40,915 nt of DNA from assembly GCA_018303725.1 (NCBI GenBank), contig JAGVXP010000054.1, positions 1 through 40,915 of the forward strand, in the 5' to 3' direction. Of the stretch, positions 1 through 40,915 are shown piece by piece. The stretch is from Candidatus Woesearchaeota archaeon. GTDB lineage: Archaea > Nanobdellota > Nanobdellia > Woesearchaeales > JAGVXP01. How positions within the stretch are numbered: the stretch's first letter is position 1; the number at the start of each line of letters is the position of its first letter. The position numbers and the translations under genes were made by a program. Below the pieces are notes generated by a model, which did not search any database, had not been told where the DNA came from, and worked only from the letters and a program-made list of their open reading frames with translations.

Positions 1-1659
1 AGAATATCCAATGACTTGCTTTGTAGGTAGAGTCTGTTTTTGTTTTAGGATGTTTTCTAAAGAATCTCCTTTGATATATTCGATTCGGAGAGCAGTATTA
101 CGCCTAGGCTCTCCTTTAAATTTCACTACATTTTTTTGCTTTCCTTGATATTTTTCTTGAACTTTTTTAAGTAGGTTGTATTCTCGATTGATTTGTTGTG
201 AGAATTTCCAAGCAATTACCTCTTTCGTAAAATGGTGTTTATGTAATAAAATTACTGCAGAAGTACCTGTTCCTATAAGGGTGTATTCGTGGTTGTTAAA
301 TCCTATGATATCACTTATATTCTTAAACAGTACATAAAATTCTTCTTCTTGTTCTTTTGAGATTTTATCAGGTGTAAGGCCAATTGCACATAACTTAGCA
401 GGTACTGTTATCTCTAATCGCTTATCATATTTGTCTGCTTCTTCTGGGGATACCTTAGCTTTGACAAACTCTCTAATATCCCAACCGTGGAATCTTCCAC
501 TATACAGATTTACTTTTTCTGGAGACATCTTAGCTTCAACAAACTGTACTATATCTATTCCATTAAACCTTTTGTCGTATTGCTCTGCTTCTTCTATTGG
601 AATATTGTTAAAAATTAACCACCAAATATCTACCCTGTCAAATCTTTTGTCAAATCTATTTGCTGTTTCAGGTGGAATATCTCGCTCTAATGATTTTATA
701 ATCTCTTGATAGCCAAATCGTTGATCAAATCTATTTGCTGTTTCAGGTGGGATGCCAGCTTTTGTTAATTCCATTATTTCGTAGCTACTAAATCGCTCAC
801 TATACCGATCTGCTTCCTTTGAGGAAACATTAGCTTGAAATAAGTTGAGGATATCCGATACCTTAAACCTTTGGCTATATCCATCTGCTTGTTGTTGAGT
901 TATCCCGCTTCTAAACAAGAATGCAATATCAGCTCCACTAAATCTTTGGCTATATCCATCTGCTTGTTGTGGGGTTATTCCACTTTTAAATAAGAATGAA
1001 ATACCATACCCATCAAATCTTTGATTATATTCATCTGCTTTTTCTGGAGGGCATCCTCCTTTCACTAAGCTCATAACATCCTTTACACTAAATCTTTGAC
1101 TATACTCATCTACTTGTTGTTGAGTTATCCCGCTTCTAAACAAGAATGCAATATCGGCTCCACTAAACCTTTGACTATATTGGTCTGCTTGTTGTTGAGT
1201 TATTCCCCCTTTAACCAAATGTAGAACATCAAATGCATCAAACCTTTGACTGTATTCATCTGCTTGTTGCGGAGAACATCTTTCTCTCACTAAAATCATA
1301 ATATCGATTCCACTAAATCTTTGATTGTATCCATCTACTTGTTGTTGAGTTATCCCGCTTCTAAACAAGAATGCAATATCGGCTCCACTAAACCTTTGAC
1401 TATATTGGTCTGCTTGTTGCGGAGAACATTCTCTCTGTTTTAGATATTTGATTCCTTCTGCACTAAATCTTGAGTTGTACTGATTTGCTTTTTCAGGAGC
1501 AATATCATCCCAAACAAGACCCACAATATCTTTTGCACTAAACCTTAAGTTAAATTTATTTGCACAAGATAAGGGAATTCCTGCTCGTTCTAGTTCGCTT
1601 AAATCCTGTTTGCTAAACCTTTTATCATACTCTTCTTGTGTATTATCATCTAGGGCCAT
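1..1659 (-). CDS. 25-residue-repeat protein with C-terminal protein-kinase-like domain (partial, runs off left edge)
   Basis: The minus strand is open from an ATG at 1659 to the window edge (553 codons, no stop). Residues 11-433 are about 17 units of 25 residues (first unit 23) with a pattern like YxxRFsxxDIxxLxxxGIxpxxA, each probably a helical hairpin in a solenoid. From about residue 455 a kinase N-lobe begins: a glycine-rich IGTGTSA, an AWKF lysine near 485 matching the ATP-binding Lys, and a following REYNLL helix matching the alpha-C Glu. The catalytic loop lies outside the window, so activity cannot be judged. The start overlaps the end of the upstream kinase gene by 14 bp, suggesting translational coupling. 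I do not recognise the repeat family. The reading frame is certain; the kinase call is likely. Confidence 0.85.
   Translation of the reverse strand, partial: MALDDNTQEEYDKRFSKQDLSELERAGIPLSCANKFNLRFSAKDIVGLVWDDIAPEKANQYNSRFSAEGIKYLKQRECSPQQADQYSQRFSGADIAFLFRSGITQQQVDGYNQRFSGIDIMILVRERCSPQQADEYSQRFDAFDVLHLVKGGITQQQADQYSQRFSGADIAFLFRSGITQQQVDEYSQRFSVKDVMSLVKGGCPPEKADEYNQRFDGYGISFLFKSGITPQQADGYSQRFSGADIAFLFRSGITQQQADGYSQRFKVSDILNLFQANVSSKEADRYSERFSSYEIMELTKAGIPPETANRFDQRFGYQEIIKSLERDIPPETANRFDKRFDRVDIWWLIFNNIPIEEAEQYDKRFNGIDIVQFVEAKMSPEKVNLYSGRFHGWDIREFVKAKVSPEEADKYDKRLEITVPAKLCAIGLTPDKISKEQEEEFYVLFKNISDIIGFNNHEYTLIGTGTSAVILLHKHHFTKEVIAWKFSQQINREYNLLKKVQEKYQGKQKNVVKFKGEPRRNTALRIEYIKGDSLENILKQKQTLPTKQVIGYS
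361..1629 (-). repeat. Coding tandem repeats of 75 bp
   Basis: About 17 in-frame units of 75 bp encode the 25-residue protein repeats. Some are nearly identical at DNA level: 1107-1194 and 1332-1419 match over 88 bp and are exactly 225 bp (three units) apart. A further copy of the same unit type begins near 901. Units toward the kinase end are more diverged. This points to recent expansion by recombination of a three-unit block. Confidence 0.85.
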
Positions 1660-3538
1660 TTTTGTACTCTGGGAAAAAATTATGGATCAAGTTTTCATGA
1701 TCCGTTTTTATTCCATTAAAAATATAGTATTCACCATCCGACATTCTACTTAGCCTTTCTTTTGGATTTTTACTAAATGCTATTGCAGCAGTATAAGATA
1801 GGTGAGTACCAAAACATTTTTCCCATAAATCATATTCTTCTGCTTTTCTTCTAGCATTGATTGCTCTTTGGAATATAGCGCTATTTTGTATACTCTTCAT
1901 ACTATCAAATTTAGTTTGACTAAGAACCTCATAAAATGCTCTTTCATATCTTTCTATAGCTTTGACATATTCGTCATAAGGCATTGATCCATCTTCTGGT
2001 GGTTTCTCTAGACCTTCAACTTTAAATGGTAATTCACCAGTTAATATCCTCCAAGCACAAACACCCAATGCCCAGATATCCCCTGCTTTTAATGCTTCAA
2101 CATCGTGACTTAATGGATCAACATGGTGGGGGTGCCATGGGAATAGTTCAGGAGCTCTATAATATATAGCTTTTGTATCACAAAGAGCTGAGTATATTCC
2201 ATAATCTGTTAAATAAACAACCTTTTCTTCGTCTACCATCACATTTTTTAAAGCTAAATCCCCATGGTAGTGTCCGTTAGGATATTTATCATCTTTTCTT
2301 GAATGAAGAATTGATATTAATCTAGCTGTTTCATAAAGATAAGGTTGTGCCATTTTCCATGGTATTATATGTCTATGTTCTTTCTCGTATCCTTCAACTA
2401 GTTGTTGTAATGTTTTTACTAGCTTTTTCTCAACAATAACAAGTTTGCCTCCTTCGCTATATGAATACCTAAATGATTGTAAACCCTTAGTTCCAGTCTC
2501 AAAACCATATTCCCTGATAGAAGCACTTCTTTGATCTTCTCGACCCATTAATTCTTTGGATGTTAATCCTTTTGCTTCTAAGATCTGTTTTCCTCTTGGG
2601 CTTAAATGAATAACCTTTACAGCATGCTCTTGACCCCACCTTTGGTGGATTCCACTATAAGCCACTTTGTAAGCTCCTTTTCCTAAAATGTGCGTTAATA
2701 AGTGATCTCTTGTTGTTTCTTCAGCACATTGTGCCATTTCCTCCAAATCTTTTACTTTTCCTGTTTTAAGAAGTGTTGTTAATTTTTCATAATCTCTTTT
2801 TGGGTTCTGAACAAATTTTTTTAGTTCTGTGATAATATCTTCTTCTGACCTAAATGGTTGTGTTTTATCATTACTAAGATGAACATATTTTGAGTTTAGG
2901 TAGCAGTTGATGAAGTTGTATTCTTCATCTTTAATTGCTACTAAAAATTTGTGGGTTATAGTAGTTGTTAGGTATCCTAGTGATTCGCCTATTTCCCTTT
3001 TAACCAATACATATCCATCATTTAACCCTTTTTTGTATAATTCAACAAATTTACCTGGGTTGATAGCGGCTAATGATTTTAATGATTTAGCTATTTCGTA
3101 TCTAACATCTTCATTTGGATTACTCATCCCTTGTTCGTATGATTCAACAAATTTATTTTGGTTTGTAGCAGTCAATTCCCAAGATGATTCATTTACTCTT
3201 TCAAAAACTCCCTGGATATAAGAAATCAACCCTTTGTCATAGGATTCAACATCTTCATCAGATTTTGCATTATTCAATACTTCTAATGGTTTTGCTTTTC
3301 TTCTTACAAATTCTTTTTCATTGTTCTTTATTAGTCCTATAGTAGATTCACTTAATCTAAATTTTTTACATAATTCAGTAAACCTATTAGGCATTACGGT
3401 ATGTAATGTTCCTAATGATTCGATTGTTGCTAGTTTAATCCATCCATAAAAATCACTTAAACCTTCTTCATACAAACTAATAACCAAAACTCTTCTCCTT
3501 TCCCTCTCAACCTCATTCAAAATATGCTCAATGCCCAT
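1646..3538 (-). CDS. HEAT-like-repeat protein kinase
   Basis: A 630-residue protein. Residues about 20-200 hold helical repeats of roughly 35 residues resembling HEAT repeats, with recurring GLxxxxxxVxxEIxxSL and NxFVExY patterns. The kinase domain starts near 283: glycine loop LGKGAYKV (285-292), AVK lysine K308, catalytic loop HGDLALKN with D427 and N432, DYG in place of DFG (D445), APE (462-464) and the conserved D487 of AGDIWALG. All core catalytic residues are present, so an active Ser/Thr-type kinase is expected. HGD replaces HRD. No membrane segment is evident. The start overlaps the small RHH gene upstream by 11 bp and the end overlaps the next kinase-like gene by 14 bp, so the three look like one operon. 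The substrate is unknown. Confidence 0.88.
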   Translation of the reverse strand: MGIEHILNEVERERRRVLVISLYEEGLSDFYGWIKLATIESLGTLHTVMPNRFTELCKKFRLSESTIGLIKNNEKEFVRRKAKPLEVLNNAKSDEDVESYDKGLISYIQGVFERVNESSWELTATNQNKFVESYEQGMSNPNEDVRYEIAKSLKSLAAINPGKFVELYKKGLNDGYVLVKREIGESLGYLTTTITHKFLVAIKDEEYNFINCYLNSKYVHLSNDKTQPFRSEEDIITELKKFVQNPKRDYEKLTTLLKTGKVKDLEEMAQCAEETTRDHLLTHILGKGAYKVAYSGIHQRWGQEHAVKVIHLSPRGKQILEAKGLTSKELMGREDQRSASIREYGFETGTKGLQSFRYSYSEGGKLVIVEKKLVKTLQQLVEGYEKEHRHIIPWKMAQPYLYETARLISILHSRKDDKYPNGHYHGDLALKNVMVDEEKVVYLTDYGIYSALCDTKAIYYRAPELFPWHPHHVDPLSHDVEALKAGDIWALGVCAWRILTGELPFKVEGLEKPPEDGSMPYDEYVKAIERYERAFYEVLSQTKFDSMKSIQNSAIFQRAINARRKAEEYDLWEKCFGTHLSYTAAIAFSKNPKERLSRMSDGEYYIFNGIKTDHENLIHNFFPEYKNGPR

Positions 3539-3668
3539 TTTCTCTCAAAAACTTCTTTATAGCTTCTTCTACCAAGTGTGATTTATTTCGGAAAGAACTG
3601 TCTTCTAGGATTTCATGTATTTTAGCTATTGTTTTCTCATCCAAGGAAACACTAAAAACCTGTTTCAT
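3528..3668 (-). CDS. Small ribbon-helix-helix (CopG/Arc-like) DNA-binding protein
   Basis: A 46-residue ORF starting at ATG 3668. It begins MKQVFSVSLDEKTIAKIHEI, a typical RHH beta strand with alternating residues and first helix, followed by a turn with RNKSHLVEEAIKKFL, the usual second helix. It is the first gene of the leftward operon; its TGA at 3528-3530 lies inside the start of the kinase gene (11 bp overlap). RHH proteins dimerise and commonly repress their own promoters. The inverted repeat directly before its start is a natural candidate operator. It could instead be an antitoxin-like partner of the kinases. The RHH assignment is confident; its role is inferred from position. Confidence 0.8.
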   Translation of the reverse strand: MKQVFSVSLDEKTIAKIHEILEDSSFRNKSHLVEEAIKKFLRENGH

Positions 3669-3702
3669 AATTCTTATTAGGAATTATTAAGCCTATTTAA
3701 AT
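3669..3702 (-). promoter_or_regulatory. Promoter and possible RHH operator of the kinase operon
   Basis: Reading leftward, an ATTTAAATA box (3694-3702) lies about 30 bp before the ATG at 3668, which fits a leaderless archaeal transcript. Between box and start is a perfect inverted repeat, AATTC (3669-3673), 7-bp spacer, GAATT (3681-3685), where a repressor would block initiation. The operator role is inference. Confidence 0.5.
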
Positions 3703-3752
3703 TTTTCTTTTTTGACTACTAAAAAGTAACTAACAGTTAATAACCAAAAACC

Positions 3753-3854
3753 ATATAAACAAGAATAAATCCATTGCTTATTATGGATTTTAAACAAAAA
3801 ATAATTGATATTTTAAAAAAAGCAACAAACCAAAAATTTAAAGGAAAAGTTTAA
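3753..3854 (+). pseudogene. Truncated second copy of the argS promoter and 5' end
   Basis: An ATATAAAC box (3753-3760) is followed exactly 30 bp later by ATG 3783 and a 23-codon ORF whose first 18 residues read MDFKQKIIDILKKATNQK. The true argS has the same ATATAAAC box 30 bp before ATG 4406 and begins MADFKQEIINILKKATNQK. A 24-bp block is identical (3813-3836 and 4439-4462). After codon 18 homology stops and a TAA follows at 3852-3854. The other codons differ mostly at third positions, so this is not a fresh duplication. It is best read as a relic argS start left of the toxin-antitoxin cassette. Confidence 0.8.
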
Positions 3855-3858
3855 ATAA
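3850..3858 (+). promoter_or_regulatory. TATA-like box for the toxin-antitoxin pair
   Basis: TTTAAATAA (3850-3858) lies about 33-41 bp before ATG 3891. It overlaps the last codons of the argS relic. A GGTGAG at 3881-3886 just before the ATG looks like a ribosome binding site. Confidence 0.5.
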
Positions 3859-3890
3859 ATAAAGGCATTGCTTTAGTATAGGTGAGAAAA

Positions 3891-4076
3891 ATGAGCGAAA
3901 CAGTTTTTCAAAAACAGGTATTAACTAAACTGGGGAACATGGAAAAAACTATAAACTACATTATGGAGTATATAGAAGACTTAAAATTGAGCGAAGATGA
4001 TAAAAAGGCTTTAAAAGAGGCTTTAAAAGAAGAAAAAGAAGGGAAGCTTCTAACTAAAAAACAGGTTTTTGGTTAA
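3891..4076 (+). CDS. Antitoxin of a RelE/ParE-type pair
   Basis: A 61-residue acidic, helical protein (MSETVFQKQVLTKLGNMEKT...) placed directly before a RelE-like toxin, as expected of an antitoxin. I chose ATG 3891 because GGTGAG lies just upstream; an in-frame GTG at 3882 would add three residues. The N-terminal half could form a DNA-binding or dimerising helix pair and the lysine/glutamate-rich C-terminus would wrap the toxin. I see no clear RHH or HTH signature, so the assignment rests mostly on context. Its TAA is separated from the toxin ATG by one base. Confidence 0.7.
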   Translation: MSETVFQKQVLTKLGNMEKTINYIMEYIEDLKLSEDDKKALKEALKEEKEGKLLTKKQVFG

Positions 4077-4077
4077 G

Positions 4078-4347
4078 ATGGCTCTTTTTCCAGCAGAATT
4101 CTCAACAAGAGTTAGTAAATATATCAATAATCTGGATAAGGTAATGAAGAATAGAATCAAAGAGAAAATTGAAAAGCTTGAAGAAAATCCTTTCCCGCAG
4201 GAAGTTGAAAGGGTTGAGGATTATAAAGATGAAAAAGTCTTTAGAGTCAGAGTTGGAAACCAAAGAATTCTTTATATTGTTAGATACAGCCCAAATAAGC
4301 TCATTATAACCAAAGTTGACAAAAGACCAAGAATTTATGATAGGTAG
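4078..4347 (+). CDS. RelE/ParE-superfamily toxin
   Basis: An 89-residue protein with the RelE/ParE fold pattern: an N-terminal strand (ALFPAEFSTRV), a helix pair ending KIEKLEENPFPQE, then EDYKDEKVFRVRVGNQRILY and a closing strand IITKVDKRPRIYDR. The FRVRVGNQRILYIV segment is typical of RelE toxins, which cut mRNA on the ribosome. I chose ATG 4078, one base after the antitoxin stop; an in-frame TTG at 4069 is less likely. The cassette lies between two copies of the argS 5' region. The family call is strong; mRNA cleavage follows from the family. Confidence 0.85.
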   Translation: MALFPAEFSTRVSKYINNLDKVMKNRIKEKIEKLEENPFPQEVERVEDYKDEKVFRVRVGNQRILYIVRYSPNKLIITKVDKRPRIYDR

Positions 4348-4375
4348 TTTATTTACACATAGCTTAACAAAAAAA

Positions 4376-4383
4376 ATATAAAC
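4376..4383 (+). promoter_or_regulatory. argS TATA-like box
   Basis: ATATAAAC starts 30 bp before the argS ATG at 4406, the same box and spacing as in the relic copy at 3753-3760. Confidence 0.6.
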
Positions 4384-4405
4384 TCTGCCTAACAAAGTGG
4401 CTAAT

Positions 4406-6073
4406 ATGGCTGACTTCAAACAGGAAATCATAAATATATTAAAAAAAGCAACAAACCAAAAAGAGATTGAAGTAGAAGTGCCTCCAGACCCTTCAATGGG
4501 GGATTATGCTTTTCCTTGCTTTGGTTTAGCTAAGGTTTATAAGAAAAATCCTGTTGATATTGCTAAAGAGCTGAAAGAAAAGATTAAAGAAGAGGGCGTT
4601 ATAGAAAGGATTGAAATAAAGGGGCCATATCTTAATTTTTTTGTTAATAAAAACAAGATAATTGAAAATACGCTTAAGAAAATAGCAAAAGAGAAAGGTA
4701 AATATGGCTCTTCTAATGCTGGCAAGGGAAAAAAGGCGTTAGTTGAGCACACATCTATCAATCCCAATGCCAGCCCCCATGTAGGCAGGGCAAGAAATGC
4801 CTTAATCGGAGATTCTATAACAAGGCTTTTGAAATTTCAGGGCTATAAAGTTGAAACACATTATTTTGTCAATGATGTTGGAAAGCAGATTGCAATGCTG
4901 GTTTTAGGCTGCAAAGGGAAGGATGTTAAATTTAATGATTTGTTAAAAATTTATATTGGCATCAACAAGCAATTAGAAGAAAAACCCGAGCTGGAAAAAG
5001 ATGTTTTTGAGCTATTGCATAAATTGGAGCAAAAAGACAAGAAGGTAATCAGTGATTTTAAAAAGGTTGTAAACATATGCATTAAAGGGCAAACATCCAT
5101 TCTTTCTGAGCTGGGCATTAGTTATGATAAATTTGACTATGAAAGTGATTATTTATGGAAAGAGCTAACAAATGAAGTTTTGAAGAAATTAGAAAAAACA
5201 AAAAAATTATTTACAGATGAAGAAGGAAGATTAGTTTTAGACCAGAAAGAATACAATTTGGCAATGAAAAGCCCTGTTTTGGTTTTGACTAGAGCTGATA
5301 AAACCTCTCTTTATCCTTTGAGGGATATGGCTTACACCATTGAGAAGATAAACAAAGGGTTTCATAAGAATATTGTTGTTTTAGGAGAGGACCAAAAGCT
5401 GTATTTCCAGCAGCTAAAGGCCGGCTTGAATTTATTAGGCTATGAAGCGCCTGAAGTAATCCATTATTCCTTTGTTTTGTTAACAGAAGGCAAAATGAGC
5501 ACAAGAAAGGGCAATTTGGTTTTACTGGAAGAGTTTATGGGGGAAGCATTGGATAAAGCAAAGAGCGAAATAAAAAAGAGGCATGAAAAGGTTGATGAGA
5601 AAGCTGCCAAAAAAATAGCTTATGGAGCAATAAAGTATTCTATCCTAAGGGTTTCTGCTGAAAAGAATGTGGTCTTTAACTGGGAGCAGGCACTGAATTT
5701 TGAGGGTGAATCGGGGCCTTATCTACAGTATGCTTATGTCAGGATTAACTCTATACTACAGAAATATGGAAAAAAGATAGATGAGAAAGCTGATTTTTCA
5801 CTGCTAAAGCAAAAAGAGGAAATTGAATTGGTAAAAAGGCTTTCTGATTTTTCTGGTATAGTAGAAGATGCAACAAAACAATTAAAGCCGCATATAATTT
5901 CGAATTATTTAACTGAATTAGCACAGTTATTTTCTGAATTTTACCATAACTGCCAAATCCTTAAGGAAGAAGAAGATTTAAAGAAAGCCAGATTGTTGTT
6001 AGCTGATTGCACAAAACAGGTTTTAGGGAATGGGTTGGGTTTGTTGGGGATTGAAGTTTTAGATGAAATGTGA
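4406..6073 (+). CDS. argS: Arginyl-tRNA synthetase
   Basis: Class I synthetase that attaches arginine to tRNA-Arg, 555 residues, near the usual length. It has the N-terminal Add1-type domain (about 1-100), HIGH-type motif HVGR (125-128) preceded by SINPNASP, the ArgRS segment YFVNDVGKQIA, KMSKS-type motif KMSTR (363-367), and a C-terminal helical anticodon-binding DALR domain with YLQYAYVRI. I chose ATG 4406 because the TATA box 30 bp upstream matches the local leaderless pattern and because the relic copy starts at the equivalent ATG; GTG 4397 is an alternative. A tRNA-Arg(UCG) gene, one of its substrates, lies at 14227. It ends directly against the convergent gene at 6074. Confidence 0.97.
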   Translation: MADFKQEIINILKKATNQKEIEVEVPPDPSMGDYAFPCFGLAKVYKKNPVDIAKELKEKIKEEGVIERIEIKGPYLNFFVNKNKIIENTLKKIAKEKGKYGSSNAGKGKKALVEHTSINPNASPHVGRARNALIGDSITRLLKFQGYKVETHYFVNDVGKQIAMLVLGCKGKDVKFNDLLKIYIGINKQLEEKPELEKDVFELLHKLEQKDKKVISDFKKVVNICIKGQTSILSELGISYDKFDYESDYLWKELTNEVLKKLEKTKKLFTDEEGRLVLDQKEYNLAMKSPVLVLTRADKTSLYPLRDMAYTIEKINKGFHKNIVVLGEDQKLYFQQLKAGLNLLGYEAPEVIHYSFVLLTEGKMSTRKGNLVLLEEFMGEALDKAKSEIKKRHEKVDEKAAKKIAYGAIKYSILRVSAEKNVVFNWEQALNFEGESGPYLQYAYVRINSILQKYGKKIDEKADFSLLKQKEEIELVKRLSDFSGIVEDATKQLKPHIISNYLTELAQLFSEFYHNCQILKEEEDLKKARLLLADCTKQVLGNGLGLLGIEVLDEM

Positions 6074-6325
6074 TTATTTTTCTTCTTTTGTTTCTGCCTT
6101 TTTTCTTCCTCTCCTTTCGTATATGCTTAAAGCAAACGCTGCTGCTAATAAACCACCAATCAACGCTATATCAATAATTCCAAAGCTGCCATTTTTATCG
6201 CTACCTTCTGGTCTGGATGCAACACCCAAGCTTGTGTAGTATTGATTCATGCTAGGGCCTTCGTTATGGGCACGAACAGCAGACGGCAGTTGAAATAAAT
6301 TTAGATCATATCTTGCATCATACAT
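6074..6325 (-). CDS. Small single-pass membrane protein of unknown function
   Basis: An 83-residue protein from ATG 6325, beginning MYDARYDLNLFQLPS. A polar N-terminal half (about 1-45) is followed by one membrane segment (IIDIALIGGLLAAAFALSIY, about 50-70) and a basic tail YERRGRKK then acidic residues, so the tail is probably cytoplasmic and the N-terminal half outside. I chose ATG 6325 because GGTGG lies about 7 bp upstream; TTG 6340 is an alternative. It is convergent with argS with no gap. I do not recognise the family. Confidence 0.7.
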   Translation of the reverse strand: MYDARYDLNLFQLPSAVRAHNEGPSMNQYYTSLGVASRPEGSDKNGSFGIIDIALIGGLLAAAFALSIYERRGRKKAETKEEK

Positions 6326-6357
6326 AAACAAACCACCCAAAGTTTAGAATTGCAGTA

Positions 6358-6370
6358 GGATATATAAACT
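6358..6370 (-). promoter_or_regulatory. TATA box for the small membrane protein gene
   Basis: Leftward AGTTTATATATCC, about 35 bp before ATG 6325, with a GGTGG ribosome binding site between them. Confidence 0.55.
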
Positions 6371-6462
6371 TTTTCCTCTTTAGCATTTCAAAGTAACAAA
6401 ACATTTAACAGAAAAACTTAAATAACATTTCCTAATTCTTAAGCCTGTGATATAGATTGGAC

Positions 6463-7473
6463 ATGGCATATCAAATAGCTGCTTTAATTGTATTATTGGC
6501 GTTATCTGCCTTCTTTTCAGGCTCTGAAACAGCCCTGGTTTCTTTGTCCAGGCTCAGGATAGTCAATCTGGTTAAGGAGAAAAAAAGGGGCTCGGAAGCC
6601 TTGATGAAATTAAAGAAGGATCCCAAGAGGCTGCTGATAACCATTCTTATTGGCAACAACCTTGTCAATGTCGCTGCTTCTGTTTTGGCAACGAATATTG
6701 TAATCAGCCAGGGTTATCCGCATGTCTTTGGAATTGTAACTGGCGTTATGACTTTGTTATTACTGGTTTTTGGAGAGATAACCCCAAAAACATTTGCGAC
6801 TGCGCATAATGTAAGGCTGTCTTTATTGGTCGCTGAGCCGATTTATATGCTAAGCGTTATGATATACCCCCTTATTGTCCTGTTTGATTTTATAGCCAAT
6901 TTTTTTACCAGCATATTTGGCTGGAAAATAAAGAAAAACCCCGTAGTGACGGAGGCGGAGATAAAAAGCATTGTTGAGCTGGGGGGAGAAGCAGGCACAG
7001 TAAAAAAATTAGAGGAGGCAATGATAAAAAATATATTCAGGCTGGATGATGTAATGGTTAAGGATATAATGACAACAAAGGAAAGGATATTCTCCATTGA
7101 TGCTGATACAAAGTTAAAAGACGCATTGCCATTAGTGCTCAAAAAACCATATTCAAGAATACCCATTCATGCCGGAGATAAACAACATATAGTGGGGGTC
7201 GTTTATATTGTTGACTTGTTGAAACAATGCAACGCTGGGAAAACAGACATTCCTATGAAACAAATAAGGAAAAAGGTGTTTTTTATCTTTAGTACTAGGA
7301 CAATTGATGTTTTACTAAAGCAGTTTTTAGCTAAAAGAATCCATATGGCGGTTGTTGTTGATGATCTTTACAATCTGGCTGGCGTTGTTACCCTGGAAGA
7401 CGTTCTAGAGGAGATAGTCGGAGAGATAGTTGACGAGAAAGAGGTTGAAAAGTTAAAATTAAAGGTGAAATAA
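6463..7473 (+). CDS. CNNM/DUF21 transmembrane protein with CBS pair (CorC-like family)
   Basis: A 336-residue membrane protein. Residues 1-165 form the DUF21/CNNM domain: a first membrane segment (IAALIVLLALSAFFSGSE) with the family FSGSETAL motif, then LLITILIGNNLVNVAASVLAT, a VFGEITPK motif and two more hydrophobic segments. Residues about 195-320 are a tandem CBS pair (VKDIMTTKERIFSI; VVDDLYNLAGVVTLEDVLEEIVGE), which in this family binds nucleotides. The bacterial C-terminal CorC_HlyC domain is absent, so the protein is shorter than many relatives. Members are linked to Mg2+/Co2+ export or homeostasis. I chose ATG 6463 with an upstream CTTAAATAA box; TTG 6457 is possible. Confidence 0.88.
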   Translation: MAYQIAALIVLLALSAFFSGSETALVSLSRLRIVNLVKEKKRGSEALMKLKKDPKRLLITILIGNNLVNVAASVLATNIVISQGYPHVFGIVTGVMTLLLLVFGEITPKTFATAHNVRLSLLVAEPIYMLSVMIYPLIVLFDFIANFFTSIFGWKIKKNPVVTEAEIKSIVELGGEAGTVKKLEEAMIKNIFRLDDVMVKDIMTTKERIFSIDADTKLKDALPLVLKKPYSRIPIHAGDKQHIVGVVYIVDLLKQCNAGKTDIPMKQIRKKVFFIFSTRTIDVLLKQFLAKRIHMAVVVDDLYNLAGVVTLEDVLEEIVGEIVDEKEVEKLKLKVK

Positions 7474-7560
7474 AAAATTATCCATTAATCAACTAATTCA
7501 AAGACTGGAAGATGAGTTTTAAGGGATAGCTTTTTAAATAATATCTCATCCCCTTTTTCT

Positions 7561-8244
7561 ATGAAGATAATCAACTTATCAAAATCAGAAAAAATAATCA
7601 ATTGCCTTAATGAATTCCATTTAACAGAAGAGGGAATGCTGCCAATATTTGATATAGAAAATAATGCTGATGTGAAGGAATCAATAAACAACAATGAAAA
7701 AACCGCAATTATTGGTGATAGCCATTTAAACTCAATAAGAACAATAAAAGAGTTCTATTTATTATTCAAAAATCCGGGCGTGGTTATATTTGACGCGCAT
7801 CCTGACTGCGAAAATGAAAGTGATATTTTGCCGTCATTAATAAAAAATGGCTTTAAAAAAGAAAACATTGTTTTGGTAGGCTTAAGAAGCTGGAAAAAGG
7901 AAGAATATTCTTTTATTAAAGAAAACAAAATAAGGTTTTTTGATATGCGGAAGTTAGCGGAATACGGCAAAGGGGATTTGATAGAGACAGTAATGGAAAC
8001 AGCAAGGAAGTTTGATGCTTTCTATCTCTCAATTGACCTTGATGTTTTAGACCCTGCTTTTGCCCCTGCTGTCAGCTGTAAAGAGCCAGGTGGCTTAACA
8101 TCCAGGGAATTATTATTCTTCCTCCATAAGCTGAAGCTATTAAAAAATTTAAAAGCAATAGATATTATGGAGTTCAATGAAGAAAAAGACAGGGATGATA
8201 TAACTGCTAAATTGGCTGCTAAGCTGATTGTTGAAATAAGTTAA
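7561..8244 (+). CDS. Arginase/agmatinase/formiminoglutamase-family hydrolase
   Basis: A 227-residue ureohydrolase, shorter than typical arginases (about 300). The binuclear Mn motifs are present: GDSH (52-55, in place of GGDHS), FDAHPDCE (77-84) and SIDLDVLDP (157-165), followed by the EPGGLTSRELL segment typical of agmatinases and IDIMEFNEEKD near the end. These residues support an active metal-dependent hydrolase. Substrate cannot be told from sequence; agmatine or arginine are likely. The N-terminal strand-helix region is reduced. A TTTTTAAATAATA box lies about 30 bp before the ATG. It is followed 33 bp later by thrC on the same strand. Confidence 0.85.
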   Translation: MKIINLSKSEKIINCLNEFHLTEEGMLPIFDIENNADVKESINNNEKTAIIGDSHLNSIRTIKEFYLLFKNPGVVIFDAHPDCENESDILPSLIKNGFKKENIVLVGLRSWKKEEYSFIKENKIRFFDMRKLAEYGKGDLIETVMETARKFDAFYLSIDLDVLDPAFAPAVSCKEPGGLTSRELLFFLHKLKLLKNLKAIDIMEFNEEKDRDDITAKLAAKLIVEIS

Positions 8245-8277
8245 CTTTATATAATAAATATATCTCTTTGTGTTAAT

Positions 8278-9648
8278 ATGCCAAAAATCCTATTCAGAAG
8301 CACAAACAACAAAGCAGAACTAGTTAGCTTTAAGGAAGCCTTGCTTAAAGGCCAGGCTCCTGACTATGGCTTGTATATGCCTGTTAAAATTCCAAAATTA
8401 AGCAAAGGCATAATCAATTCTATGAAAGATATGAATTATGATGAGATAGCTTTTACTGTTATGAAAGAATTTCTTAAGGGAGAGATTCCTGACGATGAAT
8501 TTAAGAGCATAGTTAAAGAAGCTTATAATTTTAATGTTCCTTTGGAGAAGGTTAGGGATAAAGTCTATATCATGAGATTGGATGAAGGGCCAACTGCTGC
8601 TTTTAAGGATTTCGCAGCAAGGCTCATGGCAAGGTTGATGCATTATTTTGCTTCTAAAGAAAATAAAAAATTAACCGTTTTGGTTGCAACATCTGGCGAT
8701 ACAGGCGGGGCAGTAGCTGCTGCATTCTATGGTTTAAAAAATATGGAGGTTGTAGTTTTATTCCCAGAGAAAGAGGTTACAGGAAGGCAGAGAAAGCAGA
8801 TGACAACTTTGGGAAAAAATATAAAAGCCCTTGCTGTAAAAGGGAAATTTGATGACTGCCAGGCTTTGGTTAAAAGGGCATTCAATGATAAAGAGCTTTC
8901 CGGCTTAAACTTAACCTCTGCCAACTCCATCAATTTTGGCAGATTATTGCCTCAGGCAGTTTATTACTTTTATGCTTATTCAAAATTAGCTGAAGCTAAC
9001 GAGAAAATAATATTTTCAGTTCCAAGCGGAAATTTTGGCAACTTAATGGGCGTTATTGCAAGGGAAATGGGCCTGCCGGTTGAGAAATTTATAGTTGCTG
9101 TCAATGAAAATAGCGAATTCCCTGATTTTTTAGAGAGTGGCAGCTATAAGCCTGTTGCTCCTTCAAGGAAATGCTCATCTAATGCAATGGATGTAGGCCA
9201 TCCTTCAAATTTAGCAAGGTTAATTGATTTGTATGGCGGCTGGCTGTATGATGAAAGAGATGGAAGCGGAGAGGTTATTGAACAAGGAGTTTTGAAGAAA
9301 AAACCAGACATGAAAAAATTAAGGCAGGATTTTGTTTCAGTTTCTATTTCAAATGAAGAAGCCAATGAAACAATAAAAAATACTTATGAAAAATATAAGC
9401 TCTTATTGGAGCCGCATGGAGCTGTTGGGTTTGCTGCATTGGAAAAAGCAAAAATAAGCAAAGATGAATTGGTTGTTTGTTTGGAAACAGCTGACCCTGC
9501 CAAGTTCCCTGACGAAATAAAGAAAGTTCTGAATATTGAGCCTAAAGTCCCTAAAAGCTTAGCTGGTTTAGATAGTAAAGAAGAGAAGTTTGAGGTTATT
9601 TCTAACAGTTACGAAGAGTTTAAAAAGAAGATAAAAAATAAAGATTAA
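8278..9648 (+). CDS. thrC: Threonine synthase
   Basis: PLP enzyme converting O-phosphohomoserine to threonine, 456 residues. The N-terminal RSTNNKAELVSFKEALLKGQ segment and LYMPVKIPK are typical of the longer ThrC class. The PLP lysine is K110 in GPTAAFKDFAAR, followed by LVATSGDTGGAVAAAF (about 134-150) and the phosphate-binding SVPSGNFGNLMG (near 243). The C-terminal PHGAVGFAAL and ETADPAKFPDEI are also characteristic. No homoserine kinase gene is seen nearby. A TTTATATAA box lies about 30 bp before the ATG. Confidence 0.96.
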   Translation: MPKILFRSTNNKAELVSFKEALLKGQAPDYGLYMPVKIPKLSKGIINSMKDMNYDEIAFTVMKEFLKGEIPDDEFKSIVKEAYNFNVPLEKVRDKVYIMRLDEGPTAAFKDFAARLMARLMHYFASKENKKLTVLVATSGDTGGAVAAAFYGLKNMEVVVLFPEKEVTGRQRKQMTTLGKNIKALAVKGKFDDCQALVKRAFNDKELSGLNLTSANSINFGRLLPQAVYYFYAYSKLAEANEKIIFSVPSGNFGNLMGVIAREMGLPVEKFIVAVNENSEFPDFLESGSYKPVAPSRKCSSNAMDVGHPSNLARLIDLYGGWLYDERDGSGEVIEQGVLKKKPDMKKLRQDFVSVSISNEEANETIKNTYEKYKLLLEPHGAVGFAALEKAKISKDELVVCLETADPAKFPDEIKKVLNIEPKVPKSLAGLDSKEEKFEVISNSYEEFKKKIKNKD

Positions 9649-9652
9649 TCCC

Positions 9653-10759
9653 CTAATTAGCTCTAATGATTTCAAGTCTTTTATCTGCTGGAGCGTAAAT
9701 TGCACCTTTCTTTGTGAATCCAGGAAGATGCTTTTCCAAAGCGCTATCAGTCATTTGTGCCGATTTCCATTTATCTTCCACAGTACCTCTTAATGCTCTA
9801 ATCGCATCTATATTTTCAGGTATAGGAATAGATTCCATATGGACATCATAAATGAGATAAAGTTTTTTCCCTCTTATGATTACGCTTTCTCCCCAAATAG
9901 TGATTTCGGGGTGATCTCCTCTTAATCTACCTACATCTCTATAATATTCTGCTACCTTTGCTGTGTCAGGCAAACCATCCTTCTTTCCTTGAACAACCCT
10001 CATTCTAGGAGTTGCGTCAAACAACTTTAGAATTTCTTCAACAGAAGTGCCCTTTTCCAAATCTACTTGCAGCATATGAACATGGCTAAGGGTGTGTGAG
10101 GTAGCAACTGCCATTGAATACCCCTTACCAATTAATCCAGACATACAAGTTTCAACATCCTGGTAATGATGTGATCCTCCAAGAACTGGTTCAATGACAT
10201 TTGAAGGTCCTTTTGTAGCAGCATTTAGAGGATCAGTCCCCCTTCTAACCAAATCAACATGATAAGATAGTACACCATAAGAACCATCTAAAGTTGAAAG
10301 CATACGGCAAAGAGCTGTAGTGTTGCATGAGACAACCCTTGTACGATCTTTTCTAAAATTCTCTTCATAATTTGGGAATGTACTGAACGATCGTCCTGTT
10401 AAATCATGTTCTTCACCACCCTCAACAATAAAAGGTATATTATGTTTATTGTAATATTCGTTTATATTTTTTTGAGGAACTCCCTTTACAGTACAGTCAA
10501 CTACGATCTCTGAATCTTCCAAAAGGTCATTAAGAAAACCTTCAACTTTTAATCCGGCTTCTTCCATCTTTCTTCTAGCATCCTCGCTAGATGCGAATAA
10601 TTTATACCCCCTATTCATATTTATAACAGAAATCAGTGCAGAATCAGATATATCTGCAACTCCACTAAGCTGCATATCTTCTTGAGCAGTTATACCATCT
10701 GCATCTCTTTTACCAATAACGCCGCCTCCAACAATACCAACTCTAATCTTATTGGCCAT
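9653..10759 (-). CDS. gap: Glyceraldehyde-3-phosphate dehydrogenase, archaeal type II
   Basis: A 368-residue oxidoreductase of glycolysis/gluconeogenesis converting glyceraldehyde 3-phosphate to 1,3-bisphosphoglycerate. The N-terminus has the Rossmann motif VGIVGGGVIGKR. The catalytic cysteine lies in SCNTTALCR (C145 by this start), the signature of archaeal type II enzymes, and HVDLVRRGTDP follows. The start is ambiguous: in-frame ATGs occur at 10768, 10765 and 10759 within a GGGGGATGATGAGGATG stretch. I prefer 10759 because MANKIRVGIVGGG is the normal N-terminus and the run of G sits upstream as a ribosome binding site. A TATATAA box lies at 10781-10787. ApgM at 11819 acts in the same pathway. 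Confidence 0.95.
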   Translation of the reverse strand: MANKIRVGIVGGGVIGKRDADGITAQEDMQLSGVADISDSALISVINMNRGYKLFASSEDARRKMEEAGLKVEGFLNDLLEDSEIVVDCTVKGVPQKNINEYYNKHNIPFIVEGGEEHDLTGRSFSTFPNYEENFRKDRTRVVSCNTTALCRMLSTLDGSYGVLSYHVDLVRRGTDPLNAATKGPSNVIEPVLGGSHHYQDVETCMSGLIGKGYSMAVATSHTLSHVHMLQVDLEKGTSVEEILKLFDATPRMRVVQGKKDGLPDTAKVAEYYRDVGRLRGDHPEITIWGESVIIRGKKLYLIYDVHMESIPIPENIDAIRALRGTVEDKWKSAQMTDSALEKHLPGFTKKGAIYAPADKRLEIIRAN

Positions 10760-10899
10760 CCTCATCATCCCCCTTAAATTTTATATAATTTTATTGATTC
10801 AATATATAGCAGATATAAAAATGTTTCTATTTTAAAATGGTGGCATTTCGTGATTTTTACAAAAGCTTTATTTATGCTGTTGCATTACCCTAAGGTAAA

Positions 10900-11736
10900 A
10901 TGGCATGCACTTTGATTGCTTTGTATTATGTTGTTGAAGGCTATCCTATTGTTGTCGCTGTAAACAGGGATGAGTACAGGAGAAGAGAAGGAACAGAACC
11001 GCAGCTAATAGATCAATTTGAAGAAAATGGAGTCATGGTTCATGTTAAAGGAAGGATAGTTGCTCCCAGAGATGCAAAAAAGGAAGGGATGGATTTAAAA
11101 AAAAGGGGGACATGGATAGGCTTAAATGCAGAAACCGGCTTGGTAGTTGGCTTGACTAACAGGGTTTTGGACATTTCTGGCGAAGGATATAGGTCTAGAG
11201 GATATTTGGTTTTAGATGCTTTAACGGAGGATAACGCAGACATGGCTCTTCAGCATGGCATGACTGATGTTTCTGTGAATAGGTACAATAATTTTAATTT
11301 GTTTTGCGCAGATGCGGAGAGCGCAGGTGGTGTTTATTACGAGAATGGCAGTCTTGATTCTGAGAAACTGGAGAAAGGCATATACATATTAACTGATGGC
11401 AGAATAGGGAGTTTCAAAGAATGGCGTGACAGACAAAACAAGAAAAGTTATGATGCTAAAACAGACAACATGTTTATACTTTTGGAAGAATCCAAAATAC
11501 CAACCGGGAGTTTGCATATTGATGAAGTTATAAAAAAACTGATGGAAATTTGCAGCTACCATGAGGGTGACCAATTTGAAAGTGGGAAATCAATTTGTAT
11601 TCATTCTGATCCTGGCACCTTATCATCAACCATTATAGCTGTTGGTGAGCAGCCAAAGAGTAGTATAGTCCTGCATGTAAACGGAAACCCATGCGGAAAG
11701 AAGGAATACGGAGATTATTCGAGCCTGGCAAGATAA
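10900..11736 (+). CDS. NRDE-family (TANGO2-like) protein
   Basis: A 278-residue cytosolic protein beginning MACTLIALYYVV with AVNRDEYRRR (about 27-36), the NRDE motif naming the family (formerly DUF833, related to eukaryotic TANGO2). GTWIGLNAETGLVVGLTNR follows as expected, and a TLSSTIIAV segment appears near the end. The early Cys (C3) is conserved in the family and may act as in N-terminal-nucleophile folds, though biochemical function is not settled. It is divergent from the GAPDH gene, with a CTTTATTTATGC box about 35-40 bp before its ATG. Confidence 0.9.
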   Translation: MACTLIALYYVVEGYPIVVAVNRDEYRRREGTEPQLIDQFEENGVMVHVKGRIVAPRDAKKEGMDLKKRGTWIGLNAETGLVVGLTNRVLDISGEGYRSRGYLVLDALTEDNADMALQHGMTDVSVNRYNNFNLFCADAESAGGVYYENGSLDSEKLEKGIYILTDGRIGSFKEWRDRQNKKSYDAKTDNMFILLEESKIPTGSLHIDEVIKKLMEICSYHEGDQFESGKSICIHSDPGTLSSTIIAVGEQPKSSIVLHVNGNPCGKKEYGDYSSLAR

Positions 11737-11818
11737 AAAACAATCAAACTGCTTATTATTCTGGTAAGAATAAAATACACCAAAAACATTATATACCCTA
11801 ATAGTTTTTCTATAAGAA

Positions 11819-13024
11819 ATGAAATATCTCTTATTAGTGGCGGACGGAGCAGCAGGTTATACAGATGATACTCCAGAAGGAAAAACCTGCTTTCAATTAG
11901 CTAAAACTCCAAATATGGACAAGCTGGCTAAATTAGGAAGGTGTGGAAAATTTAAATCAATTCCTGATGGAATGCCTTGCGGCTCTGAAATTGCTATCTT
12001 ATCTGTTTTAGGCTATGACCCAAAAAAATGCTTTACAGGAAGAGGGGCTTTAGAAGCTCCAGGGTTAGGTGTTGATCTAAAAGAAGATGAAATTGCTTTC
12101 AGATGCAATTTAATCACAGAGGAGAATGGAAAAATAAAAGACTATTCTGCAGGGCACATCAGCAATGAAGAGTCAGCAGAATTGATAAGGTTAATAGACT
12201 TACAATTAGGAAAGCCAACCATTAAGTTTTATCCCGGCGTTAGCTACAGGCATTTATTGGTTTTGAAAGGAAAGGATTTTTCTGCAGATTTGGAGACTAT
12301 GCCACCGCATGATGCTATTGGCAAAAAGATTGTCGATGTTTTGGTTAAGCCAAAAAATGACGGGGCAGCGTCAACTGCCAACATATTGAATAAGATGATA
12401 TTTGATTCCAAACTATTATTGGATAACAACCCATTGAATAGAAGAAGAAAAGAGGCTGGGAAAAATCCGGCTAATATGATATGGCCATGGTCTGGCGGGA
12501 GAAAGCCGGTCATGAAAACCTTTCAGGAGCTTTATAAAATAGAAGGGGCTGCGATAGCTGCTGTTGATATAATATTTGGCATTGGCATTTATGCCGGCTT
12601 AAAGCCAATTAAGGTTAAAGGCGCTACTGGGCTTCATGACACGAACTATGAAGGCAAGGCAGATGCTGCTATAAAAGCCTTAAAGGAATATGATTTTGTT
12701 TTTGTTCATGTTGAAGCGCCAGATGAAGCTGGCCATAGCGGAGATGCCAGATTAAAAATAAAGACAATAGAGGATTTTGATAAAAGATGCTTAGGGAGGA
12801 TTTTGGATAATATTGACTTAAAGAATACAGTAATTGGAATTTTGCCAGACCATCCCACACCGACAAAGGTTAAGACGCATACAGCCGATGCTGTTCCTTT
12901 CTTAATATACAATCCAAAGGAAAAGCCAGATAAAGTGGAAGAATTTAATGAGTTTTCTGTAGAGAAGGGTGGTTTTAGAGAGTTAGAATGGGATGGGTTT
13001 ATAAGAGCCTTCTTAGGAAGATGA
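11819..13024 (+). CDS. apgM: 2,3-bisphosphoglycerate-independent phosphoglycerate mutase, archaeal type
   Basis: A 401-residue alkaline-phosphatase-superfamily enzyme interconverting 3- and 2-phosphoglycerate. The N-terminus LLLVADGAAGY carries the metal-binding Asp, TPNMDKLAKLG follows, and the phosphorylated Ser is S56 in GMPCGSEIAILS. C-terminal metal sites are seen in HVEAPDEAGH and LPDHPTPTKVKTHT. The length matches archaeal ApgM rather than the about 510-residue bacterial GpmI. A leaderless start is likely (ATATACCC box near 11790). Its last 12 bp overlap the convergent gene at 13013. Confidence 0.95.
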   Translation: MKYLLLVADGAAGYTDDTPEGKTCFQLAKTPNMDKLAKLGRCGKFKSIPDGMPCGSEIAILSVLGYDPKKCFTGRGALEAPGLGVDLKEDEIAFRCNLITEENGKIKDYSAGHISNEESAELIRLIDLQLGKPTIKFYPGVSYRHLLVLKGKDFSADLETMPPHDAIGKKIVDVLVKPKNDGAASTANILNKMIFDSKLLLDNNPLNRRRKEAGKNPANMIWPWSGGRKPVMKTFQELYKIEGAAIAAVDIIFGIGIYAGLKPIKVKGATGLHDTNYEGKADAAIKALKEYDFVFVHVEAPDEAGHSGDARLKIKTIEDFDKRCLGRILDNIDLKNTVIGILPDHPTPTKVKTHTADAVPFLIYNPKEKPDKVEEFNEFSVEKGGFRELEWDGFIRAFLGR

Positions 13025-13522
13025 TTTTTTAGGCTTTCCTTCTACATAAACAAAATATTCCAAAGAGGCAGATACCGGCTTATCAATATTATCTGTGCGG
13101 ATATATGCCTTTAAAGTATGGCCCCCCGGCTTAACATTAGGATTAATATTTATAGTATGTTTTCCTAAACTAAGCTTCCCATTTTCTACCACATCGTAAA
13201 GTTGCTGAGGTTCGATACATTCGTCATAAACAATCCTCCTTACCTTCTTTGTTCCCGCTTCAAGTTCAGGGTAGCTTTCTGAAACAAGCCCGTCTGGATT
13301 GATAATTGTTACATAAAGCGGTGACTCGTTAATGGTTTCTTCTAAAAGCCCCCTGTCACTGTCGTGTTCCGGCTCTTTCTTCAGGGATAAAATAATCTCT
13401 ACATCCAGGGATTCAGCTTTTGGTTTAATCTTTTCCGGGTCCTCTAGCCTTACCTCAAAAAAGTCCTTATAAATGTCTTCCGGGCCTTTTTCATCTTTTT
13501 CTTCATCATCTTCCTTCATCAT
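13013..13522 (-). CDS. Hypothetical protein with a beta-sandwich-like region
   Basis: A 169-residue protein I do not recognise. The first 30 residues are highly charged (EDDEEKDEKGPED). The rest has alternating strand patterns, with SPLYVTIINPDGLVS and KLSLGKHTININPNVKPGG followed by HTLKAYIRT, suggesting an Ig-like or similar beta sandwich. No signal peptide or membrane segment is seen, so it is probably cytosolic. In-frame ATGs lie at 13522 and 13519. A TTTATATAC box lies near 13543-13553. The 3' end overlaps apgM by 12 bp. Confidence 0.65.
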   Translation of the reverse strand: MMKEDDEEKDEKGPEDIYKDFFEVRLEDPEKIKPKAESLDVEIILSLKKEPEHDSDRGLLEETINESPLYVTIINPDGLVSESYPELEAGTKKVRRIVYDECIEPQQLYDVVENGKLSLGKHTININPNVKPGGHTLKAYIRTDNIDKPVSASLEYFVYVEGKPKKSSS

Positions 13523-13637
13523 GAGCAGCAGGGGATATGCTTTGTATATAAACTTTTTTGCGGTGGCAACAAAAATAAGCGCAAGTTTTATAAATCCTTT
13601 AAATCTACCCTCTAAAAGCAGTCATTATGGTGAATAG

Positions 13638-13835
13638 ATGGGAAGAATAAAGACACAGCTTGTTAAGAGGGTTACACTAGAATTAATTAGACAGCACAAG
13701 GATAAGTTTAAAGATGCTTTTGATGAGAATAAGAAAATAGTTTCAGGGCTTACAAATGTTTCTAGTAAAAAACTTAGGAATAATATAGCTGGTTATATAA
13801 CCAGGTTGGTAAAGAACAAAGAAGAGATTGAATGA
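13638..13835 (+). CDS. rps17e: 30S ribosomal protein S17e
   Basis: A 65-residue basic protein matching archaeal S17e in length and sequence: MGRIKTQLVKRVTLELI, then DKFKDAFDENKKIVSGL and SKKLRNNIAGYITRLVK. It binds 16S rRNA in the small subunit. This protein is found in archaea and eukaryotes and not bacteria, supporting an archaeal source. It is followed 47 bp later by alba on the same strand. A TTTTATAAATCC box lies about 45-55 bp before the ATG. Confidence 0.95.
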   Translation: MGRIKTQLVKRVTLELIRQHKDKFKDAFDENKKIVSGLTNVSSKKLRNNIAGYITRLVKNKEEIE

Positions 13836-13882
13836 TCGCAGATTTAGTGAACAAAAACAACACGAACGGGGTGACATAAAAA

Positions 13883-14161
13883 ATGGACGACAACAACATC
13901 TTTATTGGTGGAAAGCCATTTATGAACTATGTGACTGGTGTAGTGATGCAGTTTACCACAAAGAATGCACCAGAAGTGATTATAAAGGCTAGAGGAAAAT
14001 TCATCTCTAGGGCAGTTGATGTAGCGGAAGTTACTTCTAAGAGATTTTTGGAAGGGAATATAGAAGTGAGAGACATAAGGATAAATTCAGAAGACTTCCA
14101 AAACAAAGAAGGCAGGGATGTAAGGGTTTCCACAATTGAGATTGCATTAGCGCGAAAGTAG
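13883..14161 (+). CDS. albA: Alba chromatin/RNA-binding protein
   Basis: A 92-residue Alba protein: NIFIGGKPFMNYVTGVVMQF, then EVIIKARGKFISRAVDVAEV with the conserved GKFISRAVD nucleic-acid-binding segment, and a C-terminal strand pair including RVSTIEIALARK. Alba dimers coat DNA and also bind RNA in archaea. A GGGGTGA ribosome binding site lies about 8 bp before the ATG, so it is likely translated from a shared transcript with rps17e. Length and motifs are standard for the family. Confidence 0.95.
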   Translation: MDDNNIFIGGKPFMNYVTGVVMQFTTKNAPEVIIKARGKFISRAVDVAEVTSKRFLEGNIEVRDIRINSEDFQNKEGRDVRVSTIEIALARK

Positions 14162-14208
14162 TTATTTCTTTTATTTTTTTATTTTTGACAAGTTTTTTAT
14201 ACTCATAG

Positions 14209-14223
14209 TTAAATTTATAAATA
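14209..14223 (+). promoter_or_regulatory. TATA-like box upstream of tRNA-Arg
   Basis: An AAATTTATAAATAC segment directly upstream of the tRNA at 14227. It may serve the tRNA and, by read-through, the protease gene that begins 6 bp after the tRNA. Confidence 0.4.
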
Positions 14224-14226
14224 CAA

Positions 14227-14300
14227 GGGCCTATGGTGCAATCCGGACAACACGCTCGGCTTCGGACCGAGAGATTGGGGTTCAAATCCTCATAGGCTCA
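14227..14300 (+). tRNA. tRNA-Arg, anticodon UCG
   Basis: A 74-nt cloverleaf folded by hand. Acceptor GGGCCTA pairs with TAGGCTC (one G-T pair), discriminator A at 14300. The D arm has GTGC/ACAC with one mismatch; the anticodon stem CTCGG/CCGAG closes loop CTTCGGA with anticodon TCG; the variable loop has 4 nt; the T stem TGGGG/CCTCA closes loop TTCAAAT. TCG reads CGA and is an arginine anticodon. CCA is not encoded and no intron is seen. The next gene's ATG lies only 6 bp after the discriminator base. Confidence 0.93.
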
Positions 14301-14306
14301 TTCAAA

Positions 14307-15257
14307 ATGCCAGAAAAACACCACGAAACAGCTGAAAAACACCATCACCATTATAAAAAGAAGCACATCTTAGCTTCTGTCATAGTTTTAGCTATAGTTA
14401 TGGGCTCTTTATTATATTATACAAATTATAGTGTTAAAAAGGCAAGGGAGGATTATAATGAAAAGATTGTCTTTTTAAATAATACATTTCAAACTGATTT
14501 AACAAATGCTAAAAGCGATTTAACTGCGCAGATAAATCTTCTTGAAAACCTTCTTGAGAATGCCCAGAAAGAGAACCAGCAAAAAATTATTACTTTAACA
14601 TCACTTATTGAAGAGATTGAAGAGAAAAGCAATTTACAGCTGACAGAGCTTAAGTCTGAACTGAAGAGCATCCAGATAAAAAGCGCGGATTTCTCTGCTA
14701 TAGTTGATGATGTTTTAAAATCCGTTGTTAGTGTAAGGACAGACAAAGGGCAGGGCTCTGGGGTGATAATAGGAAGGGGTGGGTTTATAGTCACTAATGT
14801 GCATGTTATAAATGGCGCTTCCAGGGTTGAGATATATACATATGGCAAAGATACATATGACACTTCTTTGGTTGGCTATAATAGTGATGCAGATATAGCA
14901 GTTTTAAAAATTGATGAGGGCAATTTACAATATCTTGAATTTGCTGATTCTGATGATATTAAAATAGGGGATAAAGTGATAGCATTGGGAAATCCAGCCG
15001 GCCTTGATTTTACTGTGACAGAAGGGATTATTTCTGCAAAAAGAAAGGCTTCTAATAATTTGGATTATTTTCAGACAGATGTTCCTTTGAATCCTGGCAA
15101 TTCAGGCGGCCCTTTAGTTAATAAAGAAGGGAATGTAGTAGGCATTAATAATTTTAAAGTTGGCGGTTTTGAAAGCTTAGGGTTTGCTTTGACCAGTGAT
15201 GATGTTAAGGATGCTGTTGATGCTATAATGCAGAATGCTAATGTTAGCTATCCTTAG
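14307..15257 (+). CDS. Membrane-anchored HtrA/DegP-like trypsin-family protease without PDZ domain
   Basis: A 316-residue protein. A His/Lys-rich cytosolic N-terminus is followed by one membrane segment (HILASVIVLAIVMGSLLYY, 20-38), a coiled coil (about 45-125), and an S1C protease domain (about 130-310). The catalytic triad is intact: H166 in TNVHVI, D196 in SDADIAVL and S266 in PGNSGGPL. Bacterial DegP-type proteins usually carry C-terminal PDZ domains; here the chain ends after the protease, so the coiled coil may drive trimer assembly. The protease should face outside the cell. The ATG is only 6 bp after the tRNA, so it either shares that transcript or relies on the same promoter region. 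Confidence 0.9.
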   Translation: MPEKHHETAEKHHHHYKKKHILASVIVLAIVMGSLLYYTNYSVKKAREDYNEKIVFLNNTFQTDLTNAKSDLTAQINLLENLLENAQKENQQKIITLTSLIEEIEEKSNLQLTELKSELKSIQIKSADFSAIVDDVLKSVVSVRTDKGQGSGVIIGRGGFIVTNVHVINGASRVEIYTYGKDTYDTSLVGYNSDADIAVLKIDEGNLQYLEFADSDDIKIGDKVIALGNPAGLDFTVTEGIISAKRKASNNLDYFQTDVPLNPGNSGGPLVNKEGNVVGINNFKVGGFESLGFALTSDDVKDAVDAIMQNANVSYP

Positions 15258-15295
15258 CAAAAATTTATAAACGAAACCTCATTTCTATACTTAAA

Positions 15296-15421
15296 ATGAA
15301 ACGAGCTGATTGTATTCCTTGTCGTTGAAGATTTCTCTAGTTCAGGCTCTTTTACAACAGAAATAGAAAATAATTTAAATGTGCTTAGTTCTAAAACTGC
15401 TATGAGGTGTTTTTTATGGTA
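15296..15421 (+). other. Unexplained leader of proC with small or decayed ORF
   Basis: A TTTATAAAC box near 15265 lies 30 bp before ATG 15296, so transcription probably starts here, about 120 bp before proC. ATG 15296 opens a 10-codon ORF (MKRADCIPCR). The frame beginning one base later stays open from about 15300 to a TAA at 15419-15421, which overlaps the proC start codon, and reads ELIVFLVVEDFSSSGSFTTE onward. A one-base shift would join the ATG to this frame as a peptide of about 42 residues. It could be a leader peptide coupled to proC, a decayed small gene, or chance. Confidence 0.35.
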
Positions 15422-16207
15422 AAAGTAGGCTTTATAGGAGCCGGTAATATGGCTCTTGCTTTGATAAAAGCAATAAAGAAGGCTGGTTTGGCTGGCTCTA
15501 TCTATGCTTCTGATGTTAATGAGAGCAGATTGAGGTTAGTCAGGGATGAAGCTAAGGTAAATATTACACCTTACAATAAAGTAGTTCTTAACGAGTCAGA
15601 TGTAATATTTTTAGCTGTTAAGCCACAGGATATTGATAATGTTTTGGATGAAATAAAAGACACTAAGAAATTGGTAATTTCAATAGCAGCTGGAATCACT
15701 TTGGGGCACTTAGAAAGCAAATTAAAAAATGCAAAAGTTGTCAGGGTAATGCCAAATACGCCCTGTTTGGTTGGGGAGATGGCAGCCGGTTTTGCTTTAG
15801 GCAGCAAAGTTGAGGATGAAGATATAAAGGTTGTAGAGGAATTGCTAAATTCAGCTGGCAGGGCATTTTTGCTGAAAGAAAAAATGTTGGATGCTGTAAC
15901 CGGCTTAAGCGGCAGCGGGCCTGCCTTTATTGCCTATTTAATCCAGTGTTTGATTGATGCTGGTGTAGGGCAGGGATTAAGCAAAGATATAGCCGCTGAA
16001 TTAGCAGAGAGAACGGCTTTAGGAACTGCTAAGTTGTTAATTGAAAATGGGTTAAGCCCAAAAGAGCTGATTAAAATGGTTGCTTCACCAGGAGGAACCA
16101 CTATTGCCGGGTTAGAGGTTTTGCTAAAATCAAATGTTAAAGATGTTTTAGAAAGAACAATAGCAGCAGCTACAACAAGGTCAAAAGAATTAGGGAAAAG
16201 GAAATAA
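15416..16207 (+). CDS. proC: Pyrroline-5-carboxylate reductase
   Basis: A 263-residue enzyme doing the last step of proline synthesis (pyrroline-5-carboxylate to proline with NAD(P)H). The N-terminal Rossmann motif is VGFIGAGNMALALI, followed by VIFLAVKPQDID and VVRVMPNTPCLVGEMAAG. The C-terminal dimerisation domain shows LSGSGPAFIAYLIQ and the signature MVASPGGTTIAGLEVL. I chose ATG 15416 because GAGGTG (15404-15409) sits 6 bp upstream; GTG 15407 is an alternative. It leads the proC-proA-proB-proS cluster, separated from proA by a compound palindrome. Confidence 0.96.
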   Translation: MVKVGFIGAGNMALALIKAIKKAGLAGSIYASDVNESRLRLVRDEAKVNITPYNKVVLNESDVIFLAVKPQDIDNVLDEIKDTKKLVISIAAGITLGHLESKLKNAKVVRVMPNTPCLVGEMAAGFALGSKVEDEDIKVVEELLNSAGRAFLLKEKMLDAVTGLSGSGPAFIAYLIQCLIDAGVGQGLSKDIAAELAERTALGTAKLLIENGLSPKELIKMVASPGGTTIAGLEVLLKSNVKDVLERTIAAATTRSKELGKRK

Positions 16208-16230
16208 TCATTATTAATAAAAAAATAATA

Positions 16231-16298
16231 AGTTCGGCTTTTCACTTTGTGAAAAGCCGTGGTCGACCACGCCAATTTTCTTTGAAAATTGGCGAACT
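16231..16298. repeat. Compound three-armed palindrome A
   Basis: Between proC and proA. Outer AGTT (16231-16234) pairs with AACT (16295-16298). Inside are hairpin 1, CGGCTTTTCAC (16235-16245), loop TTT, GTGAAAAGCCG (16249-16259); a perfect 10-bp palindrome TGGTCGACCA (16260-16269); and hairpin 2, CGCCAATTTTC (16270-16280), loop TTT, GAAAATTGGCG (16284-16294). Both 11-bp stems are perfect and every base belongs to a stem or triplet loop. AT-rich sequence flanks both sides. The same layout recurs at 34773-34872 and 34876-34973. Confidence 0.9.
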
Positions 16299-16327
16299 AA
16301 TAAAAAATTATTGAAAAAATAATTAAA

Positions 16328-17623
16328 ATGCAACTAAAGTATAAAATCCTAAAACAATGCGAAGATGCGAAGTTAGCATCTGCCAAATTAGCTGGTGTTG
16401 AAACTAATGCGAAGAATAAAGCATTAATTGGGATAGCCAATGCTGTTAAAAAAAATAAAAATAAGATTTTAGCTGCAAATAAAAAAGACCTTAGAAATGC
16501 CAAAAAAAATAATTTAAGCGATGTGTTGTTGAAAAGATTGAAACTTGATAACATTAAAATTAATGAGATTATTGCTGGCGTCAAATCAGTAGCTAAGCTG
16601 GAGGATCCAGCCGGAAAAACCCTTGCTGTTACTGAATTAGACAAAGGATTGAATTTGCATAAAGTAAGCACACCAATTGGCGTTATTGGCGTTATATTTG
16701 AGTCAAGGCCAGACGCATTAGTCCAGATTTCAGCTTTATGCCTTAAATCAGGAAATGCTGTTATATTAAAAGGCGGCTCTGAAGCTGAAAACACAAACAG
16801 CACTTTATTTGAGGCAATAAGAAATGTTAGTGAAAAATATCTGCCAAAAGGATGGATTCAGCTAATCGGCACAAGGGAAGAGGTTAAAGAAGTTTTAAAG
16901 ATGGATGAATTTATTGATTTGTTGATTCCTCGCGGATCAAACAAGTTTGTTAAGTACATACAAGAAAATACAAAAATCCCTGTCTTAGGCCATTCAGAAG
17001 GCATCTGCCATGTTTATGTAGACAAAGATGCAGATTTGAAAATGGCAGTAGATATATGCTTTGATGCAAAATGCCAATACCCTGCTGTGTGCAATGCAAT
17101 GGAAACCTTGCTAGTGCATAAAGCAATTGCCAAGAAGTTTTTGCCTTTGATGGAGAAAAAATTTAAGGAAGCTGATGTTGAGCTTAGGGGCTGCGCAGAA
17201 ACAAAAAAGATATTAAAAAATATAAAGAAAGCGACAGAAGAGGATTGGAAAACAGAGTACAATGATTTGATTTTATCAATAAAGATGGTTGATAGCGTTG
17301 ATGAAGCGATAGGGCATATAAACAAATATGGTTCAGGCCATACAGATGCGATTATAACCAACAATAAGAAAACATCAGATAGGTTTATGGATTTAGTTGA
17401 TTCAGGGTCTGTGATGGTTAACTGCTCAACTAGGTTTGCAGATGGGTTTAGGTATGGTTTAGGGGCAGAGGTTGGTATTTCAACAAATAAGGTGCATGCC
17501 CGCGGTCCTGTTGGGTTAGAAGGCTTAGTAATCTACAAGTACAAATCATTTGGAAAAGGCCATAAAGTTGCTGATTATTCAGGAAAAAAGGCAAGGGAAT
17601 TCACACATAAGAGGATAAAATGA
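16328..17623 (+). CDS. proA: Glutamate-5-semialdehyde dehydrogenase (gamma-glutamyl phosphate reductase)
   Basis: A 431-residue aldehyde-dehydrogenase-superfamily enzyme reducing gamma-glutamyl phosphate to glutamate semialdehyde in proline synthesis. Typical features are the TPIGVIGVIFESRPDALVQI segment, LKSGNAVILKGGSEA, DLLIPRGSNKFV, HSEGICHVYVD, the cysteine-containing QYPAVCNAMETLLVH, and a C-terminal RFADGFRYGLGAEVGIST then GPVGLEGLVIYKY. The length fits ProA (about 415-430). Its TGA overlaps the proB ATG (ATGA at 17620-17623), so the two are translationally coupled. Confidence 0.96.
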   Translation: MQLKYKILKQCEDAKLASAKLAGVETNAKNKALIGIANAVKKNKNKILAANKKDLRNAKKNNLSDVLLKRLKLDNIKINEIIAGVKSVAKLEDPAGKTLAVTELDKGLNLHKVSTPIGVIGVIFESRPDALVQISALCLKSGNAVILKGGSEAENTNSTLFEAIRNVSEKYLPKGWIQLIGTREEVKEVLKMDEFIDLLIPRGSNKFVKYIQENTKIPVLGHSEGICHVYVDKDADLKMAVDICFDAKCQYPAVCNAMETLLVHKAIAKKFLPLMEKKFKEADVELRGCAETKKILKNIKKATEEDWKTEYNDLILSIKMVDSVDEAIGHINKYGSGHTDAIITNNKKTSDRFMDLVDSGSVMVNCSTRFADGFRYGLGAEVGISTNKVHARGPVGLEGLVIYKYKSFGKGHKVADYSGKKAREFTHKRIK

Positions 17624-18414
17624 GCAAAATAAAAGCGAAAAGGATTGTGATTAAGATAGGCACGGCTGCAATAACAAAGAACGAAAAATTAGATTTGAAT
17701 TTTATAGATAGGAAAGTAAAAGAGATAAGCGGTTTAGCTAAGGGAGGTAAAGAGGTTATTTTAGTCACATCTGGTGCAGTTGGCGCTGGAATGATGATTG
17801 AGGGCCTAAATAAAAGGCCTAAAGACACATTAAAATTACAATTGCTGTCAGGAAAAGGGCAGCCTGCATTGTTTAAAACATATAGCGACAATTTTAGAAA
17901 GTATGGGATTAAAACAGCACAGATACTCTTAACACACCACAATTTTGATAATAAAATAGAGGAGAGAACAGTAAAAAACATTATGAACGCTTATCTTAAA
18001 GAAAAGACAATTGCTATTATCAATGAGAATGATATGGTTTCAAAAGAGGAATTTGTTGGGAATAATCTGAAAAGATTTACAGACAATGATGAACTAGCGG
18101 GGCTAGTTGCAGAAAATTTGGAAGCCGATTTGTTGCTGATCTTGACCGATGTTCATGGCCTTTATTCATGCAACCCAAAAAAGGATAAGAAAGCTAGTCT
18201 AATAAGAGAGGTAGGCAAACTAACAAAAGAAATAGAGATGATGGCAACCAAAGATATGTGCAATATGAGTTTAGGAGGGATGTACTCAAAAGTGCATGTT
18301 GCAAAAAGATTGCTCGGCAAAGGGATTACAACGATAGTTGCTCATGGAAACTCTAAACTGGATAAAATTTTAGACGGAAGAGCAAAAAGGACTGTGTTTT
18401 TGGCAAAAGTTTAA
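17620..18414 (+). CDS. proB: Glutamate 5-kinase, short form without PUA domain
   Basis: A 264-residue amino-acid-kinase-family enzyme phosphorylating glutamate, the first step of proline synthesis. It shows RIVIKIGTAAIT, LVTSGAVGAGM, the substrate-binding AIINENDMVSKEEF then FTDNDELAGLVA, LLLILTDVHGLYSCNP, and MSLGGMYSKVHVAKRL. Many bacterial ProB proteins have a C-terminal PUA domain (total about 365); this one lacks it. The ATG overlaps the proA stop and proS starts 25 bp downstream, so proA-proB-proS are probably co-transcribed. Confidence 0.94.
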   Translation: MSKIKAKRIVIKIGTAAITKNEKLDLNFIDRKVKEISGLAKGGKEVILVTSGAVGAGMMIEGLNKRPKDTLKLQLLSGKGQPALFKTYSDNFRKYGIKTAQILLTHHNFDNKIEERTVKNIMNAYLKEKTIAIINENDMVSKEEFVGNNLKRFTDNDELAGLVAENLEADLLLILTDVHGLYSCNPKKDKKASLIREVGKLTKEIEMMATKDMCNMSLGGMYSKVHVAKRLLGKGITTIVAHGNSKLDKILDGRAKRTVFLAKV

Positions 18415-18439
18415 ATATAAAATAAAAAATTGATAAAAC

Positions 18440-19876
18440 ATGGCAAAAGAAGAGAATAAAGGGGTAACTGTAAAAAAATCAGAAGATATGCCGGAGTGGT
18501 ATTCTCAAGTATGTCTAAAGGCTGAGTTAGCAGACTATTCTCCTGTTAAAGGGACAATGGTTATAAGGCCTTATGGTTATGCTATCTGGCAGAAGATAAT
18601 GGATCATTTCAATAAAGTGATGGAATCTAAAGGAGTTAAGAATGCGTATTTTCCTTTGTTCATACCCGAATCTTTTTTTAAGAAAGAAGCTGAGCATGCC
18701 AAGGGATTTGCCCCTGAAGTAGCCTGGGTCGATGCTAAAAGCGAAGAAGGGGAAAAATATGCCCTAAGGCCGACTTCTGAAACAATTATGTATTATTCTT
18801 ACGCCAAATGGATAAGAAGCTGGAGGGACTTGCCTTTAAGGATTAACCAATGGTGCAATATTGTCAGATGGGAGGTAAGCGATTGCAAGCTATTTATCCG
18901 TTCGAGGGAATTTTTATGGCAGGAAGGGCATTGCGTTTATGCATCAGAGGGGGAATGTGATAATGAAACCCTGATGTTTTTAGGCGAGTATAAAAAACTG
19001 TGCCAGGATTTATTGGCTATCCCCGTCTTGATGGGCAAAAAAACCGATAAAGAGAAGTTTGCAGGAGCAAAATACACAACAACGATAGAATCATTTATGC
19101 CAGACGGAAAAGCATTGCAAATGGGGACTTCGCATAACTTGGGGCAGGGTTTTGCAAAAGTTTTTGGCATTAGCTATTTAGGGGAAGATGAGAAAAAACA
19201 TATTCCATGGCAAAGCTCCTGGGGCTTTTCAACAAGGCTAATTGGTGCTTTGGTCATGACACATTCTGATGACAAGGGTTTAGTTTTACCTCCTAAAATA
19301 GCTCCAACAAAAGTTGTTATTATCCCTATCTACAAAGAGAAAGATAAAGCCGATGTTTTGAGGAAAGCAAATGAGGTTAAGGATAAATTGAAGAAATATT
19401 CTGTTGAATTGGACGACAGGGATGGGTATACACCAGGATGGAAATTCAATGAGCATGAAATGAAGGGAATTCCCTTGAGGATAGAGATAGGCCCCAAAGA
19501 TATAGAAAACAAGCAGGTTATTTTAGTCAGGAGGGATAACAGCAAGAAGGAAGCTGTAAAATTAGTTGATTTGGATATTAAAGTAAGCGAAACACTTTTG
19601 AATATACAACAAAATCTTTTTAAGAAAGCAGATGATTATTTAAGCAGAAGCATTATAAAAGTTGAAAATTTTGAACAGCTTGATAATACAATAAAACATA
19701 AGAAAATAGCATTTGCCAGCTTTTGCGGGAGAGTTGAATGCGAAGATCACATTAAAGATAAAACAGGCGGAGCCACTTCAAGATGCATACCATTCAAAAG
19801 CCCGCCAGTAGATGGGCTATGTGTGAATTGCAACACTCCTGCTAAATACCGGGTTTATTTTGCCAAGGCTTATTAG
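18440..19876 (+). CDS. proS: Prolyl-tRNA synthetase, archaeal/eukaryotic type
   Basis: A 478-residue class II synthetase. Motif 1 region VIRPYGYAIWQKIMDHF, motif 2 region ALRPTSETIMYYSYAKWI followed by LRINQWCNIVRWE, and motif 3 SSWGFSTRLIGALVMTHSDD are visible, then an anticodon-binding domain (about 285-390). The C-terminal domain has a Cys cluster (CGRVEC and a later CVNCN) and ends in YFAKAY, the typical C-terminal tyrosine of this class. No bacterial-type editing insertion is present. Its position right behind proB links proline synthesis to its use in translation. Confidence 0.97.
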   Translation: MAKEENKGVTVKKSEDMPEWYSQVCLKAELADYSPVKGTMVIRPYGYAIWQKIMDHFNKVMESKGVKNAYFPLFIPESFFKKEAEHAKGFAPEVAWVDAKSEEGEKYALRPTSETIMYYSYAKWIRSWRDLPLRINQWCNIVRWEVSDCKLFIRSREFLWQEGHCVYASEGECDNETLMFLGEYKKLCQDLLAIPVLMGKKTDKEKFAGAKYTTTIESFMPDGKALQMGTSHNLGQGFAKVFGISYLGEDEKKHIPWQSSWGFSTRLIGALVMTHSDDKGLVLPPKIAPTKVVIIPIYKEKDKADVLRKANEVKDKLKKYSVELDDRDGYTPGWKFNEHEMKGIPLRIEIGPKDIENKQVILVRRDNSKKEAVKLVDLDIKVSETLLNIQQNLFKKADDYLSRSIIKVENFEQLDNTIKHKKIAFASFCGRVECEDHIKDKTGGATSRCIPFKSPPVDGLCVNCNTPAKYRVYFAKAY

Positions 19877-19916
19877 TTTTTGTTATCATAAAAATTACGT
19901 TCTTTTCTGAATAAAG

Positions 19917-20038
19917 TTTATAAATCAGTTTATATTCCATATTATAAAGGGGGTGGAAATCACTCCAGGATGCATGGGAATTCATAGAATTCCTGGCATC
20001 TCAAGGTTTCATGGAATTTGTGATTTCTGGATTGTAGA
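19917..20038 (+). ncRNA. Structured 5' leader of the following gene
   Basis: A TTTATAAAT box (about 19919-19927) is followed by a region with nested pairing before ATG 20039. GAAATCAC (about 19957) is complementary to GTGATTTC (about 20019). Inside, GATGC pairs with GCATC, and GGAATTC, loop ATAG, GAATTCC forms a perfect 7-bp hairpin near 19979-19996. Such a leader is unusual next to the leaderless genes around it. It could be a cis-regulatory RNA; I recognise no riboswitch class. Confidence 0.4.
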
Positions 20039-20416
20039 ATGGCAGATGAAAAAAGAACTTGCAGTTTAAGGAAAATAAGAAATGCAGATGAGTTGAAAAA
20101 ATTGAATCTTGAAGATGAGCTTCTGTTAGTCCATAAAAATGATTTTATAGATGGTGAAAACTATATATCATACGCAAGGTATGCTTCATCTGATGATTTT
20201 TGGCTATTTGTTTTGGAATATACAACCCTAACTGACCAGTTTGAGGTTATTAGATTAAATATGAAGGATCCTGCCAAATTAATTAGCTTCTTGAAAGGGC
20301 TTGAAGGTTCGAGATATGCCTATAAAAACCGTACGGGATTTCCGGTTGTTAGAGAGATAAATACTGAAATGTGCAAGCTATATAAAGTTGAATATAAAGA
20401 CACCCCCAATAAATGA
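20039..20416 (+). CDS. Hypothetical small protein
   Basis: A 125-residue soluble protein (MADEKRTCSLRKIRNADELK...). It has no signal peptide or membrane segment. Strand-rich stretches such as EDELLLVHKND, ENYISYARYASSDDFW and LFVLEYTT, then QFEVIRLN and two helices, suggest a compact alpha/beta fold. Two cysteines (C8 and one near 112) are not arranged like a metal site. I do not recognise the family. It is preceded by the structured leader at 19917-20038, which may control it. Confidence 0.7.
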   Translation: MADEKRTCSLRKIRNADELKKLNLEDELLLVHKNDFIDGENYISYARYASSDDFWLFVLEYTTLTDQFEVIRLNMKDPAKLISFLKGLEGSRYAYKNRTGFPVVREINTEMCKLYKVEYKDTPNK

Positions 20417-20512
20417 AAAGCTTTATAAACATTTAGCTGTTTCTAATGAATATTAACATATTGAAGACGTTAGGCGTTTTCTTTTATGTTATTTAGAAGG
20501 AGGAAACAACAA

Positions 20513-20677
20513 ATGGGAGAATTTAATCAAGGTGGTTTCCGAGGAAATTTCGGGCCACGAGAAATGCATAAAGCAACTTGCTCAGAGTGCGGTCAAGAAT
20601 GCGAAGTTCCATTCAAGCCAAAGGAAGGCAGGCCTGTTTATTGCAGAGAATGCTATAAGAATAAAAGAAGATTTTAA
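20513..20677 (+). CDS. CxxC-x17-CxxC zinc-ribbon protein
   Basis: A 54-residue protein with C-x2-C, exactly 17 residues, then C-x2-C: CSEC, GQECEVPFKPKEGRPVY, CREC. This spacing defines the CxxC-x17-CxxC family, small zinc-ribbon proteins common in candidate-phyla bacteria and DPANN archaea and probably nucleic-acid binding. The basic tail YKNKRRF and the Gly/Phe-rich N-terminus (GGFRGNFGPRE) fit RNA binding. I chose ATG 20513 because AAGGAGG (20497-20503) sits 9 bp upstream; ATG 20486 would extend it but places that site inside the gene. A TTTATAAAC box lies near 20421-20430. Confidence 0.85.
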   Translation: MGEFNQGGFRGNFGPREMHKATCSECGQECEVPFKPKEGRPVYCRECYKNKRRF

Positions 20678-20810
20678 TTCTTTAGAAATAGCTAATACGG
20701 CTTTTTGTTTTTTATTTCTTATTTTTTATCTATACATCTATCTTGCTAGAACTTATGCTGGGCCGTATAATAACGAAATCTTTTTAAATTATGGATAAAA
20801 CATTAAAATA

Positions 20811-21287
20811 ATGAACCATTCAATAAAGACAGGCTTTAGTTTTGGTTTAACCTCGGGCATAATAACAACACTTGGATTAATGGTTGGCTTAAATTCCGGA
20901 ACTCACTCAAAGCTTGTCGTTCTTGGAGGCATATTAACAATAGCGATAGCTGATGCTTTTTCAGATGCACTAGGAATCCATATATCTGAAGAATCTGAGA
21001 ATAAGCACAACACAAAAGAGATATGGCAGGCCACAATCTCCACTTTTTTGTTTAAATTTATTTTTGCATCTATGTTTGTTGTTCCTGTTTTGTTATTCAA
21101 ACTTTCCACAGCTATTATCATAAGCATAATTTTGGGATTGCTGGTGTTGATTTTTATAAGTTTTAAAATTGCAAAGGAACAGAAAGAGAAAGAATGGAAG
21201 GTTATTGCAGAGCATCTGGTTATTGCATTAGTTGTTGTTGTTATAACCTACTATGTTGGCAGCTGGATATCTTTAATATTTGGTTAG
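20811..21287 (+). CDS. VIT1/CCC1-like metal transporter family protein (short)
   Basis: A 158-residue membrane protein. The first two thirds match the VIT/CCC1 pattern: SGIITTLGLMVGLNSGT, then LGGILTIAIADAFSDALGIH and ISEESEN. Hydrophobic segments follow at about 58-80, 81-100 and 135-157, giving about five helices. Known members move Fe2+ or Mn2+; the Ala/Asp-rich ADAFSDALG helix corresponds to the transport-path helix. It is shorter than canonical VIT1 (about 230-250) and lacks the large cytosolic metal-binding insert, like other short relatives. It is convergent with prs. A TTTTTAAATTATG box lies about 25-30 bp before the ATG. Confidence 0.75.
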   Translation: MNHSIKTGFSFGLTSGIITTLGLMVGLNSGTHSKLVVLGGILTIAIADAFSDALGIHISEESENKHNTKEIWQATISTFLFKFIFASMFVVPVLLFKLSTAIIISIILGLLVLIFISFKIAKEQKEKEWKVIAEHLVIALVVVVITYYVGSWISLIFG

Positions 21288-21294
21288 AAAATGA

Positions 21295-22221
21295 TTAGAT
21301 AGCTTTTGCTATTATTTCTGACACATCAATCTTAGCAACAGGATTGGGTATTGTATTGCATGAGATTATTTTTGCCCCTGTTCTTCTTAATTTTTTCAGG
21401 CCGTTTTCTGCAAATATGCCATGAACGCAAATGCATGTTATTTTTTTAGCTCCTGTTTTTTTCAGTAATTTTATTGTTTCTAACAAGGTGTGGCCAGTGG
21501 AAATTATATCATCAACAATCACAATGTTCTTATTTTTTATATCCAAAAAAAATTCCTTCGGAATTTTTGAGGATACAAAAAGAGCTTTGCTCTTTTTCGT
21601 ATCAATCCTCTTATTAAAGCTGACTTTTACCTTTCTTGCAGAAATTCTGTCTTTTTTGAGTATGGCTGATTCGCAGCCTATAATCTCTGCCGTTTTCTCG
21701 GCCCATTTATAGCTTTCAACATCAGGGCCGATAATCAGGGCATTTTTGATGTGTTTTTTTATATAATCTGCTATTAAAGGGTCTGCTGTTAATTTGGTTG
21801 AGCTTATCTTGAAGATGTGCTTCAGTGTTTTTTCCCTGTGCAGATGGGGGTCTATTATGATCACCCTGTCAAAATCTTCATCAACATTTTTTGCTATTGT
21901 CCTTAAGCTGATGCATTCCCCCTGATTAAATCTCTTATCCTGCCTTAAGTAAGGGAAGTATGGAGCAACCAAAGTTATTTTTTTGGCCCCTAAATCAGCT
22001 GCTGTTTCTGCAGCAAATAAAGCTTCAATTATGCAGTCATTGACATTTCCGTAGAATGATTGGACTAAAACAATGTCCTTATTTTTGATATTAATCTTAT
22101 ATCTCAGCTTTATCTCAGAATCCGGGAAATGAGTCACTTCTAAAGGGAAATAAGGTTTTTTTAGTTTGTCAGCTATTTTTTTAGCTAAATGCGAGCCATG
22201 TGAGCATCCTACAACTATCAT
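21295..22221 (-). CDS. prs: Ribose-phosphate pyrophosphokinase (PRPP synthetase)
   Basis: A 308-residue enzyme making PRPP from ribose 5-phosphate and ATP for nucleotide synthesis. It begins with a short form of the N-terminal domain (VGCSHGSHLAKKIADKL), then HFPDSEIKLRY and VLVQSF, APYFPYLRQDKRFNQGE, DPHLH, and the PRPP-binding loop IVIVDDIISTGHTL. A C-terminal CVHGIFAENGLKKL segment follows. It lies 9 bp downstream of a winged-helix regulator on the same strand and the two are probably co-transcribed from 22846, so that regulator may respond to nucleotide or PRPP status. Confidence 0.95.
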   Translation of the reverse strand: MIVVGCSHGSHLAKKIADKLKKPYFPLEVTHFPDSEIKLRYKINIKNKDIVLVQSFYGNVNDCIIEALFAAETAADLGAKKITLVAPYFPYLRQDKRFNQGECISLRTIAKNVDEDFDRVIIIDPHLHREKTLKHIFKISSTKLTADPLIADYIKKHIKNALIIGPDVESYKWAEKTAEIIGCESAILKKDRISARKVKVSFNKRIDTKKSKALFVSSKIPKEFFLDIKNKNIVIVDDIISTGHTLLETIKLLKKTGAKKITCICVHGIFAENGLKKLRRTGAKIISCNTIPNPVAKIDVSEIIAKAI

Positions 22222-22230
22222 ATGATACTT

Positions 22231-22818
22231 TTAGGACATATTGTTTATAAACATTTTGTTTAATTTTGGGGTTAAAGAAAGAGCAACGGCCAAAGCGGAA
22301 TTTTCGGCTGTTCTGAAAGAGTCAGCAAAAGTTACGATTAATATGTCATTGTTTTTAAAATTAAAGGCGTTGTTCAAGCTTTCAAATGAAAAGGTATATT
22401 CTTCTGCATTAGGCAAAACCAATCCTTCATTGTAGATGAAGATTAAGGCGCTTTCTGCGTTGTTTTTAATAGCAATATCCCTCAAGCTGGCATTGATTTT
22501 TATATCATCCAAATCAAGCCCCTTGACCAATACTGCCGCTTTCCTTAGGTTTTTATACAAATCCAATTCAATCTTCCTATTAATCTCGATGAACCTTTTT
22601 GCTGTTTTTAATGATGCATTGCCCTTTTTAGTCAGAGAATGGCCTTGTCTTGTGCTGAATATCAATTTATCATTCTTCAAAATGTCTAAAATGCTTCTTA
22701 TTGTGCCTTCACCCAGCTCTAATTCATCAGCTAATTCTTTCCTGGAGACAGGTTCTCCTATCAATAAGAAGGTCCTCAATATATCACAATCATTGAAATT
22801 GGCTATGTTGCCTACCAT
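22231..22818 (-). CDS. Winged-helix regulator, possibly DUF4443-like
   Basis: A 195-residue protein. Residues about 10-75 form a winged helix: ILRTFLLIGEPVSRKELADE, recognition-helix region GEGTIRSILDILKND, wing IFSTRQGHSLTKKG. A coiled linker and a C-terminal alpha/beta domain (about 90-190) follow; it contains ESALIFIYNEGLVLPN and NDILIVTFADSFRTAENSAL and is likely ligand sensing. This layout resembles archaeal DUF4443 proteins, a tentative match from memory. It sits in front of prs and is divergent from the 1052-residue orphan, sharing a 55-bp intergenic region with a perfect inverted repeat, the probable operator. Confidence 0.7.
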   Translation of the reverse strand: MVGNIANFNDCDILRTFLLIGEPVSRKELADELELGEGTIRSILDILKNDKLIFSTRQGHSLTKKGNASLKTAKRFIEINRKIELDLYKNLRKAAVLVKGLDLDDIKINASLRDIAIKNNAESALIFIYNEGLVLPNAEEYTFSFESLNNAFNFKNNDILIVTFADSFRTAENSALAVALSLTPKLNKMFINNMS

Positions 22819-22821
22819 GAT

Positions 22822-22859
22822 AATAGAAAAGTTTATATACTATTTAAATCTTTTCTATT
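22822..22859. promoter_or_regulatory. Symmetric divergent promoter with 10-bp inverted repeat operator
   Basis: AATAGAAAAG (22822-22831) and CTTTTCTATT (22850-22859) form a perfect inverted repeat around an 18-bp core with overlapping TATA-like boxes: TTTATATAC rightward (22832-22840) and ATTTAAATA leftward (about 22841-22849). The leftward box is about 28 bp from ATG 22818; the rightward one about 38 bp from ATG 22874. A second small inverted repeat, TTGGAT/ATCCAA (22858-22863, 22869-22874), abuts the rightward start. A regulator bound here would control both directions. Confidence 0.7.
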
Positions 22860-22873
22860 GGATATAACATCCA

Positions 22874-25800
22874 ATGATACAAATAGCACAAAATGGGGCA
22901 ACAATAGAGCCAGCCGTACCAACAATATTATCCCTGACTAGAGGGATTCCTAGTACTGCAATAACTTCTGGTCCAGGCATGTTTAGAAATATAACTGAAG
23001 ATAAAAGAAAACAAAAAGCAGACCTTTCTGAGATTATACAATTACAACCTTCTTCTCCTTCACTCGAAGAGATTATGCTTATAGGTTATGGTGAATTGGA
23101 AAGAAATGTCCAGGATAGCGCTTATTTTACGCCTTCTAATATTTTGGGAACATCACGAGCGGTTTATTCTTTAGCTTTTGACCCTATATATCTTGTAGGT
23201 ATGTCTTTAGTTCAAACAAGGGCTCCAGTTGTTTATAGGGTTGGAGCACCAACTATCTCTAAAACCAATAATGATAGTTTTGTTCACACTTTGGTTTATA
23301 GTGGAGATTTTGTATTTGCCCTATTCTTTTATTCTGAAAATGGAGTAAATTACAATTCATCGTATGTTGATTCAACATATGGCTCTAAGTTAGATAACTA
23401 TGTTCCTGCAGTAGGGTCTGTCGAGCTCTTAAGATTAGACTTAACTAAAAGCAATTATCAAACGCAAGGAGCAGAATCGCTAAATTTGGTTGTTAGGGAA
23501 ACCCCTTTAAGGGAAACAGAGTATAAACCACAGATGATATTTCCTTCGCTAAATAGTCCTCAAGTTAGAGAACATGCCGGGCCCATCTACGTTTCATCAA
23601 CAAACCATGGTTCTTTTTCAAATCCAAGAATTCAACTAAGAGCAAAAACAAAGCCAGCACTTAATTATGGTCCAGAAACAGCTAAAATAGAAGTTAAAAA
23701 AGTTGAAAATATCAATTTCATAAAGACAGATAAACCAGCAAGAGAAAGGCCAATTGGTTATGATGGAGCTTTATATAACAATAATTTGAGATTAGGAAAA
23801 AATATGGAAGTTAGGCAGACTGTGTTAAATTTTGGGAAGTATGATGCAGCCAAAGAAATAAAGGCATTTGATTTGTATTTAGCTAGTGCTGGTTTTGACG
23901 ATCAAATTGTGATGATGGCATTTTATGATAGAACGGCAGAAGAAAAAGCTGAAACAAAGCAACTCAGTCCAGGAAGATATGCTGTAGAAAAATTATATCC
24001 CCAAACAGCTAAAACTATGGATATTTCAAGTTCTGCGCCAATAGCTGAACAATTAATTTCTTTAAAATTAGGTAAAACACCTATATTTGATCTTGAAACA
24101 AGGTTGTATGAATCAAGATTAGCTCAATTAGAAGAAAAAAGAGAGCAAGAAGCTCAACCATATACAGATTCAGATTCTATTGATTCTGTTGTAGAACCAA
24201 AATTAAAAGAGGTTTATAGGGATGGCAAGGTTTTGGAAGGAATAAGGACATTAATTGATGATTATGTTGTAAATGAAACCGATATTCTTAACGGCGCAAA
24301 GGATTATATCATTAAAACAGAAGATAGTAGGGAAATTGCCATTAAAAGAAATTCAATGATGGCCATTCTTGATAGGTTATTACAAGAAGCTGGATTAGAG
24401 CCAATATACAAGCTGCAAACATTTGTCAATACGGATAACGGAAAAAAGGAAACAGCACTGATACTTGCTGGCATAAAAAACTTAGATTCGGAATTAAAAG
24501 ATGTGTTTGATGGCTATATGGACAAAGTTGGTTTTCTTACTTTATCTAATTATGCAGAGCCAGGAAAAGGAACAATGGCTGCAGACGAGTACATACCAAA
24601 AGCAGGAGAAAGTTTATCATTACACGCTGTTGTTGAAGGATTATTCAAAGGAGAAAAATTCAACAGCCAATGTTTTAAGCCTGGAGAAGAGCAAGGACAA
24701 GAGAATGTTGAAATAAAAGAATACAAAGGAATTGGTGATAGGAGAGAAAAGGAGATATATCAAACTAAAGAAAACAAAACTAATGAAGAAATAGATCCAT
24801 ATGCAATAGGCGGGTTGGGTATAGCGGGTGCAGCATTAGTTGGTGCTGCTTTATCGCCTTTATTTGCTGCTGTAGGGAAATTATTGGATAGAGAAAAAAC
24901 AGAACAGTTGTCAAATAGGCTTGAAGATTCAATCCAAGTTGAATTAAAACCATTGTATGAGAATGGAGAATTGGTAAAGGGGGCTTCTGTTTTATATGAG
25001 GGAATGGTTGCTAAAGAGGTGTTAGAGACAGCAAGAAGCTTAAAACCAAAAATCGCTAAAGAAGCAAATGTAAAAGCAGAAGAGATTGATGATAATCTAG
25101 CTGTTATTTATTACCTTAGTCAACCAATTGGGGTGACGATGGGGAAGGGTTACATAGACACTCTAACAGGGCAATATGTTCCAGAGTTGTATATCAAAGC
25201 TAAAGATTCAAGAAAAGGAATTCTTGTAGAGTTTAGGAATGAAGAAGGCAATTTTGAAGAACCAGGGTTCAAGCATGGTGAAGAAAGCCCTCTAAGAAAA
25301 AGAAATTTGTTAGATTCGTATATGCAAATAAAATCTGTTCCTGACACATACTCCCGTAAAAAAGCAAGCACCAATTGTGACTCGTACACTCTTGTAAAAA
25401 AAACTTTGGTGGAAGAGGATACTAAAAATAAAACTCTTGGTCAAGTCATAGATGATATGCTAAAAGGAGCTAAAATTCCTTCCAAAGAGGAGTTAAGTGA
25501 AATGTTGGGAGATGTTTATTTTCGTAGGGTGTTCTTAGGCGAAGAAGATATAGGTAAAATAAGCTTAGACTATGAAACACCTGCTGGATTATTGGTTGAT
25601 AAAGAACTTACTGTAAAATTTATGCGACATACACAACCTGGTACCTTTGAAATTAAATCAAAATATCATTGCCCAGGAAGGTCTCTTTATACTTTGTTTC
25701 ATGGAGATAAAAGCTTAAATCCTCTTGTTCAATATAGAAGAGAGGTTGAAGGCGTATCAACTTTCTTTGATGCTCATTATGAAATTCCTGAAGAAAAATA

Positions 25801-26032
25801 TCATAATAGACCAGTTATAGATACACTAAAACATATATTTGAAGAAAGATTAGGTCTTAATGTTCAATATGGAACAGACTCTAAAGGAAGACTAGAAATA
25901 CTAAAAATTGATGGTTATAATCATGGCAAAATAAGGCTACTTGTCAATGGAGAGTTAAAACCATTAGATCATATCTATAAGAAAGGAGAAAAATTACTGT
26001 TAGTTTCAGTAAATAATAATTCTGCCTTATAG
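22874..26032 (+). CDS. Large orphan protein (1052 residues), possible beta-grasp C-terminus
   Basis: I do not recognise this protein. It has no N-terminal signal peptide. Residues 1-330 are strand-rich with Pro/Thr/Ser-rich stretches, and 330-640 are mixed alpha/beta. A single Gly/Ala-rich hydrophobic segment near 645-670 (AIGGLGIAGAALVGAALSPL) may be a membrane helix. Two regions look distantly alike: around 440 (VEPKLKEVYRDGKVLEGI) and around 693 (VELKPLYENGELVKGA), suggesting an internal duplication. The last about 65 residues (TLKHIFEERLGLN to the end) include KIRLLVNGELKPLDHIYKKG then EKLLLVSV, recalling MoaD/ubiquitin-like beta-grasp domains. It is expressed from the symmetric promoter opposite the winged-helix regulator. 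Confidence 0.75.
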   Translation: MIQIAQNGATIEPAVPTILSLTRGIPSTAITSGPGMFRNITEDKRKQKADLSEIIQLQPSSPSLEEIMLIGYGELERNVQDSAYFTPSNILGTSRAVYSLAFDPIYLVGMSLVQTRAPVVYRVGAPTISKTNNDSFVHTLVYSGDFVFALFFYSENGVNYNSSYVDSTYGSKLDNYVPAVGSVELLRLDLTKSNYQTQGAESLNLVVRETPLRETEYKPQMIFPSLNSPQVREHAGPIYVSSTNHGSFSNPRIQLRAKTKPALNYGPETAKIEVKKVENINFIKTDKPARERPIGYDGALYNNNLRLGKNMEVRQTVLNFGKYDAAKEIKAFDLYLASAGFDDQIVMMAFYDRTAEEKAETKQLSPGRYAVEKLYPQTAKTMDISSSAPIAEQLISLKLGKTPIFDLETRLYESRLAQLEEKREQEAQPYTDSDSIDSVVEPKLKEVYRDGKVLEGIRTLIDDYVVNETDILNGAKDYIIKTEDSREIAIKRNSMMAILDRLLQEAGLEPIYKLQTFVNTDNGKKETALILAGIKNLDSELKDVFDGYMDKVGFLTLSNYAEPGKGTMAADEYIPKAGESLSLHAVVEGLFKGEKFNSQCFKPGEEQGQENVEIKEYKGIGDRREKEIYQTKENKTNEEIDPYAIGGLGIAGAALVGAALSPLFAAVGKLLDREKTEQLSNRLEDSIQVELKPLYENGELVKGASVLYEGMVAKEVLETARSLKPKIAKEANVKAEEIDDNLAVIYYLSQPIGVTMGKGYIDTLTGQYVPELYIKAKDSRKGILVEFRNEEGNFEEPGFKHGEESPLRKRNLLDSYMQIKSVPDTYSRKKASTNCDSYTLVKKTLVEEDTKNKTLGQVIDDMLKGAKIPSKEELSEMLGDVYFRRVFLGEEDIGKISLDYETPAGLLVDKELTVKFMRHTQPGTFEIKSKYHCPGRSLYTLFHGDKSLNPLVQYRREVEGVSTFFDAHYEIPEEKYHNRPVIDTLKHIFEERLGLNVQYGTDSKGRLEILKIDGYNHGKIRLLVNGELKPLDHIYKKGEKLLLVSVNNNSAL

Positions 26033-26077
26033 ATAATACAGATAAATAATAATATATATTATTTAAAATGCAAAAAA

Positions 26078-26805
26078 ATGCAAAAACTAAAGCTAAAACA
26101 AAAAAAGAAAGAAAAGCAGGGAACCAGTCAAAACCTTAATTCAAAGCAAAGGCTGGCTTTACATGCTTTGCAAAACCAATTGAATATCCTAAGATTAAAG
26201 GAATTACTTATGGTGTTAGGTTTTATCTTTGGGGCAGCATTATTAAGGGTTCCGATGCAGGCTTTACCCAGTGCGGAACCAATCACTTTTTTGCTATTTT
26301 AGCTGGTTGGCTATTTGGGAAAAAAAGGGGGTTTTTAACAGGAGCTTCTGCTGGTTTTGTGTCAAATTTTTTTGTGTTTGGTGGTCAGGGTCCTTGGTCT
26401 ATCTTTCAGGTGGTGGGATGGGGAATAGCAGGGTTTTTGGGTGGAATCCTAAAAGAGATTAAGCCATCAAAAAATTATTTCATATTTTGGTTGAGATCTA
26501 TTCTCCCTATACTAATGATAGTTGTGATAGGAACATTGTTATTTGAGATGATTGTGAATTTAGGCTGGTTTTTCTTTATGCCAACCAACATATTTGCCTT
26601 ATTTTTATTTGGTTTGCCATTTTTATTGGTACATCTAGTCACCAACATCTTATTTTCATTATTATTACCGTTTGCGAGGAAGATAATCTATGAAAAAGGA
26701 CATTTTAATGAAAAAGAGCTTTGCGTTGATATTATTAATAAGCTTGGTGGCAGCCCTTATCTTGGGTGGTTTAAGAGAATCAAAGAAAGAGCAGCAAAGC
26801 AATGA
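26078..26805 (+). CDS. ECF-transporter S-component-like membrane protein, split by a -1 frameshift
   Basis: Two frames encode one recognisable protein. The first, from ATG 26078, contains MVLGFIFGAALLRVPMQALP followed by SAEPITF and then hits a TAG after SAEPITFLLF. One base back, the other frame continues FFAILAGWLFGKKRGFLTGA, then SNFFVFGGQGPWSIFQVVGW and further membrane helices to TGA 26803-26805. Joined, they give the S-component pattern (RxPxQxLPxxEPxTFxAILAGWLFG...QGPWxxFQ). The switch falls on T TTT TTG (26287-26293), a classical -1 slippery heptamer; seven Ts instead of six would also restore the frame. S components bind vitamins for uptake with EcfT and EcfA, not seen here. The lysine-rich N-terminus may be shorter in reality. 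It could be programmed frameshifting, a pseudogene or an assembly error. Confidence 0.7.
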
Positions 26806-27094
26806 AGGCAATGCAACTTTAGTTATAAAATCAATAGGAAAGACAACAACTGAAAATTTTAGTTCAAAAGACGCCACAGCTATGGATTTATTGAAATACA
26901 GGCATAAATTAAAAACAACTATTGGGGGCTATATTAAATGCATTGATGATGTTTGTGTTCATTCGGATTATAACTGGGCGTTTTATGTCAATAATAAATC
27001 AATTTCGTTGTCAGCATCAAGCTATAAAGTAAAAGATGATGACATAATAAGATTTGAATTTACAAGACTAGATGTGGGTGCTGAAAAATCATAA
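26708..27094 (+). CDS. DUF4430-like exported or membrane-anchored protein
   Basis: A 128-residue protein with an N-terminal hydrophobic segment (SFALILLISLVAALILGG) and one outside domain. The domain carries ATLVIKSIGK, ATAMDLLKYRHKLKT and, at the end, DYNWAFYVNNKSI then YKVKDDDIIRFEF, the pattern of DUF4430/transcobalamin C-terminal-like domains. I chose ATG 26708 because AAGGA lies 7 bp upstream; ATG 26690 is also in frame. It overlaps the 3' end of the S-component frame by 98 bp. In other genomes such domains occur beside ECF S components and are suspected to help capture cobalamin-like ligands. Ligand identity here is inference. Confidence 0.72.
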   Translation: MKKSFALILLISLVAALILGGLRESKKEQQSNEGNATLVIKSIGKTTTENFSSKDATAMDLLKYRHKLKTTIGGYIKCIDDVCVHSDYNWAFYVNNKSISLSASSYKVKDDDIIRFEFTRLDVGAEKS

Positions 27095-27141
27095 ATGATT
27101 TCTGGCACCTCCAAAAATAAATTTTTTGTAGGGGATGAAAA

Positions 27142-28554
27142 ATGAAAAAAATTTGGTTGGTGGTTGTTTTGCTGTTTTTAATAAAAACAGTTAGTGCAGT
27201 TAGTGTTGGCGTTGTGGTGGATTACCCAAATAGTACTGTCTTCACACAATGCTTGTCTGTTGATAGGGATACAAATGGTTATGATATCTTGCAGAAATCT
27301 GAATTGGCTGTTGCATGGAGCTCTGCAGGAATCTACGGGCATGCTTTATGCAAGATTGATGGTGTTGGTGATGAAGTAGCTGGAACAAACTGCCAGTGGG
27401 GCAGTGATTATTGGGGGTTTTTTTTAGTAGATAATAATACATGGGGCTATTCTCCTGTCGGGTTAGACGCGCCAGGAGATTGCTGGAACAGGGATTTCAG
27501 CTCTTTTGGCGGTCATTATTGCGCGCAGCACGAGGATGTTTTGGGATTTGCTTATGGGCCGTTTGGAAAAGAGCCTACTTTGTATGATTTTGGTCGAATC
27601 TGTGGGAATAAACTAAATATAAAGGGCATTAAGGTATATGTAGATGGCGACAAACAATCAGGCATAGATGAGAATGGTGGGGATATTGATGGTGTTAAAC
27701 CAGAGTCAAAAGTTAAATTAAATATTGAATTGGAAAATACATATACTGATGATGAAGATTTAGAAATCCAGAGTATTGGCCTTACAGTAACAATCAATGA
27801 TATCGATGACGGCGACGATTTGGAAGAGGAAAGCGATGAATTTGATCTCGATGCTGACGATTCTGAGACTATTGATATTGAGTTTGACATCCCTCTGGAG
27901 GTTGAAGACGGCAATTATGATTTGGAATTAACAATAGAAGGTGAGGATGAAAAAGGCATTGAATACAACAGTACTATAATTTTTGACCTTAAAGTTGAGA
28001 AAGAAAAGCACGAATTAAAATTCACTAAGGCAGGGATTGATAATGACAACTTAGACTGCAATAGGGCCACAGAGATTGATGTTGGGATTGTGAATTTAGG
28101 GGAAAAAGAGGAAGAAGTAATGTTAGAAATTAAAAGCGCTGAATTAGCCATAGAGCAAAAGGAGGAATTTACACTGGACAACGACCCATTTGATGATGAA
28201 AGCAAATATTCCAACTCCTTCCCCCTAACAATCGATAGCGCTATTGCAGCAGGAAGCTACCCTATCATTATTAAAGCGGATTATAATGATGGCAAATCAA
28301 ACGAGAAAGAGGCAGTTTATTTGACTATAAATGACTGTAAGGTAACATCCGCATCCGAAGCCCAGCAAACAACACAATCAATAGGTTTAGAAACAGAAAA
28401 ACAGCTGGCTGCTACAGCTGCAGATGTTGTTTCCCAGCAAATAACAACTAAAAAAATAGACAAAACAAGGCTGATTGCAATAGCTGTAATAGCCTTTGAG
28501 GCAATTATTATAATAGGTGGTTTAGTATGGGTAATAGGGCTATTTAGGAAATAG
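27142..28554 (+). CDS. Surface protein: cysteine-rich DUF4430-like domain, acidic repeats, C-terminal anchor
   Basis: A 470-residue secreted, anchored protein. A signal peptide (MKKIWLVVVLLFLIKTVSAV) is followed by a domain at about 22-150 with several cysteines and YDILQKS, WGSDYWGFFLVDN and WGYSPVGLD, resembling a DUF4430-type fold. Then come beta-rich domains (about 160-395) with a very acidic segment (NDIDDGDDLEEESDEFDLDA) and a repeated DNDPFDDESKY. The C-terminus is a Gln/Thr-rich linker and one membrane helix (LIAIAVIAFEAIIIIGGLVW) with a basic end. It follows the smaller DUF4430 gene and precedes a paralog sharing the acidic segment. It may capture a ligand or form part of the envelope. 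Confidence 0.78.
   Translation: MKKIWLVVVLLFLIKTVSAVSVGVVVDYPNSTVFTQCLSVDRDTNGYDILQKSELAVAWSSAGIYGHALCKIDGVGDEVAGTNCQWGSDYWGFFLVDNNTWGYSPVGLDAPGDCWNRDFSSFGGHYCAQHEDVLGFAYGPFGKEPTLYDFGRICGNKLNIKGIKVYVDGDKQSGIDENGGDIDGVKPESKVKLNIELENTYTDDEDLEIQSIGLTVTINDIDDGDDLEEESDEFDLDADDSETIDIEFDIPLEVEDGNYDLELTIEGEDEKGIEYNSTIIFDLKVEKEKHELKFTKAGIDNDNLDCNRATEIDVGIVNLGEKEEEVMLEIKSAELAIEQKEEFTLDNDPFDDESKYSNSFPLTIDSAIAAGSYPIIIKADYNDGKSNEKEAVYLTINDCKVTSASEAQQTTQSIGLETEKQLAATAADVVSQQITTKKIDKTRLIAIAVIAFEAIIIIGGLVWVIGLFRK
27789..27912 (+). repeat. Near-identical segment shared with the next gene (copy 1)
   Basis: This 124-bp segment matches 28869-28992, exactly 1080 bp downstream, with three mismatches (27846, 27858, 27864). 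All three are silent. Flanking coding sequence of the two paralogs is far more diverged. Confidence 0.9.
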
Positions 28555-28632
28555 CAGGTTTATTACTATTCTAAAATAGCAAAAACTTTATATAGTAGTG
28601 CTTCTTTCTCACTAGCTAAATACCTATACGGG

Positions 28633-29694
28633 GTGGTAAAAATTAAAGCTAAACTTATAATATGGAGTATAATCTTGTTGTTTTTGATAAGCACAGTTAG
28701 CGCTGAAAGCAAACTGAGCATAGATAGCATTAAGGCGTATACTGATGGAAATAAGGATTCTGGAACAATAGATATTAGTCCAGAATCAAATTTAGAGCTT
28801 AAAATTAAGATAAAGAATACATATACTGATGATGAAGACCTAGAGATTCAGGACATTGGTGTTACAGCAACAATCAATGATATCGATGACGGCGACGATT
28901 TGGAAGAGGAAAGCGATGAATTTGACCTCGATGCTGATGATTCCGAGACTATTGATATTGAGTTTGACATCCCTCTGGAGGTTGAAGACGGCACATACGA
29001 TCTTGTAATCTTTGCCGAAGGAAAAGATGAAAACGGCACAAAACATAATGCAACAGACGAGTTTACAGTGAGGGTTAAAAAAGAAAGCCATGATATAAAA
29101 TTTTATAGAAAAAGCCTTGATAATAATGTTTTGAAGTGCATAAGGTCAACTACTGCCAATATAGGCATTGTTAATATTGGAAAGGAAAAGGAAGAGGATG
29201 TTGAAATAGAAATAAAAAACAGCGCGCTTGACATTAATGTAAAAGAGAGCGGCATAGAGCTTGATGATGACCCATTTGATGATGAAAGCAAATACAGGAA
29301 CACATACACTATAAATGTACCAAGCGATGCTTTAGCTGGTTTATACAAACTTTCCTTAAAAGCGACTTATAATGAGGACTCTGACACAACTACAGACTCT
29401 TTGGATTTGACAGTTGAGGATTGCCCGACAGCCAAGAAAGAGGAAGAGAAGGAAGAAGTAGAAACTGTTATTCAACCACCAACTACAACCACACCAACAT
29501 CTGGTGTTATAATACAGCCACCAACTACTACACAACCAGTAACCACCAAAAAAAGCAGCTTATTTTCCTCTGACAACAACACACTATTAATAGCAGGAGC
29601 AATCATTGTAGAGCTTATAGTGATTGTTGTAGGCATAATTTTAGTGGTGATGTGGGCCAAGAGGGGAAAGAAGAGAGCTAGACAGGAACTTTAA
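28633..29694 (+). CDS. Surface protein, paralog of the preceding gene, with C-terminal anchor
   Basis: A 353-residue protein with a signal peptide (KLIIWSIILLFLISTVSAES), beta-rich domains (about 30-265), a Pro/Thr-rich linker (about 275-310) with two copies of the motif IQPPTTT, and a membrane helix ending in WAKRGKKRARQEL. The acidic segment TINDIDDGDDLEEESDEFDL onward is identical in protein to that of the upstream paralog. It lacks that paralog's N-terminal cysteine-rich domain. The start is unusual: no ATG precedes the signal peptide. GTG 28633 is possible but overlaps the GGGGTGG ribosome binding site; an ATT at 28642, spaced like the ATG of neighbouring genes, is the alternative. Confidence 0.75.
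   Translation: MVKIKAKLIIWSIILLFLISTVSAESKLSIDSIKAYTDGNKDSGTIDISPESNLELKIKIKNTYTDDEDLEIQDIGVTATINDIDDGDDLEEESDEFDLDADDSETIDIEFDIPLEVEDGTYDLVIFAEGKDENGTKHNATDEFTVRVKKESHDIKFYRKSLDNNVLKCIRSTTANIGIVNIGKEKEEDVEIEIKNSALDINVKESGIELDDDPFDDESKYRNTYTINVPSDALAGLYKLSLKATYNEDSDTTTDSLDLTVEDCPTAKKEEEKEEVETVIQPPTTTTPTSGVIIQPPTTTQPVTTKKSSLFSSDNNTLLIAGAIIVELIVIVVGIILVVMWAKRGKKRARQEL
28869..28992 (+). repeat. Near-identical segment shared with the previous gene (copy 2)
   Basis: Partner of 27789-27912: 124 bp with three silent mismatches, offset exactly 1080 bp. Confidence 0.9.
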
Positions 29695-29725
29695 AATTCT
29701 TTTTTAATATTTTTTATGGGTTAAA

Positions 29726-30499
29726 ATGATAATACAAAAAGAATTTTTGGCTAAGATAAAGCACAACTTTAGGCTGAACATCTATGAAGTTAAGATATGG
29801 ACTTCTTTGCTAAGCAGGGGGATAGCAACAGCAGGCGAATTAGCAGACATTTCAGGCGTTCCGAGGAGCAGGTGCTACGATGTTTTGGAAAGCCTGGAAA
29901 AGAAAGGGTTCATAATCATGAAGATAGGGAGGCCAATAAAATATATTGCTGTTAAACCAGAAGAGATTATAGAAAGAGTTAAGAAAAATTTAAAGGAAGA
30001 ATCCGATATACAAACAAGGATTCTTGAGACAATCGGAGAGACTGATGTTTTTAGAGAGCTGGAATTGCTGCATAAAACAGGCATTGAAAAGGTGAATGCT
30101 GTTAAACTCTCAAATTCCATAATAGGGAGGGACGAGCTTTATAGGTTTATAAAATCATTTGTGGAAAAAGCAAATAAAAACATAACTATAGCTACAACTG
30201 CAGATGGCTTTTTAAGGAAGACAACTTTATTAAAAAATTCTATAAAAAATTTAAGCAAAAGGGGCGTTAAAATAAAGATAGTAGCTCCTATTGACAAGAA
30301 AATTGGAAAAAAGATTGAAGGCAGTGTAGAGCTGAGGGATATAGACCCAGGTGTTAGGTTTGTAGCTATTGACAATAAAGAGCTTTTATTTATGCTTTCT
30401 GATGACAAGATAAATCCTAACTATGATGGGGGCGTTTGGATAGACAGCCCTTTTTTTGTGGATGCGCTGGATGCTTTATTCAGCAATACAATTAAATAA
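29726..30499 (+). CDS. TrmB-like transcriptional regulator
   Basis: A 257-residue protein. Residues about 10-75 are a TrmB-type winged helix: YEVKIWTSLLSRGIATAGEL, then ADISGVPRSRCYDVLESLEK with GFIIMKIGRPIKYIAV as the wing. A coiled coil (about 76-125) leads into a C-terminal phospholipase-D-like sensor domain (about 125-255) with IIGRDELYRFIKSFVEKA, ITIATTADGF and VRFVAIDNKELLFMLSDD. TrmB-family regulators typically sense sugars or other small molecules. It starts 31 bp after the surface-protein gene, so it may belong to that module and control it. Confidence 0.85.
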   Translation: MIIQKEFLAKIKHNFRLNIYEVKIWTSLLSRGIATAGELADISGVPRSRCYDVLESLEKKGFIIMKIGRPIKYIAVKPEEIIERVKKNLKEESDIQTRILETIGETDVFRELELLHKTGIEKVNAVKLSNSIIGRDELYRFIKSFVEKANKNITIATTADGFLRKTTLLKNSIKNLSKRGVKIKIVAPIDKKIGKKIEGSVELRDIDPGVRFVAIDNKELLFMLSDDKINPNYDGGVWIDSPFFVDALDALFSNTIK

Positions 30500-30514
30500 A
30501 CGCTTTTTTAGAAC

Positions 30515-30586
30515 CGTAAAGTTTTATAGATGGAATCTCTAAGCCTTTACCTTTCTCACTTCGTTCGAAAACGTAAAGTTTATATA
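30515..30586 (+). promoter_or_regulatory. Two similar promoters in tandem upstream of psmB
   Basis: CGTAAAGTTTTATAG (from about 30516) and CGTAAAGTTTATATA (from about 30572) are near copies about 57 bp apart, each holding a TATA-like box. The second lies about 55-60 bp before the psmB ATG at 30640. TTTTTTAG just upstream (near 30505) may end the TrmB transcript. Confidence 0.5.
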
Positions 30587-30639
30587 CCACCTATATCCTA
30601 CATTGGTATGTAATTCTGAAAGAGGGATTCTGAGCTAGA

Positions 30640-31284
30640 ATGGTAGATGATAAGGAAATAATGAAAACTGGCACAACAACAGTAGCTCTTGTGTGCAAAG
30701 ATGGCATAGTGCTTTGCGCAGATAAAAGGGTTACATCTGGTTATTTGGTAGCATATAAAAAGTTTGAAAAAATAGCAAAGATAACTGATGAAATTGCAAT
30801 AACAATGGCAGGCACGGTATCAGATGTGCAGCTATTAACAAAATTGATAAGGGCTGAACTGAAATTAAAAGACATTAGGACAGGAAGGCTGACCTATGTT
30901 AAAGAGGCAGTTAATCTGCTTGCAAACCTTGTTTATAACAATATCAGAAAGTTAAGCTTAATTCCTGGAATAAGCCACTTCATAGTCGGCGGCAAGGATG
31001 GTTCTGGCTTTCATGCCTATGATATAGGAGCTGATGGAAGCGTAACAGAAATTGATGATTATAACTCTTCTGGTTCTGGCTCTGTCATGGCGTTCGGTGT
31101 CTTGGAGACCTTATATAAAAAAGATATAACAGTGGATGAGGGAATAAAGCTTGGTCTTAAGGCAATTAATGCTGCTATACAGAGAGATATTGCATCAGGC
31201 AATGGCGTGGATATAGTAACTGTAACAAAAGACGGCGTTAAAAAGGTTTTGACTAAAGAAATTAATTATAGGATTGAAGCATAA
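30640..31284 (+). CDS. psmB: Proteasome beta subunit
   Basis: A 214-residue N-terminal-nucleophile protease subunit of the archaeal 20S proteasome. A short propeptide MVDDKEIMKTG precedes TTTVALVCKDG, so cleavage after G11 would expose catalytic T12. The active-site lysine is in LCADKRVTSG, and the C-terminal region shows the conserved SSGSGSVMAFGVLE then YKKDITVDEGIKL. The alpha subunit is not in the window. It is followed 31 bp later by the aCPSF1 gene on the same strand, probably in one transcript. Confidence 0.97.
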   Translation: MVDDKEIMKTGTTTVALVCKDGIVLCADKRVTSGYLVAYKKFEKIAKITDEIAITMAGTVSDVQLLTKLIRAELKLKDIRTGRLTYVKEAVNLLANLVYNNIRKLSLIPGISHFIVGGKDGSGFHAYDIGADGSVTEIDDYNSSGSGSVMAFGVLETLYKKDITVDEGIKLGLKAINAAIQRDIASGNGVDIVTVTKDGVKKVLTKEINYRIEA

Positions 31285-31315
31285 ATTATTCTAAAAACTA
31301 AATAAAGGTATTCTA

Positions 31316-33208
31316 ATGGGAGAGATAATTAAGGAAATATTGAAGAATTTGCCGGAAAAAAAGATATCTGATGCTTGTTTTGAAGGAGCAAACATTGTTC
31401 TTTACACTAAGGACAAGAGCTTTTTCTTAGATAACAACGGACTAATCAAAAAAATAGTTTCCGATATAAAGAAAAGGATAGAGCTAAGGCCAGACCCAGC
31501 TATAACAATGGAGTTGGAAAAGGCAGAAAAAGAGATAAGAAAGATAATACCAGAAGAAGCAGGAATAGACCAGGTAATTTTTGACCCTCAAAGGAGCATG
31601 GTTATAATTGAAGCTGAAAAACCCGGCCTGGTAATAGGCAAACAGGGATCTTTTTTGAGGGATATAAGGGAAAAAACATTGTGGGTTCCTTTAATCAGGA
31701 GAAAACCAGCAATAAGGTCCAAATTAATTGAAAATATAAGGGCAGTCCTATACCAGCAATCCGATTTCAGAAGGAAATTTTTGGATAAGACAGGCCATAG
31801 GATTTATGATGGGTGGTTAAGGGAGAAAAAACACGAATGGATCAGGGTAACATATCTAGGCGGAGGAAGACAGGTTGGCAGGAGCTGTTTATTCTTGCAG
31901 ACACCCGAATCAAGAATTTTACTGGATTGTGGCGTTAATGTTGCTAGTGATGATGAGGCATACCCATTTTTGGAAGCGCCCGAGTTTGACATCAAACAAT
32001 TAGATGCTGTTATTGTTAGCCATGCGCACTTAGACCATTGCGGCTTTGTTCCTTACCTGTTCAAATATGGCTATGAAGGGCCTGTTTATTGCACTGCCCC
32101 TACAAGAGATGTAATGGCTTTGCTGCTTCTGGATTATGTCAAGATTATGAGGAGCGAAGGAAAAGAACCAATTTTTACTTCTGAGGAGATTAAGGAGATG
32201 GTTAAACACACCATATGCCTGGACTATGAGGAAGTTAGCGATGTTACACCTGATGTTAGACTGACTTTGTATAATGCAGGCCACATATTGGGAAGCTCTA
32301 TGGTCCATTTGCATATAGGCAATGGCCTGCACAATATGCTCTACACAGGAGATATGAAGTTTGGCAGAACAATGCTGCTAGAGCCTGCTGCTACTGTTTT
32401 TCCCAGGCTTGAAACTTTGATGATTGAAAGCACCTATGGCGGCAAAGATAATATATTGCCATCTAGAGAAGAATGTGAGAACCAATTTAGCAATATAGTG
32501 GCGGAAACTATAAAGAGAAATGGCAAGGTTTTGATTCCTGTTTTGGGTGTTGGAAGAGCGCAAGAGGTTATAATACTAATGGAATCTATGATTAGGGAGA
32601 AGCAAATGGAGGATGTGCCTGTTTTTATTGATGGGATGGTATGGGATGTAACAGCAATCCATACAGCATACCCCGAATATTTAAACAACACAATAAGAAA
32701 ATTAATCTTTCATAAAGACCAAAATCCATTTTTAAGCGATTCTTTCAAAAGGGTTGGCAGTCAGAAGGAAAGAATGCAGGTTGTTGAGGAAACCGGGCCT
32801 TGTGTTATAATGGCAACATCGGGTATGTTGGTAGGTGGCCCTTCTGTTGAATATTTGAAGCAATTGGCAGATAACCCTAAAAATTCATTGGTTTTTTCAT
32901 GTTATCAAGGCGAGGGCTCTTTAGGAAGGAGGATACAAAGGGGGGAAAGAGAGATTATATTTGGCAGCAGCGCAAAACAAGAGGTTTTACCTATAAAATG
33001 CGAAGTCCATACAATAGAAGGACTTACTGGCCATAGCGGCAGAAACCAATTAATGAATTTTGTCAATAAATGCGAGCCAAGGCCCAAGAAGGTTATTGTG
33101 AATCACGGAGAGAATTCCCGTTGTTTAGATCTAGCTTCTTCTATACACAAGCAGAACAGGGTAGAGACAAATGCGCCAAGGAATTTAGAGGCTATAAGGG
33201 TTAAGTAG
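31316..33208 (+). CDS. aCPSF1, archaeal KH/metallo-beta-lactamase/beta-CASP ribonuclease
   Basis: A 630-residue cytosolic RNase; its homologs act in archaeal transcription termination and RNA 3' end formation. Residues 1-140 contain two KH-like domains with the GKQGSF loop near 108. The metallo-beta-lactamase core starts near 177 (VTYLGGGRQVGRS), with HAHLDH at 236-241, NAGHILGSS, YTGDMKFG, and a beta-CASP domain (about 380-570) holding VLGVGRAQE, MVWDVTAIHTAYPEY, CVIMATSGMLVGGP and a C-terminal GLTGHSGRNQL. All expected metal ligands are visible. The domain order matches archaeal aCPSF1 exactly. Confidence 0.96.
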   Translation: MGEIIKEILKNLPEKKISDACFEGANIVLYTKDKSFFLDNNGLIKKIVSDIKKRIELRPDPAITMELEKAEKEIRKIIPEEAGIDQVIFDPQRSMVIIEAEKPGLVIGKQGSFLRDIREKTLWVPLIRRKPAIRSKLIENIRAVLYQQSDFRRKFLDKTGHRIYDGWLREKKHEWIRVTYLGGGRQVGRSCLFLQTPESRILLDCGVNVASDDEAYPFLEAPEFDIKQLDAVIVSHAHLDHCGFVPYLFKYGYEGPVYCTAPTRDVMALLLLDYVKIMRSEGKEPIFTSEEIKEMVKHTICLDYEEVSDVTPDVRLTLYNAGHILGSSMVHLHIGNGLHNMLYTGDMKFGRTMLLEPAATVFPRLETLMIESTYGGKDNILPSREECENQFSNIVAETIKRNGKVLIPVLGVGRAQEVIILMESMIREKQMEDVPVFIDGMVWDVTAIHTAYPEYLNNTIRKLIFHKDQNPFLSDSFKRVGSQKERMQVVEETGPCVIMATSGMLVGGPSVEYLKQLADNPKNSLVFSCYQGEGSLGRRIQRGEREIIFGSSAKQEVLPIKCEVHTIEGLTGHSGRNQLMNFVNKCEPRPKKVIVNHGENSRCLDLASSIHKQNRVETNAPRNLEAIRVK

Positions 33209-33279
33209 CTGTTCTTACTTTTTATCGAAAGATATAAATACTAAAAAATAGAGGTATATAAAAAGATAGGTTTTTAACA

Positions 33280-34758
33280 ATGAATGCGCTATTAATATAT
33301 CCTGAATGCCCTGATACTTTTTGGAGTTTTAAATATGCGCTTAAATTTGTTTCCAAAAAAGCTTCTTTGCCTCCATTAGGGTTGCTGACAATAGGAGCAA
33401 TGCTGCCTAAAAAATGGAATAAAAAGCTTGTCGATATGAATGTTAGCGAACTAAAGGATAAAGATATTGCATGGGCTGATATGGTTTTTATCAGCTCTAT
33501 GATTGTGCAGAAGGATAGCGCGCAGAGAGTTATTAATATATGCAAAGCGCAAGGAAAAATAATAGTTGCAGGCGGCCCTGTTTTTACAGCACAGCATGAA
33601 AAATTTAAGGGTGTGGATCATTTTGTGCTGAATGAAGCGGAAGTTAGTTTGCCGCTATTTCTTAAAGACCTAAGAAAAGGGAAGCCTAAGCACATCTACT
33701 CTTCTAAAGAAAGGCCGGACATAACAAAAACACCCGTTCCACTTTGGTCTTTGATTAACTTTAATGACTATGCAACAATGCCGGTGCAGTACTCAAGAGG
33801 ATGCCCCTTTAATTGTGAATTCTGTGATATTATTATCATGAATGGAAGGATTCCGAGAACAAAAACACCGGAACAACTGCTAAATGAGCTTCAATCACTC
33901 TATGATGCAGGATGGAGGAAGTCTGTATTCATTGTAGATGATAATTTTATTGGCAATAAAACAAATGTAAAAAAAATGCTGCCTTTGCTGGTTAAATGGC
34001 AAAAAGAGCATAAATATCCATTCATTCTGATGACTGAGGCTAGTGTAAATTTAGCTGATGATGATGAATTGATGAGGATGATGAGCGCAGCTAATTTCTA
34101 TAAGGTATTTTTGGGGTTTGAAACTCCAGATGCCAACAGCTTAAAAGAATGCGGCAAGATTCAAAATATCAAAGGGGATGTTGTAGAAGCTGTAAAGGCC
34201 ATCCACCAGCACGGGATGCAGGTTATGGGCGGGTTTATTGTTGGTTTTGACAGCGATACCGAGAATATATTTGAAACACAGATCAAATTTATACAAAAGA
34301 TTGGTGTTGTTACAGCAATGGTAGGAATGCTTGTTGCAGTGCCTCAAACAAGGCTTTGGAACAGGCTTAGATCTGAAGGCAGGCTTAAAGGCGAGGCTAG
34401 CGGGCAAAATACAGATGGAAGCCTGAACTTTGTGCCAAGAATGGGAAAAGAAAAGCTTATTGAAGGGTATAAGAGGCTTCTCTCTACAATATATTCACCA
34501 AAAAATTATTATAAAAGAGTAAATGCCCTCATCAAAAATTATAGGCCTACTGCAAGAGGCAAGATTCCCAGGGAAGAGTTTATTGCATTTATCAGGAGTA
34601 TGTGGAGGATAGGCGTCCTATCAAAGGAAAGGATATATTATTGGAGACTTATTCTAAAAACAAGCATAAGGAAAATAAAAGCGCTTCCTACTGCAGTTGA
34701 GCTTAGCATTTATAGGCAGCATTTTGAGAAGATTGTTAATAGGCTTTTGGCTGTTTGA
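33280..34758 (+). CDS. B12-binding-domain radical SAM protein with DUF4070-like C-terminus
   Basis: A 492-residue protein. Residues 1-145 form a B12-binding-like Rossmann domain (LPPLGLLTIGAMLP, GKIIVAGGPVF) without the DxHxxG cobalamin-ligand motif. The radical SAM core has CxxxCxxC in RGCPFNCEFCDI (C175, C179, C182), then VFIVDDNFIGN, FLGFETPD and GGFIVGFDSDTENIF. The C-terminal part (about 290-440) resembles the DUF4070 region of HpnP/HpnJ-like enzymes. Members methylate or rearrange lipids and other substrates; the substrate here cannot be told. A GATATAAATACT box lies about 45-50 bp before the ATG. Confidence 0.85.
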   Translation: MNALLIYPECPDTFWSFKYALKFVSKKASLPPLGLLTIGAMLPKKWNKKLVDMNVSELKDKDIAWADMVFISSMIVQKDSAQRVINICKAQGKIIVAGGPVFTAQHEKFKGVDHFVLNEAEVSLPLFLKDLRKGKPKHIYSSKERPDITKTPVPLWSLINFNDYATMPVQYSRGCPFNCEFCDIIIMNGRIPRTKTPEQLLNELQSLYDAGWRKSVFIVDDNFIGNKTNVKKMLPLLVKWQKEHKYPFILMTEASVNLADDDELMRMMSAANFYKVFLGFETPDANSLKECGKIQNIKGDVVEAVKAIHQHGMQVMGGFIVGFDSDTENIFETQIKFIQKIGVVTAMVGMLVAVPQTRLWNRLRSEGRLKGEASGQNTDGSLNFVPRMGKEKLIEGYKRLLSTIYSPKNYYKRVNALIKNYRPTARGKIPREEFIAFIRSMWRIGVLSKERIYYWRLILKTSIRKIKALPTAVELSIYRQHFEKIVNRLLAV

Positions 34759-34772
34759 TTTATTTTTATTAT

Positions 34773-34872
34773 AGCAAAGAACACAAATATGTAATAAATC
34801 CTTTGGATTTATGAGCATGCTCAAAAATGTGCCACATTTTTGACAATTGAGCAATAAATAGTGTTCTTTGCT
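34773..34872. repeat. Compound three-armed palindrome B
   Basis: Outer stem AGCAAAGAACAC (34773-34784) pairs perfectly with GTGTTCTTTGCT (34861-34872). Inside are hairpin 1, ATAAATCC (34794-34801), loop TTT, GGATTTAT (34805-34812); palindrome GAGCATGCTC (34813-34822); and hairpin 2, TCAAAAATGT (34821-34830), loop GCC, ACATTTTTGA (34834-34843). It has the same plan as element A and is directly followed by element C. It contains no ORF of note. Confidence 0.9.
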
Positions 34873-34875
34873 TAT

Positions 34876-34973
34876 TAATAGCGGACAACAATTGTCAAAA
34901 ACTTTCGGTTTTTGAGTGTGCTCAAAAATCAATTGTTGATTTTTGACATCTCAATATTCTTTGTCCGCTATTA
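34876..34973. repeat. Compound three-armed palindrome C
   Basis: Outer stem TAATAGCGGACAA (34876-34888) pairs perfectly with TTGTCCGCTATTA (34961-34973). Inside are hairpin 1, TCAAAAAC (34895-34902), loop TTTCG, GTTTTTGA (34908-34915); a small GAG-TGTG-CTC stem (34914-34923); and hairpin 2, TCAAAAATCAA (34922-34932), loop TTG, TTGATTTTTGA (34936-34946). The GAGnnnnCTC centre and TCAAAAA arm are shared with element B, showing common origin. It ends about 40 bp before map. Confidence 0.9.
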
Positions 34974-35013
34974 TACTAAAATTATTTAAATAAACTTTGA
35001 TTTCCTTTCTCTT

Positions 35014-35898
35014 ATGGAGCAATCAACCATTGATAACTATAAAAAAGCAGGTAAAATAGCCAAAGAAGCTTTATTGTTGGGCAGAGAGCTGATTAAAAAG
35101 AATGCCAAACTGCTTGATGTTTGCAATAAGATAGAGGGAAAAATATTTTCTTTAGGAGCAAAACCGGCTTTTCCAGTGCAAGTAAGCTGTAATGATATTG
35201 CTGCTCATTACTGTCCTGAGGATGATGATAAAATTGTTTTTTCTGACCAACTAGTTTGTCTGGATGTTGGCGTTCATGTTGATGGCTGCATAGGTGATAA
35301 TGCTTGCAGTGTTGATTTGTCTAGGAACAATTCTGATTTAGTTAAAGCTTCTCAGGAAGCATTAAAAGCTGCGGTTGAAACTGTAGAAGTTGGAGTTAGT
35401 TTAGGAGAGATTGGAAAAGCTATACAAAACGCCATAGAAGGCTTTGGCTTCAAGCCGGTAAGGAATTTATCCGGGCATGGCCTCGATTCTTTTAATATCC
35501 ATGCTCCGCCTACAATACCTAATTTTGACACTAAAGATAAAACTAAGTTAGAGAAAGGGATGGTTATAGCAATTGAGCCATTCGCTACAAATGGTGCTGG
35601 ATTAATATATGAAAATGGAGAGCCTTCTGTTTTTGCTTTGCACGGCAAAAAATCAGTAAGGGTTGGCTTTGTAAGGAATATTCTAAAGCAGATTGAGGGC
35701 TATAATGGCCTGCCGTTCACAACAAGATGGATTACTAAGAATTTTTCTGAGGCCCAGGTAAGGTATGCCTTGAACCAGTTGAAACAGTTAGAAATTTTAA
35801 AGGAATATCCGCCTTTGGTTGAGAAAATGAACGGCTTGGTTAGCCAGGCTGAGGATAGTTTATTAGTAGATGATGAGGTTGTGGTTTTGACTCAATAA
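35014..35898 (+). CDS. map: Methionine aminopeptidase, type II
   Basis: A 294-residue metallopeptidase removing the N-terminal Met from new proteins. The five metal ligands are visible: D84 in LDVGVHVDG, D95 in IGDNACSVD, H155 in LSGHGLD, E188 in AIEPFA and E280 in QAEDSLLVDDE. The insert with a helical subdomain (about 230-280, including FTTRWITKNFSEAQVRYALN) marks type II enzymes of archaea and eukaryotes. An ATTATTTAAATAAAC box lies about 20-35 bp before the ATG. The last 7 bp overlap the convergent gene at 35892. Confidence 0.96.
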   Translation: MEQSTIDNYKKAGKIAKEALLLGRELIKKNAKLLDVCNKIEGKIFSLGAKPAFPVQVSCNDIAAHYCPEDDDKIVFSDQLVCLDVGVHVDGCIGDNACSVDLSRNNSDLVKASQEALKAAVETVEVGVSLGEIGKAIQNAIEGFGFKPVRNLSGHGLDSFNIHAPPTIPNFDTKDKTKLEKGMVIAIEPFATNGAGLIYENGEPSVFALHGKKSVRVGFVRNILKQIEGYNGLPFTTRWITKNFSEAQVRYALNQLKQLEILKEYPPLVEKMNGLVSQAEDSLLVDDEVVVLTQ

Positions 35899-36704
35899 TA
35901 TGGTTTTATGGTTGCTAAGGAAAGACCGCCAATTGCTTTTTCTATTTCTGGTTGATAACTCTTAAGTGCTTCTTCTGTTTTACCAAGTTTTGTATAGGCC
36001 TTGAATGCCTTTTTTCTATCTGCAAAGCCTTTTCTAATTTCCATAAGAGCCATGACTTCCCTAACTGCAGTAATTGGGTCCCCACCCGGTTCAAAAAATC
36101 TTGCACTTTTGTACTCTCCAGGTCCTAGCATCTCAAACCTCATATGATTACAACGGCTTACAAAATGGTGTAACCAGTCTTGTTCAAAGTACTCTGTTCC
36201 TCTTGCTCTGGAAACAGACTCTTTATCTGAACTGGAAGCCACCATACCAGGTAAAGCTTCTGAAAAAATTTTATATGCTGTATGAAAAAATTGATATAAA
36301 CGCCATAAATTATAATGTTCATCTGTTCCTATCATCCCCCCTGAGATATGATAGACATGAGGTATGTCATATACTTCAGCTTCTTGGACCGATTTGCCTC
36401 TTAATCTTGTGCTCTTTGTGTCATAAGCTGCTATAACAACCCCCAAATTATTTCCTTCTTGTTCTCTTAGATGAGCAACCGCTTCGTCAACTGTTTTAAA
36501 TGGTTTTCCATCACTACCACTACGGTGGATTATATGGGGTATTCCGTCTTCATCAACATTTACAAATGAAGAACCAAAAACTTTTCTTCTTGGATGGTTC
36601 ACAGCAGCTGAAAAATGCCTTAAAACATGTGCAAGTTGAACTAAGGATAAACCACCCTTATAGTTAGAAGGGACTGCATGAATCAAAGCATAATTTTTAG
36701 CCAT
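35892..36704 (-). CDS. Unknown conserved-looking protein (partner of the next gene)
   Basis: A 270-residue soluble protein beginning MAKNYALIHAVPSNYKGGLS. The first 130 residues look alpha/beta with GVVIAAYDTKSTRLRGKS and VYDIPHVYHISGGMIG; the rest is mainly helical and rich in His/Trp (YNLWRLYQFFHTAYKIF, DWLHHFVSRCNHMRFE). I do not recognise it. I chose ATG 36704 because GGGAG lies about 7 bp upstream; an in-frame ATG at 36749 would overlap the upstream gene by 53 bp. It overlaps that gene by 8 bp, so the two are coupled, and convergent map by 7 bp. The His-rich helices might bind metal, a guess. Confidence 0.72.
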   Translation of the reverse strand: MAKNYALIHAVPSNYKGGLSLVQLAHVLRHFSAAVNHPRRKVFGSSFVNVDEDGIPHIIHRSGSDGKPFKTVDEAVAHLREQEGNNLGVVIAAYDTKSTRLRGKSVQEAEVYDIPHVYHISGGMIGTDEHYNLWRLYQFFHTAYKIFSEALPGMVASSSDKESVSRARGTEYFEQDWLHHFVSRCNHMRFEMLGPGEYKSARFFEPGGDPITAVREVMALMEIRKGFADRKKAFKAYTKLGKTEEALKSYQPEIEKAIGGLSLATIKPYY

Positions 36705-37248
36705 TGTTTTTCTCCCTTGAAGCCTGTTGATGCCATGTTTCATAAGCATTGAATATACCTTTTTTCCAATAGACTAGTTGATTATAAGCTTCTGTTGATT
36801 CTTTGATATTTTTTAGCGCATTTTTTCTTTTATCAGGATTTGCTGAAGCCAATTTTGATTGCGCTTCAAAAATACCGCCCTCACCTGTCCACCCGTCTTT
36901 TAAAGCACCGATGGATTTGGCCAATCTTGCCCACCCATCAACATAAGATAAACAAGCTGAGAATAGGTCTTGGTCTTCTGCTAACTTTGTATACCTTTCA
37001 TTTTCTTGGGAATCTTTATTTGCTAACTCTTTAACATGGAGGACCTGTTCCAAGGAATCACGCAGATATAATGCAACATCTGCTTTTAATAGAGCCTCGT
37101 ATGGCTTATCTTCCAGATAATTTCTGGCAACTCTTCCAAGCAATTCTTCGCCTTTCCTGAATAATTCATCATGGCCTTTAATTTGGATAGCTATTTTATC
37201 ATCTGCCAATTGTCTCTCAATATTTTCTATAACCTTGTTTATAGCCAT
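36697..37248 (-). CDS. Unknown helical protein, first gene of a two-gene operon
   Basis: A 183-residue, almost entirely helical, soluble protein (MAINKVIENIERQLADDKIA...). Helices such as HDELFRKGEELLGRVARNYL, EALLKADVALYLRDSLEQVL and NALKNIKESTEAYNQLVYWK suggest a helical bundle or TPR-like array. I recognise no family. It has a GGTGG ribosome binding site before ATG 37248 and overlaps the downstream gene by 8 bp. The TATA-rich stretch at about 37262-37290 would be its promoter. Confidence 0.7.
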   Translation of the reverse strand: MAINKVIENIERQLADDKIAIQIKGHDELFRKGEELLGRVARNYLEDKPYEALLKADVALYLRDSLEQVLHVKELANKDSQENERYTKLAEDQDLFSACLSYVDGWARLAKSIGALKDGWTGEGGIFEAQSKLASANPDKRKNALKNIKESTEAYNQLVYWKKGIFNAYETWHQQASREKNNG

Positions 37249-37413
37249 ATTACCATTACCACCTTATATAATTTATATAATCTTTATAAAAAAGTAAGGA
37301 ATGGTTTTTAAACTTTTCTATTTTTCAGCAGGAAATACTTTAATTTCACAAGATTTTTGGTTGTTAATTTTAAGGTAAATATTTATATAGCCAGTTATGT
37401 TAGCTGTTATAAA
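37249..37413. promoter_or_regulatory. Divergent promoter region
   Basis: Leftward: TATATAA-type boxes within about 37262-37290 and GGTGG before ATG 37248. Rightward: TTTATATAG (about 37382-37390), about 25-32 bp before ATG 37414, fitting a leaderless ZIP transcript. I see no gene in this 165-bp stretch. Confidence 0.55.
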
Positions 37414-38166
37414 ATGCTGGAATCATTGTTGTACGCTTTTATATCTGTAGGAATAGTAAGCTTAATATCACTAGTTGGTGTTTTAACATTTGCCATAAGC
37501 GGCAATTTTTTAAGAAGAATCCTTATTTTATTGGTAAGCTTCGCAGCCGGCGCTTTGCTTGGGGATGTTTTTATCCATTTGCTGCCGGAGGTTGTGAAGG
37601 AATTTGGCTTTAGGCTGGAGATTTCATTGTATGTTTTAGTTGGAATTTTGATATTTTTTATTTTAGAAAAATTTATACAATGGAGGCACTGCCATATGCC
37701 AACTACAAAGGCACATGCACATCCGGTTGCGTTAATGAATTTAATAGGAGATGGCCTGCATAATCTAATTGATGGCATGATAATAGCCGGCTCTTACATT
37801 GCTTCTATTCAATTAGGCATTGCAACAACAATAGCTGTTGTATTGCACGAGATACCTCAAGAAATGGGTGATTTTGGAATTTTATTGCATGGCGGCTTCA
37901 ATAAAGTAAAAGCTTTGTTTTTTAATTTTGTAACTGCTTTATTTGCTGTTTTAGGCGCTGTTATAGCTTTTATTATTGGCTCTGGCATAGAGAATTTTTC
38001 CTTGTATATGATTCCAATAACAGCAGGCGGGTTTATTTATATTGCTGGCTCTGACCTGATCCCTGAGCTGCACAAAACATGTGTTCCTGCTTCTAAATCA
38101 GTTGCGCAGTTAATAGCCTTTGTTCTTGGGATGTTTGTGATGCTGTTGCTGCTGTTGGTTGGGTAA
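37414..38166 (+). CDS. ZIP-family divalent metal transporter
   Basis: A 250-residue membrane protein taking up Zn2+ or related metals. ZIP signatures: FAAGALLGDVFIHLLPEVVK in helices 2-3, a short His-containing loop (QWRHCHMPTTKAHAHP, about 98-113), then LIGDGLHNLIDGMIIAGSYI in helix 4 and LHEIPQEMGDFGILLHGG in helix 5, which form the binuclear metal site. About eight hydrophobic segments are present. I chose ATG 37414 because a TATA box lies about 25-32 bp upstream; the longer in-frame start at 37357 would place that box inside the gene. Confidence 0.93.
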   Translation: MLESLLYAFISVGIVSLISLVGVLTFAISGNFLRRILILLVSFAAGALLGDVFIHLLPEVVKEFGFRLEISLYVLVGILIFFILEKFIQWRHCHMPTTKAHAHPVALMNLIGDGLHNLIDGMIIAGSYIASIQLGIATTIAVVLHEIPQEMGDFGILLHGGFNKVKALFFNFVTALFAVLGAVIAFIIGSGIENFSLYMIPITAGGFIYIAGSDLIPELHKTCVPASKSVAQLIAFVLGMFVMLLLLLVG

Positions 38167-38245
38167 GTTTGTATAATAGATTAACAATTCTTATACAACT
38201 ATAAAATAGTAAAATATATAAATAAGATTTTAATTTTATTGAAGT

Positions 38246-39064
38246 ATGGCAGAATACCCTAATCCAGTTATTGGGCATAGGTACTCATATAAGGATAATA
38301 ATATCAGAAGGATTACCAACATAATCAAAAGAGAGATAGAATGTGATGGGCCAGATATAGGCTCTTTAGTCCTAGAAGACAGATTTGCTAAATATAGAAG
38401 CATGTGCTGGAAAATTAGTAAGTATATTGACTCTTTTAAAATTGAATATAACAAAGAAGATGTTGAGGCAAGGGTTGGAATATTCTCTATCTGGCTAAAA
38501 GTAGTAGATGATGAGATGGAAAAATCAGACAAAAATGTAGGCAAAGACATTTTAAACCGCTTGCAAGACCCATCACCTAGATTTGACGAAGAAACAAAAG
38601 GAAGCCCTTCAAAATTTCTGACAGAAATACTTAAAAAACAGATAAAGCCTGGCATCTACGGAGCAGTATTAACGGGCTTTTATGCCTTGTATACATCTGT
38701 TGTAGACAATGATAATTCAACTAATATGGATGATTATATATCAAGCCGCAGGAAAAGTGGTGAATTGACCGCAAATATAATCTATCAGCTTATTGAACCT
38801 GATTTAAGAGGCAACTTAAATAAATTTAAAAAATTCTTAATGCAATTAGGCGGGGTTGGGAACCTTGTGGATAGCTGTTTAGATATTAAAAAGGATATTA
38901 GTAACGGAGCATTTAAATTCATTCCTAGTGCTTTGGATGTAGCTAAATTATACACCAAAACAAGCATGGAGGGCATCAAAATGTTTATAGAATATCCAAC
39001 TTTCTCTTTTAAGTTCTTTAGGTCTATAATAAAAAACATTAAGTATTTACGACAGCTTGCCTAA
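38246..39064 (+). CDS. Possible class I isoprenoid-synthesis-fold protein
   Basis: A 272-residue, mostly helical protein. SIWLKVVDDEMEKSDKNVG (about 81-99) has spaced acidic residues like the first Asp-rich motif of phytoene/squalene-synthase-like enzymes, and TNMDDYISSRRKSGELTANI (about 158-177) recalls the second motif region with a Tyr, Arg and Gly. This suggests a class I isoprenoid fold, but the canonical DDxxD is not complete, so the call is tentative. If right, the substrate would be prenyl diphosphates. An AAATATATAAATAAG box lies about 25-35 bp before the ATG. It ends 39 bp before tgt. Confidence 0.5.
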   Translation: MAEYPNPVIGHRYSYKDNNIRRITNIIKREIECDGPDIGSLVLEDRFAKYRSMCWKISKYIDSFKIEYNKEDVEARVGIFSIWLKVVDDEMEKSDKNVGKDILNRLQDPSPRFDEETKGSPSKFLTEILKKQIKPGIYGAVLTGFYALYTSVVDNDNSTNMDDYISSRRKSGELTANIIYQLIEPDLRGNLNKFKKFLMQLGGVGNLVDSCLDIKKDISNGAFKFIPSALDVAKLYTKTSMEGIKMFIEYPTFSFKFFRSIIKNIKYLRQLA

Positions 39065-39103
39065 ATAACAAATTTTATAAAACAGCTAGTAGTTCTTAGT
39101 TAT

Positions 39104-40330
39104 ATGTTCACCATAAACTCCAAAGACGGCAAAGCCAGGACAGGCGTTATAAAAACAAGGCATGGAAGTTTTGAAACTCCAGTTTTCATTCCTGTTGCCA
39201 CTGCTGCCACTGTCAAGGCTTTGTCCAATAAAGATTTGTTAGATTGCGGAGCTTCTGTTTTGTTAGCAAATACATACCACCTGCATTTAAGGCCAGGCGA
39301 GGAGCTGATAAAAAGATTAGGCGGATTGCATAAGTTTATGGGCTGGGACAAGCCGTTAGTTACTGACTCCGGCGGTTTTCAGGTTTTTTCCTTAGGCTTT
39401 GGCATGGAGCATAATGTCGGGAAGGTAGCTGATAATTATTTTATCAATGAAAAAAAATCAATAACAAATAATTCATTAAAAAAAAGCAAAGCGTTAAAAA
39501 ATAATAAAAATACTGCGCAGAAATGGGCGCATGTTGATGATTTTGGTGTTTTATTTAGAAACCCCTTAAGCGGGGAAAAAGTCAAATTAACCCCAAAGAG
39601 CTCGATGGAGATACAATCTAAACTAGGGGCCGATGTCATTTTTGCTTTTGATGAATGCACTTCCCCCCTATCTGATAAAAAATATACTTCTATTGCGCTT
39701 GAAAGAACACATAAATGGGCAAAAGAGTCTTTGAAATATCATGATAAAAAACAAGCTTTGTTTGGCATTGTGCAAGGCGGCGCTTACAAAGATTTAAGAG
39801 TTAAAAGCGCCAAACTTATTTCTAAATTAGGTTTCCCTGGTTATGGCATTGGCGGGAGTTTAGGCAAGTCAAAAGAGGATATGCATAAAATCCTTGATTG
39901 GGTTGTCCCTCTATTACCGGAAAACAAGCCAAGGCATTTATTAGGCATAGGGGCTGTAGAGGATTTGTTTAATTCTGTAGAAAGGGGTATAGACATGTTT
40001 GACTGTGTTGGGCCAACAAGATGGGCAAGAAGGGGCCATTTGTATATCCCTCCAAGTTCAGGAGGAAACATAAAAAATAAGTTCAGAATTAACATACAAA
40101 ACACCAAATTCAAAGAAGATAAAAAACCAATTGATAAGGAATGTGATTGTTATGTTTGCAAGAATCATTCCAGGGCTTACTTGAGGCATTTATATATAGC
40201 TAGTGAACTATCTTATTTTCATTTGGCTTCTGTGCATAATGTCAGGTTTATTCTGGGGCTGATGGAAAAGATTAGAGATTCTATAAACAAAGGGAAATTT
40301 AGGAAATTAAAGAAAGAATGGATTAATTGA
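39104..40330 (+). CDS. tgt: tRNA-guanine transglycosylase, bacterial (queuosine) type with an insertion
   Basis: A 408-residue enzyme exchanging guanine in tRNA for a 7-deazaguanine base. The motifs are of bacterial type: LANTYHLHLRPG, TDSGGFQVFSL (D88), FAFDECTSP (D183, C185 matching the bacterial preQ1-pocket Cys), GIVQGGAY, and DMFDCVGPTRWARRG with nucleophile D300. The zinc site is C347, C349, C352 and H378. There is no PUA domain and the length is bacterial, unlike archaeosine TGT. Residues about 101-150 hold a Lys/Asn-rich insertion of roughly 40 residues where bacterial enzymes have a short loop. It was probably acquired from bacteria and suggests queuosine-type modification. Confidence 0.92.
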   Translation: MFTINSKDGKARTGVIKTRHGSFETPVFIPVATAATVKALSNKDLLDCGASVLLANTYHLHLRPGEELIKRLGGLHKFMGWDKPLVTDSGGFQVFSLGFGMEHNVGKVADNYFINEKKSITNNSLKKSKALKNNKNTAQKWAHVDDFGVLFRNPLSGEKVKLTPKSSMEIQSKLGADVIFAFDECTSPLSDKKYTSIALERTHKWAKESLKYHDKKQALFGIVQGGAYKDLRVKSAKLISKLGFPGYGIGGSLGKSKEDMHKILDWVVPLLPENKPRHLLGIGAVEDLFNSVERGIDMFDCVGPTRWARRGHLYIPPSSGGNIKNKFRINIQNTKFKEDKKPIDKECDCYVCKNHSRAYLRHLYIASELSYFHLASVHNVRFILGLMEKIRDSINKGKFRKLKKEWIN

Positions 40331-40348
40331 AGCCTGGCTAATAATCAG

Positions 40349-40450
40349 CTATTTAAATTCAAACTCTTTCATTTTATCATCAAAGTTATACCTCTCAAAA
40401 AAGTCTTCATAAGGGTCTTCTTCAAGAGGTTTTTTGAATTTTATCATCAT
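40349..40450 (-). CDS. 33-residue hypothetical peptide
   Basis: ORF MMIKFKKPLEEDPYEDFFER onward, 33 residues, ending TAG at 40349-40351. Its ATG at 40450 overlaps the TGA of the zinc-ribbon gene (ATGATGA), typical translational coupling. It is rich in Asp/Glu, Lys and Phe and probably helical. No family is recognised. Tight coupling makes it more believable than its length alone would. Confidence 0.55.
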   Translation of the reverse strand: MMIKFKKPLEEDPYEDFFERYNFDDKMKEFEFK

Positions 40451-40614
40451 TGTACACTTACTTCTCGCCTGTTATCATACATTAATCCGCATATAATGCA
40501 TTTAACAACATGCTCGCTTATATGAAGCATCTCCAAGCCGCAGTTATAGCAGTAATAGGTTGGGCTTACATCTTCTTTGTATGTTTCATAATCACCATAC
40601 AAAACCTCGGCCAT
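40447..40614 (-). CDS. 55-residue zinc-ribbon protein
   Basis: ORF MAEVLYGDYETYKEDVSPTY onward with two CxxC knuckles: YCYNCG (C22, C25) and KCIICG (C39, C42), a classical zinc ribbon of RNA-polymerase-subunit or small-ribosomal-protein type. A perfect ribosome binding site, AAGGAGGTGAT (40620-40630), sits 8 bp before ATG 40614. It is the central gene of a leftward cluster of tiny genes. Function is unknown; nucleic-acid binding or a small regulatory role would fit. Confidence 0.82.
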   Translation of the reverse strand: MAEVLYGDYETYKEDVSPTYYCYNCGLEMLHISEHVVKCIICGLMYDNRREVSVQ

Positions 40615-40618
40615 GCCT

Positions 40619-40673
40619 ATCACCTCCTTAGCTGTAAATGGTGCAAAAGCACCCGGGATGCATCACCTCCTTT
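40619..40673 (-). promoter_or_regulatory. Duplicated ribosome binding site with hairpin between the copies
   Basis: AAGGAGGTGAT occurs twice on the leftward strand (40620-40630 and about 40662-40672). The second copy serves the zinc-ribbon gene. The first is only 2 bp from an ATG at 40663 that opens an 11-codon ORF (MHPGCFCTIYS, 40628-40663), too close for normal use. A GGTGC, TTTT, GCACC hairpin lies between them. This may be a translational control element. Confidence 0.45.
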
Positions 40674-40730
40674 GGGTTTAATTATGGGTGATAGTTCGTG
40701 AACTGCGTGATTTGAGATTTTTTCTTTTCT

Positions 40731-40793
40731 TTATTCAGATATAGGTTCTTCACCTTCTTTATATCTGTCCTCATTCCACAAGTGCAGTTTCAT
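40731..40793 (-). CDS. Possible 20-residue peptide
   Basis: ORF MKLHLWNEDRYKEGEEPISE, ending TAA at 40731-40733. GGGGA lies directly upstream of ATG 40793 and a TATATATAAAT box at about 40825-40834 is about 35 bp upstream. It would be the first product of the leftward small-gene cluster. Such a short ORF could be chance; support comes from the promoter and ribosome binding site. Confidence 0.35.
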   Translation of the reverse strand: MKLHLWNEDRYKEGEEPISE

Positions 40794-40822
40794 TCCCCAT
40801 CACCATACACTATATGGGGGAA

Positions 40823-40838
40823 AGATTTATATATAACC
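40823..40838 (-). promoter_or_regulatory. TATA box of the leftward small-gene cluster
   Basis: Leftward GGTTATATATAAATCT. Expected transcription start is about 40800, just before ATG 40793. The rest of 40839-40915 is very AT-rich with several alternating TA runs; I see no gene there. Confidence 0.5.
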
Positions 40839-40915
40839 TTGCTATATAGTATATATGACATATATATTTTAATGTAAGTATATGTTTTTTTATAAGTTTT
40901 TTAAAGATTATATAA

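What the first reader, a model, noticed from the sequence alone, without database searches (positions are those of the whole stretch)
1..3702. Three-gene operon: RHH regulator plus two different repeat-kinase fusions
A 46-residue RHH protein, a HEAT-like-repeat kinase with intact catalytic residues, and a 25-residue-repeat kinase-like protein overlap by 11 and 14 bp. Protein kinases fused to repeat solenoids, paired and under a tiny RHH protein, suggest a self-regulated recognition-and-phosphorylation module, perhaps for cell contact, defence or regulated toxicity. I know of no described system with this exact composition; its novelty is untested.
Basis: partly seen in the sequence, partly recalled or inferred. 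Interest (0 to 1): 0.85.

Follow-up and report, generated by a model that had tools for sequence, protein, structure and literature searches.

The report
Archaeal RHH-led repeat-kinase operon
In a tiny uncultured DPANN archaeon, a miniature DNA-binding protein leads an operon of two sensor-like protein kinases; the same arrangement, with the same promoter signals and two more regulator genes beside it, recurs in several distant relatives, which points to an undescribed self-controlled signalling module.

Summary
A 46-aa RHH gene, a 630-aa helical-repeat kinase and a 25-aa-repeat kinase overlap by 11 and 14 bp. The left gene is cut by the contig end. Its missing C-lobe, with HRD...N, starts contig C6 of the same genome (12-bp in-frame overlap), giving a ~709-aa protein. 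The genome is a Woesearchaeota-like DPANN MAG.

Near-identical tiny RHH genes sit directly upstream of, and overlapping, kinase operons in other families of the order. The eight best RHH hits in 353 genomes all lie in kinase or AbrB-type loci. Their promoters share a TATA box followed by TTAATA-N4-TTAATA before the ATG: all 10 examined score at least 11/12, against 2 of 650 control genes. RHH autoregulation is therefore likely.

Kinase loci usually also carry a convergent AbrB-type gene and a divergent Lrp-type gene, which here lie on C6, outside the window. The RHH is not universal (about 8 of 23 loci), and tiny RHHs also lead other operons.

The 25-aa repeat is predicted as a two-helix solenoid with no close PDB match. 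Best reading: a self-repressing sensor-kinase operon wired to local transcription factors. Defence, toxin or host-directed roles are unsupported. No substrate or signal is known.

The parts
3528..3668 (-). Tiny ribbon-helix-helix (CopG-type) protein, 46 aa, first gene of the operon
   Evidence: RHH_1 above cut-off; 52-65% identical to RHH genes in the same position in six other genomes
1646..3538 (-). Helical-repeat (HEAT-like) protein kinase, 630 aa, start overlaps the RHH gene by 11 bp
   Evidence: Pkinase 52.6 bits; G-loop LGKGAY, AVK, HGDLALKN, DYG, APE present; N-terminal ERERRxxLV family shared with other loci
2018..2692 (-). Kinase domain of the 630-aa protein
   Evidence: PF00069 match placed at these bases
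2729..3538 (-). N-terminal helical-repeat region (about residues 1-270)
   Evidence: Internal repeats visible in the sequence and homologues in L138, L129, L128, L023; fold not confirmed
1..1659 (-). RF-repeat kinase, first 553 of about 709 residues; cut by the contig end, continues at G000:C6:1-483 (+)
   Evidence: 12-bp in-frame overlap ATTGGATATTCT; family profile A1 positions 10-138 here and 136-296 on C6
415..1629 (-). Array of 25-residue two-helix repeats (16 units, 17 [YF]xxR[FL] motifs)
   Evidence: Exact 25-aa spacing; AlphaFold2 pLDDT about 95 solenoid
1..285 (-). Kinase N-lobe of the RF-repeat kinase (G-loop GTGTSAV, IAWK lysine)
   Evidence: PF00069 positions 4-100; residues located
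3675..3690 (-). Putative RHH operator: TTAATAATTCCTAATA, tandem hexamers 10 bp apart, directly before the RHH start codon
   Evidence: 11/12 match to TTAATA-N4-TTAATA; 10/10 RHH promoters of the group reach 11 or more versus 2/650 control genes
3694..3702 (-). TATA-box-like element ATTTAAATA
   Evidence: Conserved position in nine aligned promoters
3715..3730 (-). Distal palindrome GTTACTTTTTAGTAGT (ACTACT-N4-AGTAGT type)
   Evidence: 10/12 match at -62, same place in most RHH promoters; also found before other genes, so not RHH-specific

Best explanation
This is a self-repressed sensor-kinase operon of Woesearchaeota-type DPANN archaea. Inferred mechanism: (1) the 46-aa RHH dimerises and binds the tandem TTAATA hexamers between the TATA box and the start codon, shutting off its own transcript, which also carries the kinases (translationally coupled by gene overlap). 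(2) The helical solenoids at the N-termini of the kinases bind partner proteins or ligands, and binding or clustering switches on the C-terminal Ser/Thr kinase domains. (3) The kinases phosphorylate each other and/or the neighbouring DNA-binding proteins (AbrB-type, Lrp-type, RHH), changing transcription. Shown by sequence: the genes, the overlaps, the catalytic residues, recurrence of the locus, the conserved promoter. Inferred: RHH binding, signal sensing, phosphorylation targets.
For: Gene order and overlaps. Left kinase completed with HRDLHLGN on contig C6. Near-identical tiny RHH directly upstream of, and overlapping, the first kinase gene in G080, G108, G318, G324, G325 and G350, and a more divergent RHH in front of three kinase genes in G309. 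The eight best of all RHH hits in 353 genomes lie in kinase or AbrB-type loci. Promoter block TATA + TTAATA-N4-TTAATA in 10/10 versus 2/650 controls, and again in three loci not used to define it (L156, L164, L169). AbrB-type subfamily: kinase within 4 kb in 18/24 loci and Lrp-type gene beside it in most, versus 2/20 and 0/20 for paralogues (Lrp non-seed test p=5e-5). Solenoid predicted at high confidence. Precedent that archaeal Hanks-type kinases act in a transcription-regulator network: ArnC/ArnD in Sulfolobus (PMC5300886, abstract seen).
Against: No binding or kinase activity measured. RHH absent from about two thirds of kinase loci with a readable upstream side. The operator consensus was defined by eye on the same promoters; only three of about a dozen held-out RHH leaders show it at the same place. 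The left kinase reads DLH where most relatives read DLG, so its activity is uncertain. No phosphosite or substrate is known. The AbrB-type protein's C-terminal domain matches no Pfam family convincingly (PhoU in 1 of 12 members at E=0.03).
Confidence: 0.55

Rival explanations
1. Toxin-antitoxin or anti-virus conflict module: a kinase is the toxic or abortive effector, the solenoids recognise an invader, and the RHH and AbrB-type proteins act as antitoxin-like repressors.
For: RHH and AbrB/MazE folds are antitoxin families. Distant kinase-domain similarity to MAD6 and PD-T4-6 defence kinases. Patchy distribution (27/353 genomes) and recent repeat amplification fit arms-race evolution. HipA shows kinases can be toxins (PMC8262856, abstract).
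Against: The kinase matches are generic and far below family cut-offs (MAD6 NF047741: 33.5 versus 460 bits). The 46-aa RHH has no C-terminal toxin-binding segment. No relative was found in 2.9 million viral contigs by pattern scans. No known defence genes were recognised beside the loci.
Confidence: 0.2
2. Symbiosis or cell-surface module: the kinases act on partner-cell proteins or at the cell envelope, with the RF-repeat as an adhesive or recognition fold.
For: The same RF-repeats occur in predicted lipoproteins and giant secreted ORFs of related genomes (L065, L066, L211). One partner kinase carries PKD/Ig-like domains (L063). N-terminal M-x-[LI]-[ED] motif enriched in kinases (23/57 versus 19/512). 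DPANN archaea are often episymbionts (established knowledge).
Against: No signal peptide is evident on the window kinases. The N-terminal motif is not significant in non-kinase genes of the loci (p=0.21). Neighbouring genes are transcription factors, not secretion parts.
Confidence: 0.15
3. The RHH is a generic operon leader of this order and its union with kinases is incidental: an autoregulatory cassette that sits in front of many unrelated genes.
For: Tiny RHHs with lower scores lead operons of methyltransferase-like, membrane and phosphotransferase-like proteins, and tandem RHH plus membrane-protein arrays occur (L184, L185).
Against: The eight top-scoring RHHs all sit in kinase or AbrB-type loci. 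Several of the other cargoes also carry a kinase-like (APH/choline-kinase) domain and a convergent AbrB-type gene.
Confidence: 0.1

Closest known systems
Hanks-type (eukaryote-like) Ser/Thr protein kinases of prokaryotes, e.g. PknB/Stk1, archaeal ArnC/ArnD
   Same: Catalytic domain family and motifs; sensor domain fused to a kinase domain; archaeal examples act in a transcription-regulator network (PMC5300886)
   Different: Two different solenoid kinases overlapping in one operon under a tiny RHH; 25-aa RF-repeat solenoid instead of PASTA, FHA or TPR; far below the PknB/PASTA equivalog cut-off (19.9 versus 450 bits)
RHH/CopG-type autoregulated operons (CopG, ParD, NikR kind)
   Same: RHH_1 fold match; tandem short operator-like repeats one helical turn apart in front of its own gene
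   Different: Only 46-49 aa, no extra domain; leads kinases rather than a toxin, plasmid copy control or nickel uptake
HipBA-type toxin-antitoxin kinases
   Same: DNA-binding repressor plus kinase in one operon
   Different: HipA family not matched; kinases are Hanks-type; regulator is RHH, not the HTH protein HipB; toxicity not shown
MADS MAD6, PD-T4-6 and BREX PglW defence kinases
   Same: Protein kinase domain, weak similarity
   Different: None of the partner genes of those systems was recognised in the locus; scores an order of magnitude below curated cut-offs where such exist

Membership tests
Hanks-type protein kinase (PF00069) | Profile match above the gathering score | tested here: met
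   630-aa protein 52.6 bits versus cut-off 31.7; C-lobe of the RF-repeat kinase on C6 32.6 bits, its N-lobe 23.3 bits
Hanks-type protein kinase (PF00069) | Catalytic residues: VAIK lysine, HRD aspartate, Asn, DFG aspartate | tested here: met
   630-aa: AVK, HGDLALKN, DYG. RF-repeat kinase: AWK, HRDLHLGN, DLH in place of DLG. The DFG aspartate is present in both; the glycine is lost in the second
RHH/CopG family (PF01402) | Profile match above the gathering score | tested here: met
   24.9 bits versus 20.5; 6 of 7 family members match at E<=0.1
RHH/CopG family (PF01402) | Binding to its own promoter | tested here: inconclusive
   Conserved tandem-hexamer site in front of the gene; binding not measurable here
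Type II toxin-antitoxin system | Toxic effector neutralised by the co-encoded small protein | not testable with these tools
   RHH of 46 aa has no visible neutralising tail; no assay
MADS / PD-T4-6 / BREX defence kinases | Full-length family match and partner genes | tested here: not met
   MAD6 33.5 versus 460 bits; PADLOC matches confined to the kinase region; no partner genes recognised
HEAT repeat proteins | HEAT profile match or solenoid fold | tested here: inconclusive
   No Pfam HEAT match; single-sequence structure failed; repeats visible by eye only
AbrB/MazE DNA-binding family (neighbour gene on C6) | PF04014 match | tested here: met
   All 12 aligned members match, best E=7.7e-9
PhoU | PhoU domain in the C-terminal half of the AbrB-type protein | tested here: not met
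   1 of 12 members at E=0.034 only

The most novel reading that the evidence does not exclude
A new class of archaeal phospho-signalling or conflict locus: a minimal RHH leader with its own conserved operator, a rapidly varying set of solenoid-kinase fusions (including a 25-residue RF-repeat solenoid with no close solved relative), and dedicated AbrB-type and Lrp-type regulators, spread patchily through the Woesearchaeota-type order, in which kinase cargo is exchanged while the regulatory frame is kept.
Probability: 0.35. Interest if true: 0.85.

Novelty: new variant of a known kind. Interest (0 to 1): 0.7.

Why it matters
DPANN archaea have very small genomes and almost nothing is known of how they sense partners, stress or viruses. 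In this genome the only two PF00069-family proteins that look like Hanks-type kinases are these two, in one operon (the other hits look like UbiB, Bud32 and RIO kinases; the MAG is about 81% complete). The find gives testable parts: a 46-aa repressor with a defined candidate operator, a new repeat solenoid that also appears in surface proteins, and a conserved set of regulators that are candidate kinase substrates.

Tried and rejected
Viral origin: pattern scans of viral contigs with both kinases and with the family alignment found nothing. Defence system filing: only weak generic kinase matches. 'PhoU' label for the AbrB-type protein: my first impression, not supported by Pfam. RHH as unrelated neighbour: I first took it as absent elsewhere, because my printed gene lists hid ORFs under 60 aa; a targeted scan corrected this. 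N-terminal tag shared by all cargo proteins: enriched in kinases but not significant in non-kinase cargo. Distal ACTACT-N4-AGTAGT palindrome as an RHH site: also found before other genes, so not RHH-specific. First guess for the proximal site, a TTAATAA-N2-TTATTAA palindrome, did not separate RHH promoters from controls and was replaced by the direct-repeat form, so that form was chosen after a failed one. Structure of the 630-aa kinase: single-sequence model failed. Structure of the joined 709-aa kinase was not attempted, as it is not read from one locus. Literature searches found no description of the locus.
Full report
OBSERVATION. RHH_1 and Pkinase match above their cut-offs. The 25-residue motif is exact in spacing, 17 times.

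THE CUT GENE. The window is the start of contig G000:C14. A PF00069 search of the same genome found the other half of a kinase at the very start of contig C6. The two ends share 12 bases, ATTGGATATTCT, in frame. The family profile A1 matches positions 10-138 on C14 and 136-296 on C6. The joined protein is about 709 aa with HRDLHLGN and DLH. The join is an inference from sequence; no read spans it.

WHAT LIES BEYOND. On C6 the kinase is followed by a convergent AbrB-type gene (486-1403) and a divergent Lrp/AsnC gene (1728-2195). Relatives of the RF-repeat kinase occur in 27 of 353 genomes of the order. In a phylum-wide sample the stringent profile found 16 of 371, 15 of them in this order. Named relatives are Candidatus Woesearchaeota, Nanoarchaeota or DPANN MAGs.

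THE CONSERVED LOCUS. I called genes in the relatives' loci and searched them with profiles of kinase, AbrB-type, Lrp-type and RHH proteins. In the best-scoring AbrB-type subfamily (24 loci), 18 have a kinase within 4 kb and most have an Lrp-type gene beside them. Among 20 paralogues fetched as controls, 2 have a kinase and none has the Lrp-type gene. Half of the 24 were used to build the profile; in the other 12 the numbers are 6 (kinase) and 8 (Lrp-type) (Fisher p=0.03 and 5e-5). The partner kinases vary widely in their N-terminal regions, and a HAD phosphatase-like gene sits in some loci. About two thirds of the kinase loci have two or more kinase genes (my count).

THE RHH. A PF01402 search of 27 genomes and an ORF scan showed a near-identical 46-49-aa RHH gene directly upstream of the first kinase gene in G080, G108, G318, G324, G325 and G350, with the RHH stop overlapping the kinase start; G309 has a more divergent one. 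By my count about 8 of 23 kinase loci with a readable upstream side have it. From the RHH side, the eight best hits in 353 genomes (over 93 bits) all lie in kinase or AbrB-type loci. Seven of them are the seeds of the profile; the eighth (G326:C192) was not a seed and has an AbrB-type and an Lrp-type gene but no recognised kinase. Lower hits lead other operons. Several of those encode proteins with an APH/choline-kinase-like domain and a convergent AbrB-type gene, which hints at a wider family of loci.

THE PROMOTER. Nine RHH promoters align with a TATA box and, between it and the ATG, TTAATA-N4-TTAATA. All 10 promoters examined score at least 11 of 12; 2 of 650 control genes do. A first guess, a palindrome, had not separated the two groups, so the direct repeat was the second form tried and was chosen after seeing these promoters; the p-value (1.6e-20) overstates the case, though the effect is large. 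The site reappears at -20/-21 in three RHH leaders not used to define it, with other downstream genes (L156, L164, L169); most other held-out leaders lack it. Short hexamers one helical turn apart are what RHH repressors of known type bind (established knowledge). A second palindrome at about -61 also occurs before other genes.

THE REPEATS. AlphaFold2 with 14 sequences predicts the RF-repeat as a two-helix solenoid at pLDDT about 95. Foldseek against PDB and viral models listed only kinases, matching the N-lobe part, none at E<=0.001. The same repeat occurs in predicted lipoproteins and giant ORFs of related genomes, so it may be a general recognition fold of this group. The DNA repeats suggest recent amplification.

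MECHANISM AND LIMITS. The best-supported reading is a self-repressed operon of solenoid-sensing kinases acting on local transcription factors. The promoter supports the first step; kinase motifs support catalysis, with doubt for the left protein (DLH). Signal, substrate and phenotype are unknown. The RHH is a frequent, not obligatory, part. Searches of the open-access library found no earlier description, which does not exclude one in subscription journals.

Noticed in passing
window 3784-3840 and 4406-4460: The start of argS appears duplicated; a two-gene module (60-aa protein plus ParE/RelE-like toxin, 3894-4347) lies between the copies, as if a small toxin-antitoxin cassette had inserted at the argS start.
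   Followed up: partly
L184 (G202:C62) and L185 (G194:C40): Tandem arrays, about 1 kb apart, of tiny RHH gene plus a roughly 280-aa variable membrane-like protein.
   Followed up: partly
L176, L177, L181, L183: Tiny RHH leader, then a large protein with an APH/choline-kinase-like domain, then a convergent AbrB-type gene: a possible sister type of the kinase loci.
   Followed up: partly
L210-L214, L071, L072 (G166:C7, G038:C25, G163:C17, G084:C18): Giant ORFs of about 6,000-10,000 aa; those of G166, G163 and G038 carry short runs or weak matches of the same 25-aa RF-repeat; some start with signal-like sequences.
   Followed up: partly
N-termini of kinases in L054-L064, L128, L129, L138 and window: Kinases with unrelated N-terminal domains often begin M-x-[LI]-[ED] (23 of 57 versus 19 of 512 other genes); unexplained.
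   Followed up: partly
L141 (G000:C43): In the same genome a second AbrB-type gene faces a row of paralogues, most beginning LEPRIESSLLY, of unknown function.
   Followed up: no
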